NCBI GenBank assembly: GCA_024278175.1
Contig: JAJRTS010000033.1
Span: 1-64,000, forward strand
Origin: Gemmatimonadales bacterium
GTDB lineage: Bacteria; Gemmatimonadota; Glassbacteria; GWA2-58-10
Direction of reading: 5' to 3'
Length of the DNA stretch: 64,000 nt
How positions within the stretch are numbered: the first letter of the stretch is position 1; the number at the start of each line of letters is the position of its first letter. This document shows positions 1 through 64,000 of this stretch, in pieces. The notes below the pieces were generated by a model. It was not told where the DNA came from and did no database searches. It saw nothing but the letters and a program-made list of their open reading frames with translations. Made by a program: the position numbers and the translations under genes.

Positions 1-229
1 AACTCACATCCAGCGAATCAGAGTCCACATCCAATGAATCAGCGTCCACATCCAACGAATCAGAACTCACGTCCAGCGAATCAGAGTCCACATCCAGCGA
101 ATCAGAACTCACATCCAGCGAATCAGAGTCCGCGTCCAGCGAATCAGAGTCCACATCCAATGAATCAGCGTCCACATCCAACGAATCAGAACTCACGTCC
201 AGCGAATCAGAGTCCACATCCAACGAATC
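1..229. repeat. 21-bp tandem repeat array (about 11 units)
   Basis: Ten full 21-bp units and one near-full unit follow each other without spacers and vary at a few positions. There is higher-order structure: the three-unit block at 22-84 recurs identically at 148-210, which suggests a block duplication. The array keeps the reading frame of the minus-strand gene, encoding DSLDV repeats. It probably continues left of the window. Confidence 0.95.
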
Positions 230-409
230 CTGGGGCTCCTGTTCATCGGGAATACTGTCTGTCACGGTGGTGTCGGCAACGCTAGTATCGGCTGCCGTGC
301 TGTCCGGGTCATCCGTACCCTGTGCGTAAGCTACCGGTGACAGGCAGAGCGCGGCCGTCAGCAGGGTAACCATCAGTTGCGGAGTACGCCTTATCAATAA
401 CGCTTTCAT
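1..409 (-). CDS. Secreted acidic repeat protein, C-terminus outside window
   Basis: An open frame starts at an ATG at 409 and runs off the left edge, so only the first 136 residues are seen. Residues 1-29 look like a Sec signal peptide (basic start MKALLIRR, hydrophobic core, cleavage near AYA-QG). A Thr/Asp-rich linker follows. From residue 61 there are seven-residue repeats of the form D-S-L-D-V-(D/S)-(S/A), each encoded by one 21-bp DNA repeat. A purine-rich GAGAGG lies about 10 nt upstream of the ATG. No domain is recognised. A stalk, spacer or cation-binding segment of a surface protein is possible but is a guess. The signal peptide shows that the minus strand is the coding one; the open frame on the plus strand through the repeats is a shadow. 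Confidence 0.75.
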   Translation of the reverse strand, partial: MKALLIRRTPQLMVTLLTAALCLSPVAYAQGTDDPDSTAADTSVADTTVTDSIPDEQEPQDSLDVDSDSLDVSSDSLDVDADSLDVDSDSLDADSDSLDVSSDSLDVDSDSLDVSSDSLDVDADSLDVDSDSLDVS

Positions 410-735
410 TAGTCCAACCCTCTCTTCGCGTAATAACGGCCCGTCACCAGATAACTGCCGTGGCGGGCCAGTTCTTGCCGAGTATCTTAAATCCAAAACA
501 CAATCCAGCCTGAAATCACTCAATTACAAAGCAAGACGCATACCATCCGTTAAAGGCAAAATGCCGGACAGATAAACACATTGAAGGGGTTGAGCTTACA
601 AGGTATTTCTATTCTTGCAGACACTCGGTGGAAAATTGACGTGCGTTAATAGTCACAATTAATTGTCAATATTCACTCAATATATGGCTGTGGTTTTCCA
701 AATGTTTATTTTGAACAGCGCATTACTTACTGACA
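410..735. other. Intergenic stretch with little recognisable content
   Basis: The AT-rich stretch between the repeat-protein gene and the small membrane-protein gene holds no convincing gene. A 12-bp perfect palindrome ACAATTAATTGT lies at 655-666 within a longer imperfect one and could be an operator, but no promoter is clearly tied to it. Confidence 0.4.
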
Positions 736-776
736 CAAGCACAAAGGCCGCGCATTCAGCGTGGCCTTTGTGCTTG
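736..776 (-). terminator. Hairpin terminator after the 822-1220 gene
   Basis: A long near-perfect inverted repeat (CAAGCACAAAGGCC ... GGCCTTTGTGCTTG) lies about 45 nt past the stop of the minus-strand membrane-protein gene. There is no strong T-run on the minus side, so it may work inefficiently or in both directions. Confidence 0.5.
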
Positions 777-821
777 ATTTAATAACTTTGATATCGTTGT
801 CTGTGCGTCATCCTATCCGGC

Positions 822-1220
822 TTATGTCCTCCTGACCACCAGCCCCGTAATCAGCCCGGCCGCCGCGGCCTCGACAACCATGCCCATAAACCAGGTAAAG
901 GCCATGAAATATGGGATCGGCATCACGCTGTACATGCCGTAGCCCATGCCGGTCCCCACGCCGACACCGTAGAGCAGGCCGTATTTAAGCCCGCTGCCCA
1001 CACTGTGCTCTTTGAACCAGAGCGCGTAAACAAGCACGAACGCGCTTGCCCCCACAATGCTGACCACCTGCATCAGCCCCATCTTCATCTCCGCCATCGG
1101 CCGCCAGAACTGGGCCGTGGCAGCGTAGGCATCCGCGAGGATAATATTGTGGATCAGGAAATCAAGCGCCAACCAGCAGAGATACACCCGCAGGATCGCA
1201 ATAAGGGTCCGCCTGTTCAT
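822..1220 (-). CDS. Small multi-pass membrane protein, unknown
   Basis: This 132-residue protein is mostly hydrophobic, with about four membrane segments (roughly residues 7-30, 48-68, 78-98 and 104-128) joined by short loops. The second half is Gly/Met-rich (GVGVGTGMGYGMY). It ends in two arginines, which would sit in the cytoplasm. I do not recognise the family. It is a single-gene unit: a divergent lipoprotein gene lies upstream and a hairpin downstream. A promoter with TTGACT and GATAAC boxes fits just upstream. No catalytic motif is visible, so transport, anchoring or a small-molecule role cannot be told apart. Confidence 0.7.
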   Translation of the reverse strand: MNRRTLIAILRVYLCWLALDFLIHNIILADAYAATAQFWRPMAEMKMGLMQVVSIVGASAFVLVYALWFKEHSVGSGLKYGLLYGVGVGTGMGYGMYSVMPIPYFMAFTWFMGMVVEAAAAGLITGLVVRRT

Positions 1221-1282
1221 CCCTGGCCTCCAAAGAGTGGATTGGTGGTTACTTGCCTGGATTTTTTACTTTTTCCTGAATA

Positions 1283-1311
1283 GTTATCGCCCGCGGAGGG
1301 CCATAAGTCAA
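1283..1311 (-). promoter_or_regulatory. Sigma70-like promoter for the 822-1220 gene
   Basis: On the minus strand TTGACT (1311-1306) and GATAAC (1288-1283) are separated by 17 bp and sit about 65 nt upstream of the start codon. Confidence 0.5.
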
Positions 1312-1355
1312 CCACCGCTGACGAAAAACCAATTTACAACTAAAAGATGTTTTTC

Positions 1356-1384
1356 TTGACAGCCACGCCGTTTACAGCACATTT
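1356..1384 (+). promoter_or_regulatory. Possible promoter for the heparinase-like gene
   Basis: A perfect TTGACA at 1356-1361 lies about 100 nt upstream of the lipoprotein start. The -10 box (ACATTT or ATTTAT, spacing 17-19) is poor, so the call is weak. Confidence 0.35.
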
Positions 1385-1461
1385 ATGAACTGTAAAGCTC
1401 TCCCGCTACGCTAACTGTGCAGACTGTTTCCCAGGCCACTTCCACTGTTGAGAGGTACTCC

Positions 1462-3891
1462 ATGCCGTCCGCCCGTAGCTTTCCCATTGCCAGGTTTCCC
1501 TTACTGCTGCTGGTCGCGGCCGCTCTGCTGGCCGCCTGCTCCACGAGCGGAAAAGCGCCGCGAACCCGTGCCGACAATGATTACAAGTACCTCAGCAGCT
1601 CCGCTCACCTGGACTCGATGCGGTTGCCTCCGGGGCCCGCCGAGGGCGACACGGTGGGCAACGATCCTCCGGGCTTTCACTGGCAACCGGAGGAAGGCTC
1701 CGTATCGTGGGTGCTGGAAATCTCGCGGGACAGCTCGTTCCCATCGGCGGACAAGCTGCTGGCCGATCTAGCGCAATCCCTGCTTCCCGCTCACCGGTTC
1801 AGCGCGCCGGTGGAGCGCCACGGCGACGGCGCCCACCTGGTGGCCGGAATGTGGCTGCCGCTGCTGCGTCCCTCTTTTACGCTGGGAGAGGGCCGCTGGT
1901 ACTGGCGTTGGCGCAATGTGTACGCCGACGGCAGCCTGTCTCCGGCCAGCGACCCACGCTCGTTTATCGTTCCAGCCGACGCCTGGGAGTACACCGTGCC
2001 GCCGGTGGAGAAGCTGGTGAAAAATATCCCGGCGCGGCACCCCCGGCTGTTCGTGCGCCCCGACGGGCTCGACAGCCTGCGCGCCCTGATCACAACCAGC
2101 CGGCCCCACCGCGAGCTGTGGGAGCGGATCGAGGCGTTCACCGACACGCTGCTCACACTGCCGATAATGCGGGAGCCGCCGCCGTTCCCGGAAAACGAGC
2201 CCTTCCGCTACGACCTCTGGCGCACCTACTACGACCAGGCCCGCAAGATGGGCCAGGTGCTGGACTTCCTCGGCTTCTGCCACCTGATCACCGGCGATGA
2301 CAAGTACTCCGACCGGGCCAGGCAGTGGCTGCTTGAGCTGACCGAATGGGACACCGGGGGCGCGAGCAGCATGTCGCACAACGACGAGGTGGCGATGCCG
2401 ATCCTGCTCAATGGCGCGCGGGCCTACGACTGGATCTATGACAAGCTTAGCGAGGGCGAGCGGGCAAAAATCCGCGCGATGCTGGTAACGCGGGGTGAGC
2501 AGGCTTACGTACGCTGGTGGAATGACCGGGGTATTTACCACCTCAAGCCCTACTCCAGCCACCGGACCCGGCTGGTTAACTACATGACCCAGGTGGCCAC
2601 GGTGCTCTGGGAAGAGGACGAGGCTCCCCGCAAGTGGTTTAATTACCTTATCCCCGTTATCACCAGCTTCTATCCGGCCTGGGGTGGAAAGGACGGCGGC
2701 TACAGCGAGGGCCCCAGCTACTGGCGGATGTATTTCAACTACATGCTCCAGTCCGCTTTCTGTCTTGAGAAGGGCCTGGGCCTGGATGTCCTTCGTACGC
2801 CGTTCTACCGTAACGACGGCTGGTTCAAGATTTACGCGGACCCGTATTTCGCGGCTCAGCAGCCGTTCGCCGACACGGGTATCGGCCTCTACTGGCCGGC
2901 GGACAAAATCAATCTTTACAGGCTCGCCTCCGTGTTCAAGAACCCCTATTTCCGCTGGCGCGCGGAGATGAGCGAGCCCAGGGGCCGCCTGCCGGTTTCC
3001 GAAACCGTGGTGCCCAGCGGAATCATGAGCTTCTTCTGGCTGGACGAGGGGCCCGACGCCCCACGGGCCAAAGCACCCACCGACGTTCCGCTCGACTACC
3101 TGTTTGGCGGGGTCGGGATTGCCGCGCTGCACGAGGACCCCTCGGACCCGGACGAGGCTTATATCCTGCTCAAAAGCTCGCCCTACGGGGCCTGGAGCCA
3201 TATCTACGCGGACCAGAACTCGTTCTACATCCAGGCGTTCGGCCGCGCCCTGGCGATCCAGAGTGGATTCTATCCCCACTACGGCCACCCCCACCACCAA
3301 AACTGGACCTGGCAGACCCGCGCCCATAACTCGGTGCTGGTCAACGGTGAGGGCCAGCTTGCGCGGGTGCGCACCTCGCGCGGCAAGATCATCGAATTCG
3401 AACCGGGCACGCGTGAACCGGGTTCCGTGGCCCATGCCGCCGGCGACGCCACCGAGGCCTACCACGGCCTGCTGAGCAAGTTCGTGCGCCGCGTGTACCA
3501 CAAACAGCCCCGCGAGTTCACGATAATCGACGAGCTGGCCGCTCCCGAGCCGGCGCGGTTCGACTGGCTGCTGCACGCGGCGGACAGGATGGAGATCGAC
3601 GAAGAAGCCCGCACGGTGCTGATCCGCCGGGGCGACGCGCGCCTGCTGGCCGAGTTCATCTCTCCGGAGAAACTCACGTTCAGCCAGAGCGACAAGTTCA
3701 CCGATGATCCCGGCAACCTCTGGGAGCGTCCCGAGGTGGCCTATCCCGACCAGTGGCACCTGACAGTCTCGAACGCCGAGAAACTGAAAGAGGTCCGGTT
3801 CGAGGTGAAAATGAAGGTCTGGCGCGAACGTAGCGCGGCCGGCGACAATGAGGGACCGACAATAGCAGAATTCCTCAACCTGCGCTGGTGA
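1462..3891 (+). CDS. Heparinase II/III-like lipoprotein (DUF4962 type)
   Basis: This 809-residue protein begins with a lipoprotein signal (lipobox L23-A24-A25-C26), so it is probably anchored in an outer membrane or periplasmic leaflet. An Ig-like N-terminal part (about 40-180) precedes an alpha/alpha-toroid region (about 190-520, with the blocks NDEVAMPIL and GGYSEGPSYWRMYF). A C-terminal beta-sandwich like that of heparinase II/III lyases follows (HHQNWTWQTRAHNSVLVNGEG region). Such enzymes cleave uronic-acid polysaccharides by beta-elimination; the DUF4962 subgroup has few characterised members, so the substrate is open. The ATG at 1462 is chosen because AGAGG lies 6 nt upstream and it starts exactly at the signal peptide. 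The nearby sulfatases and glycan enzymes support a role in breaking down acidic glycans. Confidence 0.85.
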   Translation: MPSARSFPIARFPLLLLVAAALLAACSTSGKAPRTRADNDYKYLSSSAHLDSMRLPPGPAEGDTVGNDPPGFHWQPEEGSVSWVLEISRDSSFPSADKLLADLAQSLLPAHRFSAPVERHGDGAHLVAGMWLPLLRPSFTLGEGRWYWRWRNVYADGSLSPASDPRSFIVPADAWEYTVPPVEKLVKNIPARHPRLFVRPDGLDSLRALITTSRPHRELWERIEAFTDTLLTLPIMREPPPFPENEPFRYDLWRTYYDQARKMGQVLDFLGFCHLITGDDKYSDRARQWLLELTEWDTGGASSMSHNDEVAMPILLNGARAYDWIYDKLSEGERAKIRAMLVTRGEQAYVRWWNDRGIYHLKPYSSHRTRLVNYMTQVATVLWEEDEAPRKWFNYLIPVITSFYPAWGGKDGGYSEGPSYWRMYFNYMLQSAFCLEKGLGLDVLRTPFYRNDGWFKIYADPYFAAQQPFADTGIGLYWPADKINLYRLASVFKNPYFRWRAEMSEPRGRLPVSETVVPSGIMSFFWLDEGPDAPRAKAPTDVPLDYLFGGVGIAALHEDPSDPDEAYILLKSSPYGAWSHIYADQNSFYIQAFGRALAIQSGFYPHYGHPHHQNWTWQTRAHNSVLVNGEGQLARVRTSRGKIIEFEPGTREPGSVAHAAGDATEAYHGLLSKFVRRVYHKQPREFTIIDELAAPEPARFDWLLHAADRMEIDEEARTVLIRRGDARLLAEFISPEKLTFSQSDKFTDDPGNLWERPEVAYPDQWHLTVSNAEKLKEVRFEVKMKVWRERSAAGDNEGPTIAEFLNLRW

Positions 3892-3909
3892 TTTATTACC
3901 GGTCAAAGC

Positions 3910-3938
3910 TTGAGTTTTTTAATTGGCAAGTATATAGT
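3910..3938 (+). promoter_or_regulatory. Promoter for the outer-membrane protein gene
   Basis: TTGAGT (3910-3915) and TATAGT (3933-3938) are 17 bp apart and about 60 nt upstream of the start at 4000, in a locally AT-rich gap. Confidence 0.5.
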
Positions 3939-3999
3939 GAGTTAGCTGTTTGTACAAATAATCAGCAGCGATGGTATCAGCGTATTGGGAGGGTGCGTC

Positions 4000-4716
4000 A
4001 TGCGCGGGCTGACATACATGGTTGTGATCACCCTGCTGGCGGCGGGTTCGCTGGCGGCGGCCGCTGCCGACCGGCCCGCCCCCCTGTCCGTCAGGTTCCA
4101 GGTCGGCGTGGGGATGAACACCGGCAACCCGCCCGCGTACGACTATTTGTCCACCGCGGGCATGGTCGGCGGAGAGATTCATTACCGGCTCAATAAAAAC
4201 GTATCCCTGGTGCCGGCCTCGCTCTCGTTCTATTTCTACTCGGGCAGCCCGGCGGTCTCCCGTAACAGCTCCGGCGGTTTTGCCGAGCAGCGCGGGAGCA
4301 GAGCCAACCGGGGAGGTGGCAGCCGCTACGTGGACCCGTGGATCAACCCCTCGTACTATGACCAGTCGTATTACTACAATGGCGGCTACTACGGCTATGG
4401 CCGCACGCCGCCCAACCTGGCCTGGGGCATCTCGATGACGCCGGGGATCAAGTTCCAGACAGCGGGCCGCCAGCTGTTCAACTTCTACGCACAGGTGGGC
4501 GCGGGTGTGTACAGTCACATCCAGAAATCAAGCTCCTACTACGGGGTCGGCCGCCTGAGCAATACCAGTTTTGCCGCCCGGGGCGAGGCCGGGGTGGAGG
4601 TTATCGCGTTCGAGCAGGTCAACGTGGTGCTTGGCGGCGGCTACATGTGGATCCGCAACAACCCGGCGTTTGGCGGGATAGTGCACCTGAACATGGGTTT
4701 CCGGGTGGGGTTCTAG
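4000..4716 (+). CDS. Putative outer-membrane beta-barrel protein
   Basis: The 238-residue product starts with a signal peptide (MRGLTYMVVITLLAAGSLAA). Amphipathic strands follow, alternating aromatic and Gly residues, and it ends in an aromatic residue (GFRVGF), as many outer-membrane barrels do. A central loop (about residues 105-145) is very rich in Tyr, Gly and Asn (YYDQSYYYNGGYYGYG) and is probably an extracellular loop. The start at 4000 has GGGAGG 9 nt upstream; a longer in-frame TTG start is less likely. A strong terminator follows, so it is a single-gene unit. The family is not recognised; the closest general class is small OmpA/OmpW-like barrels with no enzymatic role. Confidence 0.7.
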   Translation: MRGLTYMVVITLLAAGSLAAAAADRPAPLSVRFQVGVGMNTGNPPAYDYLSTAGMVGGEIHYRLNKNVSLVPASLSFYFYSGSPAVSRNSSGGFAEQRGSRANRGGGSRYVDPWINPSYYDQSYYYNGGYYGYGRTPPNLAWGISMTPGIKFQTAGRQLFNFYAQVGAGVYSHIQKSSSYYGVGRLSNTSFAARGEAGVEVIAFEQVNVVLGGGYMWIRNNPAFGGIVHLNMGFRVGF

Positions 4717-4741
4717 GCGGGCTGACACTTGAAAAAAAGAA

Positions 4742-4772
4742 AAAGGGGGAGCCAACAGGCTCCCCCTTTATA
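4742..4772 (+). terminator. Rho-independent terminator
   Basis: A perfect 12-bp stem (AAAGGGGGAGCC / GGCTCCCCCTTT) with an AACA loop follows the barrel gene. Its A/T-flanked symmetry lets it also stop the convergent minus-strand cassette. Confidence 0.85.
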
Positions 4773-4819
4773 GATATAATCCATAGTCCACTTGCGTTAT
4801 TTAAACTCAATACTCCCGA

Positions 4820-5140
4820 TTAGTTATGATTCGATAAGCCATTCTGTTCTTTAGACTTCTGACGATACCTAGAACTAAGAATATCATTAAGAAGACGTTT
4901 GTCATAATCGAGAATATTCCTTAACTCCAGTTTGCTCCGAAGTTCCTCGCTCGAATACTTGAACGCAAGCTTACCAAAAGCCTCGTCAATAAAAGAAACT
5001 GAAGCCACTTCAACATTATTGAAATCAACAAAAAATCTATCTGTTTTACTCCAATTCTCTTCAAGCAATATTCTAATGATTTCTCCATCGTCCCTTGTGA
5101 CAGTTCTTTTTCTGCATTTATCCTTGAGGTCAATAAGCAT
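4820..5140 (-). CDS. STAS-like DUF4325 domain protein
   Basis: This 106-residue protein carries the short alpha/beta pattern of DUF4325, a STAS-like domain (RFFVDFNNVEVASVSFIDEAFGKL, residues about 33-56). STAS domains bind partner proteins and in anti-anti-sigma factors are switched by phosphorylation. The start at 5140 is set by a strong RBS (AAGGAGGT, 7 nt upstream). It lies 13 bp after a gene for a GHKL-type ATPase, the same partner class as the kinase/anti-sigma proteins that act on STAS domains. The cassette is visibly AT-rich against GC-rich surroundings, which suggests recent transfer. The process it controls is not known. Confidence 0.75.
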   Translation of the reverse strand: MLIDLKDKCRKRTVTRDDGEIIRILLEENWSKTDRFFVDFNNVEVASVSFIDEAFGKLAFKYSSEELRSKLELRNILDYDKRLLNDILSSRYRQKSKEQNGLSNHN

Positions 5141-5153
5141 GTCTACCTCCTTA

Positions 5154-5879
5154 TTAATCAAAGATCGGGATTTCCTCATCTGCAAGGAAATACCGCCCCT
5201 CTTTATCGATGTTAATAACTATATTTATAATAGTGCCATTAAAGAATTGCTTATTTTTGTTTTTCTTAATTTTTTCCTCACCTCCACGATAATCCCACAT
5301 TACTTTTCCCAAACCTGACACTATATATACTTTCCCCTCATTCACTTTAGCAAATTTAAGAATATGATTCAAGCCCAGTCCAGCAGCATGGTCTCTACTT
5401 GTTACGCCTTCCTCAACTGATTTTATAATAGCATTGCAGTCGTTTCTTAATCTACTGTATTGAGGGACGGTTCTCAAAGAATTAAGTATACCAATGCCTT
5501 TATCTGCGATGCATACAATCAATATTTTTTCATCTGGGTATGACTGGGCACAGACATAATAGCCACTCGCTGATTCACTATGATCAGTCACATTTGTAAT
5601 TGTTTCTAATAGCGATAATTTTAACGAACCACGGATCCCTTCAGACAACTTCAAATGTTCTTTAAAAAACCCAACTAAGTGATCCACTAATACTGGATCC
5701 AGTTTTAATCGTCTCCTTAGCTGAAGGTTCTTATGTGTAAGCTGTAAAGCATTATCAGGTTTGATTTCTTCCTCAACCGGTAGAGCAAAAAACTTATTGA
5801 ATCCGATATTAGAAAGAAACTTCTTATTTTTCTTAGAGTTAGGTGGTATATATTGCATTGCACTTGTCGTGCCAAGCAC
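5154..5879 (-). CDS. GHKL (HATPase) domain protein, 3' part of a frameshifted gene
   Basis: This frame encodes a histidine-kinase-like ATPase fold. The N-box is near residues 92-100 (E92, N96, H100), the G1 box is D126-K-G-I-G130, and the G2 box is G167-L-G169. There is no His-kinase dimerisation domain, so it is closer to anti-sigma/serine-kinase ATPases than to sensor kinases. The first 30 residues (PPNSKKNKKFLSNIGF) read like the end of a STAS-like domain. That domain begins in another frame in the upstream segment (5717-6070). The gene was probably one frame of about 305 residues, broken by a missing base in the CC run at 5845-5846. The GTG start at 5879 is therefore only nominal. The downstream neighbour is the DUF4325 protein. 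Confidence 0.7.
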   Translation of the reverse strand: MLGTTSAMQYIPPNSKKNKKFLSNIGFNKFFALPVEEEIKPDNALQLTHKNLQLRRRLKLDPVLVDHLVGFFKEHLKLSEGIRGSLKLSLLETITNVTDHSESASGYYVCAQSYPDEKILIVCIADKGIGILNSLRTVPQYSRLRNDCNAIIKSVEEGVTSRDHAAGLGLNHILKFAKVNEGKVYIVSGLGKVMWDYRGGEEKIKKNKNKQFFNGTIINIVINIDKEGRYFLADEEIPIFD

Positions 5880-6070
5880 TCTTGGATTGTACCTGTTACA
5901 AGAATTATGCCCAATGGATAAATATTATCAGTTTCTGACAAATCAAATACTATTTTCTCTTCTTTTGATTCTGTAGCACTCTTGTATAAACGACTCAATT
6001 CATCTGATCGATCAATATCGAGAGCAGTTGGATATTTTAGATATAACGGTTTAGCCACTTTTTGTTCCAT
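5717..6070 (-). CDS. STAS-like N-terminal part of the frameshifted ATPase gene
   Basis: The first 75 residues (IVFDLSETDNIYPLGIILVT, then a helix and strand VQCNIY) look like the N-terminal STAS-like domain that precedes a GHKL ATPase in related proteins. After about position 5845 this frame turns to unrelated sequence (LTLRKIRSFF...) and stops at 5717, while the expected continuation lies in the overlapping frame. Adding one base at 5845-5846 joins them as N-I-Y-P-P-N. The start at 6070 has no clear RBS. It could be a dead gene, a sequencing error, or, less likely, a recoded junction. Confidence 0.55.
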   Translation of the reverse strand: MEQKVAKPLYLKYPTALDIDRSDELSRLYKSATESKEEKIVFDLSETDNIYPLGIILVTGTIQECLARQVQCNIYHLTLRKIRSFFLISDSISFLLYRLRKKSNLIMLYSLHIRTFS

Positions 6071-6111
6071 TTGCTTATATTAATGGCATCTTACCAATTA
6101 ACCTCAGAATG

Positions 6112-6140
6112 GTTTTACATCTTTTATAGTTTGTTGTCAA
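6112..6140 (-). promoter_or_regulatory. Promoter for the STAS/ATPase cassette
   Basis: TTGACA (6140-6135) and TAAAAC (6117-6112) with 17-bp spacing lie about 42 nt upstream of the ATG at 6070. Confidence 0.45.
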
Positions 6141-6380
6141 GAAGATGCTGCTCATAATGCATACGTCCAAACTACTCCGCATCCTACCTCCCAATGGCAT
6201 CAACTGAGAACTCAATATAACACCACCGCCCCTTCCTGTCCAGCGCATCTGGTTTCTTTACATACACTTACCCCAACAATATCTTAAATATCAACACTGT
6301 GCAAAATCCCTGTCCGGGCCGTTGCGCCGGTTGTGCGTTACTGGGAAGCGACCTCCTTTCTTTCCGCTGGAAAGAAAAAG

Positions 6381-6409
6381 TTGACTTCCCGGCGGCCACG
6401 GGCTAAGAT
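6381..6409 (+). promoter_or_regulatory. Sigma70-like promoter for the DUF4832 gene
   Basis: TTGACT (6381-6386) and TAAGAT (6404-6409) have an ideal 17-bp spacing and lie about 65 nt upstream of the start at 6474. Confidence 0.6.
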
Positions 6410-6473
6410 TTGCCATATTCCGCACTGCAACAACGCTCACGGCGCAACAACCCTTTCAACAGGAGCTCGTCCC

Positions 6474-7985
6474 ATGCGCAAACTTTTGCCGATCGTAGCT
6501 GTTTGTCTCATAACAGCCGCCAGCTGGCTGGCCGCCCAGCAAACCGTGATCGTCCGGCCGAGGGAAATCGACGACTTGCTGGTCAACCCCGGGATCGGGT
6601 TCATGACCTTCCAGCGCTTCAACGGCGACACCCTCAACCCCGGCGCCGGCTGGACAGAGGGACACCCGATTGAATACCAGGATTTCGACGGCGACCTGAC
6701 CAATATCGACCACCCGGCCACCTCGCTGGCCTACTGGCGGGTCTACTGGCGCTATGTCCACCCGGCGGCAGACAGTATCGACTGGGCCCAGTTCGACAGG
6801 GTGCTGGAGACCGCCGCCTCCCGTGGCCAGACAGTGATCCTGCGGATCGCTCCCTACGGCGGCAAAGACGACGTACCGGACTGGTACCGCGAGCTGGTGG
6901 GAGAAGAGAAGAACCTGCTCCGCAAGTGGCGCACAGACCCCAATAATCCGCTCTACCTGGAGCATTTCGGCGGGCTGATCCGCGCGCTGGGGGCACGCTA
7001 CGACGGCCACCCGGCGCTGGAAGCGGTGGACGTCTCGCTGGTGGGCTACTGGGGCGAGGGAACCGGCAGCCACGAGGTGGACCCTTATATCTGGCAGCAG
7101 CTTGTCTACTGCTACCTCGACGGCTTCAGGCGGACGCATCTGATCTGGCAACCGCTCAACGGCGACTCCCCCGATCCGGGTATCCTGGTGCGCGGCCTGC
7201 CGATCGCGGCATCCTGGCCCGACGGGCGCAACAACGGCGAGGGCCCCGACATGCGCCATCTCGGCTGGCGGCTGGACTGCCTGGGTGACATGGGATTCTG
7301 GCGCGATGAACAAGGTGACTGGTGCCACATGCTGGATATCTACCCCCAGCAGATCGTTACCAGCGGAATGCAAGACGCCTGGAAAAAAGCCCCGGTGAGC
7401 CTGGAAATCTGCGGTACGTTCCGTAGCTGGCAAGGCAAGCAGAAGTACGACACGGAAATGGTCAAGTATATCTTCGACCAGGCGCTCAAATGGCATATCT
7501 CCAGTTTCAACGCCAAAAGCTCGCCCGTGCCGGATGAGTACAAACCGCTGGTCGACCAGTGGCTGAAAAAGATGGGATACCGTTTTGTACTGCGAAAATT
7601 CACTTTCCCCTCCGAGGTGCGCCCCAACGGCCAGATCCAGTTCGCCAGCTGGTGGGAGAACAAGGGCGTGGCCCCCTGCTACCGGCCTTTCCCGTTCGCG
7701 ATCAGGCTCAAAAACGACCGCCACACCCAGATAATTGCTACCGATGCCGATATCCGCACCTGGCTGCCCGGCGATGTGGTTTACGACAGCGAAGTCTTCG
7801 TTCCGGTCGCCATGCCCCAGGGCACCTACGATTTCGACATCGCCATTATCGACCCCGTAAGCCGCGAGCCCAATCTCAGGTTCGCGATCGAGGGCCGGGG
7901 AGACGACGGCTGGTACAACATGGGCAGGATCAAGGTCAGCCACGACGCCGGGCATACGGGACGCGACCCGAACCAGGTTCCCTGA
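6474..7985 (+). CDS. Secreted TIM-barrel protein with DUF4832 domain
   Basis: This 503-residue protein has a signal peptide (MRKLLPIVAVCLITAASWLAA). A glycoside-hydrolase-like barrel opens with the NPGIGF motif typical of DUF4874/DUF4832 proteins and continues with AYWRVYWRYVHP, RIAPYG and VGYWGEGTG, whose acidic residues lie where barrel enzymes keep catalytic acids. The C-terminal third (about 350-495) is the DUF4832 beta-sandwich. The ATG at 6474 has AGGAG 8 nt upstream; a longer frame upstream is rejected because it has no RBS and precedes the signal peptide. Substrate is unknown. The surrounding glycan genes suggest an extracytoplasmic glycosidase or glycan-binding role. Confidence 0.75.
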   Translation: MRKLLPIVAVCLITAASWLAAQQTVIVRPREIDDLLVNPGIGFMTFQRFNGDTLNPGAGWTEGHPIEYQDFDGDLTNIDHPATSLAYWRVYWRYVHPAADSIDWAQFDRVLETAASRGQTVILRIAPYGGKDDVPDWYRELVGEEKNLLRKWRTDPNNPLYLEHFGGLIRALGARYDGHPALEAVDVSLVGYWGEGTGSHEVDPYIWQQLVYCYLDGFRRTHLIWQPLNGDSPDPGILVRGLPIAASWPDGRNNGEGPDMRHLGWRLDCLGDMGFWRDEQGDWCHMLDIYPQQIVTSGMQDAWKKAPVSLEICGTFRSWQGKQKYDTEMVKYIFDQALKWHISSFNAKSSPVPDEYKPLVDQWLKKMGYRFVLRKFTFPSEVRPNGQIQFASWWENKGVAPCYRPFPFAIRLKNDRHTQIIATDADIRTWLPGDVVYDSEVFVPVAMPQGTYDFDIAIIDPVSREPNLRFAIEGRGDDGWYNMGRIKVSHDAGHTGRDPNQVP

Positions 7986-8054
7986 CCCTTACGGATAATT
8001 TTCTTCACCAGAGACTTTTGATTTAATCAAAGAATTGAAAGAATTGAAAGAATT

Positions 8055-8107
8055 GTGAGGGGGAGAGACAAAACCTTTTTAAAAAGGTTCTTTTCTCTCC
8101 CCCTCAC
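8055..8107 (+). terminator. Long hairpin after the DUF4832 gene
   Basis: Fourteen-base outer arms (GTGAGGGGGAGAGA and its complement) enclose inner arms AACCTTTTT/AAAAAGGTT, giving a 53-nt nearly perfect hairpin. Just before it GAATTGAAA is repeated (8032, 8041, and a variant at 8050). It may terminate transcription, but its size also fits a mobile palindromic unit. Confidence 0.6.
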
Positions 8108-8151
8108 ACTCCCCCACTCTTTTTCCAAAACTTCTTGTCAAAGGTCTAAAA

Positions 8152-8362
8152 GCGTGTTGAAATATTACGAAGTATGGCAATATGGTTGTCAAGGGCCGTT
8201 TGTCGCTGGACTGGCCGAAAGCTGATGTGAGCAATCTAATTGCTTGGTATAACACAAATAGCGGAATCAGCAGAAAAAACGGCTTGGCTTGCCTTTGACA
8301 ACCAGACGAGCGAAATTTTTCACCATAGGGCGTTGAATGTCTTTATTTCAACGCCCCTCTAA
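8152..8362 (-). repeat. Dispersed ~205-bp palindromic element, copy C
   Basis: In minus orientation this copy has, in order, a left hairpin GGGCGTTGAA...TTCAACGCCC (8328-8356) and a pair of inverted arms GCCTTTGACAACC (8291-8303) and GGTTGTCAAGGGC (8184-8196). It ends in a tail TCAACACGC (8152-8160). The same order and sequence recur at 19108-19318, 43970-44179 and, decayed, at 47029-47164. It has no coding capacity. It lies between a gene end and the next promoter. Confidence 0.8.
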
Positions 8363-8418
8363 ATGATAATTCCTGCAACCGGTCTGGGATTATTTCAAAG
8401 GTCTCCACAAGTACGGCA

Positions 8419-8456
8419 ACGCCCGCCGGTTCAATCCACGATCCGGCGGGCGTTTG
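8419..8456 (+). terminator. GC-rich hairpin with T-rich tail
   Basis: An 11-bp perfect stem (ACGCCCGCCGG / CCGGCGGGCGT) is followed by TTGTGTT. It lies between the repeat element and the S10 peptidase gene. Confidence 0.55.
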
Positions 8457-8578
8457 TGTTGCCGCCGTCATAGAGCAGCCAGATGCCGGCCCGGTAATTC
8501 CACGGCTTACCGGTTTTCCGCCGGTCCAGCCGCGTTCGGCGCCTCTGCGGCAAACTGCACGACAGGAACTGAAACAGC

Positions 8579-8607
8579 TTGCCCGCAGGCGGCCTCTGAG
8601 TTAGCAT
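8579..8607 (+). promoter_or_regulatory. Possible promoter for the S10 peptidase gene
   Basis: TTGCCC (8579-8584) and TAGCAT (8602-8607) are 17 bp apart and about 50 nt before the start codon. Both boxes are imperfect. Confidence 0.35.
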
Positions 8608-8656
8608 TACTCAATATCTTCAGACTTCCTCACGCTCACTTCCGGGAGAGTACCTG

Positions 8657-10183
8657 ATGTGCAATGCCTTCTTCCAACGTTTATTGCTGGCCGCCCTGCT
8701 GGTGTGCGCCGCATCCGCCTCCTCCGCCCTGGCCCAGGAGGAACAACAGGAGCAGAAAAAAGACACCGACAAGTTGGAGGAACAACAGTCTGTCACCAAC
8801 GGCAAAATTACTATCGGCGGCAGCACTGTGGCCTACACGGCAACCGCGGGCACGATGCTGCTCAGCGAGGAGTTCGGTGACCCGCAGGCCAGTATTTTCT
8901 ACGTCGCTTACACGCGCGACGGGGTTCAGGACCTGGCGCAACGTCCGCTGGCGTTCTGTTTCAACGGCGGTCCGGGGTCAAGTTCGGTCTGGCTGCACAT
9001 GGGCCTGCTGGGGCCGCGGCGGGTGAAGCTGAACGATGACGGTTCCCTCCCCCCTCCGCCGTTCGGCCTGGTGGACAACGAGTTCTCCCTGCTCGATCAG
9101 TGCGACCTGATTTTTATCGATCCTGTCAGCACCGGCTACAGCCGCCCGGCACCGGAAACCGATCCCTCGCAGTTCCACGGGGTGAAGGAGGATATCCGCT
9201 CGGTGGGCGAGTTCATCCGGCTCTACGCCACCCGCAACAACCGCTGGGCCTCGCCCAAGTTCCTGATCGGCGAAAGCTACGGCACCACCCGGGCCGCTGG
9301 CCTGAGCAACCACCTTCAGGGCGAGCTGGGCATGTACCTCAACGGGATCGTACTGGTCAGCGCCGTGCTCGATTTCCAGACCCTGCGTTTCAACCTGGGC
9401 AACGACCTGCCCTACGTGTTGTTCCTGCCCTCTTTCGCGGCCACGGCCTGGTACCACGACGCGCTGGACAAATCCCGCTGGGGCTCGCTGGATGAGCTGC
9501 TGGCGGAGGCGGAAAACTTCGCAACACAGCGCTACAGCGTGGCTCTGCTGCGCGGCGACGAGCTTGACCGGGACCGGCGGGGGAAAATCGTGCGGGAGCT
9601 GGCCGGGCTGACCGGCCTGAGCGAGCAGTTTATCGAGCGCTCGGACCTGCGGGTAACGATGCAGGCATTCGGCAAGGAACTGCTGCGAAGCCGGGGCCTG
9701 ACTGTCGGCCGCTTCGACAGCCGCTTCACCGGTCTGGATCGCACGGTCGCGGGCTCGCGTCCGGACTACGACGCCAGCTATGCCGCGGCCCAGGGACCGT
9801 TCACCGCCGCGCTGAACCATTACGTGCGCGCCGAACTCAAGTTCGAGAGCGACCTGCCCTATGAAATCCTCACCGGCAGGGTCTACCCCTGGAACTACGG
9901 CGACTGGCAGAACAGCTACCTGAACGTGAGCGAAAACCTGCGGCGGGCAATGACGCGCAACCCGTACCTCAAGGTGTTCGCCGCCAACGGCTATTACGAT
10001 CTGGCCACGCCCTATTTCGCCACGGAATATACGTTCGCCCACCTGGGCCTGGACAAGTCGCTGCGCGGCAACGTGAGCATGGGCTACTACGAGGCGGGCC
10101 ACATGATGTACATCAACCTACCCTCGCTGGCCAAACTCAAAACCGACATGGCCGCCTTTATCCAGGGAGCGCTCCCGCGCTAG
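8657..10183 (+). CDS. Secreted S10-family serine carboxypeptidase-like protein
   Basis: The 508-residue product has a signal peptide (cleavage near ALA-QEE) and an acidic Glu/Gln/Lys linker, then an alpha/beta-hydrolase of peptidase family S10. The oxyanion block NGGPGSSS, the nucleophile elbow GESYG (Ser207), Asp448 (NGYYDLATP) and His482 (EAGHMMY) form the full triad. S10 enzymes remove C-terminal residues from peptides at acidic pH and are best known from eukaryotes, though bacterial members occur. It would act in the periplasm or outside the cell. GGGAGAG precedes the start. The gene stands alone and meets the permease gene convergently at a large palindrome. Confidence 0.85.
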   Translation: MCNAFFQRLLLAALLVCAASASSALAQEEQQEQKKDTDKLEEQQSVTNGKITIGGSTVAYTATAGTMLLSEEFGDPQASIFYVAYTRDGVQDLAQRPLAFCFNGGPGSSSVWLHMGLLGPRRVKLNDDGSLPPPPFGLVDNEFSLLDQCDLIFIDPVSTGYSRPAPETDPSQFHGVKEDIRSVGEFIRLYATRNNRWASPKFLIGESYGTTRAAGLSNHLQGELGMYLNGIVLVSAVLDFQTLRFNLGNDLPYVLFLPSFAATAWYHDALDKSRWGSLDELLAEAENFATQRYSVALLRGDELDRDRRGKIVRELAGLTGLSEQFIERSDLRVTMQAFGKELLRSRGLTVGRFDSRFTGLDRTVAGSRPDYDASYAAAQGPFTAALNHYVRAELKFESDLPYEILTGRVYPWNYGDWQNSYLNVSENLRRAMTRNPYLKVFAANGYYDLATPYFATEYTFAHLGLDKSLRGNVSMGYYEAGHMMYINLPSLAKLKTDMAAFIQGALPR

Positions 10184-10236
10184 CGCAAGCCGTATTTTCG
10201 CTATAAGGCAATTCCCGAACTTTTTGGCCGTTACGC

Positions 10237-10278
10237 GCAGCAAGCGGGGACACCCCATGGGGTGTCCCCGCTTGCTGC
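10237..10278. terminator. 42-nt perfect palindrome between convergent genes
   Basis: The sequence 10237-10278 is perfectly self-complementary (arms start GCAGCAAGCGGGGAC and meet at CCATGG). It sits between the ends of the S10 peptidase and permease genes and could stop transcription both ways, although it has no T-run. A second GC-rich hairpin follows at about 10311-10333. Confidence 0.55.
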
Positions 10279-10357
10279 ATATTGTCCACGCTTCGATTCT
10301 CCGCTGGAGCGCCCCCCTCCCCCGGGGGGCGGGACCATCTGTTCACTACCGCTGCCC

Positions 10358-11749
10358 CTAACGCCCCGCGGCGCGGCGCCGCCAGAAATAGTAAACCGGC
10401 AGCCCACCTGCCACTATCGCCAGGCCGATCAGGCTCTCGCCCGGCCGCGAGAACAGCGAATAGGCCATCATCCACATTGAGACCGCGGCGTAGAGCAGCG
10501 GCACCACGGGATATCCCCAGGTTTTATAGGGACGCTCAAGCTGCGGGAAACGCCTGCGCAGCACAATTACCGAGATCACTGTCAGCGCGCTGAACAGGCT
10601 GAGCAGGAAGCCGGTGAACGTGAGCAACTGGTCGAAACTGCCGACGCAGATCAGCAGGCTGGCCCACACGGCCTGCAACAGCAACGCTCCGCCGGGGACG
10701 CCACGCCGGGGATGCACGCGGGCCGCCGCTTTGAAAAACGCCCCGTCGCGGGCCATCTGCAGGTAGATTCTCGGCCCCACGCACACCATCGCGCTGGTGG
10801 CCGCCACGGCGCAGGTGGAAATCACCAGGCTCACCAGCGCCCCGGCCCACGGACCGAACATCGAGTTGGCGGCCACCCGGGCCACGTCCAGCTTGCCCGC
10901 CAACTCGCCCGGCGACGCGGCCAGGATATAGACCACGTTCAGGCCCAGGTAGAGCAGCACCACAACCATCACTCCCGCGATCAGGCCCCGGGGAAGGTTG
11001 CGCTGGGGGTTGTCTATCTCCCCGCCCACGTAGGCCGCCGCGTTGAACCCAGAGTAGGCGAACATCACCCAGATCAGGCTCACCGCAAACATCGGCCCCG
11101 TGCCCGGCCCAGTCTGCGCGGCGGCCGCGGGCACTCTGAGGGTAAAATTACTCCAGTCACCACTTCCGGAAAACAAGGCACCCAGGATCAGGCCCGCGAC
11201 CAGCGAAACGTTGAGCAGCGTGATCGCGCTCTGCCAGCGCCCGCCCGCGCGGATTCCCAGCCAGTGTACGCCACTGAGCAGCCAGATCAGCCCGATCGCC
11301 GCGGCCTGGCCCGCCGAGAACGTAATCGGCAGGCCCAGCACCTCAAAGAGCGGCTCGTGCCCCTGCACACTCAGGACCGGCGCAAAAGTGGACATGTATT
11401 CCATGCAGGTCAGCGCGGCCAGGCCAATCGGCGCGCCGATCCCGGCGAAAAAAGCCATCCAGCCGCTGATGAACGCCCACCGTGGGCCGAACGCCTTGCG
11501 CAGGTACACGTAATCGCCGCCCACTTGCGGCAGGCTGGCCCCCAGCTCGGCGTAGGACAGGGCGCCGGCGATAGCCAGCAGCCCGCCCGCGGCCCAGACA
11601 GCCAGCAGCAGCCACGGCGAGCGAAGGTTTTCCAGCAGGAACCCGCTGGTGGTGAATATCCCTGAGCCGACCATGTTGGACACCACCAGGCTGGCGGCCG
11701 CCACCCAGCCGATTTTCTGCACCACCGCCCTGTTGTCGCCACCGCTCAC
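10358..11749 (-). CDS. APC-family amino acid permease
   Basis: This 463-residue inner-membrane protein has about 12 membrane segments. It opens with the APC signature (ASLVVSNMVGSGIFTTSG, residues about 14-31), followed by the substrate-site helix GGDYVYLRKAFGP and the loop ENPQRN-like GEIDNPQRNLPRG. It probably carries an amino acid or amine by proton coupling or exchange; the exact substrate cannot be read. The GTG at 11749 is preferred because AAGGAGC lies 6 nt upstream; the frame upstream of it is hydrophilic and lacks an RBS. A TTGACA promoter precedes it. It is divergent from the DUF1080 gene and appears monocistronic. Confidence 0.85.
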   Translation of the reverse strand: MSGGDNRAVVQKIGWVAAASLVVSNMVGSGIFTTSGFLLENLRSPWLLLAVWAAGGLLAIAGALSYAELGASLPQVGGDYVYLRKAFGPRWAFISGWMAFFAGIGAPIGLAALTCMEYMSTFAPVLSVQGHEPLFEVLGLPITFSAGQAAAIGLIWLLSGVHWLGIRAGGRWQSAITLLNVSLVAGLILGALFSGSGDWSNFTLRVPAAAAQTGPGTGPMFAVSLIWVMFAYSGFNAAAYVGGEIDNPQRNLPRGLIAGVMVVVLLYLGLNVVYILAASPGELAGKLDVARVAANSMFGPWAGALVSLVISTCAVAATSAMVCVGPRIYLQMARDGAFFKAAARVHPRRGVPGGALLLQAVWASLLICVGSFDQLLTFTGFLLSLFSALTVISVIVLRRRFPQLERPYKTWGYPVVPLLYAAVSMWMMAYSLFSRPGESLIGLAIVAGGLPVYYFWRRRAAGR

Positions 11750-11791
11750 GGAAGCTCCTTTGCCTTGATTGTTTTTCACACCACCGTGACC

Positions 11792-11820
11792 AGTAAAGTA
11801 CAGCCTGGCCGGATTGTCAA
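11792..11820 (-). promoter_or_regulatory. Promoter for the permease gene
   Basis: TTGACA (11820-11815) and TTTACT (11797-11792) with 17-bp spacing lie about 45 nt upstream of the chosen GTG start. Confidence 0.55.
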
Positions 11821-11969
11821 GATAATCCTCCCGCCCTTGTTTGACCAGCCGGACGTGGCTGCCAAGATTCAATTGTGGGGAGCACCCGGCGAAAAAATCC
11901 ACGCGGGGAGTTCCCAGGCCCGGACCAGCCCATTCCGGAGGCTATATTAATTTATATAGTAGGTTGGCA

Positions 11970-12575
11970 ATGTTAGCCCTTCTCAAGCGCTCGATGCTGA
12001 TGACGCTTTGTCTGACCGCGATAGCCGCCTGCGCGGCTCTCGCCCAGGACGGCGAACCCGACCTGAGCACGTTCACGTCCATATTCGACGGGAAAACCCT
12101 GGAGGGCTGGCAGCCCTTCGGCGATTATCAGGGCGGCGAGTGGACAGTGGAGGACGGCTCGATTGTGGGCCGCCAGAGCGAGGGTGGCGGCGGCGGCCTG
12201 CTGGTAACCGCCAAGACGTACAAGAACTACGAGCTCTACGGTGAAATATTCACCACATGGCCGCTGGACACGGGTTTCTTCCTGCGCATCCTCCCCGAGC
12301 GCCGTCACTACCAGATAACAATCGACTACCGTCCCACCGGCGAGGTGGGCGCGGTCTACGGCCCGTTCCCCGGCGGGGGCGGCGGCTACTTCCAGCACTG
12401 CCCGCTGGGGCTGAGCCACTGGAACCCCTACGAGTATAACAAGGTGCTGGTGCGGATCGAGAACAACCCGCCGAGGATCAGGGTCTGGATCAACGGGGAG
12501 CAAATCACCGACTACCAGGATGTCTATTACGACAATAAACCCGCGTTCCCCGACAGCGGCCACGTGGGCATCTAG
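11970..12575 (+). CDS. DUF1080 (3-keto-disaccharide hydrolase-like) protein with premature TAG
   Basis: The 201-residue product starts with a signal peptide (ends ALA-QDG) and carries the concanavalin-like beta-sandwich of DUF1080 (IFDGKTLEGWQPFG, then WTVEDGSIVGR). Family members bind or cleave glycans, and some hydrolyse 3-keto-disaccharides. The frame stops at TAG (12573-12575) inside the conserved end of the domain, after GHVGI. Reading on in the same frame gives VHAGKSWCQGSKVAFRKLMI and a normal stop at 12650, exactly the expected last strands. Gln is the usual residue at the stop, so CAG to TAG is a likely change. The protein as written lacks its last strands and may not fold. Confidence 0.75.
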   Translation: MLALLKRSMLMTLCLTAIAACAALAQDGEPDLSTFTSIFDGKTLEGWQPFGDYQGGEWTVEDGSIVGRQSEGGGGGLLVTAKTYKNYELYGEIFTTWPLDTGFFLRILPERRHYQITIDYRPTGEVGAVYGPFPGGGGGYFQHCPLGLSHWNPYEYNKVLVRIENNPPRIRVWINGEQITDYQDVYYDNKPAFPDSGHVGI

Positions 12576-12730
12576 GTCCACGCGGGCAAAAGCTGGTGCC
12601 AGGGCAGCAAGGTGGCGTTCAGGAAGTTGATGATTAAGGAGCTGGAGTAGGGGCTCATTGATTATGTCAGCCTGCGAACAGATGCTTCAATCCGTCTGTG
12701 CTAATCGTTTTCGCTTTGAAAATGAGCCAT

Positions 12731-12758
12731 AGGGGCGACGCATGCGTCGCCCCTTTTT
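12731..12758 (+). terminator. Rho-independent terminator
   Basis: A perfect GC-rich palindrome (AGGGGCGACGCA/TGCGTCGCCCCT) is followed by six T. It ends the DUF1080 transcript. Confidence 0.85.
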
Positions 12759-12793
12759 TGTATGCACAGGCAATAAGGTACAGCCGGATAAAC

Positions 12794-13909
12794 TCACGCC
12801 TTCAGGAAAATCCGCTTGCGGTAGAGGAAATAGAGCAGCAGCCACTTAACCGCGAACACGCATGCTACATAAAACAGCGGCTCTATCACTCCCAGCTTGT
12901 CGATAAACCCGTGGACGAAAATATCCGCGATGTGGCCGAAATTGAACAGCCGCTGGGCCACGTAGATCGTAATCGGGTTCAGCCCGATCACCACGAACGG
13001 GAACGCCCAGCGCTTGTAGCCCTTCATGTCGATCACCCAGTAGAATGCCGCCATCAGCAGGCAACTCCACCCGGCCGCGTAAACAACGTAGGAGCTGGTC
13101 CAGATCGGCTTGTTGATCGGGAACACGGTGTCCCAGAGCAGCGCAACCACCAGCGCAGCCACACCGGCGCCAACCAGCCCGCGCACCATCACCCGGTCCT
13201 CGCGGCCGGAGCGCATCCAGTGCCCGGCCAGCACGCCCGCCAGTGTGGAGGCTGTCGCACTCAGGTAGCTCAGGATGCCAAGATAGTCGCCGCCACCGTA
13301 GCCGTACCACTTTCCGGGCAGCAGCAGGCGATCGACATAGCCGGCCAGGTTGCCCTCCGGGGTAAACACTCCCGCCCCGGAGCCCGGTACCGGCACCAGG
13401 GCCATCAGGGCCCAGTAGAGCAGCAGCAGGAAAGCGGTCAGCCCAACCTGTGCTTTTTTCCCGCAGTGAAGCATGATAACCGAGGTGAACAGGTAGCAGT
13501 AGGCGATCCGGATCAGCACCCCGGTGTGGCGAAGCTGATCGAACTGGAAATCGAGCAGGCCGTTGTAAACATAGCCCAGTAGCAGCAGGGTCAGAAAACG
13601 CCGGATCACCTGGCCGTAAAGCTCTCGCCTGCTGTCGCCGCGTGCGATCCGCTTACCCATCGAGTAGGTCATGCTCAGTCCGACAACGAACAGGAACAGC
13701 GGGAAAATAAGGTCGTAAAAAGTAAATCCGTTCCAGCTCGTGTGCATCACCTGCGTACGAAGGAACTCGCCCCAGGGCGCATCGACAACATCGGCCAGCT
13801 TGCGGATTAACAGATCTCCGCCGATAATCCAGAACATGTCGAACCCGCGCAGGGTGTCGATCGACACCACTCGCCCCCTGGGGGCTCCTGCCAGGACAGC
13901 TTCAGTCAT
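12794..13909 (-). CDS. HGSNAT/NagX-like acyltransferase membrane protein (DUF5009 type)
   Basis: The 371-residue protein has about 10 membrane helices. It begins with the block RGRVVSIDTLRGFDMFWIIGG that marks the heparan-alpha-glucosaminide N-acetyltransferase/YeiB-like superfamily. Human HGSNAT acetylates the terminal glucosamine of heparan sulfate across a membrane; bacterial NagX-like members are thought to act on amino sugars or their transport. The ATG at 13909 is chosen over one 15 nt upstream because GGAGG lies 8 nt before it. A heparinase-like enzyme and sulfatases nearby make an amino-sugar role attractive but unproven. It is divergent from the 597-residue unknown gene. Confidence 0.75.
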   Translation of the reverse strand: MTEAVLAGAPRGRVVSIDTLRGFDMFWIIGGDLLIRKLADVVDAPWGEFLRTQVMHTSWNGFTFYDLIFPLFLFVVGLSMTYSMGKRIARGDSRRELYGQVIRRFLTLLLLGYVYNGLLDFQFDQLRHTGVLIRIAYCYLFTSVIMLHCGKKAQVGLTAFLLLLYWALMALVPVPGSGAGVFTPEGNLAGYVDRLLLPGKWYGYGGGDYLGILSYLSATASTLAGVLAGHWMRSGREDRVMVRGLVGAGVAALVVALLWDTVFPINKPIWTSSYVVYAAGWSCLLMAAFYWVIDMKGYKRWAFPFVVIGLNPITIYVAQRLFNFGHIADIFVHGFIDKLGVIEPLFYVACVFAVKWLLLYFLYRKRIFLKA

Positions 13910-14162
13910 ACCCGCATCCTCCATCGCTGCGAATGCCGTGAAAAAACCGGAGTGTTTTAAAAAATTATTTCTTTCCAGAGCAATATAACTCTTGCAACAA
14001 TGCTGTAAATCGGTTAATCTAATATACTACACATCCGGGGAAAGTCGGCCAACATGTTTATCGGGCCGATATTCGGCAATACCCCACCAAACGTTGCACT
14101 TCTACTGCCGGACAGGATCCGCACGCTGCGTTGCCGCCGGCTCAAGAAGGTGATCCCAAATC

Positions 14163-15956
14163 GTGAAATCTTCCCACAGCGACATGCATCTGTTCCATAT
14201 CCCGGTGATGGGCACGGGGTTTTCCACGGATACGCCCCTGCGGGTGGCGCAGTACGGTATCTCCTCGGTCGTATCGCTGGTGGACGACGTGCTGCTGGAG
14301 CAACTGCGTAAGTACTACGCGCACCGGGAGGGCGAGCCGTACACCGAGATCACCGCCGCTGACGATGATCCCAGGGCGCGCAGGATTACCGAGTATTTTA
14401 ATCTGATCAACCGGATAGTGCAGCGCCAGATACGGGAAATCAAGGTGGAGCCATTCGAAGAGGGCAGCAGAATCAACCGCTATTTCGAGCTGCTGCCGGA
14501 CAACGAACCCAAGCGGCTCTACCGGCGGATGCTCTCGGAGAGTGATCCGCAAAGCAAGGCGAGCCTTCAGGGGCAATTGCGTGAGTTGGTGAGGCCCGGC
14601 AGTATCGATGCCAACATCATGACCAAGGTGGACAGAACCAACTACCGTGGCGACAAGGCGCTGCCCGTGGAGTACTGCGATGCGCTGGCGGCCCTGCGCG
14701 GGTTCGCCCGGAGCGAACTGAGTTCCTCGGTGGTTTTCTCGGCAGGGTTCAACCAGCGCCTGTTCTCCTATCTGGGCCAATTCGAGGATTTTCTCCCCGG
14801 CCCGGACGGCACTCTCAAGAAAAAAGTAATCCTGAAAGTCAGTGATTTCCGCTCGGCGGAAATCCAGGGCAAGTTCCTGGTCAGGCGCGGAATCTGGATC
14901 TCTGAGTTCCGCGTGGAGTCGGGCCTTAACTGCGGCGGTCACGCTTTTCCCACCAAGGGTCTGGTGATGGGTCCGATCCTGGAACAGTTCAAGCGGCAGC
15001 GGGAAAAGCTGGTGGATACCCTTTCCTCGGCATATAACAAAACGTTGAAAAACGCCGGGCGCGCCCCGGTGGATGGTTGCCTGCCGATTAAATTCACTGC
15101 GCAGGGCGGCATAGGGACCAACCAGGAACACGAACTGATGCTGGAATACTACGAACTGAATTCCGCTGGCTGGGGTACGCCGTTTCTGCTGGTCCCCGAG
15201 GTAACGAGCGTTGACCGGGAGCATCTGCAGAGGGTCTCCGTAGCGAGCCAGGATGAAGTGTTTCTCAGCGACAGTTCGCCGCTGGGAATCCCTTTCTGGA
15301 ACCTTCGCACCTCCGACAGCGAGATCCTCAGGAAAAAACGTGTCGGCGAGGGCAAACCCGGAAGCAGTTGCCCCAAGGGTTACGCCGTAACCAATACCGA
15401 ATTCACCGACCTGCCGATCTGCACCGCCTCCCGGCTCTACCAGCAGTTAAAACTGAAGAGCCTGAGCGAGAATGGCTATAACGCCGGTCAGATCAAGGTA
15501 CTGTCCGAGGAGGTACTGGCCAAAAGCTGCATTTGCCACGACCTTTCGGGCAGCGTCAAGCTCAAAAACGGCATCGAGAAAGACGCTACTCCCGCGATCT
15601 GCTGTGGTCCGAATATCGCCTATTTTTCCAAGATCGCAACTCTCGAGGAAATGATCGCCCATATTTACGGCTATGGTGAACAGCTCTGCAAGTCCGGCCG
15701 CCCCCATATGTTCGTCCAGGAGATGTCGCTCTATATCGAATACCTTAAAAAGGAACTCGAACTGTTCGCACTCGGACTGTCGAGGCACAAGCAGGAATAC
15801 CTCAAGGAATTCAAGAGCAACCTGAACGAGGGTCTGGAATATTACCGCAAGCGGGCTGAAAAACTTGTCCGGGATGAGTTGGGCCCTTTCCTCGACGACC
15901 TCAAAACGCTCTGTTCCTCGCTCGATCAACTGGAACCCAAGCCGGTTTCCACCTGA
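14163..15956 (+). CDS. Conserved Cys-rich protein of unknown function
   Basis: The 597-residue soluble product has no signal peptide. It starts with HIPVMGTGFSTDTPLRVAQYG, resembling the first strand of a TIM barrel. Cysteines sit in conserved-looking blocks: NCGGHAF (about 257), SSCPKGY (about 401), CTAS (about 420), CICHDLSG (about 455-457) and ICCGPN (about 479), which suggests a metal or flavin site. The last 90 residues are helical and charged. The overall look recalls FMN-dependent barrel enzymes such as glutamate synthase or nitronate monooxygenase, but I cannot assign a family. It starts at GTG with AAGGTGA upstream. It is monocistronic, ending at a good terminator. Confidence 0.7.
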   Translation: MKSSHSDMHLFHIPVMGTGFSTDTPLRVAQYGISSVVSLVDDVLLEQLRKYYAHREGEPYTEITAADDDPRARRITEYFNLINRIVQRQIREIKVEPFEEGSRINRYFELLPDNEPKRLYRRMLSESDPQSKASLQGQLRELVRPGSIDANIMTKVDRTNYRGDKALPVEYCDALAALRGFARSELSSSVVFSAGFNQRLFSYLGQFEDFLPGPDGTLKKKVILKVSDFRSAEIQGKFLVRRGIWISEFRVESGLNCGGHAFPTKGLVMGPILEQFKRQREKLVDTLSSAYNKTLKNAGRAPVDGCLPIKFTAQGGIGTNQEHELMLEYYELNSAGWGTPFLLVPEVTSVDREHLQRVSVASQDEVFLSDSSPLGIPFWNLRTSDSEILRKKRVGEGKPGSSCPKGYAVTNTEFTDLPICTASRLYQQLKLKSLSENGYNAGQIKVLSEEVLAKSCICHDLSGSVKLKNGIEKDATPAICCGPNIAYFSKIATLEEMIAHIYGYGEQLCKSGRPHMFVQEMSLYIEYLKKELELFALGLSRHKQEYLKEFKSNLNEGLEYYRKRAEKLVRDELGPFLDDLKTLCSSLDQLEPKPVST

Positions 15957-15983
15957 GCGCTGTCAACACGCGAAGCCACATTC

Positions 15984-16016
15984 AAGGTGCCCCGTCCCTG
16001 ACGGTGCACCTTTTTA
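15984..16016 (+). terminator. Rho-independent terminator
   Basis: AAGGTGC...GCACCTT with an inner CCGTC/GACGG stem is followed by five T, 27 nt after the stop of the 597-residue gene. Confidence 0.8.
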
Positions 16017-16157
16017 TATGCCCGTTCCTCAGTAACCGCTGCCGTGCGGCCTGCCAGTCACCGCTTACCGGCGGTCAGGCGCTAAGCCCAGGCCAGGGGC
16101 GGATTACAGAACAGGTAGCCGTCGCTCACTTGCCGCCACAATCCCCGCACGCATTGC

Positions 16158-16186
16158 TTGACACACCAGTCCGGCATATTTATGAT
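16158..16186 (+). promoter_or_regulatory. Near-consensus promoter for the DinB-like gene
   Basis: TTGACA (16158-16163) and TATGAT (16181-16186) are exactly 17 bp apart, about 50 nt upstream of the start at 16237. Confidence 0.75.
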
Positions 16187-16236
16187 GCTATCGCACTATC
16201 GGATTGCGTACCATTTGTCAGAAGAAAAGGGCAGGG

Positions 16237-16731
16237 ATGGCTAAATCGACGCTTGTGGCGGGGTATTCCGCCAGCCAGCTGATTATCATGACCAACCTGA
16301 AAGGAATCAACAATGAGGACAGTATCGTGCTGCCCGGCGGCGGCGGAAACTCGATCAACTGGATTGCCGGGCACATTCTGGCCAGCCGGACCAGTGTCCT
16401 GAAACTTTTGGGTGGTGATAGATTTCTGAGCCTGGAAGAAGCGGCTCCCTATGCCCGCGGGGCGCAGCGCCTGAATCCGGGCGCTACCTGCGAGAGTATC
16501 GAGCGCATTCGCCAGGGATTGAAGAGCACCGGCAAGGACCTGCTTAAAAGATTGCGGGATATCCCGGACAGCACGCTGGCACAGGAGATTGATATGCCGA
16601 ACTTTCCGATCAAATTCGAGGAGCCTACGCTGGATGCGTATCTGACGCTGCTGCTTTACCACGAGGGTTATCACACGGGACAGCTCGGTCTGGGCCGTTG
16701 CGTGATCGGTAAAAAACCGCTGATCAAATGA
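16237..16731 (+). CDS. DinB-superfamily protein
   Basis: The 164-residue protein has the four-helix pattern of the DinB/YfiT metal-binding fold. A first His is in the helix NSINWIAGHILASR, and a later pair is in YHEGYHTGQLG, together placed as the usual three-His site. Such proteins include thiol-dependent S-transferases and stress-induced proteins of unknown substrate. The ATG at 16237 is favoured by position and AGGG just upstream. It has its own strong promoter and is separated from the cysteine synthase gene by an inverted-repeat element. Confidence 0.75.
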   Translation: MAKSTLVAGYSASQLIIMTNLKGINNEDSIVLPGGGGNSINWIAGHILASRTSVLKLLGGDRFLSLEEAAPYARGAQRLNPGATCESIERIRQGLKSTGKDLLKRLRDIPDSTLAQEIDMPNFPIKFEEPTLDAYLTLLLYHEGYHTGQLGLGRCVIGKKPLIK

Positions 16732-16792
16732 ACTTGTTACCGGATAGAAAACGGCGGTGTGCACCGCTATAAGGACTTTTTGACCTGACAGC

Positions 16793-16877
16793 GGCCGGGC
16801 CGGCATATTTATTGCCAATTTCGCCGGGTTGGCTGCCGCGACGATGGTGCTGGCGCAATAAATATGCCGGCCCGGCC
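16793..16877. repeat. 85-bp element with 22-bp perfect inverted repeats
   Basis: Left arm 16793-16814 (GGCCGGGCCGGCATATTTAT...) is the exact complement of right arm 16856-16877, with a 41-bp centre. Each arm is GC-rich outside and AT-rich inside. The elements at 24036-24117 and 25411-25492 have the same layout with other arm sequences. It lies directly upstream of the cysteine synthase gene. Confidence 0.85.
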
Positions 16878-16903
16878 CTACACTCAACCGGAAAATCATT
16901 ATT

Positions 16904-17881
16904 ATGAGCGCGCGGGACAACAGACTCTGCTCCTCGGTTCTTGCAACGATCCACGAGACACCACTTGTCGAGCTTGAGCGGATCGGTGCTGAACTCGAGG
17001 GCCGCGTACTGGCCAAGCTCGAGTATTTAAGCCCGGGGCTCAGCAAAAAAGACCGGATCGCGTTGCAGATGGTGCTGGAGGCCGAGCGCGATGGGCGCCT
17101 TCGCCCGGGGCAGACAGTGGTCGAGTTGACCAGCGGCAACACCGGCACGGGCCTGGCTATTGTCTGCGCGGTAAAAGGTTATCCGTTCGTGGCGGTGATG
17201 AGTCGGGGGAACAGCATGGAGCGCGCCCGGATGATGGCCGCGCTGGGAGCCGAGGTTGTGCTGGTGGATCAGGCCGAGGGCGCTGTTGCCGGGCAGGTGT
17301 CCGGAGCGTCGCTGGAAAAAGTGGAGGTTGCGGCCAGACGCATTGTCAGCCAGCGCGACGCTTTCCGCGCCGACCAGTTCAGCCTGGAGGCCAACCGGCG
17401 GGCGCATCTGTTGCACACCGGCCCCGAGATCATCCGTCAGAGCGCCGGCGCTCTCAGCGCGTTCTGCGATTTCGCCGGTACAGGCGGAAGTTTCGCCGGG
17501 GTGGCGCAGGCTCTCCATGAGCATGACAGCGCTACACAATGTTTTATAGTTGAACCGACCGGAGCGGCCGTGCTCTCCGGGCAACCGGCGACGGATGGCG
17601 AACACCGGATCCAGGGCGGCGGCTACTCGATAACCAGCCTTAAGATGCTCGAGGGCGTGCGGGTGGACGGTTACCTGCGGGTCAGCGACAGCGATGCGAT
17701 CCACTGGGCGCGGCGGCTGGCGGCGGAGGAAGGGATTTTCGGCGGGTTCAGCTCCGGGGCCAATCTGGCCGCGGCAGTGCAGTTGCTGCGGGGCCCTTGC
17801 CGGGGCGGCGCTGTTGCAATCCTCATTTGCGACTCAGGCCTTAAATACCTCAGCACCGATCTCTGGCCGGAGCTGGAATAA
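16904..17881 (+). CDS. PLP-dependent cysteine synthase family protein
   Basis: This 325-residue enzyme belongs to fold type II PLP enzymes. The PLP lysine is K49 in GLSKKDR, the substrate loop is TSGNTGTG, the phosphate-binding loop is GTGGSFAG, and the C-terminal SGLKYLST block contacts the PLP ring. O-acetylserine sulfhydrylases usually read N-P-x-G-S-x-K-D-R at the lysine; here it is S-P-G-L-S-K-K-D-R, so the substrate may differ from that of CysK (a cystathionine-synthase-like or diaminopropionate-type reaction is possible). There is no clear RBS near the ATG. No sulfur-pathway partner lies next to it. Confidence 0.8.
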   Translation: MSARDNRLCSSVLATIHETPLVELERIGAELEGRVLAKLEYLSPGLSKKDRIALQMVLEAERDGRLRPGQTVVELTSGNTGTGLAIVCAVKGYPFVAVMSRGNSMERARMMAALGAEVVLVDQAEGAVAGQVSGASLEKVEVAARRIVSQRDAFRADQFSLEANRRAHLLHTGPEIIRQSAGALSAFCDFAGTGGSFAGVAQALHEHDSATQCFIVEPTGAAVLSGQPATDGEHRIQGGGYSITSLKMLEGVRVDGYLRVSDSDAIHWARRLAAEEGIFGGFSSGANLAAAVQLLRGPCRGGAVAILICDSGLKYLSTDLWPELE

Positions 17882-18027
17882 TTTCGCCGGGGCTGGCTCC
17901 GCGGCTTTGACGGGCTGCGGGGAAGGCCACTGAAGAAAACTTTTCTCCCCTCAAAAAACAACAACTCTTTCTTTCCGCATTAATCCATGGAATCCACTTA
18001 AATCAGGGTAATCTGTGATTCAAAGAT

Positions 18028-18060
18028 AAAAAAACCGGGGCGGAGTCTCCCCCGTCCCGG
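18028..18060 (-). terminator. Terminator of the DUF302/zinc-ribbon operon
   Basis: On the minus strand a GC-rich hairpin (CCGGGACGGGGGAG ... CCGCCCCGG) is followed by seven T. It lies 80 nt after the DUF302 stop. Confidence 0.65.
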
Positions 18061-18139
18061 CTCCCGGGCACCCGGGCACCCGGCCCACGGCCTCCCCACA
18101 CTCCCGGCAATTCTGTAAATCGGTAACTCTGCAAAAAAA

Positions 18140-18610
18140 TTAACCGAGCACTCCGGCGGTAATCCTCTTCTCGTCGTTCGCCACTTTGCCGCCCATTACC
18201 CGCGCAATCGTCCCGCCGAACATTCTACCGATCAGGCCCGTGTTCATCTTGCTCACCCACACCTTGCCCCCGTCGTCCTCCCAGACCGCAAGCCCGCAGG
18301 GCAGCAGACTGCTCACCCAACGATCGCCGGTCAGCACTTCGCCGGCATAACCCGCGTTGCACATGTTCAGCTTTTGTACCCTGTGAGGAAACTCCACCCC
18401 GTGTTTCGCCATCGACTCGTTCATGTCCCACACACTCTGCAGCACCCAACCATCCGCCGCCTCGATATTCCCGCTCAGTTTCGCCACGGTCTGCTCAAAT
18501 CCCAGCCCGCTCGGCCGGGTGACAATCATCATCCGGGATATCAATAACTTTGCCGCCACCGCAGCCAGTGCAAAACCAGCCAGCACCCCGATTATCAGTC
18601 CTTCAATCAT
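18140..18610 (-). CDS. DUF302 family membrane-anchored protein
   Basis: The 156-residue protein has one N-terminal membrane helix (residues 2-24), then a DUF302 domain (RPSGLGFEQTVAKLSGNIEA, with CGLAVWEDDGGKVWVSKMN near residue 110). DUF302 proteins are small alpha/beta proteins often found near redox or metal genes; their function is not established. It starts 9 bp after the zinc-ribbon gene with AGGAGA upstream, so the two are cotranscribed. Confidence 0.8.
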   Translation of the reverse strand: MIEGLIIGVLAGFALAAVAAKLLISRMMIVTRPSGLGFEQTVAKLSGNIEAADGWVLQSVWDMNESMAKHGVEFPHRVQKLNMCNAGYAGEVLTGDRWVSSLLPCGLAVWEDDGGKVWVSKMNTGLIGRMFGGTIARVMGGKVANDEKRITAGVLG

Positions 18611-18619
18611 TATTATCTC

Positions 18620-18832
18620 CTAGTTGTAAGGGCATGTTCCGCTTGCGCACGAGCCGCCACCGCACGGACTCTGCTGTCCGCCGCCGCTGCTGCGTCCCAC
18701 TCCGTGGGCGCTCATCACCCGCTCCATCACCGCCCCGCAGCCCGGGCACTCCGGCTCGGCCTCCTCGCTCGATGACACCAGCAGCTCCACTTTCCTGCCG
18801 CATGAGCTGCAATTGTATTCGTAAATCGGCAT
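18620..18832 (-). CDS. FmdB-type zinc-ribbon protein
   Basis: The 70-residue protein opens with MPIYEYNCSSCGRKVE and a second pair C-P-G-C at about residues 34-37, the CxxC...CxxC zinc ribbon of the FmdB/putative regulatory family. The C-terminal tail is Gly/Ser/Cys-rich (GGGSCASGTCPYN), as in many members. It may be a regulator or a small chaperone; the family is not functionally settled. GGAGAGG precedes the ATG, and it is the first gene of a two-gene operon with DUF302. Confidence 0.85.
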   Translation of the reverse strand: MPIYEYNCSSCGRKVELLVSSSEEAEPECPGCGAVMERVMSAHGVGRSSGGGQQSPCGGGSCASGTCPYN

Positions 18833-18844
18833 TGCTCACCTCTC

Positions 18845-18872
18845 CATTTATTTGAATCCCGCTATCGTGCAA
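18845..18872 (-). promoter_or_regulatory. Possible promoter for the zinc-ribbon operon
   Basis: TTGCAC (18872-18867) and TAAATG (18850-18845) are 16 bp apart, close to the start at 18832. Confidence 0.35.
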
Positions 18873-19050
18873 CCTGTCTGCCACTGGCTAGAGCAAGCCC
18901 GGTGCCACCCAAGTCACTGGAGCTTAACTGCCTGTAATTGAAAGAGATACAAATTCTCCAGCCATCCGCCGACGGATCGGCGGTGCTAACTTAACGTTAA
19001 TATTTTACACTACCTGAACACATTTCAGCCCCCGATCCGCCCCTCAAAAC

Positions 19051-19078
19051 AAAAAGGACCGCCCCTACGGGACGGCCC
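19051..19078 (-). terminator. Minus-strand terminator
   Basis: GGGCCGTCCC-GTA-GGGGCGGTCC pairs fully when two G-U pairs are allowed and is followed by five T on the minus strand. It would end transcripts from the 42-residue zinc-ribbon gene. Between 18873 and 19050 there is only a small hairpin (about 18967-18984). Confidence 0.65.
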
Positions 19079-19107
19079 TGCTGCTAATCGCGCTGATATT
19101 TTGCGCC

Positions 19108-19318
19108 AGAGGGGCGTTGAAATAAAGACGTTCAACGCCCTTAAATTAAATATTTCGTCCGGGCAAGTTGTCAAGGGCAAGGCAAGCCGTTTTTAAGCGA
19201 TTTTGCCATTCGCTTTATTTCAAGCAGTTAGATTGCTCGTGCCGGCTTTCGACACCAAAACGGGAAACGGCCCTTGACAACCATTATTCCCCATACTTTC
19301 GAATATTTCGGGCACGCT
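19108..19318 (+). repeat. Dispersed ~205-bp palindromic element, copy A
   Basis: The left hairpin GGGCGTTGAA/TTCAACGCCC spans 19112-19140. Perfect 12-bp inverted arms GTTGTCAAGGGC (19167-19178) and GCCCTTGACAAC (19270-19281) enclose about 90 bp. Within that is AAGCCGTT, then a small hairpin, then the conserved TTAGATTGCTC and CCGGCTTT. It matches copies C and B closely. Open frames across it are fortuitous. Confidence 0.85.
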
Positions 19319-19329
19319 TCCACAGCTTG

Positions 19330-19458
19330 CTATTTCACCTTGATTTTCACGCCGCACTTGATACAGGCGATGTGCGTGTCACCCGCATTGATCTTGACCA
19401 CGGAGTGGCAGCGCGGGCAACGGGCGAAACGGGCTTCTTTCAGACTATCCAGTTTCAC
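19330..19458 (-). CDS. 42-residue zinc-ribbon microprotein
   Basis: The short frame encodes 42 residues with two CxxC pairs (ARCPRCHS and ACIKCGVK) spaced like a rubredoxin-type zinc knuckle, in a basic protein. It starts at GTG with a strong GGAGGAG about 7 nt upstream, and a near-consensus promoter lies 59 nt further up, so expression is well supported. It resembles tiny zinc ribbons that bind nucleic acid or ribosomes, but its role is unknown. The transcript would run into repeat copy A and stop at the terminator beyond it. Confidence 0.75.
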   Translation of the reverse strand: MKLDSLKEARFARCPRCHSVVKINAGDTHIACIKCGVKIKVK

Positions 19459-19516
19459 GGGAGCTCCTCCTGTTGTAATTTCCCTGACATTGTTCGCATT
19501 ATTACGAGTTGTGGCG

Positions 19517-19546
19517 ATTTTACCCGAAAGCCCGCCTTTCTGTCAA
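19517..19546 (-). promoter_or_regulatory. Promoter for the 42-residue zinc-ribbon gene
   Basis: A perfect TTGACA (19546-19541) and TAAAAT (19522-19517) are 18 bp apart. Confidence 0.7.
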
Positions 19547-19619
19547 GCATATTTTTACCTGGCAGGGTATTAGGTACTTATCGGCGCTTTTTCAATCTCA
19601 CCTTATAAATCTCAAACGA

Positions 19620-19652
19620 AAGGGGCTAATCCTCGGCAAGAATCAGCCCCTT
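19620..19652. terminator. Hairpin in the zinc-ribbon/sulfatase gap
   Basis: AAGGGGCT (19620-19627) and AGCCCCTT (19645-19652) form a hairpin. The rest of the gap up to the sulfatase promoter shows nothing recognisable. Confidence 0.45.
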
Positions 19653-19824
19653 CCACGTGTGCCGGTTTTATGACCGAAAGTCAAAGGTTACCGGCAACCC
19701 CCGCTACATTGGCGATTGTATCATGCAACTGCTTGGACTGTCAATCATTATGTTTTATTCACTCGACCATCTGCTGATAATGCCGTAACACCGGCGCGGG
19801 CGGAGCGGCCACGGCCCGATAGCG

Positions 19825-19853
19825 TTGACTCTTAATATCGTTTACGCTAACTT
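19825..19853 (+). promoter_or_regulatory. Promoter for the sulfatase-deoC operon
   Basis: TTGACT (19825-19830) and TAACTT (19848-19853) are 17 bp apart, about 80 nt upstream of the GTG at 19933. Confidence 0.5.
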
Positions 19854-19932
19854 TTTTTATCTCCCTCTTTATGAGATCTCCTTTACCGTTATAAAACCAT
19901 CTCACCTCCTCGACACCAAACAGGAGGACCTC

Positions 19933-21576
19933 GTGTCCGTTCCGATCAAACGCAGAGAATTCCTCGGCCTCTCCGGCGGCGCCGCCTTGGCATCGCTTAC
20001 CCTGCCCGGCATTGTCCGCGCGGCGGGAAGCGGCAAAAAACGCCCCAATATCCTCTGGATAAGCTGTGAGGACATCAGCCGCGAGCTCGGCTGCTACGGT
20101 TACGAGAACATCCGCACGCCCAATATCGACCGCCTGGCCGCCCAGGGCCGCAAATACACCAACGCCTATACTGTCGCGCCGGTGTGCGCCCCCAATCGCT
20201 CCGGGATTATTACCGCCATGTACCCCAACAGTATCGGCTCCAGCCACATGCGCACCAGCTCAGCAGGCTACGAGTACGAGTGCGTGCCGCCGCCCTATGT
20301 CCACTGCTTCACCGAGTACCTTCGCGCCGCGGGCTACTACTGCACAAACAAATCCAAAACCGACTACCAGTTCTCAGCGCCGCTCACCGCCTGGGACCAC
20401 AACGGCGGAAGGCACGATGACTGGGCAGGGCGAGGGCAGGGCCAGCCGTTTTTCAGCGTGATCAACCTCACTATCACCCATGAGAGCCGGATCCGCGTGC
20501 CGATCGACAAAGACCCGGTCAAGGACCCGGACAGCGTGGAGTTGCCGCCCTACTATCCCGATACGCCGCTGGTGCGACGGGACATGGCCCGCTACCTGGA
20601 CAATATCGAAACCATGGACGGCCAGGTGGGCGAGATCCTGGACCGGCTGGAGCGCGATGGCCTGCTCGACGACACGATAATATTCTTCTGGAGCGACCAC
20701 GGCCGCGGCCTTCCGCGCGCCAAGCGCTGGGTCTACGACTCTGGAATCCAGGTGCCGCTGATCGTACGCTGGCCGGGAAAAGTCAAACCCGGTACGCTCA
20801 GCGATGAACTGGTCTGCTCGATAGATTTCGGCCCCACCGTGCTGAGCCTGGCCGGGGTGGAAGTCCCGGCGCACATGCAGGGCGGCGCGTTCATGGGAGA
20901 GCAGAAAGCCGCCCCGCGCGACTACGTTTTCGCCTTCCGCGACCGGATGGACGAGACTTACGATATGATCCGCGCCGTCCGTGACAAGCGCTACAAGTAC
21001 ATCCGCAACTACCACCCCGAGAAGCCCTACGCCCAGCGGATCAGGTATATGGACATGATGCCCACCATGCGGGAATGGCGGCGGCTGGCGGCCGAAGGCA
21101 AGCTGGAGGGGCCGCAGAAACTCTTTTTCGCCGACACCAAGCCGGTCCACGAGCTCTACGACACGGACACTGACCCCCACGAGATCAACAACCTGGCCTA
21201 TGATCCTAAGTATGCCGAGCTGCTGGCCCGGCTACAGGGGGCGATGGACCAGTGGATCGAGGAGATTGACGATGTGGGCTTTGTCACCGAGGACCAGCTT
21301 ATCGAGCGTTTCTGGCCCGGACACATGCAGCCGGACACCCGCGCTCCACGGTTCACCCCGGACGGCGGAGATCACCGCGGGCCGCTACGGGTCAGCCTGG
21401 CCAGCTCCACCGACGGGGCCTCGGTGGCCTGGACCACCGATGAGGGTCAGGACGCGCACTGGAAGCTCTACTCCGGCCCGATCCGCCTGAAATCGAGCGC
21501 CACTATCCGCGCCCGGGCGATCAGACTCGGCTACCGCGAGAGCGAGGAAGTCCGGGCTTTTTTCCGGGTGGACTGA
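19933..21576 (+). CDS. Tat-exported arylsulfatase-type sulfatase
   Basis: The 547-residue protein has a twin-arginine signal (KRREFLGLSGGAA). The alkaline-phosphatase-like sulfatase fold follows, with the formylglycine motif C85-A-P-N-R89, an early metal-binding Asp (SCEDISRELGCYGYENIRTP) and the later WSDHG metal site. After about residue 480 comes a chitobiase-C-like beta-sandwich (SLASSTDGASVAWTTDEG). It should remove sulfate from a glycan or other ester outside the cytoplasm. The GTG start is fixed by AGGAGG 6 nt upstream and by the signal peptide. deoC follows 16 bp on. Activation needs a maturase such as the one at 42701-43960. Confidence 0.9.
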   Translation: MSVPIKRREFLGLSGGAALASLTLPGIVRAAGSGKKRPNILWISCEDISRELGCYGYENIRTPNIDRLAAQGRKYTNAYTVAPVCAPNRSGIITAMYPNSIGSSHMRTSSAGYEYECVPPPYVHCFTEYLRAAGYYCTNKSKTDYQFSAPLTAWDHNGGRHDDWAGRGQGQPFFSVINLTITHESRIRVPIDKDPVKDPDSVELPPYYPDTPLVRRDMARYLDNIETMDGQVGEILDRLERDGLLDDTIIFFWSDHGRGLPRAKRWVYDSGIQVPLIVRWPGKVKPGTLSDELVCSIDFGPTVLSLAGVEVPAHMQGGAFMGEQKAAPRDYVFAFRDRMDETYDMIRAVRDKRYKYIRNYHPEKPYAQRIRYMDMMPTMREWRRLAAEGKLEGPQKLFFADTKPVHELYDTDTDPHEINNLAYDPKYAELLARLQGAMDQWIEEIDDVGFVTEDQLIERFWPGHMQPDTRAPRFTPDGGDHRGPLRVSLASSTDGASVAWTTDEGQDAHWKLYSGPIRLKSSATIRARAIRLGYRESEEVRAFFRVD

Positions 21577-21592
21577 ACAGGGAGAGAAAATC

Positions 21593-22309
21593 ATGACCGG
21601 TAAAATCAGCGATTTGGCAAAAGTGATAGACCATTCGCTGCTGCATCCCACGCTGACCGACCGGGAACTCCGCGAGGGCTGCCAGCTGGCCCGCGCCAGC
21701 AAAGTGGCGGCGGTGAGTATCAAGCCTTATGCCGTACCGATGGCCGTGGAAATCCTGGCCGGCTCGGGCGTGAAAACCGGCTCGGTGGTGGGGTTTCCCC
21801 ACGGCAACAGCCGGATCGCGGTCAAGGTGCGCGAGGCGGCCGTGGCTTGCGAGGACGGCGCCACCGAACTGGACGCGGTGGTCAATATCGGCAAGGTGCT
21901 GGGCGAAGACTGGGGCTACGTGGCCGATGAGATCAAGGCCCTGAACGATGTGGGGACCGCCAACGGCGCGATTCTCAAGCTGATATTCGAGAACGATTTT
22001 CTCACAAACGACCAGCTCAAGATCAAACTCTGCGAGATTTGCAGCGAGATCGGCGTGGCGTTTGTGAAAACCTCCACCGGCTACGGGTTTGCCCGGCAAC
22101 CCGACGGCTCCTACTCCTACCGTGGGGCCACGGAGCACGATCTGCGGCTGATGAGGGAGCACAGCGCTCCGGGCGTACGGCTCAAGGCCGCTGGGGGCGT
22201 GCGCACGCTGGACCAGCTGTTAAAAGTGCTGGAACTGGGAGTGAGCCGTGTGGGCCTCAGCGCTACGAAGGCGATTCTGGATGAGGCACGGGAACGGGGC
22301 TGGGGGTAG
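21593..22309 (+). CDS. deoC: Deoxyribose-phosphate aldolase
   Basis: The 238-residue TIM-barrel enzyme matches DeoC: IDHSLLHPTLT at the start, ELDAVVNIG, the Schiff-base lysine K159 in FVKTSTGYG, and the second lysine in VRLKAAGGVRT. It splits 2-deoxyribose 5-phosphate into glyceraldehyde 3-phosphate and acetaldehyde in the cytoplasm. GGGAGAG lies before the ATG, and the 16-bp gap to the sulfatase gene indicates one transcript. That pairing is odd for a nucleoside-catabolism gene; a related aldolase role in sugar-acid breakdown is possible. Confidence 0.9.
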   Translation: MTGKISDLAKVIDHSLLHPTLTDRELREGCQLARASKVAAVSIKPYAVPMAVEILAGSGVKTGSVVGFPHGNSRIAVKVREAAVACEDGATELDAVVNIGKVLGEDWGYVADEIKALNDVGTANGAILKLIFENDFLTNDQLKIKLCEICSEIGVAFVKTSTGYGFARQPDGSYSYRGATEHDLRLMREHSAPGVRLKAAGGVRTLDQLLKVLELGVSRVGLSATKAILDEARERGWG

Positions 22310-22328
22310 TTTTTTGATATGCTGCTTA

Positions 22329-22347
22329 TGTATCATAAAATGATACA
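22329..22347. promoter_or_regulatory. Operator-like palindrome between convergent genes
   Basis: TGTATCAT-AAA-ATGATACA is a perfect palindrome 20 nt past deoC. It could be a weak terminator stem or a protein-binding site. Confidence 0.4.
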
Positions 22348-22382
22348 CAAATAGAATTGTGCAACACGGTCGATGCACAACA

Positions 22383-22799
22383 TTATATCCGTAAAATAGT
22401 TCTGTGATATCCTTTTTCGCCCGAATCGTCTTCCCAAAAGATTTCTACATTAAAGGAATCATAATCTCCTGTCTGAATTACAACAGTATTCATATTCAAT
22501 TTAACAGGATCTCTAGGACCAATAAAATCTATTGATTCAGGATTACCGTCCCTTGTAACAGGATGATCCTTTAAGCCTATATCGTTAATTAGTAGCTTTA
22601 TATTACGGGCTTCCGCATAATCGCTATTATTGCAAATATCCAGAGTAAATCTTGTATGCCCTGGGTGAATCTCTCTTCCAATCTTCGCTGAAAGTTGAGC
22701 TTTGTTTAAAGCCCTTTTCTTGCTTCTCCTTAAAATCACTAAGGACCAAACTGCACATATTAAAACCAATAACGTTATGCCTAAATTAATATAACTCAA
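22383..22799 (-). CDS. Single-pass membrane protein, unknown
   Basis: The 138-residue protein has one N-terminal membrane helix (NLGITLLVLICAVWSLVIL), a basic stretch (RRSKKRALNK), and a soluble beta-rich domain of about 100 residues (HTRFTLDICNNSDYAEARNI). The domain looks like a small immunoglobulin-like fold, but I do not recognise it. It starts at TTG with AGGGAG upstream and lies 13 bp after the GalM-like gene. Its base composition is clearly more AT-rich than its neighbours, hinting at separate origin. Confidence 0.6.
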   Translation of the reverse strand: MSYINLGITLLVLICAVWSLVILRRSKKRALNKAQLSAKIGREIHPGHTRFTLDICNNSDYAEARNIKLLINDIGLKDHPVTRDGNPESIDFIGPRDPVKLNMNTVVIQTGDYDSFNVEIFWEDDSGEKGYHRTILRI

Positions 22800-22812
22800 T
22801 TTCTAGTACTCC

Positions 22813-23922
22813 CTATTTGATTTCATCACTCACCACAAACTTCACCCACCCCCCGGCCTCCGCTCCCGGCGGGACTACTCGCAAGCCGCTCACTCGCTCG
22901 TGGCCCCCGGCAAAAAGATTGTGCGCGTTGGGCGCTGCGGTCATGTTCTCCACGCAAACAAAATCCTCGCCCGGCGGAGCGTAAACTATCAGGTGGGTAA
23001 ATTCCGGGCTGTGGGTCAGGGTCAGCTTAACGTCTTCCTTGCGCCACTCCAGCGTTGCCGGGGCCGTCGGTGAGGCCGGGAAATAGATGTCGTCCATCTC
23101 CACCTGGCTCATGGGCCGGGCCACCCGTAAATCAAGGTGAGTACCCTCCACCGCCTTTAGGCCACCGCTGGGAATAAACCCGTCCAGGTCCATGGTGCTG
23201 TCGTTGAGAACGGTCAGGTACACGTCCTCCCGGCTGCCGGGGATATTCCAGTACGGATGCAGCCCGAACCCGTAGGGCAGCGGCTCGCTGTCGCGGTTGA
23301 CCAGGTGGTAGGAGATTTTCAGCCCTTCACCGTCAAGCACATAGGTCAGCTCCAGCGTGTGCTCTATCGGAAAATACCCGTACACCGTGCTGCCTGGTGC
23401 GAACTCCATCCGGCAGGTGAACGTAACCGCGCCGTCGCCCACCTCCGGCGTGTCGTAACCCCAGGGGATATCGCGCACCAGGCCGTGGATATGGTTCTCG
23501 CCGCGGTTGATCGGGAATCTGAACTCGCGGCCCCGGAAGCTGAACACTCCCGCCGGCACCCGGCAGGGAGTGGGATAAAGCACAGGCATGCCCAGCCTTT
23601 GCCCGTCGAAATTTTTTACCGTGTCCGGGCTTAGGATCAACTCCACTCCCCTGTAGGACAACCCGGCCAGGTTCGCCCCGGCCCAGGTGGCCACTCTCGC
23701 CTCCATCGGCTGCCCGCCGCCACGGGTCAGCACCACCAACTCCCGGCCCTCGCCCACTTTTTCGATCCTGTAACCGAACATCGCTTCCCCTCCCTCCTGC
23801 CGTGCTTTCTCCGGGCCGCAGAACGTACAGAGCAGCGCGATCATCAGCCCCGCCGCCACAATCGACCAGACCGTTTTCGAGTCTTTGTGACTGGTCACGC
23901 AGATACCACGGCTGCATTTCAT
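22813..23922 (-). CDS. Aldose 1-epimerase (GalM-like) with N-terminal membrane anchor
   Basis: The 369-residue protein has a hydrophobic N-terminal segment (VWSIVAAGLMIALLCTFCG) with Cys after it, so it is exported or membrane-anchored, possibly as a lipoprotein with a non-standard lipobox. The rest is the galactose-mutarotase beta-sandwich, with the expected histidines in NHIHGLVRD and GLHPYWN and the base glutamate in CVENMTAAP. It interconverts the alpha and beta forms of a hexose. An exported form fits sugars released outside the cytoplasm. The ATG at 23922 is chosen for AGGAGCGG upstream. Confidence 0.8.
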   Translation of the reverse strand: MKCSRGICVTSHKDSKTVWSIVAAGLMIALLCTFCGPEKARQEGGEAMFGYRIEKVGEGRELVVLTRGGGQPMEARVATWAGANLAGLSYRGVELILSPDTVKNFDGQRLGMPVLYPTPCRVPAGVFSFRGREFRFPINRGENHIHGLVRDIPWGYDTPEVGDGAVTFTCRMEFAPGSTVYGYFPIEHTLELTYVLDGEGLKISYHLVNRDSEPLPYGFGLHPYWNIPGSREDVYLTVLNDSTMDLDGFIPSGGLKAVEGTHLDLRVARPMSQVEMDDIYFPASPTAPATLEWRKEDVKLTLTHSPEFTHLIVYAPPGEDFVCVENMTAAPNAHNLFAGGHERVSGLRVVPPGAEAGGWVKFVVSDEIK

Positions 23923-24035
23923 CGAGGTCCGCTCCTGGTTTTCGTTTGTACAGCTTGCGCTTTGCCCTATTATCGTTCCCCGCCACCCGCTTGTCAATCC
24001 TCACCGGGGCCAGTGCCGGTAAGACCACGGAGCAG

Positions 24036-24117
24036 GCGGCCCAGGCATGATTTTTTCAAAGCACCGCTGCTGAATGTCCGGCGCGCTTGACGAACGAAAA
24101 AATCATGCCTGGGCCGC
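24036..24117. repeat. 82-bp element with 22-bp perfect inverted repeats
   Basis: Left arm 24036-24057 (GCGGCCCAGGCATGATTTTT...) is the exact complement of right arm 24096-24117, around a 38-bp centre. The layout matches the element at 16793-16877 but the arm sequence differs. It lies between the Na/Ca exchanger and epimerase genes; the remaining gap shows nothing else. Confidence 0.85.
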
Positions 24118-24234
24118 ACCTTTACGCTTAAAATCTTTTCTTCCTTTTGCCTTTTTCGTAAGCCGTACTCTCGTCGTTCTCCTAGCGAAGTTTCGCCAGG
24201 TCCGGGCCAGCACAGCAAAACACGACGCACCGGG

Positions 24235-25194
24235 TTAAAACAGTGTAAACAGGCCGATCAGAAAAAAACCGTAGCCGGCCAGCGCCACAACTCCCTCCAG
24301 CCTGGTGATACGCCTGTCCCTGACGATATAGACAAAATACAACGTAGCCGCTGCCATCACCGGCAGACCGAACCACAGCATGTCGACCGGCACGGTAAGC
24401 ACACCCAGCAGCGACGACATACCGATCACACCCAGTGAATTGAAAATGTTCGAGCCAAGCACGTTGCCCACGGCTATATCACCCTCGCCCTTACGCACGG
24501 CAGCCATACTGACCGCCAGCTCCGGCAGTGAGGTACCCAGCGCCACCGCCCCGGCGGCGATCACCTGCGGCCCTATTCCCAACATCACTCCAAGTTTGAC
24601 TACGCTACGCACGGTGTAACTCGAACTGAAATAGATCGCCCCTGTTGCCAGCAGCAGCATTACTATAATTTTTATAATTTTCTTTGCATTCTCCTGCTGT
24701 CCGTCGTGGTCCAGGTGAAGCTCCTCACTGATCCGGCTCTCACCGGAGAGGACATGCCAGAAGTAATAGGCTATCGCTCCCAGACACACCAGGCCCTCCC
24801 ACAACACAATCTGTCCATCGATACTGAATACCACCAGCAGAGCACTGGCCCCGGCCAGCAACCATAAATCCAGCGCCAGGTTCTTTCTGCGGAACACCAA
24901 CTTGCCCGCGTAACACGACGACAACCCGATCACCAGCAGGATATTGGTCACATTGGAGCCGATCACGTTACCGCTGACTATCTCGGGCGCTCCCTCCCAG
25001 ACAGCAAACAGCGACGAGCATAGCTCGGGCAACGAGGTCCCGACCGAGACGATCAAAACGCCAACGAGAAACGAGGGCAGCCGCATCCATGCACCCAGCC
25101 GCACGGCCGAAACCGTAAAGATGTCGGCGCTTTTAACCAGCGCCAGCAGACTGACCACGAAAATAATTATCCAGATCAAAACAGGGCTCAACAA
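24235..25194 (-). CDS. CaCA-family sodium/calcium antiporter
   Basis: The 319-residue inner-membrane protein has about 10 membrane helices and both alpha repeats of the CaCA family: GTSLPELCSSLFAVWEG with GNVIGSNVTN, and GTSLPELAVSMAAVRKG with GNVLGSNIFN. The acidic residues of each GTSLPEL motif bind the cation. It should exchange Ca2+ for Na+ or H+ like YrbG. A short cytoplasmic loop (about residues 150-170, acidic and His-containing) separates the halves. It appears monocistronic. Confidence 0.9.
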   Translation of the reverse strand: MLSPVLIWIIIFVVSLLALVKSADIFTVSAVRLGAWMRLPSFLVGVLIVSVGTSLPELCSSLFAVWEGAPEIVSGNVIGSNVTNILLVIGLSSCYAGKLVFRRKNLALDLWLLAGASALLVVFSIDGQIVLWEGLVCLGAIAYYFWHVLSGESRISEELHLDHDGQQENAKKIIKIIVMLLLATGAIYFSSSYTVRSVVKLGVMLGIGPQVIAAGAVALGTSLPELAVSMAAVRKGEGDIAVGNVLGSNIFNSLGVIGMSSLLGVLTVPVDMLWFGLPVMAAATLYFVYIVRDRRITRLEGVVALAGYGFFLIGLFTLF

Positions 25195-25410
25195 AACACC
25201 TCAGCGCTCAATTATTAATGTACCGACCGGTCAGTTGTCGCCGCGCCTGAACACACCGACGCCCTTCTCTGCCTGACGTTCGCAAATCCAGAACGGCTGT
25301 AACAGCCATAATACAATACCGGCAGGCTGCAATGTCAATGATGGCGGCTTGTGAAAAGACAGGTGCGGCGCTGAAAACGGCCGCTGCCACGGTGCGCTGA
25401 CAGAGAAAAG

Positions 25411-25492
25411 GACGCGGGCCGTCACACTTTTGCCGATGGTCTACTTCTGCGCGGTATGTGGTTTGAGATGGCAAAAAGTGCGCCGGCCCGCC
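25411..25492. repeat. Decayed inverted-repeat element
   Basis: Two arms with a GC-rich outer part and a CACTTTTTGCC-like inner part face each other around about 30 bp and pair with several mismatches. The size and layout match the two perfect elements at 16793 and 24036. The rest of the gap 25195-25652 holds only the terminator at its end. Confidence 0.5.
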
Positions 25493-25556
25493 GTATTGCA
25501 GAGCCTCTGTTTTACTTTTGGACCTGTTTCGCTGCTTAGTTCTCCGATCAATCAAT

Positions 25557-25593
25557 ATTAAAAGCCGCCCGGGGCATGGCCGGCGCCCCGGGC
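25557..25593 (-). terminator. Terminator of the large secreted-protein gene
   Basis: GCCCGGGGC (25567-25575) and GCCCCGGGC (25585-25593) form a hairpin followed by GGCTTTT on the minus strand, about 60 nt after the stop at 25653. Confidence 0.7.
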
Positions 25594-25652
25594 AGCCATT
25601 CAAAAACCAGGATCCCCCCATAGGTCCCGGTCTTTGATTTTCCTAAGTTCGC

Positions 25653-28600
25653 TTACTTGAGCATAACCATCTTGCGGGTTATCTGGGATTCACCGGCCCT
25701 GAGGCGGTAGATGTAGACGCCGCTGGGGAGTCGACGGCCGGAGCGATCCTTGCCGTCCCAGAGCACATCGTAGTCGCCCTCGTCCTGGACCCGATCTACC
25801 AGCACGGCCACCGTACGTCCGCGAAGGTCGTAGACCGCGAGCTTAACCCGCGCCTGCTGCTCAAGGGAGTAGCTGATAGTCGTACTGGGATTGAACGGGT
25901 TCGGCGAGTTCTGGTTCAGGGCGAACGACCTGGGCAGCTTTGCGCCCGCCGGGCTGTTTTCCAGCAGACCAAGGCCCAGTTGGATTGTCACCTGGGTGTC
26001 GCTCTCGAGCTTGAGCCGCTCGGAGGTGGGCAGTTCTCCGCTGCCGCGCGGGCCCTCGACAAATATCTCGTAATCACCCACCGGCAGACCGATCTGGAAG
26101 CGGCCTGCGTCATCGGTAAACGCGGAGACATGGTCGCCGTTTTTCTGATCGAACAGGCTGACCAGCGTACCGGGGGCCGGTTTGCCGCCGCGGTAGGTGA
26201 CCATACCCTCGAACACGATCTCCGTCGGGTCGAGCACCAGATTGACCTCTGTTTCCCGGGTGCAGTCCACGTTGGGCAGGAACGCGTTGGCGAACCCGCT
26301 GAACGACGGTGAGGCGAAAATGTCGTACACCCCGGACCGGACAACAGCATCCCAGTAGCCATCGGCATCAGAGTACCCCACGAACTGGCCGCGCTGCACG
26401 GCGGGGTACGGTGGACCAATCGGGTAGGGGCCGACTATCACATCGCCTGCCGCACTGCCGGCAGTGTAGGAGGTAAGCGAGGCAATGGCTTTATTTTGAC
26501 TGGCTGGCGGGTCGGACGGCCTGTTGAAAGCAGGTATCAGTTGAACGGTGATCCCCCCCAACGGGTGGCCATCCGAGGCCGTGACCCGGCCATAAACCCG
26601 CACCCCGGCACGCAGCATTACTTCAATTTTAGTATCTGAATCGACACTCAGCGCATAGCTGGTTGAGTCCGCGAAATAGCCCTTTGCCGGCGAGACCAGC
26701 ATGTTGTAATCCCCGTTCGAGAGCCGGAGCTTGAACTCGCCGTCGCTGCCGGAAAAAACCGAGGCCCGCCAGGTGCCGGTGCTCTCGTAGAAGTCGAGCC
26801 TGCTGCCGGCCAACCCCTCGCCGGTCTCGCTCACCACCCGGCCGCTGAGCACGTAACCGGCTTCCAGGGTTATCTCCAGCCGGGTGTCCGACTCGATAAC
26901 CACACCCCTGACCCACTGGCGCGGGAACATCTGCCGGCTGTTGCGCGGATCGAACATCAGATCGTAGCTGCCGGGCATGACCTGCACGCTGAACTCACCA
27001 GCCTCGCCGGTGTTGACCCAGCGCGCCTGGCCGGGTGCGGGTGCGGATGCAACCGTGTTACCGTAATCATCGCTTGCCGGTATCCGGATGGAATCAGTGG
27101 CCGCGAGCATCAGCTTGAAACCGCTCCAGGCCAGTGGCGTGGACGCATCCAGCATCACAGTGCCCGAGAACAGCGCGCCGAAAGCTATTTCCACCCGGCC
27201 GGCATCCAGCTCAGAGCCGTCGGCCAGCGTGAACACCCCAACCTTGACCCTCTGCGAGGGATAGGGATACGGGGCGGCCACGTTCACCGCGTAGTCACCC
27301 GCCAGCAGGGCCGTGCGCCACTGCCCTGTGCTGTCCGTATATAACTTATAATAGCGGGGAAGATTGACGTCGTTACCGTCAAAACCCAGCATTGGATCGA
27401 CAAGGTCGGGAGATACAGCCCGGGCGGGTTCCTCGAAATAGATCACCCCGCCATCGCCGCGCAGCACACTGTCCATCGGGACGGCAGGGTCGTCGTTGGT
27501 TATCACGCTCCAGAGATTGACCTGCGCGCCCTCGACCGGATTACCACGATCGTCGTAAACGGCGCCGCCGATCACGCCGCCGGCGGCGAGGATAATGTCA
27601 AACTCGATATCGGCTGTGATCTCGTAGGGACCGGTTGTCTGCCGGGGCACCAGCAAATCCGCGTTGGGCCGGACCTCGGCCCGGTAGGTTCCCCCCGAGA
27701 GGTTGAGGCTGAAAGAGCCGTCCTCCGCCGTGTAAACAGTGCGGGCATAGCCGTCACCGTAAAACGTGATCCAACTCCACGCCAGCGCCTGGTTGCCGGC
27801 GTCCAGCAGACGGCCGCTGACCCGGAGCCCGCTGTCGAGTGTGATCACGTAGCTGGTATCGCTTTCGATCTTCACATTTTCGATCACAGGCTGGGGCGGA
27901 TAGATGATTCCGGTATGAAGGTAGATGTTGTATGCGCCGGGAAACACCGCCACGCTGAACGAACCGTCCTCGCCGGACTGGCCCCAGCGGTACTCACCCT
28001 TATCGTCGTCCACGAGGCTGAATCCCACGTTGGGCGCGGCTTCCCCCCGGTCGGTTTCGATCCGTCCGCTGAACACGACACCCCTGGCCAGTTTAAACGT
28101 GACCGATGCGCTCCCGCCCTTGAACGAGAACTCCGGCTGCTGCTGCCCAGACGGATACGGCCCGCCCTGCGGTCCTTCGATATTGACGCCCCACGTGCCG
28201 GCGGGCAGGTTTTCCACAAAGCGGCCGTCACTGCCGCTGACAGCCCTGGCCCCACCGATCCCGTCGTACGACCAGAACTGCACCACAGCGCCCTCCACCG
28301 GTCCGCCCTGGTCATCGAGCACAACGCCATCGACCCGGCCCGTGGCCAGCGCATCGACCGTCAGCCGGTAGCCGATTTCATCGCTACCGCCGTCAGCACT
28401 TGCCATCATCCCATTGTCCAGCCAGCGGATGTTCCCGGGGTAAGTCTCCACCACCACGTAATACGTCCCCGCCACGTCCAGGCTTGCCGCCACCAGGTTA
28501 CCACCGGGCCACATCAGCCTGCCGGAAACATCCGCCGACCGGAAAGACACGTTCTCGTACAGGATATAAAAACCACTCTGCACCTGCGTACTATCGGGCG

Positions 28601-28793
28601 CGAACAGCCGGACAATCACGTAGCCCATCTCATAATTATCCGTTTCCAGCGGCAGGGCCTCGATCCGTACATACTGGCCCTCGGCCGCCTCAAACTTGAA
28701 TACATCGATATCCTTGAACGGCACTCCCGCGCCTTTCAGCGTGTCGCCGAGCACCAGTTGCTGGGCTGTCTCCCAGTCTCCGTTAGGCTCCAC
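25653..28793 (-). CDS. Large secreted PPC/carboxypeptidase-regulatory repeat protein with C-terminal sorting domain
   Basis: The 1046-residue frame opens with a bacterial pre-peptidase-like beta domain (VEPNGDWETAQQLVLGDTLKG). About eight carboxypeptidase-regulatory-like repeats follow, each with a G-R-V...G-x-P-x-x-G-A pattern and a D/E-G-x-F turn (for example VVLDDQGGPVEGAVVQFW). The C-terminal 85 residues are a FlgD-like sorting domain (NSPNPFNPSTTISYSL, GVYIYRL), as on type IX-secreted proteins. The frame has no signal peptide of its own. The adjoining upstream frame (28794-29258) carries one and is separated by a single in-frame TAA, so the two were probably one 1201-residue protein. The start at 28793 is then nominal. 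A structural or glycan-binding surface role is likely. Confidence 0.75.
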   Translation of the reverse strand: MEPNGDWETAQQLVLGDTLKGAGVPFKDIDVFKFEAAEGQYVRIEALPLETDNYEMGYVIVRLFAPDSTQVQSGFYILYENVSFRSADVSGRLMWPGGNLVAASLDVAGTYYVVVETYPGNIRWLDNGMMASADGGSDEIGYRLTVDALATGRVDGVVLDDQGGPVEGAVVQFWSYDGIGGARAVSGSDGRFVENLPAGTWGVNIEGPQGGPYPSGQQQPEFSFKGGSASVTFKLARGVVFSGRIETDRGEAAPNVGFSLVDDDKGEYRWGQSGEDGSFSVAVFPGAYNIYLHTGIIYPPQPVIENVKIESDTSYVITLDSGLRVSGRLLDAGNQALAWSWITFYGDGYARTVYTAEDGSFSLNLSGGTYRAEVRPNADLLVPRQTTGPYEITADIEFDIILAAGGVIGGAVYDDRGNPVEGAQVNLWSVITNDDPAVPMDSVLRGDGGVIYFEEPARAVSPDLVDPMLGFDGNDVNLPRYYKLYTDSTGQWRTALLAGDYAVNVAAPYPYPSQRVKVGVFTLADGSELDAGRVEIAFGALFSGTVMLDASTPLAWSGFKLMLAATDSIRIPASDDYGNTVASAPAPGQARWVNTGEAGEFSVQVMPGSYDLMFDPRNSRQMFPRQWVRGVVIESDTRLEITLEAGYVLSGRVVSETGEGLAGSRLDFYESTGTWRASVFSGSDGEFKLRLSNGDYNMLVSPAKGYFADSTSYALSVDSDTKIEVMLRAGVRVYGRVTASDGHPLGGITVQLIPAFNRPSDPPASQNKAIASLTSYTAGSAAGDVIVGPYPIGPPYPAVQRGQFVGYSDADGYWDAVVRSGVYDIFASPSFSGFANAFLPNVDCTRETEVNLVLDPTEIVFEGMVTYRGGKPAPGTLVSLFDQKNGDHVSAFTDDAGRFQIGLPVGDYEIFVEGPRGSGELPTSERLKLESDTQVTIQLGLGLLENSPAGAKLPRSFALNQNSPNPFNPSTTISYSLEQQARVKLAVYDLRGRTVAVLVDRVQDEGDYDVLWDGKDRSGRRLPSGVYIYRLRAGESQITRKMVMLK

Positions 28794-29258
28794 TTACGCC
28801 ACCGCGTTTTCGGGAACGGGCAGCAGCGCGGCCAGGCTGTCCACCCCGGCCAGCATCGTCCCGCCGGATTCTCCCAGCAGATCGAAATACGCGCCCAGAG
28901 CCGCCCGGTCCCGAACGAAATCACCGGCCGGCATGGATCTGATCCGGCCGGCCAGGCCCGCCAGCAGCAACTCACGCTCCCGGCCGGTGGGCTGACGGTA
29001 GACTTTGCCGGCGGCCGGCTCACTTGCCAGGTTGTCAACCGTGGAGAATGAGGTCGGCTCCAGCACGGTGAAACCGGCCGGAGTAACCGCAGGCTGAGTG
29101 TTCTCCGGTCCCCGGAGCGCCTCGTTTTGCAGATAGCCGATAAGCCTGAGATGACCCGGAGTAACATTCAGCGCCGAAAAACCCAGGGCTGTCAACCCCA
29201 GACTAATGCAGGCGGCAAGCAGTAACAGTCTCGTCCGATTCAGACCGTGCAGCTTCAT
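28794..29258 (-). CDS. Signal-peptide N-terminal part of the large surface protein
   Basis: The 154-residue product has a signal peptide (MKLHGLNRTRLLLLAACISL...), then a helical region ending PVPENAVA and a TAA stop. In the same frame the next codons give VEPNGDWETA, the normal opening of a PPC-like domain, where Glu often precedes VEPN. A GAA-to-TAA change is thus plausible. As written, this exported fragment would be separated from its repeats and sorting domain. The ATG at 29258 has GGGAGA upstream. Confidence 0.6.
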   Translation of the reverse strand: MKLHGLNRTRLLLLAACISLGLTALGFSALNVTPGHLRLIGYLQNEALRGPENTQPAVTPAGFTVLEPTSFSTVDNLASEPAAGKVYRQPTGRERELLLAGLAGRIRSMPAGDFVRDRAALGAYFDLLGESGGTMLAGVDSLAALLPVPENAVA

Positions 29259-29366
29259 CTTCTTATCTCCCCGTTCCGTTGAATGAACGCCGTCAGCGGC
29301 ATCAGATAACTTTACCTGGGGGGAAATCAAAAAACCGGGCATGGTCGGCTCCAATAATGCAAGCGT

Positions 29367-29957
29367 TTATTTATCATCGGAACCGGCTTTATCCGCTTCC
29401 GATGTGGTCCGGGCGCTCTCCTGCGCTTTTTCTATCGATTCCAGGATGTCGCGGGTGGCGCCGAAAGCTATAAGTTCATCCCAGCGGGCCAGATCCAGGA
29501 CAACGTTCTCACCGGCAAACAGACTGCGTACCATCAGCCCGTTCAGTTGGTCCCTCATGGTTTCCAGCCGGCTTTCAAGTTGGTCCACTTCCGCCCTGAT
29601 TTCCTGATCCGCACCGGGCAAATCAGCCGGGGAGTCGCCTGCGGAACCGACCCCTCCGTTAAGCAGCGCGTAATCAGTCTGTGCAAGCCTGTCGCTGGTG
29701 GTCTTGATCTCTTTGTTCAACTCCCCGATTCGTTCCCTCTGGTCGTTATTTTTAGCGAGACGTCCGTAGAGTTGATCATCGAACAGCGAGAACTCCTGGG
29801 CGAACTCAATCACCGAGCGGCCGAGCCTGATCCGCTCATCCAGGCCGTCGGGAACCTGCCACGATGGCCGGGCGTGGTTGCCGGCTTGAGCGCCGCTCAG
29901 ACAGATCGGCAGCGCCAGCACTCCGGCCAGAACTAGTTCGATTATTCCCCGGATCAT
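29367..29957 (-). CDS. Secreted coiled-coil protein
   Basis: The 196-residue protein has a signal peptide (ends GAQA-GNH) and long heptad-rich helices (LNKEIKTTSDRLAQT; EIRAEVDQLESRLETMRDQLNGL). It carries the block RLG..VIEFAQEFSLFD, which recurs as RLGEFTQELALFD in the larger coiled-coil protein at 31362-32471, so the two are related. Its neighbours are a beta-barrel and the large repeat protein. A periplasmic linker or assembly factor is possible; no known family was recognised. The ATG at 29957 is set by GAGAGG upstream. Confidence 0.65.
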   Translation of the reverse strand: MIRGIIELVLAGVLALPICLSGAQAGNHARPSWQVPDGLDERIRLGRSVIEFAQEFSLFDDQLYGRLAKNNDQRERIGELNKEIKTTSDRLAQTDYALLNGGVGSAGDSPADLPGADQEIRAEVDQLESRLETMRDQLNGLMVRSLFAGENVVLDLARWDELIAFGATRDILESIEKAQESARTTSEADKAGSDDK

Positions 29958-30167
29958 GTTTTTTACCTCTCCAGCAATCAGTATTCCTGCAGAAAGTTTT
30001 GGCATTCGGCCCCTTCGCCCGCAGTAAATGGCAATTTGCGGACCAGTGCCGCCGTGCGACAGGTGAGATCGTTGGCAATCATCACATTTATATGTTTTTC
30101 AATGAGTTATGATAAGGGGACAAAACTGGTGCGGTCTGACCACCGAAAAAACAACGATGAGAAATTT

Positions 30168-30200
30168 TCAGATTTCTGATACCCACTCTCGAAAATCTGA
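30168..30200 (-). terminator. Weak hairpin after the beta-barrel gene
   Basis: TCAGATTT(T)C and GAAATCTGA pair with one bulge, 6 nt after the barrel stop, but the T-run is poor. The following gap up to 29957 holds no gene, so the coiled-coil gene may have its own promoter. Confidence 0.4.
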
Positions 30201-30205
30201 CTAAA

Positions 30206-31342
30206 TCAGAAACGCATGGTCAGTGCGGAGCTGACTACATTCTTGCGGAAGTTCAGTTCGCGGATCGAGGACTCGTTGCGGTAGAATGATGCGGTAACAG
30301 AGGCCTCCAGCCGTCGGCCCAGGCCCCGTGAAAGCCTGATCACCGCACCGTTGTTATCGTTTTCCTCGGTGATGATATCGACCAGCAAAGGCCGGCCGGT
30401 TTTGTCCGAGTAGCGCTTGAGCTCGAAAAAAAGATAGGCGTTGAGCAGTAGCTTGCCGGGCAGGCGGTTGGCGTAAAGGACTGTAAAGCGATTGTTCCAG
30501 TAGGAGAACCCGTAGTTGTTTGAGTCGTTGCGCACCAGCGCCCATGAAAGATTAAGCAGCATGCCCCGCGTATAACTCAGGCCCAGTTCCAGTTGGTGGA
30601 GGTTGTCGCGCTGCCGCCGGTCGAGGCGCAGCAGACCATCGCCGCCGTCGGAAACATTGATCAGCCGCTCGAAAGCCCGCCGGGTAAACGTATAGCCGGC
30701 CGAGAGCGAACCGCTGCGCCCCAGCTTACGCGAGAGCCGGAAGCCAGGGCTGTGGGAGACATAGTCGAAAGTGTTAAACGTCTGAAAATCACTTACGGTA
30801 AAGCGGTACTCCAGCCGCAGGTCGGCCCCACCCGCCAGGGCGAACCTTGTGGCGCGGACGTGGCCGCTGCCGCGGATATAACCTTCCTCGCTGAGAAGGT
30901 TGAGTGGATTTTTTTTGAAGACGTTGCGCAGCTTCATAGCGCCGCCGTAGCCCACGCTCCAGTTCTCCGCCAGACGGTTCCTGCGCACGGCGCTCAACCT
31001 GTTGACCAGCACGTCGCCGGCCACCAGTGAACCGCCACCGCCGAGCCGATGGTGATCTTTATAGCCCAGGTTATAATTCAGCACTGTCAGAGCGCCGGGC
31101 GAAAGCATTTCAAGAGTGGTAAACAGGGAGGTGATCACAGCTCCGCCGGAAGTCTTACCGGAACTGCTCTCGAACACGTTATCGTCGTATTCCCAGCCGG
31201 TGTTGACACGGCCTTCCGCGCTAATACGTGTCGCTGCGAAACAAACCGGGGGTAACGCACATATCAACAGGAATAATGCGGACAGGAACAGCCCGGTGGC
31301 GTAACGCGGATATGGGGGGTATCGGGGATGCACCTTCCGCAC
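30206..31342 (-). CDS. Putative outer-membrane beta-barrel protein
   Basis: The 378-residue protein has a signal peptide (after a basic, Pro/Tyr-rich start; cleavage near CFA-ATR). More than a dozen amphipathic strands follow with frequent aromatic residues at strand ends, and a final Phe (SSALTMRF) as in barrels recognised by BamA. Blocks such as GWEYDDNVFESSSG and FSYWNNRFTVLYANR recall large porin-like or capsule-export barrels of the BBP2 type. It starts 19 bp after the larger coiled-coil gene, so they form an operon. Export of, or anchoring for, the neighbouring secreted proteins is a reasonable inference. Confidence 0.75.
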   Translation of the reverse strand: MRKVHPRYPPYPRYATGLFLSALFLLICALPPVCFAATRISAEGRVNTGWEYDDNVFESSSGKTSGGAVITSLFTTLEMLSPGALTVLNYNLGYKDHHRLGGGGSLVAGDVLVNRLSAVRRNRLAENWSVGYGGAMKLRNVFKKNPLNLLSEEGYIRGSGHVRATRFALAGGADLRLEYRFTVSDFQTFNTFDYVSHSPGFRLSRKLGRSGSLSAGYTFTRRAFERLINVSDGGDGLLRLDRRQRDNLHQLELGLSYTRGMLLNLSWALVRNDSNNYGFSYWNNRFTVLYANRLPGKLLLNAYLFFELKRYSDKTGRPLLVDIITEENDNNGAVIRLSRGLGRRLEASVTASFYRNESSIRELNFRKNVVSSALTMRF

Positions 31343-31361
31343 AGTCCTTCGGAAGAATTGC

Positions 31362-32471
31362 CTAGTCCAGGTCCGTTTTCCCGTTCAGTCGCTCGTGTAG
31401 TTCTCTCAGGCTATCCAGATCCGCCGCCAGTGAATCGCGCCGGGACCGCAGCAGAGTGGCCAGGCCGGTTATATCGTCCGCGGAAAAGCGACCCAGTTCC
31501 TGCATCAGGCGCAACTCTGTTTCCGGGTCAGTCATCTGGATATCCAACGAGATACTTCCCGCCACCTGGCTGGTGTTCAGGCTGAGATCCGCGAAGTTAT
31601 CGCCGCGCTCCATCATCGGCTGCCGCGCTCCATCATCCGGACGGAACCGCCCTCCGTTTACATCTCCAGCCGCCGCGGCCCTGCTCGATGGCCCGGTCTT
31701 ATCGAACAGGGCCAACTCCTGGGTAAACTCTCCCAGCCGGCTACGCATGACGCGCTCCTCGTCCAGCCGGACGAGGCTCTGCTCCAGAGCTTGAAGCGCC
31801 CGGCTCCAGCGAATCTCGATATCCGTCAAAAACGCGCTTTTCTCCGCGATCTCCTCCGGGGAATCCTGCGGCCGGGTTTCAACCAGTCCGGCCAGGTCGG
31901 CCAGCGAAATTCGGCTCTCGCCGCCATCCTGCTTTTTTTGCCCTTGCTGCCCTTTCCGCCCCGGCTCGCCATCAACGGAGGCAAGCCTCTGCCTGCGCGC
32001 GCGCAACCTGTCGAAACGCATGGCCAACATCCCGCGCGGCCCGGCCGGAGAGTCCTTCATCAGCCTGCTCAACGAATCGAGCGCGGCCGTGCAGGCCGCC
32101 ACCGCGTCCAGCCTCAGCCCGTCGATTTCCTGCTGAATCCCGTCCAGGCGCGCGTTGACCAGATCGAGACTGTCGGCCAGGCTCTGGCTTAGCGCCAGCA
32201 CCGAATTGAGCCTGTACTTGTCCAGCGGCCCGAGCGGCCCGCCGCCCTCGCGAAAGCGGTCGATCCGGGCCGAGAGGTCGCTGGAGCGCACGAGCATCCC
32301 CGCGCGAAACCCCACCAGCTCGTCGTGGACAGCAACCAGCGAATCAATCCTGGCGCCCAGGCTGTCGACCCTGATCTCCACCGGATCGAACTGAGCTGGC
32401 AGCACAGCGGCGGCGCCCGGCACAGCGGCCAGCAAAACCGGCAGGACATATTTCAGTTTTAGTACACTCAT
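31362..32471 (-). CDS. Secreted coiled-coil protein, larger paralogue
   Basis: The 369-residue protein has a signal peptide (ends AAA-VLPAQ) and several long coiled coils (VDSLGARIDSLVAVHDEL; LRSRRDSLAADLDSLRELHERL). A low-complexity break near residues 175-190 (GRKGQQGQKKQDGG) separates two halves. It shares the block RLGEFTQELALFD with the protein at 29367-29957. It lies upstream of the beta-barrel gene with a 19-bp gap and 77 bp after a sulfatase gene. It may be a periplasmic partner of the barrel. No enzyme motif is visible. Confidence 0.65.
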   Translation of the reverse strand: MSVLKLKYVLPVLLAAVPGAAAVLPAQFDPVEIRVDSLGARIDSLVAVHDELVGFRAGMLVRSSDLSARIDRFREGGGPLGPLDKYRLNSVLALSQSLADSLDLVNARLDGIQQEIDGLRLDAVAACTAALDSLSRLMKDSPAGPRGMLAMRFDRLRARRQRLASVDGEPGRKGQQGQKKQDGGESRISLADLAGLVETRPQDSPEEIAEKSAFLTDIEIRWSRALQALEQSLVRLDEERVMRSRLGEFTQELALFDKTGPSSRAAAAGDVNGGRFRPDDGARQPMMERGDNFADLSLNTSQVAGSISLDIQMTDPETELRLMQELGRFSADDITGLATLLRSRRDSLAADLDSLRELHERLNGKTDLD

Positions 32472-32548
32472 AGTAGCCTTAAGGTGTCAGAAACCTGAAA
32501 GTTTTCCTTCCCATCCCAGGCTAAAATGCAAGAGCCGTGCCGCCGCCA

Positions 32549-33961
32549 TTAATCTTTCCCGTCGTATGGCTCCGGCGCTCCGCTGGTTTTGCCGTACTTT
32601 TTGCGGGTAAAGCGATCCAGGTTGTCCTTGTAGCGCCGACCCGGGGGATAGTCATCGGTGTCCTGACGCCAGCGGGCGCACTCCCGGCGGAGCCGGGGCA
32701 GCACAGCGGCGTAGTTCTGATCCCCGGCCAGGTTGACAAACTCCCAGGGATCGTTCTCGGTGTCGTAGAGTTCTTCCGCTGCGCGCGGGACCATGAACAA
32801 CCGCATCTGCTCGGCGGTAAGCTCGTTACGGTCACGGGCCTCCAACAGGCTGGTCCAGCTCTCGGAACTCATCAGGTCGCTGGAACTGGTCCAGACCCGG
32901 GGCCGCCCGTTGTGGATATATTTGAAACGCGCGTCACGCACGCCGCGCTGGTTGTCGTCGTGGTTGTGCCAGTTGCGCTCCACATGGACATAGTCCCGGA
33001 TTTCGCTGTCCGGATCGGCAAACATACCGGTGGCGTCGCGGCCGTGCATGTCTGCAGTGGCTTCGGCCCCGGCCGCGGCAAGCAGGCTGGGAGCCAGGTC
33101 CACCGTACTGATCAACGAACGGCAGACACGGCCCGCCGGAGCATTGCCCGGCCAGCGCACGATCATCGGCACACGCACCCCGCTGTCGTAGCACGAGCCT
33201 TTGGCGCGCGGGAACGGCATCCCGTTGTCTGAAACGAACACGACAAGCGTGCTATCGGTCAGCTTTTCCTCGCTCAGCCACCGCTCAATCCTGCCGATCT
33301 CGCGGTCCATGCGCGTAACCTCGTCGTAGTAACCCGCCAGTTCCGCGCGGGTAGCCTCGTCATCGACCAGATAGGGCGGCACCTCGGCATCCGAGGGAGC
33401 GGCCGGGTCGGGCAGGGTATCCTGCTGATACGGCCGATGGGGGTCGTGGAACCCGACAGCCATAAAAAACGGGCGGCCTCCGGGCCGTTTGTCCAGGGCC
33501 TGTTTCCAGTCCCACTCGCTATCGAGCACCATGTCAAACTGGGCCGCTCCCACCGGACCCAGATGCAGCTTGCCCACATTGGCGCTCCAGTATTTCTTCT
33601 CCCTGAGAAAATCAGGTAAAATCCTGGTGCCCTCCGGCAGCGGCACATGCAGGCTCTCCGCGCCCGTGGCATGGGGGTACCTGCCGGTGAACATGGTTGT
33701 GCGGCTGGGGCTGCAACTGCTGGTGGTGACGAATGCGTTCGTAAAGCGTACGCCGGTTGCGGCCAGCTTGTCGATATTTTCCGTGCGGATTGTCGGATGG
33801 CCGTAACAACCGAGGTCACGATCGCCCAGGTCATCGGCTATCAGCAGCAGGATATTCGGCGGGCGGCCCTTGCCCCGCGCCGCTGCCGTTGCCGGCGCCG
33901 CTCCTGCAAAAGCCGCCGCCATCAGGCTGCCCAGAAAACTCCTGCGGTCGAGTGTACTCAT
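32549..33961 (-). CDS. Tat-exported sulfatase
   Basis: The 470-residue protein has a twin-arginine signal (LDRRSFLGSLMAAAFAG) and the sulfatase fold. The first metal site is IADDLGDRDLGCYGHP, the formylglycine motif is C83-S-P-S-R87, GKLHLGP carries the conserved Lys/His, and VSDNGMP is the second metal site. It resembles the iduronate-2-sulfatase subgroup of GAG-desulfating enzymes, though the substrate is not proven. It is closely related to the next sulfatase upstream (34114-35439), a tandem duplication in which only this copy has an export signal. Confidence 0.9.
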   Translation of the reverse strand: MSTLDRRSFLGSLMAAAFAGAAPATAAARGKGRPPNILLLIADDLGDRDLGCYGHPTIRTENIDKLAATGVRFTNAFVTTSSCSPSRTTMFTGRYPHATGAESLHVPLPEGTRILPDFLREKKYWSANVGKLHLGPVGAAQFDMVLDSEWDWKQALDKRPGGRPFFMAVGFHDPHRPYQQDTLPDPAAPSDAEVPPYLVDDEATRAELAGYYDEVTRMDREIGRIERWLSEEKLTDSTLVVFVSDNGMPFPRAKGSCYDSGVRVPMIVRWPGNAPAGRVCRSLISTVDLAPSLLAAAGAEATADMHGRDATGMFADPDSEIRDYVHVERNWHNHDDNQRGVRDARFKYIHNGRPRVWTSSSDLMSSESWTSLLEARDRNELTAEQMRLFMVPRAAEELYDTENDPWEFVNLAGDQNYAAVLPRLRRECARWRQDTDDYPPGRRYKDNLDRFTRKKYGKTSGAPEPYDGKD

Positions 33962-34113
33962 TGAGCGCTCCTTGTTGTCAATGATAAAGCCTATAGATCA
34001 CAGATTACTCAGATTTGAAAGAACTTTCACGGCCTTCCTTAACCACCCCGGTACACGACCACGCAGCTTCACAGGCTGCCACGGAGTTACGACCCCCCGG
34101 CGGTGGGCCTCGC

Positions 34114-35439
34114 TCACTCCTGCCTGAACGGGGCCGGGCCGCCGAGAATCTCGCGGCGCACCTTGCCGCTGAACACGTCCATCAGGTCCACCCGCCGCGC
34201 GTTGGGATCGACATCGTTCGTTTCCGCGATCCAGCGGTCGCACTCGGCCGCCAGGCGCTCCAGACGATCCCGGTAGTGCTCATCGGCATGAATATCGGTA
34301 AACTCCCAGGGATCGTCGAGAGTGTCGTAGAATTCCTCCGATACGCGCGGAACCATGAACAGCCTCATCTGCTCGCGGGTCAACCGGCCGGCATCACGCT
34401 CGGCCAGCAGAGACTTGTAGCTCGGTGAGTTCAGCACGTCCAGCGGCACCGTAAGCATCTGGCGCGGGAAAAAGTTGCGGATATACTTAAAACGCTTGTC
34501 GCGCACGGCCCGCACATGGTCGTCCAGATCGTGCCAGTTGGTTTCCAGGTGGACAAATTCTCTTGCACCCATGCCAAAGGGTTTGGCGAACAGGGCACTC
34601 TGGTCAATTCCCTCAATGTCCCCTGGGATATCAAGGCCTAGCAGACCCAACATGCTTGGGACCAGATCGACCAGGCTGAACAGTTCGTCGCAGACCGCTC
34701 CTTCCGGAAACCGACCAGGCCAGCGCACTATCAGAGGGGTACGGCAGCCTGAGTCGTAGCAGGAGGTCTTGGCGCGGGGGAACGGGATGCCGTTGTCCGA
34801 GAAAAAGACGACAACGGTGTTCTCGCGCAGACCGTTGGCTGAGAGCCAGTTATCGATTTCCCCTGTGACCCTGTCCAGCCGCGTGACCTCGTCAAAATAC
34901 ATCGCCAGATCCCCCCGGACCTGATCGGTATCCGGCAGGTAGGGTGGCACAACCACGCTGGAGGGATCGGCAGGGTCGTCGATAGCGCCGGCCTGGTAAC
35001 CCCGGTGCGGGTCGTTGAACCCCACCGCCAGGAAAAACGGTCTGTCCTGTGGCATATCTTCAAGCACGGCCTTCCAGTTGCCGATCTTACCATCCACCTT
35101 GTCGAACTGAGCCGCCGCGTTGTCGCCCATGTGGAACTTGCCCACGCTGGCCGAGTAGTAGCCGAGTTTTTTCAGGTAAGTCGGCAGCAGGTTCACGCCC
35201 TCGGGAACGGGTACGTGAAGGTCCTCGGCACGGATGGAATGGGGATAGCGCCCGGTGAAGGTGGAGGCGCGGCTGGGGCTGCAACTGCTGGTGGTGACGA
35301 ATGCGCTGGTGAAGCGCACTCCCTGCGAGGCGATCCGGTCCAGGTTTACCGTGCGGATTGTCGGGTGGCCATAGCAGCCCAGGTCCCGATCCCCCTGGTC
35401 GTCTGCTATCAGCCAGATTATGTTCGGCTTCTTGGACAT
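34114..35439 (-). CDS. Sulfatase without export signal
   Basis: The 441-residue enzyme starts directly at the catalytic domain (MSKKPNIIWLIADDQGDRDLG) and has no Tat or Sec signal, so as written it stays in the cytoplasm. It keeps the formylglycine motif C53-S-P-S-R57, GKFHMGD and FSDNGIP. It is a paralogue of the neighbouring exported sulfatase. A cytoplasmic sulfatase would act on imported sulfated oligosaccharides, which fits the adjacent intracellular GH94 phosphorylase gene, transcribed divergently. Confidence 0.88.
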   Translation of the reverse strand: MSKKPNIIWLIADDQGDRDLGCYGHPTIRTVNLDRIASQGVRFTSAFVTTSSCSPSRASTFTGRYPHSIRAEDLHVPVPEGVNLLPTYLKKLGYYSASVGKFHMGDNAAAQFDKVDGKIGNWKAVLEDMPQDRPFFLAVGFNDPHRGYQAGAIDDPADPSSVVVPPYLPDTDQVRGDLAMYFDEVTRLDRVTGEIDNWLSANGLRENTVVVFFSDNGIPFPRAKTSCYDSGCRTPLIVRWPGRFPEGAVCDELFSLVDLVPSMLGLLGLDIPGDIEGIDQSALFAKPFGMGAREFVHLETNWHDLDDHVRAVRDKRFKYIRNFFPRQMLTVPLDVLNSPSYKSLLAERDAGRLTREQMRLFMVPRVSEEFYDTLDDPWEFTDIHADEHYRDRLERLAAECDRWIAETNDVDPNARRVDLMDVFSGKVRREILGGPAPFRQE

Positions 35440-35592
35440 TGAATGATGCTCCCTGTGGATGTTATCTTCCGTTCTCTGATTGTAAGCGGCGGGTAGCCGG
35501 GTTACATTATATCAACCGGCAATTGAAAAATTGCACTCAATCCCTCTGTTCGCAATAATGTTGCGGGCCGAGGCTCTTAACCGTCCTGATAG

Positions 35593-35620
35593 TTGAGTAA
35601 ATTTTATCATCGCATATTAA
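35593..35620 (+). promoter_or_regulatory. Promoter for the GH94 gene
   Basis: TTGAGT (35593-35598) and TATTAA (35615-35620) are 16 bp apart, about 33 nt before the ATG at 35653, in an AT-rich divergent gap. Confidence 0.5.
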
Positions 35621-35652
35621 ATGTTAGTTAACGCTGAGAACGGAGAGATGCG

Positions 35653-38040
35653 ATGGGCCTGGCTAAAGGAAAATACGGATATTTCGACGAGAAAAATCAC
35701 GAGTACGTAATCACCCGGCCTGATACGCCCCAACCCTGGTACAATTACCTTGTCAACGACCTGGGCTATGTTGCGCTGATCTCCCACACCGGCGGGGGCA
35801 CCAGTTTCTTCCAGAGCGCCCGCGACAAGAAAATCCTGCGCTACCGCTACAACTCGGTCCCGGCCGACCGCCCGGGGCGCTGGCTCTATCTCAGGGACAT
35901 GACCAGTGGCGACTACTGGTCCTCCACCTGGAACCCGGTACCCAAACCGGCGAGCGAGTATACTTTCCGCTGCCACGTGGGACTCAACACGCAGACAGTG
36001 ATGTCCACCTATGCGGAGATTGCCAGCCGGCTCACTTACTTTGTGCTTCCCCGCCGCCCGGCCGAGGTCTGGCTGGCGCGGCTGACCAACACCGGAGACC
36101 GCAAACGGATCATCCACAGCTACTCCTACGGCGAGTTCAATTTCTGGGGCACGCTTCGCGACCTGCTCAACCTGGACAACTGCCCCAAGTGCAGCCGTTA
36201 CCATCTCGATGGCGATACGATTGTCCACGACACCTACAACGACCTGGGCGACAACCTGGACAACATGCAGTGGGTCAGGCATTTCGCCGGATTCCGTTCT
36301 TCACATAAGCCATACGCAATCAACCCGGAGCGGCAGGAGTTCCTCGGTGATATCTGGAGAAGCGAGAGCAACCCGCTGGTGGTCGAGAGCGGCCGCGACA
36401 GCAATTTCGAGGGCAGCGGAGACTACCCGATCTGCGGCCTGACCCATCGCTGGGAACTGCAACCGGGAAGTAGCGTGGAGTTCGCGTTCGTGCTGGCGTT
36501 CGGTAACAACGAGGACGAGATGCGCCGGGGACTGGAGGCCGCCGGGAATATTGAGGAACTGCGGGAATCACTTGAGCAGGTAAAAGAGCGCTGGAGCGAG
36601 CGACTCTCGTTCTTCCAGACCGCCACGCCGGAGAAGGAGGATTTCGATCCGTGCGTAAATACATGGAACCAGTACAACGCCTATATCAACGGCCTGCTCT
36701 CCCGCTCGATTTCCCCCTACAACTGGGGTGCAGACCGTGGACTGGGTTTCCGCGACACCCTGCAGGACCTGATGGGCGTCTGCCACAGCGAGCCGGAGTT
36801 CGCCAGGCAGCGGTTCCTGATGATGGCCGGGCTGATCCACAGCGACGGGATAGCGGCGCATAATTATTTTCCGCTCACCGATACGCCCGACATGCGCGAT
36901 TTCTTCGACGACCATCTCTGGCTGCCGTTCACTGTGGCCCGCTACCTGAAAGAAACCGGCGAGATGGGCCTGCTCGAGGAGCGAGTCCGTTTTGTCGACG
37001 GCTCAGGGTCGCAGAAGCTGATCGACCGGCTGGAACTGGTGCTCGACACCACCTGGCGCCTTCGCGGCAAACACGGCCTGCCCCAGACCGGCCACGCGGA
37101 CTGGAACGATGGGCTGAACCCCGGTTCGATGGAGAGCGAGAGCCTGTTCAACGCCATGCTGTTCTGCGCCTCCGCCCGTGAATTGGCGGCTATCGCCGAG
37201 TTCACCGGCCGAAACGAGCTGGCCGCCAGATGCCGTGAGCGCTACGAGGAGATGAAAGAGCTGGCCAACACCCACGGCTGGGACGGCCAGTGGTACAGGA
37301 GAATCCTGCTGGCCGATGGCGGCTGTATTGGTGGCAAAGATGTTTCTCCGGGCAGCATCTTTCTGGAGCCGCAGGTATGGGCCGTGATCGGCGGTGTGGC
37401 CGAGGGTGAGCGGGCGCGCACGGTGATGGACAGCGTGTACAAGCATCTGGCCCGCAAGCACGGGATCAAGCTGCTGGACCCGCCCTACACCGACTACGAT
37501 CCCAAGTGGGGCTCGATCAGCATTTTACTGCCCGGCCACAAGGAGAACGGCGCTGTTTTCTGCCATGCCGCCAGCTGGGCCGTGGTGGCCGAGGCAATCC
37601 TGGGCAACGGCTCCCGTGCCTGGGACTATTACAAGCGGATGGCCCCCACCACCAACAGCCGGATCGCCGAGGTCCACGAGACCGAGCCCTATGTGTACAG
37701 CCAGCATATCGCCCAGGAGCCGTTCCACAAGATCGGCCGGGCGCGCAACAGCTGGCTCACCGGCAGCGCCACCTGGTTCACCCTGGCCGGGCAGCAATAT
37801 ATCCTGGGAGTACGGCCTGAACTCGGCGGTCTTTTTATTGATCCAACCATTCCAGGCTGGAAAGAGTTTCGTGTTACCCGCAAGTTCCGCGGCGCTACAT
37901 ATGAGATAGAAGTCACCAATCCCGGCGGCGTGGAGCGCGGAGTGAAATCAGTTACAGTCGATGGCAAGGCAATCGAGGGCAACCTGGTGCCGCCTGCCCG
38001 GGCCGGGGCCACAGTGAAAGTGGAAGTTGTGATGGGCTGA
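35653..38040 (+). CDS. GH94 glycoside phosphorylase (cellobiose/chitobiose phosphorylase-like)
   Basis: The 795-residue cytoplasmic enzyme has the GH94 layout: an N-terminal beta-sandwich (about 1-280), a helical linker and an (alpha/alpha)6 barrel. RGLGFRDTLQDLMG, then HADWNDGLN with the general acid at about Asp486, and HKENGAVFCHAASW near the phosphate site are all present. GH94 enzymes split beta-linked disaccharides with phosphate, giving a sugar 1-phosphate and a free sugar, which saves ATP. Which disaccharide is used cannot be read here. GGAGAG lies upstream of the ATG. The divergent sulfatase suggests use of oligosaccharides taken up after desulfation. Confidence 0.88.
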   Translation: MGLAKGKYGYFDEKNHEYVITRPDTPQPWYNYLVNDLGYVALISHTGGGTSFFQSARDKKILRYRYNSVPADRPGRWLYLRDMTSGDYWSSTWNPVPKPASEYTFRCHVGLNTQTVMSTYAEIASRLTYFVLPRRPAEVWLARLTNTGDRKRIIHSYSYGEFNFWGTLRDLLNLDNCPKCSRYHLDGDTIVHDTYNDLGDNLDNMQWVRHFAGFRSSHKPYAINPERQEFLGDIWRSESNPLVVESGRDSNFEGSGDYPICGLTHRWELQPGSSVEFAFVLAFGNNEDEMRRGLEAAGNIEELRESLEQVKERWSERLSFFQTATPEKEDFDPCVNTWNQYNAYINGLLSRSISPYNWGADRGLGFRDTLQDLMGVCHSEPEFARQRFLMMAGLIHSDGIAAHNYFPLTDTPDMRDFFDDHLWLPFTVARYLKETGEMGLLEERVRFVDGSGSQKLIDRLELVLDTTWRLRGKHGLPQTGHADWNDGLNPGSMESESLFNAMLFCASARELAAIAEFTGRNELAARCRERYEEMKELANTHGWDGQWYRRILLADGGCIGGKDVSPGSIFLEPQVWAVIGGVAEGERARTVMDSVYKHLARKHGIKLLDPPYTDYDPKWGSISILLPGHKENGAVFCHAASWAVVAEAILGNGSRAWDYYKRMAPTTNSRIAEVHETEPYVYSQHIAQEPFHKIGRARNSWLTGSATWFTLAGQQYILGVRPELGGLFIDPTIPGWKEFRVTRKFRGATYEIEVTNPGGVERGVKSVTVDGKAIEGNLVPPARAGATVKVEVVMG

Positions 38041-38096
38041 GGAAAATAAAGATGACACTTTGCCGAATAGTTGGCTACAGATGGGAAAAACTGTTG

Positions 38097-38720
38097 TTAC
38101 AATGCAATATCAGCTAAAGTTTTGAAAAATCTATTGCAATAGCTTGCTTTGTTACGGACAACAGAAGGGTCCAATAATGCAATAATGTCCGGGGCATGTC
38201 TGGTTTTGTGGTATTTGCCTTTGTCGGTTCTTCTTGTCGCAGCTCTTAGATTCACATCGAGAGTACGCTTTGATAAAGCTTCAACGCTTTTTATCAAACT
38301 AAAATATTCTGATTTAAAATTTGTTGTACCGTAGAACGTCTCCAAGGCCTTGACATCGGCAGCTATCCATGCTTCCATATTTTGAACCATCAATTGACAT
38401 TGCACATCTTCCAAACCACTGATATCCCAACGATCATATTTCTCAAGGTGCAACCAGGGATTTGAATGCTCCACAGGACACTCTGAATCAACCAGTAGAA
38501 TAATTATACAATCCGGATTTGAGCGCCGAGCCCTTTGAAAATCATTAAAAGCGTCACCTCGCCCACCACAGGAGATAAATGAAATCTTGCTTTTTACCTG
38601 ATCGCCTAATGATGCATCTTTTTGCACAAAGCTCTTAAAACCCCTTCTTAAGCGAATATGTACATCTGTATTACCCGGTGGCCCACCTCCCTCTACATAA
38701 ACTCTGATTTCTTTCACCAA
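38097..38720 (-). CDS. DUF4276 TOPRIM-like protein, second gene of an AAA pair
   Basis: The 207-residue protein matches DUF4276: an acidic start VYVEGGGPPGNT, the block SCGGRGDAFNDFQRA, the acidic pair in IILLVDSECPV, and VQNMEAWIAADVKALETFYG. These acidic residues are laid out like a TOPRIM metal site, suggesting nuclease activity. The gene overlaps the end of the AAA gene by 7 bp and starts at GTG with GGAGGT upstream, so they are translated together. AAA plus TOPRIM/DUF4276 pairs resemble abortive-infection modules such as AbiL- or PARIS-type systems. It is AT-rich compared with its neighbours. Target and trigger are unknown. Confidence 0.8.
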   Translation of the reverse strand: MVKEIRVYVEGGGPPGNTDVHIRLRRGFKSFVQKDASLGDQVKSKISFISCGGRGDAFNDFQRARRSNPDCIIILLVDSECPVEHSNPWLHLEKYDRWDISGLEDVQCQLMVQNMEAWIAADVKALETFYGTTNFKSEYFSLIKSVEALSKRTLDVNLRAATRRTDKGKYHKTRHAPDIIALLDPSVVRNKASYCNRFFKTLADIAL

Positions 38721-39907
38721 AGGTTACCTCCGATTTCTCCTTTCAGCCATAATTGTCCTAAAGAATATTCATCCAACCACTCTTTCAAGTTTTTTTTGTT
38801 CAAACGCTTAAATGCCGTACCTGTCATTTTTTTCTCACACACAATAACTGCTTCAGGTATATCATTAAATTGTGAAATCAAAATATCAGAATGCGTAGTA
38901 ACTATTAATTGCGTTTCCTTTGATGCCTCTATCATTAAGCGCGCCAACTCAGGAAGAAAATCAGGGTGAAATCCAAATTCAGGATCTTCAATACATATTA
39001 GCGGCGGTGGGTCCGGGTCACACAATATTGCAAGCAGGCACAGAAGCTTAATGGTTCCATCTGAGGCCCTGTACAAGGGCACTGCTTTTTCCAGATTTCT
39101 TTCCTGAATATAAACATTTAACGTTTGCTGCTCAGATTTGACTTCAAAATCCTCAAAATAAGGATTAAAAATTTCCATAATTTTCATCATTCTACTTTTT
39201 GTGGCCCTATCGAGTTTCAATTCGCTTAACACATTTGCCAAATTTGTGCCATCTTCATATAGATGGTCAGACTCCTGCCCAGATTTATGAGGCATCCGAA
39301 TAGGTGCATTCCGTCCTAAATTCCAATCCGAATATATTATCATTTTCTTAAAATTTTCAGAGAGAAAGTATAATTCCGGATACCTTTTTGAATCCTTAAA
39401 TTGCTCAAACACCGAACGTGCGGTGCTTATTTCATTCGAATCCAGCTTTCTCCATCCACGTTTATCTTTTCCCAATAACCAGGCCTCTCCATTCTTATAA
39501 TAATAATCACTATTTTCCAAAAATGATTTATAGTTTTTTTTACTTTCTAAAGTAATCACTTCTTCTTCTATACCTGGTTTTTGTCCTATTGCCCCTACTA
39601 CAATCTTGTAAAAAAGATAGTTATTTGGATACCAATCATGCTTAACAACCGTTTCTATTCCAAAATTATTTTGATCAGCAGCGCCTTTCCATATTAAATC
39701 TCCAATTCCTCCAGACTTATTGATCCCCTCGTATAGCCCCATAACCGTCGATTTAAGGATGCCAATTGCTTCAAGAAAATTTGATTTCCCAGAAGAATTC
39801 GGACCAATAATAACATTGAGCGGTTGCAATTCAATTTCCTCAAACTCTCCGCTGAAACTAAGAAAATTCCAAAGCCTCAAAGATTTTATAAATACTTTGC
39901 CTTCCAT
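38714..39907 (-). CDS. AAA ATPase (AAA_21/RecF-like) of a two-gene cassette
   Basis: The 397-residue protein opens with a RecF/SMC-like N-terminus (IKSLRLWNFLSF) and Walker A GPNSSGKS (residues 35-42). The Walker B block LICIEDPEFGFHPDFLPEL and the H-loop TTHSDILISQF lie near the C-terminus. The middle is an insertion of about 200 residues without known motifs. This is the OLD/AbiL-type ABC-ATPase architecture without the TOPRIM part, which is supplied by the overlapping DUF4276 gene. The start at 39907 follows TTGGAGAT; a TTG 12 nt earlier is less likely. AT-rich composition suggests transfer. Confidence 0.85.
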   Translation of the reverse strand: MEGKVFIKSLRLWNFLSFSGEFEEIELQPLNVIIGPNSSGKSNFLEAIGILKSTVMGLYEGINKSGGIGDLIWKGAADQNNFGIETVVKHDWYPNNYLFYKIVVGAIGQKPGIEEEVITLESKKNYKSFLENSDYYYKNGEAWLLGKDKRGWRKLDSNEISTARSVFEQFKDSKRYPELYFLSENFKKMIIYSDWNLGRNAPIRMPHKSGQESDHLYEDGTNLANVLSELKLDRATKSRMMKIMEIFNPYFEDFEVKSEQQTLNVYIQERNLEKAVPLYRASDGTIKLLCLLAILCDPDPPPLICIEDPEFGFHPDFLPELARLMIEASKETQLIVTTHSDILISQFNDIPEAVIVCEKKMTGTAFKRLNKKNLKEWLDEYSLGQLWLKGEIGGNLW

Positions 39908-39988
39908 ATCTATCTCCAAAAAGGTAGATGGTATATTTTATCCCTCAACCAATTTGCCACATATTTGTTTTAAATTCAATGTCTGAAT

Positions 39989-40975
39989 TTATTCCCTGTT
40001 GTTTTTCTGCCCCTCCCACAATTCTCCAATCCTCTCCAGCGTCGCCGCCCGGTTCTGCTCCATCTCGGCCCGGCTGCCGCTTCTTACCACTCCGCTGGCC
40101 GCGCCCGGATGTCCGCTGCCGATATCCAGCGTGCGCATGATCTCTCCAATATCAAATTTTGCATAGTGCCGCTGCCCGGCCAGGGTCAGGCTCATCGAGA
40201 ACGACAGGTCGTTGGTGCGCAGCTTGCGCTGGAACAACGGGGACACCTCCAGCACGGCCATCGCCTCCGGGGCCAGGAGCTGCGCCAGATTTTTCATCAC
40301 CCGGGCCTTGCGCGTGTGTTCGCTGAAATCGAGCAGGATTATCTCGCCGCTGCCGCCCAGCAAGCCCATCTCCTTTTCGATCAGCCCCAGCATGCTCTCT
40401 TCCCCGGCCCGGAAACTGTCGGCACGCACAGTAACCTCGTCGCCGGCGGCCACGTCCTCCAGGGTCTGGTCCATCAGCGACAGGCACAGCCAGCGCAGAA
40501 ACTCCCGGCGCTCGCTGAACGAGCCCTCGCGCTCCTTGATCGCACAGTCGATCCGCGAGGCCGGCGTGTCGGCGCGCCAGTCTTCGATAGACTCATAGGC
40601 GAACGAATCGATTTTATCCGCCGCCGCGGCGATAACCTCTACCTCCCCGTCGATCTCGAACTCCTCGGAGAAATGGTCGACAATCACCCGCGCGCACGAG
40701 GGCGCAATCTTGCGCAGTCCCGGTATCTCCCCCTGGTCGAACCCCCGCAACTCCAGGTCGTCGAAATTGGCCACGTGATGGTCGAACCAGATCCCGCACT
40801 GCAGGGGGTAGGGCAGGTCGCAGACGATATCGAAGGCGCTGGTGGAAATCCGGTTGTGGATGATGTCGTTCGGCCCGGCAAACGCGAAATTCTCGATCTC
40901 CATGTAATATCCCACCAGCGCCGCGCTGGCTATCCCGTCGAAATCGTCGTGGGTCACTATCCTGTCATGCAGCAT
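39989..40975 (-). CDS. DHH-family phosphoesterase
   Basis: The 328-residue protein has the DHH metal motifs: H9-D10-D11-x-D13 at the start, a later CDLPY, and D65-H66-H67 (WFDHHVA). A DHHA1-like C-terminal part contains GSGHPGAASG. Relatives include exopolyphosphatases and nanoRNA/cyclic-dinucleotide phosphodiesterases; single-gene members without CBS domains are hard to assign. It is GC-rich, unlike the AAA/DUF4276 pair that follows on the same strand after 81 bp, so it is probably a host gene rather than part of the cassette. Confidence 0.82.
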   Translation of the reverse strand: MLHDRIVTHDDFDGIASAALVGYYMEIENFAFAGPNDIIHNRISTSAFDIVCDLPYPLQCGIWFDHHVANFDDLELRGFDQGEIPGLRKIAPSCARVIVDHFSEEFEIDGEVEVIAAAADKIDSFAYESIEDWRADTPASRIDCAIKEREGSFSERREFLRWLCLSLMDQTLEDVAAGDEVTVRADSFRAGEESMLGLIEKEMGLLGGSGEIILLDFSEHTRKARVMKNLAQLLAPEAMAVLEVSPLFQRKLRTNDLSFSMSLTLAGQRHYAKFDIGEIMRTLDIGSGHPGAASGVVRSGSRAEMEQNRAATLERIGELWEGQKNNRE

Positions 40976-41084
40976 ATTTTAACGTTCCATTCTTTCGAGT
41001 TTAAACAGGCTCCACCGCGACACCCCTGTTTCCGGCAAATTAGCCGGGCCGTGGGGCCAAGTCAAGCCGCATCCGAGGAGCCAC

Positions 41085-41114
41085 TTGACACGACAGCCCG
41101 TAAGCGGCTAATAT
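41085..41114 (+). promoter_or_regulatory. Promoter for the peptidase/maturase operon
   Basis: A perfect TTGACA (41085-41090) and TAATAT (41109-41114) are 18 bp apart, about 65 nt upstream of the start at 41181. Confidence 0.65.
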
Positions 41115-41180
41115 GTTCAGGCTTGCCAGGCGGTTAATGCATGTCCGACCAACCACTCGTCCCGAGCACAGGAGACTCCC

Positions 41181-42668
41181 ATGAAACGTACCATGCCGCA
41201 GTCGATAGCTCTTGCCGTGCTTGCGTGCCTGCTTGCCACAAGCCTGCAAGCGGGCAATAACAAGCAGAAAAAAACCGCCTGGAACTGGATGGCGGCAAAC
41301 CACAGCGAGGCCGTGACTACCTCGCGCGAGGTGTGGGAAAATCCCGAACTCGGCGAGCTTGAATACAAGTCCAGCGAGGCGCTGGCGGCTTACCTGGAGC
41401 GCAACGGGTTCACGCTCGAGCGTGGTGTGGCCGATATGCCCACTGCCTGGGTTGCTACGTTCAGTAACGGCGAGGGCCCCTCGGTGGGATTTCTTGCCGA
41501 GTTCGACGCTTTGCCGGGGCTGAGCCAGCAGGCGGGCAACCCGGTAAAGACTCCGCTGGTCGAGGGCGGGGCCGGCCACGGTTGCGGGCACAGCCTGCTG
41601 GGAGTGGGCAGCGCCTATGCCGCGCTGGGAGTGAAAGCCGCGATGACCAAACACAACATCCCCGGCTCGGTCAAGGTTTTCGGCACACCCGCCGAGGAAA
41701 CCCTGGTGGGCAAGGTCTACATGGTCCGCGACGGGGTGTTCGACGGGCTGGATATCGCCCTGGGCTGGCATCCGGGAAGCGCTAACGCCGTGGCGTACAG
41801 CAGCAGCCTGGCGATGAGCTCGATCAAGTTCCGCTTTTTCGGGCGGACCGCTCACGGCGCGGGCGACCCTCATAACGGCCGCAGCGCACTGGATGCGGTG
41901 GAGTTGACCGATGTCGGCGTCAATTTCATGCGGGAACACGTGATCGACAAGGCGCGTATCCATTATGTGATCTCCGACGGCGGCGGAGCGCCCAACGTGG
42001 TCCCCGACCGCGCCGAGGTCTGGTATTTCGTGCGCGCGCCCAAAACCGAGCAGCAGCGCCCGATTCTCGATTGGGTCCGCGAAATCGCCAGGGGGGCCGC
42101 GATCATGACACAAACCAGGATGGAGGAAGAACTGCTCTCTTCCTGCTACGAATTTCTGCCCAACGATCCGCTCTCCCGGCTGTTGCAGGAAAACCTGGAG
42201 CAGGTGGGCGCACCGGAGTTCTCCGCCGGGGACTGGGAATTCGCCACCGAACTGGCCAGGAGTTTCGATGACCCACCTGAAATGCTGCTTGACACTACAC
42301 TGGGTGAACTGAAGATTGTGCCGCCCGGGCAATGGGGGTCTACCGGTGGCTCCGTCGATGATGCCGACGTGAGCTGGAACGTACCTTATGCCAGATTATA
42401 TACGGCCTGCGCTGTCAAGGGAGGTAACAGTCATTCCTGGCACGTTGTCACCTGCGCGGGCAGCGAAATCGGTTTCAAGGGAATGACCACAGCCGCCCGC
42501 ACACTGGCCGGGGCCGGGGTGGAAGCCCTGCTGAACGAGAAACTTCGCAAGGCCGCCTGGGAGGACCTCCGGGAGAAACTCGACGGGCGCGCTTACGAGT
42601 GCGGCGTACCCGAGGGGCTTCTTCCCCCGCACAGTCGAGCTGGGCAGGAAAACTACAGGGCGAAATAA
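41181..42668 (+). CDS. Secreted M20-family amidohydrolase (AbgB-like)
   Basis: The 495-residue protein has a signal peptide (ends LQA-GNN) and the M20/AbgB fold. The metal-binding blocks are GHGCGHSLLGVG, TPAEE and, near the C-terminus, NSHSWH; the dimerisation lid contains FFGRTAHGAG. AbgB-type enzymes cleave aminoacyl or aminobenzoyl amide bonds, such as p-aminobenzoyl-glutamate. Here export suggests an extracytoplasmic amide substrate. AGGAGA precedes the ATG. The maturase gene follows 32 bp on. Confidence 0.85.
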   Translation: MKRTMPQSIALAVLACLLATSLQAGNNKQKKTAWNWMAANHSEAVTTSREVWENPELGELEYKSSEALAAYLERNGFTLERGVADMPTAWVATFSNGEGPSVGFLAEFDALPGLSQQAGNPVKTPLVEGGAGHGCGHSLLGVGSAYAALGVKAAMTKHNIPGSVKVFGTPAEETLVGKVYMVRDGVFDGLDIALGWHPGSANAVAYSSSLAMSSIKFRFFGRTAHGAGDPHNGRSALDAVELTDVGVNFMREHVIDKARIHYVISDGGGAPNVVPDRAEVWYFVRAPKTEQQRPILDWVREIARGAAIMTQTRMEEELLSSCYEFLPNDPLSRLLQENLEQVGAPEFSAGDWEFATELARSFDDPPEMLLDTTLGELKIVPPGQWGSTGGSVDDADVSWNVPYARLYTACAVKGGNSHSWHVVTCAGSEIGFKGMTTAARTLAGAGVEALLNEKLRKAAWEDLREKLDGRAYECGVPEGLLPPHSRAGQENYRAK

Positions 42669-42700
42669 AGAGTGTTACTTAACGTTATATAGTGATTAAA

Positions 42701-43960
42701 ATGGCCGTTCTGCCAAATAAAGTTTTCAGCCTGCTGATCAAGCCCGCGGGCAGTTTATGCAATCTGGACTGCGACTACTGCTTCTACCTGGGCAACGACG
42801 ACGAGTTGGGCTACGACAAGCAACTGGCTACTATGCCCGACGAGGTGCTCGAGCGGCTTGTGGACGACTACCTGGGCTACCGTTTCCCCTCCTCAGTTTT
42901 CACCTGGCAGGGCGGCGAACCAACCGTGGCCGGGCTGGATTTTTTCCGTAAGGTGGTGGACTGCCAGATGCGCCTGGGCACCGGCGGCCAGAGCGTGGCC
43001 AACGCCCTGCAGACTAACGGCGTGCTGATCGACGCCCAGTGGGCCGGGTTCCTTCGCGACTACCGCTTCCTGGTGGGAATCAGCCTCGACGGCCCGCAGG
43101 AGATCCACGACCACCATCGCCTCGACCGCGGCGGCAAGCCCACCTGGAGCCGCGTGATGGACGGTATCGAGAACCTTCGCAGTGCCGGCACCGAGTTCAA
43201 CATCCTCTGCATGATCACGAAGCTGAGCCAGGACAGGGGACGGGAAATCTACCGCTGGCTGGTGGGCCAGGGGTTCACTCACCTGCAGTTCATCCCCTGC
43301 GTGGAGTACGATCCCGAAACCGGTGAAACGGCCCCGCAGAATGCAAGCCCCGAGGGCTACGGTCGCTTCCTCTGCGACATGTTCGACGAGTGGTACCACG
43401 CCGGCGACATTCACCGCATCAGCGTGCGCACGTTCGATGCGATAGTGGGCAAACTGGCAGGGAGCCACCAGCTCAGCCTCTGCAATTACGGAGAAAAATG
43501 CGACCACTACCTGGTGGTGGAAAAGGACGGTGGGGTCTATCCCTGCGACTTCTACGTGGAGCAGAAGTGGAGCCTGGGCAACATCATGAAGCGGCCGCTG
43601 GCGGAGATGTTCAACTCAGACCGGGAACGCTCGTTCGCCGAGCTCAAATGCACCTACCCCGAACTCTGCAAGCCCTGCCCGCACCTGGAACTCTGCCGGG
43701 GCGGCTGCCCCAAGGACCGCCTGACCGCCGGCGGAGGCAGGTACGGCAAACCGACCTTTCTCTGCGAGGGGCTGAAGAAGTTTTTCAGCCACACGCAGGA
43801 GAGAATGCGCGGGCTGGCCGCCGAGGTTGCGGCCCGCGATCAGCCGGTGCATTCGCAGCCCGCCCGCAGCACAGTTGCCGTCAGCGGGGCTGTCAGCCGC
43901 AACGCGCCCTGCCCCTGCGGGTCGGGCAAAAAATACAAGCACTGCTGCATGAAAGGGTAA
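42701..43960 (+). CDS. Anaerobic sulfatase-maturating radical SAM enzyme with SEC-C tail
   Basis: The 419-residue cytoplasmic enzyme has the radical SAM cluster motif C20-x3-C24-x2-C27 (CNLDCDYCFYLGN), the SAM-binding blocks WQGGEPT and QTNGVLID, and a SPASM region with the Cys series CNYGEKC, YPCDFYV, CKPCPHLELCRGGC and FLCEG for two more Fe-S clusters. These mark anSME-type enzymes, which oxidise the active-site Cys or Ser of sulfatases to formylglycine. Three C-x-P-x-R sulfatases in this window are the obvious clients. The last 20 residues form a SEC-C zinc motif (APCPCGSGKKYKHCC), an added partner-binding tail. The start (42701 or GTG 42692) is uncertain because no RBS is clear. Confidence 0.9.
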   Translation: MAVLPNKVFSLLIKPAGSLCNLDCDYCFYLGNDDELGYDKQLATMPDEVLERLVDDYLGYRFPSSVFTWQGGEPTVAGLDFFRKVVDCQMRLGTGGQSVANALQTNGVLIDAQWAGFLRDYRFLVGISLDGPQEIHDHHRLDRGGKPTWSRVMDGIENLRSAGTEFNILCMITKLSQDRGREIYRWLVGQGFTHLQFIPCVEYDPETGETAPQNASPEGYGRFLCDMFDEWYHAGDIHRISVRTFDAIVGKLAGSHQLSLCNYGEKCDHYLVVEKDGGVYPCDFYVEQKWSLGNIMKRPLAEMFNSDRERSFAELKCTYPELCKPCPHLELCRGGCPKDRLTAGGGRYGKPTFLCEGLKKFFSHTQERMRGLAAEVAARDQPVHSQPARSTVAVSGAVSRNAPCPCGSGKKYKHCCMKG

Positions 43961-43969
43961 CCACCGGCA

Positions 43970-44179
43970 AGAGGGGCGTTGAAATAAAGCTTCAACGCCC
44001 TCGAATGAAATATTTCGCTTGGGCGGGTTGTCAAGGGCAAGACAAGCCGTTCCTTTTTATAATACTGCTATTTATGTTATTCCAAGCGGTTACATTACTC
44101 ACGCCGGCTTTTGATCGGGCACAATCAGGAACGGCCCTTGACAACCCCTGTTCCCAATTCTTTCGTTTTTTCAACACGC
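43970..44179 (+). repeat. Dispersed ~205-bp palindromic element, copy B
   Basis: The left hairpin GGGCGTTGAA/TTCAACGCCC spans 43974-44000. Perfect 13-bp arms GGTTGTCAAGGGC (44026-44038) and GCCCTTGACAACC (44134-44146) face each other. The end is TCAACACGC (44171-44179). It begins 10 bp after the maturase stop. The remaining gap to 44290 has a TATAAT at 44219 with a weak -35. Confidence 0.85.
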
Positions 44180-44289
44180 GTCTAGAGCTTATTACTATGC
44201 AGCGGACAACTAATTGAGTATAATTATGGCGATGGCTCGGGTGTTGCTCCTTACTAACAGGCCGGATGAGTATAAAGGAAATTGTTAAG

Positions 44290-45798
44290 ATGTCTTTCCA
44301 GCTCAAACATATGCTTTTTCTCGTTTCGGTTTTCGTAACCGCTGCCGGCGCTCGCGCCGAGACGGTCCATAAGACTTATTTCGAGAACACGGACTACGAA
44401 CTTCACGTTTACGAAATCCACGGCCACGAGTCCGGCCCTACGTTGATGATTATCGGCGGGATCCAGGGTGACGAGCCGGGCGGCTACCTCTCGGCCGACA
44501 TGTACGCCGACATCAGCCTGGCCAAGGGCAACCTGATTGTGGTGCCGCGCGCCAATTTCCACGCCATCCTGCTTAACCAGCGCGGACCCAACGGAGATAT
44601 GAACCGCAAGTTCGCAGGCCAGCGCAACCAGGACACCGATGCCCGGATTGTTTCGATCCTCAAAGAGCTGATCAGCCGCAGCGATGTGCTGCTCAACCTT
44701 CACGATGGCTCCGGATTTTACCGTCCCACCTGGGAAGACAACCTTCACAACCCGATGCGTTTCGGCCAGTCGATTATCGCTGACGCCGATGTTTACCGTG
44801 GCCCACAGAGTGGCAAGGTGATCGAGCTGGGCCGGATCGCCCAGCGCATCTGTGACCAGGTCAACCAGCACGTGGCAGAGGAACAATACAAGTTCCGCTT
44901 CAACAACCACAACACGATCAGCAAAAACACCAAGCACATGGAGCAACGCCTGAGCGCGACATATTATTCGTTAACGCACCATGAGATCCCGGCGTTCGGA
45001 ATAGAGAGCAGCAAACAGATTCCCTCCAACGAACTCAAATTGCGGCACAAGGCGATGGTGATCAACGCGTTCATGAACGAGTTCGGGATCGTCCCGGAAA
45101 ATCCGAAAATCCTGGTGGAGAAACCAGAACTGAACCACCTGATAGTGCTGATAAACGGCAGCGAGCGGGTGGCGGTCAAGAACGGCGAAACCCTGCTGCT
45201 GGCCCCCGGCGACAGGGTGGTCATCGAGCATATCGACATGGACAACTACCGTCGCGGCCTGGCCGCCGACATTATCGGCATGGGACAGCTCAACGACCTG
45301 GGCAAAGATTACCAGATCAACTTCCCGACCCGGATAATCATCCGCAAGGACAGTTTCAAGTGCGCCTCTATCGATATCCGGCTCGATGCCGATAAGACGG
45401 CTTCCACCGCCCCGACAAGGGTTGCGGAACTTGCCACAGCCTGGCCCAGGCTGGAGTTCCTGACGATCAAGGTCGACGGTCAGCGCCGGGAGGTTGGCGA
45501 CCGCGACACACTGAAGGTGATGATCGGGCAGGTGATGGTTATCACCGAGGCGGTGATCGACCAGCCCAGTTACGGCAAAAGCCTGGTGGTCAATTTCAAG
45601 GGCTTTGTCGGGGACATGAAGAACAACACGGGTGAGGACCGGGGCTACGAGATCCATACAGACAACGGGATGATGCGCAAATACAGCCTGGATGGCAGGG
45701 GCCGGGTCTACCCGATAGTGGTCAGTTGCATGGGCCGCGATATCGGCACGGTAATAGTGCGGCTCGTACAGCCCCAGGCCTCGAACCTGGGCCGTTGA
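44290..45798 (+). CDS. Csd4-like M99 peptidoglycan carboxypeptidase
   Basis: The 502-residue protein has a signal peptide (ends ARA-ETV). A carboxypeptidase-like zinc domain uses Gln instead of the usual first His: Q59-x2-E62 in GGIQGDEPGG, with H138 in LNLHDGSGF. This Gln-Glu-His set is characteristic of peptidase family M99, known from Helicobacter Csd4, which trims the peptidoglycan tripeptide and gives helical shape. Two beta-sandwich domains follow (about 280-500), as in Csd4. It would act in the periplasm on cell-wall stem peptides. The start at 44290 is set by AAGGA upstream. Confidence 0.82.
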   Translation: MSFQLKHMLFLVSVFVTAAGARAETVHKTYFENTDYELHVYEIHGHESGPTLMIIGGIQGDEPGGYLSADMYADISLAKGNLIVVPRANFHAILLNQRGPNGDMNRKFAGQRNQDTDARIVSILKELISRSDVLLNLHDGSGFYRPTWEDNLHNPMRFGQSIIADADVYRGPQSGKVIELGRIAQRICDQVNQHVAEEQYKFRFNNHNTISKNTKHMEQRLSATYYSLTHHEIPAFGIESSKQIPSNELKLRHKAMVINAFMNEFGIVPENPKILVEKPELNHLIVLINGSERVAVKNGETLLLAPGDRVVIEHIDMDNYRRGLAADIIGMGQLNDLGKDYQINFPTRIIIRKDSFKCASIDIRLDADKTASTAPTRVAELATAWPRLEFLTIKVDGQRREVGDRDTLKVMIGQVMVITEAVIDQPSYGKSLVVNFKGFVGDMKNNTGEDRGYEIHTDNGMMRKYSLDGRGRVYPIVVSCMGRDIGTVIVRLVQPQASNLGR

Positions 45799-45817
45799 TA
45801 CTTATATAACTTTATGC

Positions 45818-45852
45818 ATATAAAGGGGCGGCCCGTGACCGCCCCTTTATAT
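45818..45852. terminator. Bidirectional terminator
   Basis: ATATAAAGGGGCGG and CCGCCCCTTTATAT form a perfect 14-bp stem with a 7-nt loop between convergent genes; each side has A/T at the base. Confidence 0.85.
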
Positions 45853-45867
45853 TACCTTATGTATACG

Positions 45868-46281
45868 CTACTCCCCGATCACTTTCACTATTACCCGCTT
45901 TTTCCTGCGGCCATCGAACTCGGCATAGTACACCTGCTGCCAGGGCCCCAGGTCCAGGCGGCCGTCGGTAACGGGCAGCACCACCTGATTGTGGACCAGG
46001 ATGCTCTTCAGGTGCGCATCGCCGTTGTCCTCGCCCGTGCGATGGTGCCGGTAGTCGGGGCCGAACGGGGCCAGGGTTTCCAGCATCTGGTCAATATCGG
46101 CGATTATCCCGCTCTCCGCATCGTTGACCCAGATCCCGGCGGTAATATGCATCGCGCTCACCAGGCACATCCCCTCGCTGATCCCGCTCTCGGCCACCGC
46201 CCCCGCCACATCGTCGGTGATCCGGATATACTCCCGGCGCTTATCCGTTTTGAACCACATGTACTTGGTGTGCGATTTCAT
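45868..46281 (-). CDS. YjbQ/UPF0047 family protein
   Basis: The 137-residue protein matches the YjbQ family: [18 protein letters not shown] with its conserved His and Asn, then [35 protein letters not shown] near the end. YjbQ proteins are small trimeric enzymes; some show thiamine-phosphate synthase activity that can replace ThiE weakly. The ATG at 46281 has GGAGGGG upstream. It follows the thpR gene by 19 bp and is cotranscribed with it. Confidence 0.9.
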
Positions 46282-46300
46282 CGCCCCTCCGCTGTTTAGT

Positions 46301-46873
46301 TTAACCTTCGATAACCCGGCCATCGAGTTCGTGCATACTCAATGTTTCATAGAGCGGCCCGCGGGGAGTGAGCGTACTCCTGATCACGCTGACCCGGCCT
46401 GCACTCCAGCGCGGCCAGCGCGGGGGCGCGGCTCCCGCCACAGCGTCCCAGTCCGGCGCGGGGCCCGGCTTGCGCCCTGCCCGGGCCAGGGTAAGATGGG
46501 CGCGCAGCGGTTTGTCCGCCCGGCCGAAACCGGCACTGTCCAAACACTCCTCCACTCTTTCGGCCAACGAGGAAAGCTCCCTGCTTGCGGCCAGCCCAAG
46601 CCAGAGCACGCGAGGATGGCGCTCCGGGCCGAAATGGCCGATCCCGGTCACACAAAGCTCGAACGGCGCCACTTTCCCTGCCGCCTCGGCCACCGCCGTG
46701 CTCACCGCGCCGATTCGCCCTGGCTCGATCTCACCCAGGAAGCGCAGGGTAAGATGAACGAGATTCGGCTTGACCCATTTCATGCCCGCCAACCGGCCCT
46801 CCAGAGCGGCGCTGAGCTCTCCCACGGCCGAGCGCAACCCCGGCGGCGGCTCCAGTGCGATAAATGTACGCAT
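46301..46873 (-). CDS. thpR: RNA 2',3'-cyclic phosphodiesterase
   Basis: The 190-residue protein is a 2H phosphoesterase with both catalytic motifs, H40-L-T42 ([11 protein letters not shown]) and H126-L-T128 ([10 protein letters not shown]). It starts with [10 protein letters not shown], typical of ThpR/LigT. The enzyme opens 2',3'-cyclic phosphates on RNA ends and can ligate tRNA halves. The ATG at 46873 is chosen for GGGAGAG upstream; the frame before it lacks family similarity. Confidence 0.9.
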
Positions 46874-47028
46874 CCACTCTCCCGGTGTGATGGTGACAAG
46901 TCTGAAAATGTTTCCCTGCAACATGTCCCTAATATTCAGTATAATGCCGGGTTTGACAACCCGGAATTTCGCCCGGTGGTTGACAGCGGGAGCGGACACG
47001 GCTTACAATTCAATAAAACGCGCTGAAA

Positions 47029-47164
47029 ACGTGTTAATAATAGCGAATATGGGAACGGGGTTGTCAGGGGGCCGCTGAAGGCATGATGCACGTGCTCTTG
47101 ACAGCGAGAATGATAATGATTTCACCGGCCGTTGAATGTTTATCTTCAGCAGCGGCCCTCTAAT
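47029..47164 (-). repeat. Dispersed palindromic element, decayed copy D
   Basis: In minus orientation it has the left hairpin region (GAGGGCCGCT ... TTCAACGGCC, 47133-47162), GTCAAG, and the end GGCCCCCTGACAACCCCG followed by TTCCCATATTCG. About 75 bp of the centre is missing relative to copies A-C. It fills most of the gap upstream of the plus-strand gene at 47180. Confidence 0.65.
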
Positions 47165-47179
47165 CACAGGGAGGCAAGG

Positions 47180-47518
47180 ATGAGGAGCAGGACGTGCTTG
47201 TACGTGTTGACGGCGGCGTTGCTGTTGAATGTCGTGGAGACTTTCGCACCTGCCCCGGTGCGGGCCGCCGAGCCGCTACAATCGGGTTGGGAGGCCGTGC
47301 CCCGGCTGCTTGCCCAGGGCCTGGGGGCCGACCCCCAGGGTTCGATCGGTAAATGGCCCGGCGGGTACAAAGCTCCCAACCTGGTCGTGACTGTGGTGGT
47401 GCTGCTGCTGCTGGCCGGCGCGGTTATCGGATTTATTCTGTATGCGCGAAAGCAGAAACAGGATGAGCAACGGGCCGCCGAGAAACTGCGCTGCAACAGG
47501 AGCCGGGACGGGGGCTGA
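47180..47518 (+). CDS. Small exported protein with C-terminal membrane helix
   Basis: The 112-residue protein has a signal peptide (ends VRA-AEP), a short soluble part (WEAVPRLLAQGLGADPQG), and a strong membrane helix (NLVVTVVVLLLLAGAVIGFILYA) followed by a charged tail (RKQKQDEQRAAEKLR). The GGGAGG just before the ATG supports the start. I do not recognise it. It sits at the border between host genes and the phage operon, on the opposite strand to the latter. Confidence 0.6.
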   Translation: MRSRTCLYVLTAALLLNVVETFAPAPVRAAEPLQSGWEAVPRLLAQGLGADPQGSIGKWPGGYKAPNLVVTVVVLLLLAGAVIGFILYARKQKQDEQRAAEKLRCNRSRDGG

Positions 47519-47763
47519 AGCAAGCCAGCAAGGGAGACCGGCAAGTTACCGCAGCCTTCGTAACCGGTGGCTCCACCCGCGGAGAGCTACCTCAATGAAA
47601 GAAATCTGTGCGCTGGATAGTGGAACGTTTTTTGAGACGCACCGGAAAAGCTACCACGGGGCAGCACAAAGGCACACCGGTAAGTGCACCTCGTTTGCCT
47701 GCGCTGACAGCTACATCACTCAGGCTGCTCAGCCTTTCCCTTGAGCCGGGTGGCTGACCCGTT
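47519..47763. other. Structured intergenic region at the phage border
   Basis: Just after the 47518 stop a hairpin (GAG-CCGG-GTTAC ... GTAAC-CGG-CTC, about 47533-47573) is predicted by eye. A 49-codon plus-strand frame (47595-47744) is possible but has no good RBS and odd composition, so it is not called. No attachment site could be identified without the other prophage end. Confidence 0.3.
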
Positions 47764-48141
47764 TCAGCGCCCGGCCCGCCACAGCGAATCATCGGCCACC
47801 GCAGCGCTGTCCACCGGGTAGCCCATCGGCCTGAGTACCCCGGCAATGTACTTCCGGCGCATCTGCACGGTAGTCGTATCAAGAGCCAGCGTTTCGCCGC
47901 GCAAGGTGTCCACTCGCTCCCAAGTGACAGTGATCTGCCACGGGATAGTATCGCGGACGCTCATGCTGTCCGGCGGGGTCACTCGCTGACCATAGATGGT
48001 GCGCCCGTTAACGCTGTCGATCCGCGTGAACAGCACGATCACCAGCCCCTTGCTGGCCTCATCCGAGGGTTTACCCCGCAGTATATCGTAACCGAACAGC
48101 GCTGACGGCAGCAGGAGCAGTATAAAGAGAAGCGATTTCAT
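47764..48141 (-). CDS. Small exported protein, last gene of the phage operon
   Basis: The 125-residue protein starts with a signal peptide (MKSLLFILLLLPSALFG) and continues as a beta-rich, Asp/Thr-rich domain (PWQITVTWERVDTLRGE). It starts 9 bp after the beta-helix gene with AGGAGG upstream, so it belongs to the same transcript. No family was recognised. A signal peptide on a phage late gene suggests a cell-surface function in the lysogen, such as a lipoprotein-like exclusion factor, but this is a guess. Confidence 0.65.
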   Translation of the reverse strand: MKSLLFILLLLPSALFGYDILRGKPSDEASKGLVIVLFTRIDSVNGRTIYGQRVTPPDSMSVRDTIPWQITVTWERVDTLRGETLALDTTTVQMRRKYIAGVLRPMGYPVDSAAVADDSLWRAGR

Positions 48142-48150
48142 CTTGCCTCC

Positions 48151-49596
48151 TTAGAGAGAATTGTTATCCGTATCAGTCCCCGGAGTTCCCGAAACATCTG
48201 TAGTACATGTGCGATAAACATTCCCGTGCAACACCACGGTTGTTTTTGCATTAATGTCTATTGCGGTCGTACAGTTCTGGAATGAGTTGCCGATGGCATA
48301 GGAACTATTGTTTCCGGCCCGCCAGCCTGTTGCCGAATCATAAAAGTTATTGCCGTTGGCATTGGAAGTCGACGCACCGCAATACCAGAAATCATTGCCC
48401 ACAAGAGATGAGAAACTCTCCGTATTAGTTACGGCATATGGAACTGAATCATCCGAAGGCCCGATAAACACATTCCCAAGAATTTTTGCATAATTTCCTG
48501 CAACGTTTATCGCCTCATAGGTCGTATTGATAAACGTCATTTTGTTGCCGATGATATACCACCAGCCGCCACCTGTCCCGGCCTGTATACTTTTCACCTT
48601 GCGAAACACGTTGCCCGAGATAGTATAAGTACCAGACGACCCCATCCGGCTCTCAATCGTTGAGAAATATCCGGTGGAATTCATAACGATAACATGAGCG
48701 GCATTATATCCCATGACCTCGCCGGGTGTCGAAAAGTCCGGCGTGCCAAACACACAGTTCTGGATAAGTAGCGTACTGTCGCCGGCCGCCGAACCTGCTG
48801 CGTTGTTGTAATGCTCCCACCAGGTTTTTATTAGCCGACACTGCTCAATTTCTACCCGACCTAAATCCACTATCATAGTCGGAAACCAATCGTTCTTGCC
48901 GGCATAAAACTGTAAGTTCCTGAACCGCAGGGCGGCCCCTCCGACCCCGGCGTGTCGATCCGCTGTAAACTTAAAAATACTATAGCTTCCGGAGGGACCG
49001 CCCCTAAAAATGGTTTTATCCTTACCGTCACCAGTAACGGTTATGGTTCCGTCTATCCCGCCGGCGGTAGGCAGTGAGTCGTAGGCTGTCCCGCCCTTGT
49101 ACCACCAGATCGTATCCGCTGACGTACCGCAAACGTAGATATCCCCACCACTTGCTTTTAGCTGATCTATACACCAGATCAGCGTGTCGCTGTCCGAGGT
49201 ATCGGCTTGCGTTCCACCGAGCATGATAAACCTGGAATAGCCTCCGGCGCGCTGACTGTCGGCCGCGGTAAAACCGAGGATATAGTCGTAGATCAGCGTA
49301 TCGAGCGCGGGCGCGCCACCGCCACCACCGCCGCTTGGATTATCGCGTACGGAGTCGATACGGGCATCGAGCAGGGTATCCTGTGCGGCGCTGGCAGTGG
49401 CCACACTGTCGAGCCTGATGCTGTCGGAGTCCACCCGCTGCTCCAGAATCCGCACAGATTGCGTATCGGCCTTGGCGGCCAGGCTGTCCAGGGTCTGCCG
49501 GCCGCCCAGCGGCCGGGAAGAACCGATATATTGAGCGAGCGATGGCGCCGCACAGACGAGCAGCAACGCCAGCGCCATTTCCAAATATGACTTCAT
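48151..49596 (-). CDS. Exported right-handed beta-helix protein
   Basis: The 481-residue protein has a signal peptide (ends SLA-QYI) and a short heptad-like part (ILEQRVDSDSIRLDSVATAS). From about residue 130 it has repeated short strands rich in Asn, Gly and Ile/Val (NTTYEAINVAGNYAKILGN; SYAIGNSFQNCTTAIDIN), typical of a parallel beta-helix such as pectate lyases and phage tailspikes. Its place at the end of the tail operon argues for a tailspike or depolymerase, but tailspikes are not normally exported through Sec. It may instead coat the lysogen surface. The ATG at 49596 follows AAGGAGAT. Confidence 0.7.
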   Translation of the reverse strand: MKSYLEMALALLLVCAAPSLAQYIGSSRPLGGRQTLDSLAAKADTQSVRILEQRVDSDSIRLDSVATASAAQDTLLDARIDSVRDNPSGGGGGGAPALDTLIYDYILGFTAADSQRAGGYSRFIMLGGTQADTSDSDTLIWCIDQLKASGGDIYVCGTSADTIWWYKGGTAYDSLPTAGGIDGTITVTGDGKDKTIFRGGPSGSYSIFKFTADRHAGVGGAALRFRNLQFYAGKNDWFPTMIVDLGRVEIEQCRLIKTWWEHYNNAAGSAAGDSTLLIQNCVFGTPDFSTPGEVMGYNAAHVIVMNSTGYFSTIESRMGSSGTYTISGNVFRKVKSIQAGTGGGWWYIIGNKMTFINTTYEAINVAGNYAKILGNVFIGPSDDSVPYAVTNTESFSSLVGNDFWYCGASTSNANGNNFYDSATGWRAGNNSSYAIGNSFQNCTTAIDINAKTTVVLHGNVYRTCTTDVSGTPGTDTDNNSL

Positions 49597-49607
49597 CGCG
49601 TATCTCC

Positions 49608-49982
49608 TTAATTTGTGAACCAGTCTTCTTCGCGAACGTTGAACAGTATCTGGTGGCTGGCGGCGGCGTTCTGCTCCGTTACCCTCAGGGCAAGCCTGCT
49701 GCCGCTCCAGCCGCTGCACTCCACACCCAAGCAAATAGCTGAAACGCTGATCGCCTTAACATCGAACGCTATATCCGCCAAAACCGCAATCGACGACTCC
49801 ACGGCCAGCCGCAGACCTGATCCAGCGTCCTGGTTGGCTGCCACCGCCAGGCCGAAGTCGTGGTCCGCTTCCCCTGCCGACCCGACATTCAGGCGCAGAT
49901 CACCGGAAGTAGAACTCCAGGTGATCGAGTAATCGCCGCGAAAGAAAAAATCGAACAGGATATCGCCGCAGTCGTATTGCAT
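49608..49982 (-). CDS. Phage tail-region protein, unknown
   Basis: The 124-residue beta-rich protein has no signal peptide and no recognised domain (WSSTSGDLRLNVGSAGE; LALRVTEQNAAASHQILFNV). Its ATG overlaps the upstream stop by one base (TGATG), so it is translationally coupled. The position between fibre-like genes suggests a minor tail or fibre protein. Confidence 0.65.
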   Translation of the reverse strand: MQYDCGDILFDFFFRGDYSITWSSTSGDLRLNVGSAGEADHDFGLAVAANQDAGSGLRLAVESSIAVLADIAFDVKAISVSAICLGVECSGWSGSRLALRVTEQNAAASHQILFNVREEDWFTN

Positions 49983-50500
49983 CAGCTCTGCATCTCCGCG
50001 CTGAAATCCGCCTGGCCGGCCTCATCGGCACGCAGCCAGGCCAGCACCCTGAAAGTGGTGGAGCCGGCCGGCTGGTAACGCACCGTGGGCAAAATCAGCT
50101 CCATCTGTGAGTTGGAGGAACGCGGCATGTATTTAAGCGCTCCGTCCTGCTCTATCCCGCAGGTAAACTGTACGTTGGCGCTGACCCGCAGCGCCGAGAG
50201 GTAAGTGCTGCCGTCGAACGTGTGGCTGAGCAGCTCCGCGCCGCTTGCCGCCAGCACTTCCTGGCCGCTGTCGTGAGCGCTGTCCGTGGTGCCTCCCGCG
50301 CCGCGTGTGCAGCCGGTGAAAGTCAGGTTGTCCGAGCTCGAACCCAGAGTGATCTGCTCCTCGCCGGCCCGCACACCCTGTCCGGGGCTGAAAACACCGT
50401 GGGCAACCGTAACCGTGGTGGCTCCCTGCGCCAGCGTGCTGGCGAGCACGCTGGCGTTGGCCTGGACCACTTTGGTCGCAACGCTGGTAATGAATTGCAT
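49982..50500 (-). CDS. Phage tail-region protein, unknown
   Basis: The 172-residue protein opens MQFITSVATKVVQANASVLAST and has the segment GATTVTVAHGVFSPGQGVRAGEEQITLGSSSDNLTFTGCTRG. The latter resembles a segment of the next gene upstream, so the two are probably related fibre or tail-tip accessory proteins. GGGAGG precedes the ATG at 50500. No enzymatic motif is visible. Confidence 0.65.
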   Translation of the reverse strand: MQFITSVATKVVQANASVLASTLAQGATTVTVAHGVFSPGQGVRAGEEQITLGSSSDNLTFTGCTRGAGGTTDSAHDSGQEVLAASGAELLSHTFDGSTYLSALRVSANVQFTCGIEQDGALKYMPRSSNSQMELILPTVRYQPAGSTTFRVLAWLRADEAGQADFSAEMQS

Positions 50501-50513
50501 CGGAGCGCCTCCC

Positions 50514-51125
50514 TTATGATATCTCGTTGATCGTTGCCGCCAACCTGTGGACCAGATCCAGCTTGTAGGCCGCGCTCGTACCGGCCGGGACAACCACCCG
50601 CCGATGGATCGCCACGCTGGCCGAGACAAGAATACTGCCCAGCGAGTGCGGTGCTTCCCAAATCCCGGTGGGACTGCCCGAGCCGTTGTCGTCGCAATAG
50701 GTCACCCATCCGCTTTCATCGCTGCCGTCGTTATCCTGACAGTCGATCGTAACCACACTGCAATCGTAGGCCGCGCGCACGGCATCGCCGGAAGTGTGGG
50801 CGGCCGGCGAAGTGTTGTTGTGCCCACGGCTCACCGTGAGGCTGGCCGTACCGAACCCGGCCGTGATCAGCATTTTCTCCGAGCCGACCACGATCACCGG
50901 GTAGTCCGTGTCTGCAAAACGTGGGGCCGCCAAGGTGATAGACTGCACGGCGTTGTCGATATCGGCGGCCAGGGTAGTCTGCTCCAGTGCCACCCACAGC
51001 GCTCCCGTGGCGGTCTCGCCGTTGGTACCGTCGAGCCCGGTCTCCTCATCCGGGTTGGAGAACTCGCCCTCCACGCTGACCATCGATTCCAGCGTGCCGT
51101 TCTTGTAGAGTCTGAGTACGCTCAA
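50514..51125 (-). CDS. Phage tail-region protein, unknown
   Basis: The 203-residue beta-rich protein contains IGSEKMLI-like VVGSEKMLITAGFGTASLTVSRGHNNTSPAAHTSGD, a pattern shared with the following gene (GEEQITLG...TRGAGGTTDSAHDSG). The shared segment, an ordered 'quantity-then-rough-transition' beta motif, is common in phage tail accessory proteins. It starts at TTG, overlapping the upstream stop (TTGA), behind GGGAGG. Confidence 0.65.
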   Translation of the reverse strand: MSVLRLYKNGTLESMVSVEGEFSNPDEETGLDGTNGETATGALWVALEQTTLAADIDNAVQSITLAAPRFADTDYPVIVVGSEKMLITAGFGTASLTVSRGHNNTSPAAHTSGDAVRAAYDCSVVTIDCQDNDGSDESGWVTYCDDNGSGSPTGIWEAPHSLGSILVSASVAIHRRVVVPAGTSAAYKLDLVHRLAATINEIS

Positions 51126-51331
51126 TTGCCACCCCCTCCCGCCTGTACCGGCGGATTCTGTTCCGATCCGGCCAGCTCCAACTGGCGCTCGAGTTCCTCC
51201 AGCGCGCCGCCGGTGCGGACGTAATCGTTAGCTGTCTGGTTAAGCACCTGCTGGAGCTCCGCGTGGCGGCGCTCGATTTCGGCGCGCTGGGCACGGAGTT
51301 CGTCCAGGCGCTTGCGCATGTTTTCGATCAT
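51122..51331 (-). CDS. Small coiled-coil phage protein
   Basis: The 69-residue protein is almost wholly a coiled coil (RKRLDELRAQRAEIERRHAEL, then ALEELERQLELAG) with a Gly-rich end. It may trimerise and act as a fibre connector. The ATG at 51331 is set by AGGGATG upstream; the frame before it overlaps the tail-tip gene. Confidence 0.6.
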   Translation of the reverse strand: MIENMRKRLDELRAQRAEIERRHAELQQVLNQTANDYVRTGGALEELERQLELAGSEQNPPVQAGGGGN

Positions 51332-51375
51332 AGCCAAGCATCCCTGCAAGTAGAAATTAGTGAATCTGAAAAATA

Positions 51376-54300
51376 TCAGTCCAGACCGTGGTGGTTGATG
51401 CATTGCAGAATCGTTCCGACAATATCGGCCAGCTCTGACGCCGTAACAGTGTCAGCGTCCCAGTTTGATGGCGTTGAAACATTTGCCATGGCCTGTAACC
51501 CCTTTGCCGCCGGTCCCCTGAGCACCGTACTGCCATCGAGCTTGATGCAATCTCCGGAACTGGTATTGTGCTCGATCATGGCGCTGACGTTGCCGCTGGT
51601 GTCGTGGAGTGCAACCCTGCCACCCCAGACATACCAGCCAGCCCATAGCAGACGGGATGAGGTAGCTGAATCTCTCCTCATATCAATCAATTGGGACGAG
51701 TATTGCGTGTTCCACGTCGAGGTGCCGCTGCCCGTGAGCGCAAGAACCCCACCCTGAATCGATTCAACCGTCTCAGCGCGCAAACTGACTACTTCCTTGC
51801 TGCTGTCCTTGATTTTCAGGTAATCATTCCCGGTGGAATCGGCTACAATTTCGACCAGATCATTTGAACCGGCTGATCGTGTTGAAAGCCGCCCGCCAAT
51901 TACCTGTAGTTCTCCGGCGCTGTTATCCCACCTGACATGATCGGCAGTGCTGTCCCCGATCACCACGTCACCCACATTGCCACCGCCCACATTGACCCGG
52001 AATACCTCCGAACCGGCGTTGTCCAGTGCCAGCAAGCCCGTATTGGCATCCGGAAAAATCTTGACTCTGGCTGTTGTGCCAGTTGCGGTTTCGATACCGC
52101 CGCTGCCTATCTGGCCGCCGGACGCTTCCAGCTTGGAGCTCGGGTTGTACCCGCTGGCGAAGGTGGTGCTGCCGGAGATCAGGAGCTTGCTGGCGTCGAT
52201 CCTGATCCCCTCGGTGGAAACGTTGATCGAGTTGACCACCTCGTTGTACTGCACGCGAAGGTCGATTTCACCGGAGTTCTGGGTGATCTGGCTCAGTGTG
52301 CCGGGGGTCCCGGTTCCCACCACCGTGTCGGCCAGGTAGGTCAGGCCCGCTTTCTTCTTTTTGCCCGTCCCCCCGGACAGCCCCGGCGCACTGGCGTTGC
52401 CGCTGTAGTCCAGTGCTGTCACCCGATACTCCCAGCCGATCTCCAGATCGCTGTCGGAGCCGGTGTGGAAGAACACGGTGCCGCTCCAGTGGGGATCGAG
52501 CACCTCCCACGCTCCGCCGCTGAGGCGGCCCTCGATAACGAAATGGCTGAAGTCAGGGCACGGGCCACCACCGATCGAGGGCTCGGAGATCACCAGCCTC
52601 GTGCGCCCGGTCTCCTCATAGAGCGTAACCGTCGGCTGGTCGGGGCCGGTAGTGTCGTCGGTGAGCAGCACCGCCGCAACCTCGCTCCACTGGCCCGGCA
52701 CTTCCCAGCGGCTGACCGCCCTGACCCGGTACTGGTAAACATGGCCGGGTTTCAGGCGACGGTCGGTGTTGTCGTAGTGGATCAGATTCGGCGTCGGCGT
52801 CTGGTCGTCTTGCTTCAACTGGTACTCTGTCAGCCGTTCCCAGCCCGACCAGCTCTGGCCGCTCTGGTCGAGCTTATCCTGCCGCTCCAGCTCATAGCGG
52901 CCGAGCATGCCGGCCTCGCTCTGGAGCGGTCTGAACCGGACTATGATCGAAAACGCCTGGTAGGAGCCGACCGGCAGCCTGCTGATCAGCGGAAAAGTCC
53001 CGCCGCCGCTGTCGAACTGCGGCGCCCCGGGAACGAACGACGAGGGGTCCAGCGGCCGGTTAAGCTGGAATTTATGCTGTGACCTTGCGCTCTCGCCCCA
53101 GCGGTTAACCGCGGATATGGCCAGCAGGTGGAGGCGCAGTACGTAGGGATACGGGGCCTCGTAGACGAACTTTTCGCCGAAAGTGAATATCCCCTGCTCC
53201 CGCCAGCCGCCCTCGCCCAGCACATAAACCTTGTAGCTTGACGCGCCGCTGACCTGGTTGAGCATACTGACAACCAGTCGGCCCGGCTCACTGCGAATCC
53301 GCCAGTCATCCCCGGCCGGCACGTCCGGCACCAGACCGGTAAGGACTATGTTGTCGAACGAGACCACCGGGCTGCGCGCGCCGGAGCCATGCACGGACCT
53401 GACCCCGCAATCATACTGCAGGGCCTCGTCGTAAGCGCTGCCTGTCCAGGCGTAGTTGGCGCTGCCATCGGCTGTAACACTGGCAACCGGCGCGCCCCAG
53501 TCGCGGATGTTGCTCAGGCGCTGGAACAGCTCGTAGCGGACAACACCGCTGCTCTGTTCGCCCCCGGCGGCCTGCCACGTCCAGTCGGCCCTGCCGTCAC
53601 CCAAGGGCGTAACCACCAGGTTAGAGGGCGCGTTGAACTGGTACTCCTCGGAGGCTGTCTGCTCGGCGTCGAGCAACACAACCCCGGCCCAGTTAATGGC
53701 GGAAAGGTTACGGTCAATATTTTTGCGCGTGATCATCACCAGCAACGGGTTCGGACGCACCGCCCCCGGCCGGCTGTAAAGATTGCTATTAAAATTTATA
53801 TGCTCGCCGATCTGCAGATGGGCGTAGCGCAGGCCGGTGGTGAACTGCACCGTGCGCAGACCCTGCTGCTGCAGTAAACGCCGCCTGAGGGCTATGTTAC
53901 CCGCCTGGTCCTCGCGGTCGGAGGGGATCAAAGCGCTGTAGAGCTTATCGGAAGCACTCTCCTTGTAGGCCCTGGCGCTGCCCGGACCGGGGCTGACCGT
54001 GAGGCTCGAGTAGGCGGTTTCATCGCCGCCGCTGCCGCCGAAATAAACCAGGCTCCAGTTACGCAGGTATTTCAGGCCGGGGCTGAATGTCTCACTACCG
54101 GCGACCAGGTGTTCGTTCTCCACCACGGGCAGCGCTTCGCCGCCGTGGCGCCAGCCTTGCTGCGAGTCGTAGTCGCAGTCGAAATCAGCATAGCGCACAA
54201 CCCATTTGCCCCACTCGTCCACCAACTGGAACGCGAGCAGATGACGGTTAAGCTCGCTGTCCACGGACTCCAGGCCGGTCGGTCCGGCCAGACCGTAGTT

Positions 54301-55956
54301 CAGCTCCCAGTCAAACGCGTCGCCCAGCCGGGTAAAGCTCCGGTCAGTATTTCCAACGGGAGCCAGCGTGCCCTCGGCGTGGTCGTAGTCGATCTCCGAG
54401 CGCCGAATCCCCGCCCGCCTGAGCAGGTCGTACTTAATTCTGGCCGGATTGGCCCGGTCAAAACGGATCTGTTCGTTCTGCCCCGGAGAGTCCGCCGGAA
54501 ACGGAGCCTGGGCCTTGCGGAAGCGGATCTGCTGATCGTAGCAATGGACCTCGATCTTGCCCTCGCCCGGCTCCCAGTCCTCGATCCAGACCGTTTTAAA
54601 CGGCAGCCAGTCAGACTGCTGCTGGCCGCCATGATCGATAAACTCCGGCGAATCAAACCCCAGCCAGATATTGATCCTGTCGTTCTTCATGCTGTAACTG
54701 GAGAACAGTTCCGAGGCGATCCCGCCGGGGTCCATCAGCACGATCCGGCTGGTATCGGTTGCCGAGGCGCTGCCCGAGAGCGGATCGCCCTCGGCGCTGT
54801 AATCGGGGGCCTCGGCCACCAGATTGGGATAGCCGAACCTGGGCCGCGAGGCCAGCAGCCAGCTCACTTTCTGCTTGAACGCCGCCCTGATCGAGAGAAT
54901 CCGGGGCGTGTCGATCCCGAGGCTGTCGCTGTAGAGCATGGCCTTGAGCTTGATAAAGCGCTTCGTGACCGGCGAACCGTCGGTAACTGTGCGCCACGGA
55001 TCAAGCCCAGCCACGGACTCACCTGAATCCGACTCCGCAATCCGGAACCCGGCCCTGGTACCTTCGGGCTCACAATAACGGATCTCCAGTTCCCCCGCGG
55101 CGCCGTGGGGCCGGTCCTTGCCCAGGTCCAGAATCCAGGTTCCCTCTCCCGACTGGGCGAACGCGTCTATCTTGAACCTGAACGACAGGTTACCCGGCTG
55201 CAGCCAGTACTGCTTCCGGCTGGGGATACCCCAGTAGAGACTGCCCCTGGAGTAGCTCTTCCTGGTATAGCTACCCAGAATGTAGAGGAAATCCCTTCTG
55301 TTGCCGGCGGTCGGTTCCAGCACGATCGCGCAGGGCACATCGCCGCCGGGAATCCAGACGTTTTCCTTGCTGAAATCCAGAACCACCCAGCTCAGGAGGT
55401 CCTCGTCATCACGGATAACCGGCTTCTCGCTGGCATAGTTGATTTCGAGCCTGCCCAACTCCGTGGCGCCCTCGAGCACCCTGTCCACATGGCTCGCACC
55501 AGAATATCCGGTCACGCTGGCCACGCTTTCGCTCAGGCCGGTCAGGATCCGGATAGTCAGGCGGCCCGTGTACTCGCTGTGGTGATGGATCGACATCTGC
55601 AGCTCTTTGAGCTTGAACGACCGGTTCACCCGGAAAATCTGCACCAGCCGACCCAGGGTGGCGCCGTTGTGCACCCAGTTGCCATCCTCCTGGATGAACT
55701 TGTCCATCATCGGGAAGTACATCTTTTTCTGCGAGAGCTGGCTTTCCTCGTGGCCCACCATTCTGTTACGCAGCAGGCGAAGCTGGTCGGACTGATGCCC
55801 CACATCGAGGCTGTCATCGGCCCCGCCCCCGCTCCAATCGGCCCGGCAATTCAGCTCGTCGTAGGCGACTGTCGGATTGAACTCAAATTTTAATACCGGC
55901 TCCGACCGACCTGAGACCGCCTCGGCGTTCCAATGCGTTGTTGGCTTGAGCGCCAT
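51376..55956 (-). CDS. Large tail-tip/host-specificity protein with fibronectin III domains
   Basis: The 1526-residue protein is the largest of the operon. The N-terminal third (about 1-600) has tail-hub-like beta domains (IEVHCYDQQIRFRKAQAPF; PARIKYDLLRRAGIRRSEIDYD), the middle (about 800-1170) several fibronectin type III domains (PSNLVVTPLGDGRADWTWQAAGG; HVYQYRVRAVSRW), and the last 300 residues a fibre-like beta region (GSTTFASGYNPSSKLEASGG; GNVSAMIEHNTSSGD). It corresponds to the J-type central tail fibre that contacts the host receptor. The ATG overlaps the upstream stop (ATGA). Confidence 0.8.
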   Translation of the reverse strand: MALKPTTHWNAEAVSGRSEPVLKFEFNPTVAYDELNCRADWSGGGADDSLDVGHQSDQLRLLRNRMVGHEESQLSQKKMYFPMMDKFIQEDGNWVHNGATLGRLVQIFRVNRSFKLKELQMSIHHHSEYTGRLTIRILTGLSESVASVTGYSGASHVDRVLEGATELGRLEINYASEKPVIRDDEDLLSWVVLDFSKENVWIPGGDVPCAIVLEPTAGNRRDFLYILGSYTRKSYSRGSLYWGIPSRKQYWLQPGNLSFRFKIDAFAQSGEGTWILDLGKDRPHGAAGELEIRYCEPEGTRAGFRIAESDSGESVAGLDPWRTVTDGSPVTKRFIKLKAMLYSDSLGIDTPRILSIRAAFKQKVSWLLASRPRFGYPNLVAEAPDYSAEGDPLSGSASATDTSRIVLMDPGGIASELFSSYSMKNDRINIWLGFDSPEFIDHGGQQQSDWLPFKTVWIEDWEPGEGKIEVHCYDQQIRFRKAQAPFPADSPGQNEQIRFDRANPARIKYDLLRRAGIRRSEIDYDHAEGTLAPVGNTDRSFTRLGDAFDWELNYGLAGPTGLESVDSELNRHLLAFQLVDEWGKWVVRYADFDCDYDSQQGWRHGGEALPVVENEHLVAGSETFSPGLKYLRNWSLVYFGGSGGDETAYSSLTVSPGPGSARAYKESASDKLYSALIPSDREDQAGNIALRRRLLQQQGLRTVQFTTGLRYAHLQIGEHINFNSNLYSRPGAVRPNPLLVMITRKNIDRNLSAINWAGVVLLDAEQTASEEYQFNAPSNLVVTPLGDGRADWTWQAAGGEQSSGVVRYELFQRLSNIRDWGAPVASVTADGSANYAWTGSAYDEALQYDCGVRSVHGSGARSPVVSFDNIVLTGLVPDVPAGDDWRIRSEPGRLVVSMLNQVSGASSYKVYVLGEGGWREQGIFTFGEKFVYEAPYPYVLRLHLLAISAVNRWGESARSQHKFQLNRPLDPSSFVPGAPQFDSGGGTFPLISRLPVGSYQAFSIIVRFRPLQSEAGMLGRYELERQDKLDQSGQSWSGWERLTEYQLKQDDQTPTPNLIHYDNTDRRLKPGHVYQYRVRAVSRWEVPGQWSEVAAVLLTDDTTGPDQPTVTLYEETGRTRLVISEPSIGGGPCPDFSHFVIEGRLSGGAWEVLDPHWSGTVFFHTGSDSDLEIGWEYRVTALDYSGNASAPGLSGGTGKKKKAGLTYLADTVVGTGTPGTLSQITQNSGEIDLRVQYNEVVNSINVSTEGIRIDASKLLISGSTTFASGYNPSSKLEASGGQIGSGGIETATGTTARVKIFPDANTGLLALDNAGSEVFRVNVGGGNVGDVVIGDSTADHVRWDNSAGELQVIGGRLSTRSAGSNDLVEIVADSTGNDYLKIKDSSKEVVSLRAETVESIQGGVLALTGSGTSTWNTQYSSQLIDMRRDSATSSRLLWAGWYVWGGRVALHDTSGNVSAMIEHNTSSGDCIKLDGSTVLRGPAAKGLQAMANVSTPSNWDADTVTASELADIVGTILQCINHHGLD

Positions 55957-56753
55957 CAGATCACCTCCCAGGCTTCGATAGTCCCGTACCGCACCGAACT
56001 GTTGAAGGCAAAACGGCGGGCCATGCCCTCGCAGTTCAGGTACAACGGGTCCCCCGCCTCACTCTGCGGAAAGGTCAGCCACCACCAGTTCCTGCCCCTG
56101 GCCGCGGCCGTATTCCACCAGAGCGCCAACTGGGCGTACTGGCTGTCGGTCAGGTTTTCGAACGCCGCGCGCAGCACCCGGCGGCGGAAACGCTGGGTCC
56201 ACTGAAAACCGCCCGACGACCCGTGCATCGACTCGCCGGTTATCTCCTCCTCGTAGGGGTCGAAATCCCCGTAGGGCCCGAAAGCCAGCTCGATCCTGCT
56301 GCCCAGCCAGACGTTGAAGATCGAGGGTGGGCGTGTCATACCGTCCAGCCCCTCAAGCAGAATCGACCAGCAGCGATCCTGCACGGGAGTGAGTTCCTTC
56401 CAGTAAATCGTATCGCCGCCGGGAGAGTCGAGCACCACGTCGGCACCGCCGGTCATCTTGACCGGCGTCCACGGGCCGGCAGCGCTGGCCGCGTGGTGCA
56501 GGCTCAGGCGCGGGCTGCTGCCCGTGATATCCGAGTTCCGGTCGAAAACGAACGTGTCGGCCGTGCGCGGCCCGTCGGCAAGCGTCCAGATCAGGCGCTG
56601 ACTGGCCGAGCTTTCGCTGCCCTGCCACTTGCTCATCCGGGACAGGTCAGATGTATATTCTATTTTATATACTGGATGCTCCGTAAAGCCCTCACCCGTG
56701 ACCGTGGCATCCTCGAGAAAATTACCGGCCAGGATATGGGGATACTCCGCCAT
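55956..56753 (-). CDS. Distal-tail-like phage protein
   Basis: The 265-residue protein precedes the tail-tip gene in siphophage order. It is beta-rich with a C-terminal block (FENLTDSQYAQLALWWNTA; GRNWWWLTFPQSEAGDP) like tail proteins of the DUF2460/distal-tail kind that join the tube to the tip. The ATG at 56753 is preceded by GGGAGG. The exact family could not be fixed. Confidence 0.65.
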   Translation of the reverse strand: MAEYPHILAGNFLEDATVTGEGFTEHPVYKIEYTSDLSRMSKWQGSESSASQRLIWTLADGPRTADTFVFDRNSDITGSSPRLSLHHAASAAGPWTPVKMTGGADVVLDSPGGDTIYWKELTPVQDRCWSILLEGLDGMTRPPSIFNVWLGSRIELAFGPYGDFDPYEEEITGESMHGSSGGFQWTQRFRRRVLRAAFENLTDSQYAQLALWWNTAAARGRNWWWLTFPQSEAGDPLYLNCEGMARRFAFNSSVRYGTIEAWEVI

Positions 56754-56807
56754 CTGGTTTCCTCCCACTGCTTGTGGACCGCAGCTACGATCCACAGGCT
56801 CCAATCG

Positions 56808-57578
56808 TTATGAAACCACGGGGTTGGCCCCGCTGCGCACCAGTTCCTTGACCTGATTGCGAAGGCGGCGGTCGACACCGGCCCGTCCCAGCGTCCGGTC
56901 GACTTCCACCGCCGAGCCGAGCGATTGCCCGTTGATGTAGACGTTGACAGTCCGTCCCGCCTGCCGGGCCGGAGCGGACACCGCCTGGGGCTTGTAGTCG
57001 CTCCTGTTGACCAGCGGTGAGGCGAGTTTCTGAGTCTTCCTTCCGCCGAACAGCCCCTTGATTCCCTTGAACAACTTGAACCCCGTCGAGAGGATCGAGG
57101 TGGCCGGACTGAGGAATCCCAGGGCCGATTGCGCCGAGGAGAACGCCGAGCCCAGAAACGACAGCGATCCGCCGGATTTGGAAAGGTTGCCCAGCAGGCC
57201 CTGACTCATTTTCAGCAGGCTGACACCAAGCCGGTCGAACGTCTTGTTGCCCGTGGTGAGCACTTTGCCGAACATCCCGCCGAAACCTATCTCCATCTTC
57301 ACCAGGCCGCCCAGCACCTGCTTGAGGAACTGTTCCTGGCCCTGACTCATCTGCCCCCACCACTGCCCGGGGCCGTTTTCCCCGGCCGGGGGCACAAACT
57401 GAGCAGGTGCTGGAATCGAAAGGCCCGGGATGTCAATCGCCGAACACGCCTGCCGCCCCGATGACGCGCCCCAAAACCGACCGGCTTGCGCCAGCAGCGT
57501 GGGGGATGACTGACAACTTCCCCCCGGGGTTGCGGCGCGCCCTGCTCCCGATGATGATAATCTCAATTTGCCGTCCAC
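56808..57578 (-). CDS. Short tape-measure-like protein
   Basis: The 256-residue protein occupies the tape-measure position, between the tail chaperones and the distal tail. Its middle is helical, Gly/Ser-rich and hydrophobic (SGGSLSFLGSAFSSAQSALG; STGFKLFKGIKGLFGG), and its end (TVNVYINGQSLGSAVEVDR) is typical of tape-measure C-termini. Tape measures set tail length at about 1.5 A per residue, so this one predicts a tail near 40 nm, far shorter than in usual siphophages with 800-1500 residues. It could be truncated, but it has a clean RBS (GGGAGG) and stop. It starts at GTG. Confidence 0.65.
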   Translation of the reverse strand: MDGKLRLSSSGAGRAATPGGSCQSSPTLLAQAGRFWGASSGRQACSAIDIPGLSIPAPAQFVPPAGENGPGQWWGQMSQGQEQFLKQVLGGLVKMEIGFGGMFGKVLTTGNKTFDRLGVSLLKMSQGLLGNLSKSGGSLSFLGSAFSSAQSALGFLSPATSILSTGFKLFKGIKGLFGGRKTQKLASPLVNRSDYKPQAVSAPARQAGRTVNVYINGQSLGSAVEVDRTLGRAGVDRRLRNQVKELVRSGANPVVS

Positions 57579-57611
57579 TTTAGTTTTCCTCCCTCTTTTC
57601 CCGCCGGCTGG

Positions 57612-57956
57612 TTAAAGCCGCCGCATCTGCCCCGTGTACCCGCGAACTGCCTGCACGGCCCTGCGATTATTCTCCTCCAGTTGTTCCTGCCTGGCCTGAA
57701 GGCACGCCCGGTAGATATCGTACTCGCGCCAGCCGATTTTCTCCGGACCGGGGCTGAAAGTCTCGATAAAATCGGCCAGGAACAGGGCGAAATGAACATC
57801 CGTATTGTCCCCATCGCCGGAGCGGAACCTGCAGCCGCGGCAGGGGTCATCGCTGTCCGCGAGCCGGCCGCAGCTTTGCTGGCCGGGGCAGGGACCGCCT
57901 GAGGCCGGGACACCCGCGCCGTCCAACACCCGGCGGATGTCCCGGATCAGTTTTTT
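57612..57956 (-). CDS. GT-type extension of the tail assembly chaperone (-1 frame)
   Basis: This frame is entered by a -1 slip at the A-AAA-AAC site and adds 112 residues to the G-like product, giving a GT-like fusion of about 237 residues. It has a four-Cys cluster (CPGQQSC ... CRGC) resembling a zinc knuckle, then a helical end (REYDIYRACLQARQEQLEENN). In lambda-like phages the T part binds the tail tube subunits and the G part the tape measure. An independent start further upstream (GTG at 58043) lies within the G frame and lacks an RBS, so frameshifting is the better explanation. Confidence 0.7.
   Translation of the reverse strand, partial: KKLIRDIRRVLDGAGVPASGGPCPGQQSCGRLADSDDPCRGCRFRSGDGDNTDVHFALFLADFIETFSPGPEKIGWREYDIYRACLQARQEQLEENNRRAVQAVRGYTGQMRRL
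57905..57956 (-). promoter_or_regulatory. Programmed -1 frameshift signal
   Basis: On the minus strand the heptamer A-AAA-AAC (57956-57950) is read in the G frame as GCA-AAA-AAC, directly before a TGA stop (57949-57947). Four bases on, CCGGGACA (57945-57938) pairs with TGTCCCGG (57912-57905), and the loop can extend the stem (CCGCCG/CGGCG). This is the canonical slippery site plus stimulating stem-loop. Confidence 0.85.
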
Positions 57957-58117
57957 GCCGCATCGCGCTCCAGGTTGCCCGCCTTGGCCAGCAGTTGCTC
58001 CACCGCCCACAGCTTGTGCTCCAGCGGTATCAACGCCACCCACCAGCGCTCACTCTCCTGCTCCCCCGGCTGCAGGTCATAACCCTGCACACCGGTAACA
58101 CACTTGTCGTAAAGCCG
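57947..58117 (-). CDS. G-like tail chaperone, part after the in-frame stop
   Basis: This segment continues the frame of 58118-58324 past its TAA and ends at the TGA of the frameshift site. It reads RLYDKCVTGVQGYDLQ, WWVALIPLEHKLWAVEQLLAKAGNLERDAAKN, a coherent helical chaperone end. Without the TAA the G-like product is 125 residues, close to lambda G (140). No start codon with an RBS is seen inside it, so its translation depends on readthrough or on the stop being an error. Confidence 0.55.
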   Translation of the reverse strand, partial: RLYDKCVTGVQGYDLQPGEQESERWWVALIPLEHKLWAVEQLLAKAGNLERDAAKN

Positions 58118-58324
58118 TTACTGAGCCGAGAGATAGGCGTGGTTGCGCTTGGCTCCGCCGCCCTCCGGCATGGCTCCCAGCTCGGACCAGAATTCCTTCT
58201 TGTCGGCTACCGACGGGGGGCGGAAGGTGTGGCTCAGTGAGAACCGCTCCCCGTCCCGGCGCACCGTCAATTGCACCTTCAGCTCACCGTCGCTCTCCAG
58301 AGCGAACAGATTTTCAACAGTCAA
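58118..58324 (-). CDS. G-like tail assembly chaperone, N-terminal part with premature TAA
   Basis: The 68-residue frame (MTVENLFALESDGELKVQLT ... RPPSVADKKEFWSELG) has the beta-rich start and P-S-x-x-D-x-x-x-F turn common in siphophage tail chaperones, and lies just after the tail tube gene. It stops at TAA (58120-58118) after AYLSAQ, though the next codons in frame carry the rest of the chaperone. It starts at TTG with GGGAGGTGA upstream. Confidence 0.65.
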   Translation of the reverse strand: MTVENLFALESDGELKVQLTVRRDGERFSLSHTFRPPSVADKKEFWSELGAMPEGGGAKRNHAYLSAQ

Positions 58325-58376
58325 GATTCACCTCCCGTTCGGGCCGCGGCGGCGGCTTTACTTATATTTATATAGA

Positions 58377-59420
58377 CTAACCGGTGGTCAGGAATTCCTG
58401 CACGCCGCCCTCCACCGTGGTAACCGCCACCGGTCCGCCCGTGGACGCGTCGTAGTTGCCCTCGGCTTCCAGCTCGATTCGCATCAGGCCTTCCTCGTAA
58501 CTGTAATTCATTCCAGTAAACACGGCTTTCGGGATCGATATCTCCAGCTTGTCGCTTTCGGCCGGGTTGGTGCCGGAGATCGTCTCGCCCAGGCAACTGA
58601 TCACCACCGCCATCGGAGTGGCGCCCTGCTGGGCCGCGCGGAATGTGGCCAGATCGCCGCTCTCGGCCAGCAGGGAGAGGTTCAGCTTCATCGTACGCTC
58701 GGGCGTGTAGGGCCACCACGACGGGTAGATCCGCTCGCCCTCGCTGGCGGCCCGCCGCCAGGCCATCTCCGTGCCGATCCCGGAGCTAAGTTCCAGGCTG
58801 AACGAGCGCAACTGGGCGCGGCGGCCGCTGTCACCGTCTAGGCTGAACGTTCCGGCGTAGCTGTAGAGGTAGCGCAAGGGCGCGCTGGCCGGCCAGTTCG
58901 ACCCTGTCAGCGCGTCGCCGATCCTGCTGGCGACAAACTCACCGCCGGCCTGAAGCCGCTCGTTCCGGTCGCCGCTGATTTTCAGTGATGTGCAGGCCAC
59001 GTCCTGAACGCCATAGGCCAGGTCGTCCTCACCAACCGCCAGCGTGGTAACCCAGGCCTCGGGACGGGTGTCCAGCGGCTGGAACGAGGCGCCATGGCTG
59101 TAGGCGCCGCCGGTGGTTGCCCCGGCGGTTTCCGAGGAGAACATCAGCCCCAGCAGGTAACCGACAAACTCCACCGGCAGGGCCTGGTCGGTGATACTGA
59201 AAGTGACGTGCTGACGGTCTCTTCCGCGCTGCTCAATCCAGTCGTGGCCACCGCCGATACTGCCATTGTCGTTCCAGTGCGTGGCCGCCTCGCTGATTAT
59301 CAGCGGCGCGCCGAGCTTGAGAAAGCGATTCAGGTCCGCCTCGCCCAGCGCGGTTCCGAACGCACCCTGGCGCTTTGCGGACCAGGCCAGTCTGTTGTTG
59401 CTGGCATGTACAGGTGACAT
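58377..59420 (-). CDS. Phage tail tube protein
   Basis: The 347-residue protein lies directly upstream of the chaperones, the usual place of the major tail protein. It is beta-rich, with FRAAQQGATPMAVVISCLGE and IPKAVFTGMNYSYEEGLMRIELEAEG resembling tube domains that form the hexameric ring. It is longer than lambda V (246), with an N-terminal domain starting SNNRLAWSAKRQGAFGTALG. The ATG at 59420 has AGAGGT upstream; a GTG 6 nt earlier is possible. Confidence 0.75.
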   Translation of the reverse strand: MSPVHASNNRLAWSAKRQGAFGTALGEADLNRFLKLGAPLIISEAATHWNDNGSIGGGHDWIEQRGRDRQHVTFSITDQALPVEFVGYLLGLMFSSETAGATTGGAYSHGASFQPLDTRPEAWVTTLAVGEDDLAYGVQDVACTSLKISGDRNERLQAGGEFVASRIGDALTGSNWPASAPLRYLYSYAGTFSLDGDSGRRAQLRSFSLELSSGIGTEMAWRRAASEGERIYPSWWPYTPERTMKLNLSLLAESGDLATFRAAQQGATPMAVVISCLGETISGTNPAESDKLEISIPKAVFTGMNYSYEEGLMRIELEAEGNYDASTGGPVAVTTVEGGVQEFLTTG

Positions 59421-59490
59421 TGTCACACCTCTTCTTGAATTCGATCCCGAGACGGCGCCGGCCGCCTATAATATTTTGAATACATATTAG

Positions 59491-59937
59491 CTACAGCCGC
59501 TGCCGCACCTGCCACGTGCTCAGGCTGGCGCTGAACACCGCCAGGCCACTTTCATCGGCCGCGCTGTCCAGATTGAACCCGCTCAGCCTGCATGGAGCCA
59601 ACCCCTCAATTCCCAGCCTTGCTCCACTGAGGCAGTCGCGGACATGGTCCAGCAGGCCGTAGCCGGTCTCCAGGCTGAAGCCCTGGCCGCGGAAATCCTC
59701 CACCACCAGCCGCAGGGAGAACGAGAGTTCCTCTTTTGCGAGACTGTCCTCGGCGTTGAGCTGCGTGTAACTCACCCCCGTCAGGCTGAGGCCCGCAAAC
59801 GGCAGGTTACGCCCCTGCTCGGCCAGATCCCCGGTTGAGCCGCTGAACGTGGCCACGGTGCGGCTGTTAAGCTCAGCCACGTCACCGGCCAGTTTTGCGA
59901 TTATCGCGTCACTGATAGTTTTGATATCCGCAGCCAC
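59491..59937 (-). CDS. Mu gp37-like (DUF1834) phage protein
   Basis: The 148-residue protein follows the gp36-like gene and has the pattern of DUF1834/gp37 head-tail joining proteins: a helical start (ISDAIIAKLAGDVAEL), strands (SFSLRLVVEDFRGQGFSLETG) and GLLDHVRDCLSGARLG. It probably forms the tail terminator or a connector ring. It starts at GTG behind AAGGAGG. Confidence 0.7.
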   Translation of the reverse strand: MAADIKTISDAIIAKLAGDVAELNSRTVATFSGSTGDLAEQGRNLPFAGLSLTGVSYTQLNAEDSLAKEELSFSLRLVVEDFRGQGFSLETGYGLLDHVRDCLSGARLGIEGLAPCRLSGFNLDSAADESGLAVFSASLSTWQVRQRL

Positions 59938-60026
59938 GCGGTCCTCCTTACACTTGCAGTGATCAGTAATCTTTCAATAAATCGGGCGCTTCGGAGCGGC
60001 CGGGCTTCCGCACTCGTCTTTCCCGT

Positions 60027-60134
60027 TCACCGGGGATTGTGTTCGGCGGTGAAGCTTTTTGCTGCTCCCTTCGGTGCCGACTTTTTTGGTGCGTTATTTT
60101 GCACCGGCCGCCGGAAGCGCCCTTCTCTCGTCAT
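60027..60134 (-). CDS. Possible 35-residue basic phage protein
   Basis: A short frame fills part of a 200-bp gap in an otherwise tight operon and encodes a Lys/Arg-rich peptide (RRPVQNNAPKKSAPKG). It lacks an RBS. It may be the start of a longer small gene that has lost its frame, or chance. Confidence 0.25.
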   Translation of the reverse strand: MTREGRFRRPVQNNAPKKSAPKGAAKSFTAEHNPR

Positions 60135-60138
60135 ACTA

Positions 60139-60591
60139 TTAAAACTTATCCATCTTTTCCCGGTCGTAGACCCTGTCCGTTTCCAGCGCGTCCGTGCGGT
60201 AGAGCGCCTCCGGCCCGGCTGCCATGCCGCCGTCCTCGTCCAGGCCCAGGTCCAGTTCACCGCTCGATGCCGCCGCCAGCCGATCCAGGCAATCCTGGTA
60301 GCTGGTGCGCCACATTCCGCTCACCGCCCGGCGGCGAAGGTAGAGCTGGTAGACCGCCAGCACAGCGCTGATCCTGCCGATCTCATCCGGCACGGGGCTG
60401 TAGCCCCTGAGGCCCGGCCAGCGGCCCAGCAGGTAGCTGTCTATCTGGCTGTCCGCGCTCTGGATCGCCTCGCCTGCCACGGCTATCACATCGGCGCTGG
60501 CGATAGTGGCAGCGTCATCGCTGCTGCACAGGCGCACCAGCTCGTCGCTTTCGATCCAGCGGGTCAGGTCGGTTATCGTGCAATAGGCCAA
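60139..60591 (-). CDS. Mu gp36-like (DUF1320) protein
   Basis: The 150-residue protein is a clear DUF1320 member: YCTITDLTRWIESDELVRLC at the start, AIQSADSQIDSYLLGR in the middle and a helical YQDCLDRLAAASSGELDLG. In Mu this protein (gp36) acts as a head completion or connector protein. It starts at TTG with GGAGGAAG upstream. A 65-bp gap separates it from the small 57-residue gene upstream. Confidence 0.88.
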   Translation of the reverse strand: MAYCTITDLTRWIESDELVRLCSSDDAATIASADVIAVAGEAIQSADSQIDSYLLGRWPGLRGYSPVPDEIGRISAVLAVYQLYLRRRAVSGMWRTSYQDCLDRLAAASSGELDLGLDEDGGMAAGPEALYRTDALETDRVYDREKMDKF

Positions 60592-60655
60592 TCACTTCCT
60601 CCTTTTCCCGCCGAGGGCGGGACATTCCCACCGCCCGCCCCCGGCTTGTCATCGG

Positions 60656-60829
60656 TCACGCGCTTTTGCGGCCACCCGGTTTTCCGCGGCCAACCGCCTT
60701 ACGGCTCTGCCGTGACGCCAGGCCGCGCTCCAGCGCCCGGGCAGCCTGGTCCTCGGGCAAATCAATCACCTCGCCCGGCTGCATGATCCGGCCGTACCGG
60801 ATCCAGGCCTTTAGTATCTTAACTTTCAT
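60656..60829 (-). CDS. 57-residue basic phage protein
   Basis: The small frame encodes MKVKILKAWIRYGRIMQPGE... followed by LPEDQAARALERGLA and a basic Gly/Lys/Arg end (GRGKPGGRKSA). The RBS (GGAGGTGAAG) just before the ATG is the best in the operon. It fits small head proteins of the Mu FluMu gp35 kind that hold a short SH3-like strand set (a residue pattern IxxGxVIxLPxxxAxxLxxxGLA). It fills the gap between capsid and gp36 genes, the position of Mu gp35. Confidence 0.75.
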   Translation of the reverse strand: MKVKILKAWIRYGRIMQPGEVIDLPEDQAARALERGLASRQSRKAVGRGKPGGRKSA

Positions 60830-60843
60830 TCTTCACCTCCCGC

Positions 60844-61797
60844 TCAGACGTAAGCGCCGGTGATCAGGAAACCGCAGTCGGCGCAGACCACTTCCTCGGT
60901 CTGCTCGATCAGGCCCTCGACCACGGTGGCGTGACGGGCCTCGTCGCGGTAGCGATAGGCGGCCACATCGAGGCTGCCCGCCACCGGGCGGCGGAACTGG
61001 TAGGCCAGCGAAATCGCCCGTTTGCTCGGACTCTCGCGTTCCACGTAGGCCACCAGCACGCTGTTGTCGTCCCAGGCGAAATCCACGCTGGTAGTACTCA
61101 CGCCCGGCTCGGCCTCATCGTTTAAGGCCAGCGGAATCACCACCTCCAGGCCGAACAGCCTGGGCGGCAGCTCACCGCCGACCAGCAGCGTGCTGTCGGT
61201 GTACTTGACAAGCTCGCGGATGTTGCTGTCCTTCTTGGCAACCGCGGCAATATGGGGCGGGATCACAATCGTGTTGGGCTCCACGCCGGCTTTCTTACGC
61301 ACACTCAGCTTGGCCGCATCGATATCGCCCTCGATATCCACTCCGCTGCCCGCGTTCCAGGCCGCGCCTGCCGAGGCGTTGTTGCTCACCACGCCGGTGT
61401 CCATCAGCTTGGCGATCAAGCGTGTCTCGATCGGCAGTTTGAGCTTGCGGGTGATCAGCTCGATAGCGTCGCGCTCCGGGTCGATCACCGCGCGGTCGGC
61501 GTTGTCCATTTCCTCGTCGGCGATCAGGTCGCGCAGCCCGTACTGCTGGCAGGCGTAGGTTGCCGAGCTGTAACTGCGGGTGATCTCGTTGCATTCGCTC
61601 TTGGGGGCGCGCAGGGCGTCGTAGTCATCACGCAGGGCCTCCGCCCCGCTGAACACGTAATACTTGCCGTTGGTGACCGGGACATGGACCACGGGCGCCA
61701 GCCGGTCAGCCACGAACGGGCCGCCGCCGCGCATACTATCCATGGCGAACTGGGTCAGCGTGCGGTTCAGGTTCAGGGTTGAATATCTATCCGCCAT
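60844..61797 (-). CDS. Phage major capsid protein
   Basis: The 317-residue protein follows the decoration gene and has the features of HK97-fold capsids of the P22-coat/E-like kind: an N-terminal arm (LNRTLTQFAMDSMRGGGPFVADRLAPVV), a spine helix (ERDAIELITRKLKLPIETRLIAKLM) and a P-domain (NTIVIPPHIAAVAKKDSNIREL). It ends in a two-Cys segment (VVCADCGFLI) unusual for capsids. It assembles about 400 copies into the head. The ATG has GGGAGAG upstream. Confidence 0.8.
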   Translation of the reverse strand: MADRYSTLNLNRTLTQFAMDSMRGGGPFVADRLAPVVHVPVTNGKYYVFSGAEALRDDYDALRAPKSECNEITRSYSSATYACQQYGLRDLIADEEMDNADRAVIDPERDAIELITRKLKLPIETRLIAKLMDTGVVSNNASAGAAWNAGSGVDIEGDIDAAKLSVRKKAGVEPNTIVIPPHIAAVAKKDSNIRELVKYTDSTLLVGGELPPRLFGLEVVIPLALNDEAEPGVSTTSVDFAWDDNSVLVAYVERESPSKRAISLAYQFRRPVAGSLDVAAYRYRDEARHATVVEGLIEQTEEVVCADCGFLITGAYV

Positions 61798-61872
61798 CTT
61801 ATCTCTCCCTTGATTCAGGTTGGCCGGGCAATCCGGCCCGGCATCTGCTATTTATATTAGTTTGTATACCGC

Positions 61873-62277
61873 TTACACCGTCGGGTTATCCACCCGCGCG
61901 GGCCAGACAACCACCGGGATCAACTGGTCCACGGCGCTGGAGGCGCGCAGAGCGTAGCCCACGAAATACTGGACCGTGCCCTGGACAGCGGCCGCGGCCG
62001 TTGTCACCTTACCGGCGGCATCGGAAATCAGCCAGTCACCCTCGGAGATACTGCCGTTGGCGGCCAGGGCCAGGGCAGTACTGCCGCCCTGGGCTACGCG
62101 CACGTCCTTACCGGCCGTACCCAGCTCGGTGGTGATTCCGACAAACTTGGCGGCGTTGGCCCCGGAGGCGTCCACCACGCCGGTGCCCAGCACCGCGCAG
62201 GTGCCGCGGGCGATGTCGCTTGAACCGACAGTGAAAGTATCGGTGTTGATCAGTCTCTCTCTGAGCTTGATTGCCAT
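61873..62277 (-). CDS. Capsid decoration-like protein
   Basis: The 134-residue beta-rich protein lies between scaffold and capsid genes, as decoration proteins do. It has many Ala/Gly/Thr and short strands (FVGITTELGTAGKDVRVAQGG; YFVGYALRASSAVDQLIPVVV) like the DUF2190/lambda D-type group. It would bind the outside of the expanded head. GGAG lies upstream of the ATG. Confidence 0.65.
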   Translation of the reverse strand: MAIKLRERLINTDTFTVGSSDIARGTCAVLGTGVVDASGANAAKFVGITTELGTAGKDVRVAQGGSTALALAANGSISEGDWLISDAAGKVTTAAAAVQGTVQYFVGYALRASSAVDQLIPVVVWPARVDNPTV

Positions 62278-62331
62278 CTGTGTTACTCCATGCTTGAGTG
62301 ATACATTAGTTAATATAGTGTTCGTCCGGCA

Positions 62332-63393
62332 TTAAGCCTGCCCGCCGGAGAGCCTCACGCGGCGGATCGCCTCCTCGAACGCCAGACCAGGCTGGGCGGA
62401 CATCAGTTGCAGGGCCTCGTCATGCTCCGGGTCCTCGGGGAATCCCTCGAACGCGGCGCGGCTGCGCCTCAGCTCGGCGGTGCCGCCTTCATCGCGCCGG
62501 GGAGCGGCGCTCAGCTCGGCCAGCATATCCAGCGGCCTGCGCTCCGAGAGCTCGCGCAGGATCGCATCGCGACCCGCCCGGTCCAGCCGCTCGCCCAGGC
62601 GGATGTAGCCCGCGTGCTCGGCAGGTGTGATCCGCTGCTGCCCGGCGGCCTCGGCCAGGGCGGCGCTGAACTCTTCAAGCTCCTCGCCCTGCTTCAGATC
62701 GGCCAGTTGCTGCTCCAGCACGGCCAGCCGTTTTTCAGCGGCAAGGCGCAGGCTGCGCTCCTCTTCCAGTTTCGCCTCCAGCTCGGCGATATAACCGTCC
62801 TTGTCAATCAGCTCATCCTCGCGGGAAAAAACATCTCGCAACGTGCTGATCGCGCGGGCGGCCAGTCCCTTGTTCGGCAGATCCATCTCATCCTCTCCCA
62901 GGGTTACAGGTGGGTTACGGCATTCGCTTTCCAGCAGGCTCACGATTTTCCCGCGGCCATCGGCCAGCAGCGAGGGCTGCGGGCTGAGTCCCTTGACCGC
63001 CGGCGGCTGCGCGCCCAGAAAACTGACCGCGGCCAGGTAAGCCCGGCCCGTGGACTCGAACGGCTTGTACATCTCAATCGAACGGCTGCGATAGGAACCC
63101 TCGCGAAGCCACTCGCGCAGTCTGGCGCTGAGACGATGGAAGCGGGCCTGGAGTACTCCGCCAGTTACGCGCAGGGCGGCCACCCAACCCAGGGCGGGGC
63201 CGCTGTGGCGGTGCTCGACAGTTACGGGTGCTTCCTGAAGAGCCGGGTCATAGTCCTCGGCCATGCGCAGCAGGTCCTCCTCGGTAACCTCTATCCGCGC
63301 CGGGGCGCCCGCCGCGCTGCCACTCCATTTGCCCACGCGGGCCACGTCCCACCAGCCATCGATCAGTTCATCGTTCAAAACTTGTTCGTTCAT
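62332..63393 (-). CDS. Mu I-like head protease/scaffold
   Basis: The 353-residue protein matches the Mu gp32 (I protein) type. A protease domain (ARIEVTEEDLLRMAEDYDP; APVTVEHRHSGPALGWV, with a likely catalytic His and Ser SYRSRSIEMY) is followed by a helical, charged scaffold part (AELEAKLEEERSLRLAAEKRLAVLEQQLA, about 200-250). It cleaves itself and the coat after head assembly. An internal start near MDLPNKG (residue about 168) could give the scaffold alone, as in Mu. The ATG overlaps the portal stop (ATGA). Confidence 0.85.
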   Translation of the reverse strand: MNEQVLNDELIDGWWDVARVGKWSGSAAGAPARIEVTEEDLLRMAEDYDPALQEAPVTVEHRHSGPALGWVAALRVTGGVLQARFHRLSARLREWLREGSYRSRSIEMYKPFESTGRAYLAAVSFLGAQPPAVKGLSPQPSLLADGRGKIVSLLESECRNPPVTLGEDEMDLPNKGLAARAISTLRDVFSREDELIDKDGYIAELEAKLEEERSLRLAAEKRLAVLEQQLADLKQGEELEEFSAALAEAAGQQRITPAEHAGYIRLGERLDRAGRDAILRELSERRPLDMLAELSAAPRRDEGGTAELRRSRAAFEGFPEDPEHDEALQLMSAQPGLAFEEAIRRVRLSGGQA

Positions 63394-64000
63394 TTGCTCT
63401 CCTTTTCCGTTTTGCCGCCGTGATCCTTGCCGGCCAGTGGAGTATCGTCGCCATGGGGGGCGGGAAAGCCGATCTGCTCACGCAGCCAGTTCTCGCCAAC
63501 CTTCAGGCCCAGCTCGTTAACCGCCTTGCCGACAGCGCCGAGGTAGTCGGCCAGGTCGCGATCCTCCTCGTAGGCGATGCGGAAAACGGGGTAGCGCGCG
63601 GCGGGCAGGGGGCCGAAATTGATCTCGATCAGGGTGCGGATCACCCCGTTGAGTTGCTCCTGCTGCCACTGGCTGTCGTCTTCGATGATGTTCTGCAGGG
63701 ACACCTGCTGGAATTTGGCCAGCGCGAAGGTGCCGCTCTCGCTCTCGGTCGAGAGGGTCTGACCCAGCACGGCCTTGGCGTACTGGCGGTCGACATACTC
63801 GCCGATAATGAAGCGGAACACATCGACCACCCCTTGGCGGGCGACCTCGCTGATCTGGAATTCCGTGCCTTGTGGCCCGATCCCCACGGTGTTGCTCTGC
63901 ATGGTTTTGAGCACCTCCAGCAGGGCGTCCTGCTCAGCGCTGCTGGTGCCCGGCGGGTAGCTGGCCCAGAGGTAGGGGGAGCCGAATTTTTCCACGAAGC
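63390..64000 (-). CDS. DUF935 phage portal protein, N-terminus outside window
   Basis: The open frame enters from the right edge, so only the last 203 residues are present. Blocks FVEKFGSPYLWASYP, QQVSLQNIIEDDSQWQQEQLNGVIRTLIEINFGP and the charged end match the C-terminal half of DUF935 (Mu gp29 portal). The portal forms the 12-subunit ring through which DNA passes. A GTG at 63995 is an internal codon, not the start, because the frame is open upstream of it. Confidence 0.85.
   Translation of the reverse strand, partial: FVEKFGSPYLWASYPPGTSSAEQDALLEVLKTMQSNTVGIGPQGTEFQISEVARQGVVDVFRFIIGEYVDRQYAKAVLGQTLSTESESGTFALAKFQQVSLQNIIEDDSQWQQEQLNGVIRTLIEINFGPLPAARYPVFRIAYEEDRDLADYLGAVGKAVNELGLKVGENWLREQIGFPAPHGDDTPLAGKDHGGKTEKESK

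Follow-up and report, generated by a model that had tools for sequence, protein, structure and literature searches.

The AT-rich gene pair described here is, judged from its sequence, a horizontally acquired member of HEC-01 (Hma-embedded candidate 01), a catalogued candidate anti-virus system whose mechanism is uncharacterised, and is not a new type. In the window, by which we mean the whole stretch of 64,000 nucleotides analysed, an ATPase gene (HEC-01A) is followed by a gene for a DUF4276 protein (HEC-01B; Table 1), and each product is a full-length match to its PADLOC profile: the ATPase to PDLC04177 (443.6 bits, 1.5e-133; residues 5-397 on positions 3-393 of 393) and the DUF4276 protein to PDLC04201 (205.9 bits, 1.2e-61; residues 1-204 on positions 1-198 of 202). 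Pfam assigns AAA_21 (1.6e-32) and AAA_15 (1.2e-20) to the former and DUF4276 (1.8e-18) to the latter. The earlier note had searched no databases and thought that the pair might be a distinct type; these matches lend that suggestion no support, the partners being the same, adjacent and overlapping, and nothing sets the window pair apart from HEC-01, which forms one sequence cluster (PDLC04177/PDLC04201). A difference lies in its surroundings: the window pair stands alone, outside any Hma operon.

HEC-01 is widespread, a scan of 84,980 species genomes having yielded 184 loci, and finding another copy is ordinary. What this locus adds is a clean, recently acquired copy with an empty-site comparison, in a lineage, probably of the Gemmatimonadota, for which we know of no experimental phage biology. 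A guilt-by-embedding preprint (Payne et al. 2024, doi 10.1101/2024.01.29.577857, as cited in PMC12988326) is the source of the Hma-embedded candidates; several of these, including HEC-06, are reported to be active (PMC12988326), and HEC-01 is named in a genome survey (PMC12724379). The literature searched held no antiviral test of HEC-01 and no mention of DUF4276 by name.

Table 1. Features of the HEC-01 locus, in window coordinates
Feature	Position	Strand	Description and basis
ATPase gene (HEC-01A)	38714..39907	-	397 aa from ATG; ORF list, Pfam, PADLOC profile
DUF4276 gene (HEC-01B)	38097..38720	-	207 aa from TTG; ORF list, Pfam, PADLOC profile
Overlap/coupling element	38714..38731	-	read from sequence; homologue overlap distances; GG codons invariant
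Foreign AT-rich segment	38041..39988	.	flanked by a GH94-type gene and by a DHH-like phosphoesterase gene; 178 bp in same-genus genome

Both genes were confirmed as reverse-strand open reading frames. The ATG of the ATPase gene has a GGAG 6 nt upstream, and its TGA stop (38714-38716) lies inside the start region of the DUF4276 gene, for which there are two candidate start codons: a TTG at 38718-38720, giving a 7-nt overlap and 207 aa, and a GTG at 38715-38717 (inside TGG TGA), giving a 4-nt overlap and 206 aa. Among 77 homologues measured the overlap at this junction is 4 or 7 nt in 74, the -7 start occurring in 39 and the 4-nt overlap in 35. The GTG is weakened as the preferred start by homologues with ATG at -7, and the 7-bp overlap given in the earlier note, which holds if the TTG at 38720 is used, is plausible because several homologues start at -7 with MVKEIR, the same residues as here.

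A Shine-Dalgarno sequence, GGAGGT, at 38726-38731 is formed by the codons GGA GGT in the tail of the ATPase gene, and the two glycines that they encode are invariant across 67 homologues. This placement makes translational coupling of the DUF4276 gene to the ATPase gene likely. The ATPase ends in LWLKGEIGGNLW; in the conserved form of this terminus, IGGxRW-stop, the codons include a GGNGG element resembling a ribosome-binding site together with the DUF4276 start codon, and the conservation of the protein there may therefore partly mirror a function of the nucleotides. Promoter-like and terminator-like sites at the locus showed no clear excess over shuffled sequence.

The pair is foreign to its surroundings, as its composition, the empty site in a relative and its place in the tree together indicate. 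Its GC content is 37.7% against 58.9% for the window, where it forms the lowest 1.8-kb stretch, and its GC3 is 33-35% against 75-83% in the flanking genes, in agreement with the first description of the pair as more AT-rich than its neighbours. In a genome of the same genus the sequences homologous to window positions 38035 and 39989 are only 178 bp apart and DUF4276 is absent, and thus the pair is a recent insertion, acquired from outside. A tree built from 80 DUF4276 proteins places the window copy in a supported 21-row group (99/91) with proteins from Cyanobacteriota, Pseudomonadota and others, apart from the Gemmatimonadota rows; its exact place there is unsure because its own branch is long. 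No convincing repeats bound the insert. The same gap holds a MazE/MazF pair in one other family member, a TPR protein in another and an M23-peptidase-like gene (read by eye) in a third; with occupants that differ in this way, the stretch separating the GH94 gene from the DHH-like gene is a variable-cargo site. The GH94 gene itself, full length in the window, is cut to its two ends in the same-genus genome (internal deletion, ~6078-6457). Elsewhere in the window, at 4820-5879 on the reverse strand, lies a second AT-rich overlapping pair (GC 36%, GC3 32-38%), which encodes a GHKL ATP-binding-like protein without a Pfam match and then a STAS-like DUF4325 protein, and which may be another acquired cassette.

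Association of the two genes is conserved well beyond this lineage. Of the 184 loci we kept the best 80, and all 79 with upstream sequence have the ATPase gene next to them, upstream and in the same orientation; the 80th begins at a contig edge and hence stands outside the count. These paired homologues, on whose existence the earlier note had made its defence reading depend, span Chloroflexota, Acidobacteriota, Pseudomonadota, Cyanobacteriota, Myxococcota and others. Within the phylum DUF4276 is patchy, being found in 38 of 395 genomes with up to five copies per genome, and loci of its other subfamilies there have an ATPase gene directly upstream in every case with an available flank that we examined.

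The immediate neighbours of the window-type pair elsewhere are diverse and mostly ordinary genes. Among 136 near genes a few are type I restriction-modification (RM) subunits or methylases, against hardly any among 93 distal genes, a weak signal of RM excess, and no strong defence-island enrichment for the window type was found in this comparison. More distant relatives, on plasmids, are more informative. On a Meiothermus plasmid (1170-4778) the operon of a type I RM system reads HsdS, DUF4433, macro domain, ATPase, DUF4276, HsdR; one RM system encloses two nested modules of a defence or toxin kind there, the DUF4433 protein being DarT-like. On an Aeromonas plasmid the pair has a methyltransferase gene on one side and a DEAD/DEAH helicase gene on the other, an Hma-like layout; the Acinetobacter pair comes after vapBC on a mobilizable plasmid of 11 kb, and in Piscirickettsia it is alone on a plasmid, while one further plasmid ATPase match is without an annotated DUF4276. 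Plasmid records with a relative of the ATPase number 260, including 171 that are conjugative; five of the 260 were examined, so that the figure of 260 is no measure of pairing with DUF4276. No window-type pair was found in IMG/VR or phage records, nor any window-type DUF4276 effector on plasmids.

These distributions bear on the idea that the two proteins are a DNA-repair or housekeeping pair without a role in conflict. Such a role would be in keeping with the RecF/SMC-like fold of the ATPase and with window-type neighbours that are mostly ordinary genes, but the patchy occurrence in the phylum, the absence from the same-genus genome, the foreign composition, the plasmid carriage and the embedding in RM operons all argue against it, and we regard it as very improbable.

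Turning to the proteins themselves, HEC-01A reads as an ABC ATPase of the OLD/AAA_15/AAA_21 type, with Walker A (GPNSSGKS), signature-like (ASDG), Walker B/DE (IEDPE) and H-loop (TTHS) motifs whose residues are invariant or nearly so in the homologue alignment. AlphaFold models the whole chain with a pLDDT of 94 as an SMC/Rad50/PtuA-like head, and structure search matches the model to the heads of SMC, Rad50 and PtuA. The insertion of about 200 residues without known motifs, once read into this protein, proved to be a region ordinary for HEC-01A: the profile covers residues 5-397, and this full-chain coverage, with the single confident fold, excludes a novel inserted domain.

The case for a TOPRIM fold in the DUF4276 protein is less direct. 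Counting residues from the GTG start, E9, D77, E115, W117, D121 and Y169 are invariant in 80 of 80 DUF4276 sequences, and E79 and K171 are each conserved in 78. In the predicted model (pLDDT 96; strands 4-8, 45-49, 71-76 and 107-109) beta1 is followed by E9, beta3 by D77 and E79, and beta4 by E115, as in the TOPRIM order beta1(E)-alpha-beta2-alpha-beta3(DxD)-alpha-beta4 with its conserved acidic residues. Sister DUF4276 subfamilies carry hEG, DxD and ExW motifs, the DxD position being DxE in the window protein and DxY in several sister subfamilies and in the second copy of this genome. Among viral folds the model is matched best by an RloB-like protein (prob 0.99, E 0.006), and in hhalign comparisons of DUF4276 with 24 RloB sequences the hEG, DxD and ExW motifs fall in register (P 0.0006-0.0012, probability 20-29%), the profile score being 29-31, whereas 20 column shuffles reached 16 at most; against an RloB profile built from three sequences only, the match is not significant. 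RloB is itself reported to be related to OLD_TOPRIM by HHPred (PMC10440598). Against this, Foldseek gave no PDB match to the model at E <= 0.001 (the best, at E 0.02, is a cutinase), so that no solved TOPRIM protein was significantly matched, and no solved homologue was found by sequence. Weighing the motif order, the strand order of the model, the DxD of the sister subfamilies and the RloB link against the departures from DxD and the lack of a significant PDB match, we hold the TOPRIM assignment to be probable: the original TOPRIM reading, to be given up if the predicted structure lacked a TOPRIM metal site, holds in part, motif order and topology agreeing with it and no solved TOPRIM being matched significantly. 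The protein is most likely a metal-dependent TOPRIM nuclease, and the conserved residues named here make the idea of a TOPRIM effector directly testable.

Comparison with known systems places the pair near, but outside, several of them. AbiL (AbiLi ATPase with AbiLii/RloB) has the same two-gene order and overlap and a related ATPase (profile alignment E 1e-12, including the C-terminal GxxGG), and the hEG/DxD/ExW motifs are common to DUF4276 and RloB. Yet the window ATPase scores 83 bits with the AbiLi-type model PDLC02335 against 444 with HEC-01A; DUF4276 and RloB are separate Pfam families joined by a weak profile link, and the window effector matches DUF4276 alone in Pfam, with no RloB match. 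PARIS (AriA with AriB/DUF4435) shares the split architecture of ATPase and TOPRIM protein, and the ATPase profile, which also matches retron PtuA, OLD and GajA, matches solved AriA at E 1.4e-10. The PARIS effector is DUF4435, however, whereas that of the window is DUF4276; AriB was not among the fold matches listed for the DUF4276 model, and DUF4435 has no match in this genome. The difference in effector family rules out either label, PARIS or AbiL, for the pair. The effectors of OLD, Gabija (GajA) and retron Eco8 also unite an OLD-type ABC ATPase with a TOPRIM nuclease, but theirs is a fused domain of the OLD-like_TOPRIM family, whereas in the window pair it is encoded separately, by a gene from a different family: the 397-aa window ATPase ends after its ABC head, and no OLD-like_TOPRIM match was found in this genome.

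We suggest, tentatively, that DUF4276 could be one more branch of the split TOPRIM effectors, diversified independently of AriB/DUF4435 and RloB/AbiLii and recognisable by the acidic signature hEG, DxD/E/Y and ExWxxAD. The conserved ATPase C-terminus (LWxxGE-I/L-GGxRW-stop) would then do double duty, ending the protein and providing a built-in ribosome-binding site from which the effector is translated, with sensor and toxin made in a fixed ratio, and trigger and target would be unlike those of PARIS. We put this forward as a possibility on which the balance presently leans towards doubt.

A phage-defence module, as first proposed, is in our view the best reading of the locus, because an ATPase and a TOPRIM-like protein are combined in a horizontally acquired pair, the pairing is conserved and members of the family lie inside restriction and Hma-like operons. 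We think it reasonably likely that HEC-01 is such a module of the abortive or toxin-antitoxin-like type, triggered by infection, with the ATPase as sensor and the DUF4276 protein as TOPRIM nuclease; that the effector acts as a nuclease, that the ATPase neutralises it and that the outcome is abortive, as well as the trigger and the target, we argue by analogy with AbiL, PARIS and AAA-TOPRIM pairs. A dimer or higher oligomer of the ATPase would hold the nuclease inactive and serve as sensor; an infection cue, which might be a phage protein or a phage DNA structure, would be detected by it, and an ATP-dependent rearrangement would release or activate the nuclease. This would cut cellular nucleic acid, tRNA or other RNA being likelier than DNA by analogy with AriB, the PARIS effector, which is a two-metal TOPRIM RNase cutting tRNA-Lys (PMC12409363). 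Phage replication would stop, and usually the cell too. An AbiLii is a toxic effector (PMC3985639). Two observations count against this reading: in a single test AbiLii was not neutralised by AbiLi (PMC3985639), and the genes next to the window-type pair in other genomes are mostly ordinary.

The same arrangement could instead be a toxin-antitoxin or addiction module and no more: the toxic DUF4276 nuclease would be neutralised by the ATPase, addiction or plasmid stabilisation would keep the pair in place, and antiphage activity would be absent or incidental. The overlapping genes with the antitoxin-like one first, the MazEF pair in the same genomic slot of a relative and the DUF4276 pairs on plasmids, one beside vapBC, are in keeping with this, and AAA-TOPRIM pairs behave as toxin-antitoxin pairs when scored in E. 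coli (PMC10440598). Nevertheless we consider it unlikely: plasmid relatives sit in RM and Hma-like operons, the HEC-01 family was catalogued through its embedding in defence systems, and the size of the ATPase and its conserved ABC catalytic motifs suggest sensing more than simple neutralisation.

Less probable again is a DNA nuclease of OLD/Gabija kind, where the ATPase would bind phage DNA ends or nucleotides and DUF4276 would nick or cut DNA in a degradative, non-abortive defence. The resemblance of the ATPase model to SMC/Rad50 heads and PtuA points that way, as does the cutting of DNA by OLD-family TOPRIM domains such as that of GajA (PMC10440598; PMC12409363). On the other hand AriB, the split-gene TOPRIM relative whose target is known, cuts tRNA (PMC12409363), and the closest relative that we found for DUF4276 is RloB/AbiLii, of which an AbiLii is a toxic effector (PMC3985639).

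This genome also carries a second, divergent HEC-01-like pair, on another contig (C43, 2019-3886), with an ATPase about 31% identical to that of the window. The stop flagged in this second ATPase gene as a possible frameshift is the natural end of that gene. A gene fragment near the pair (46-1485) encodes the C-terminal portion of a type I restriction endonuclease (T1RH-like_C 4.7e-140).
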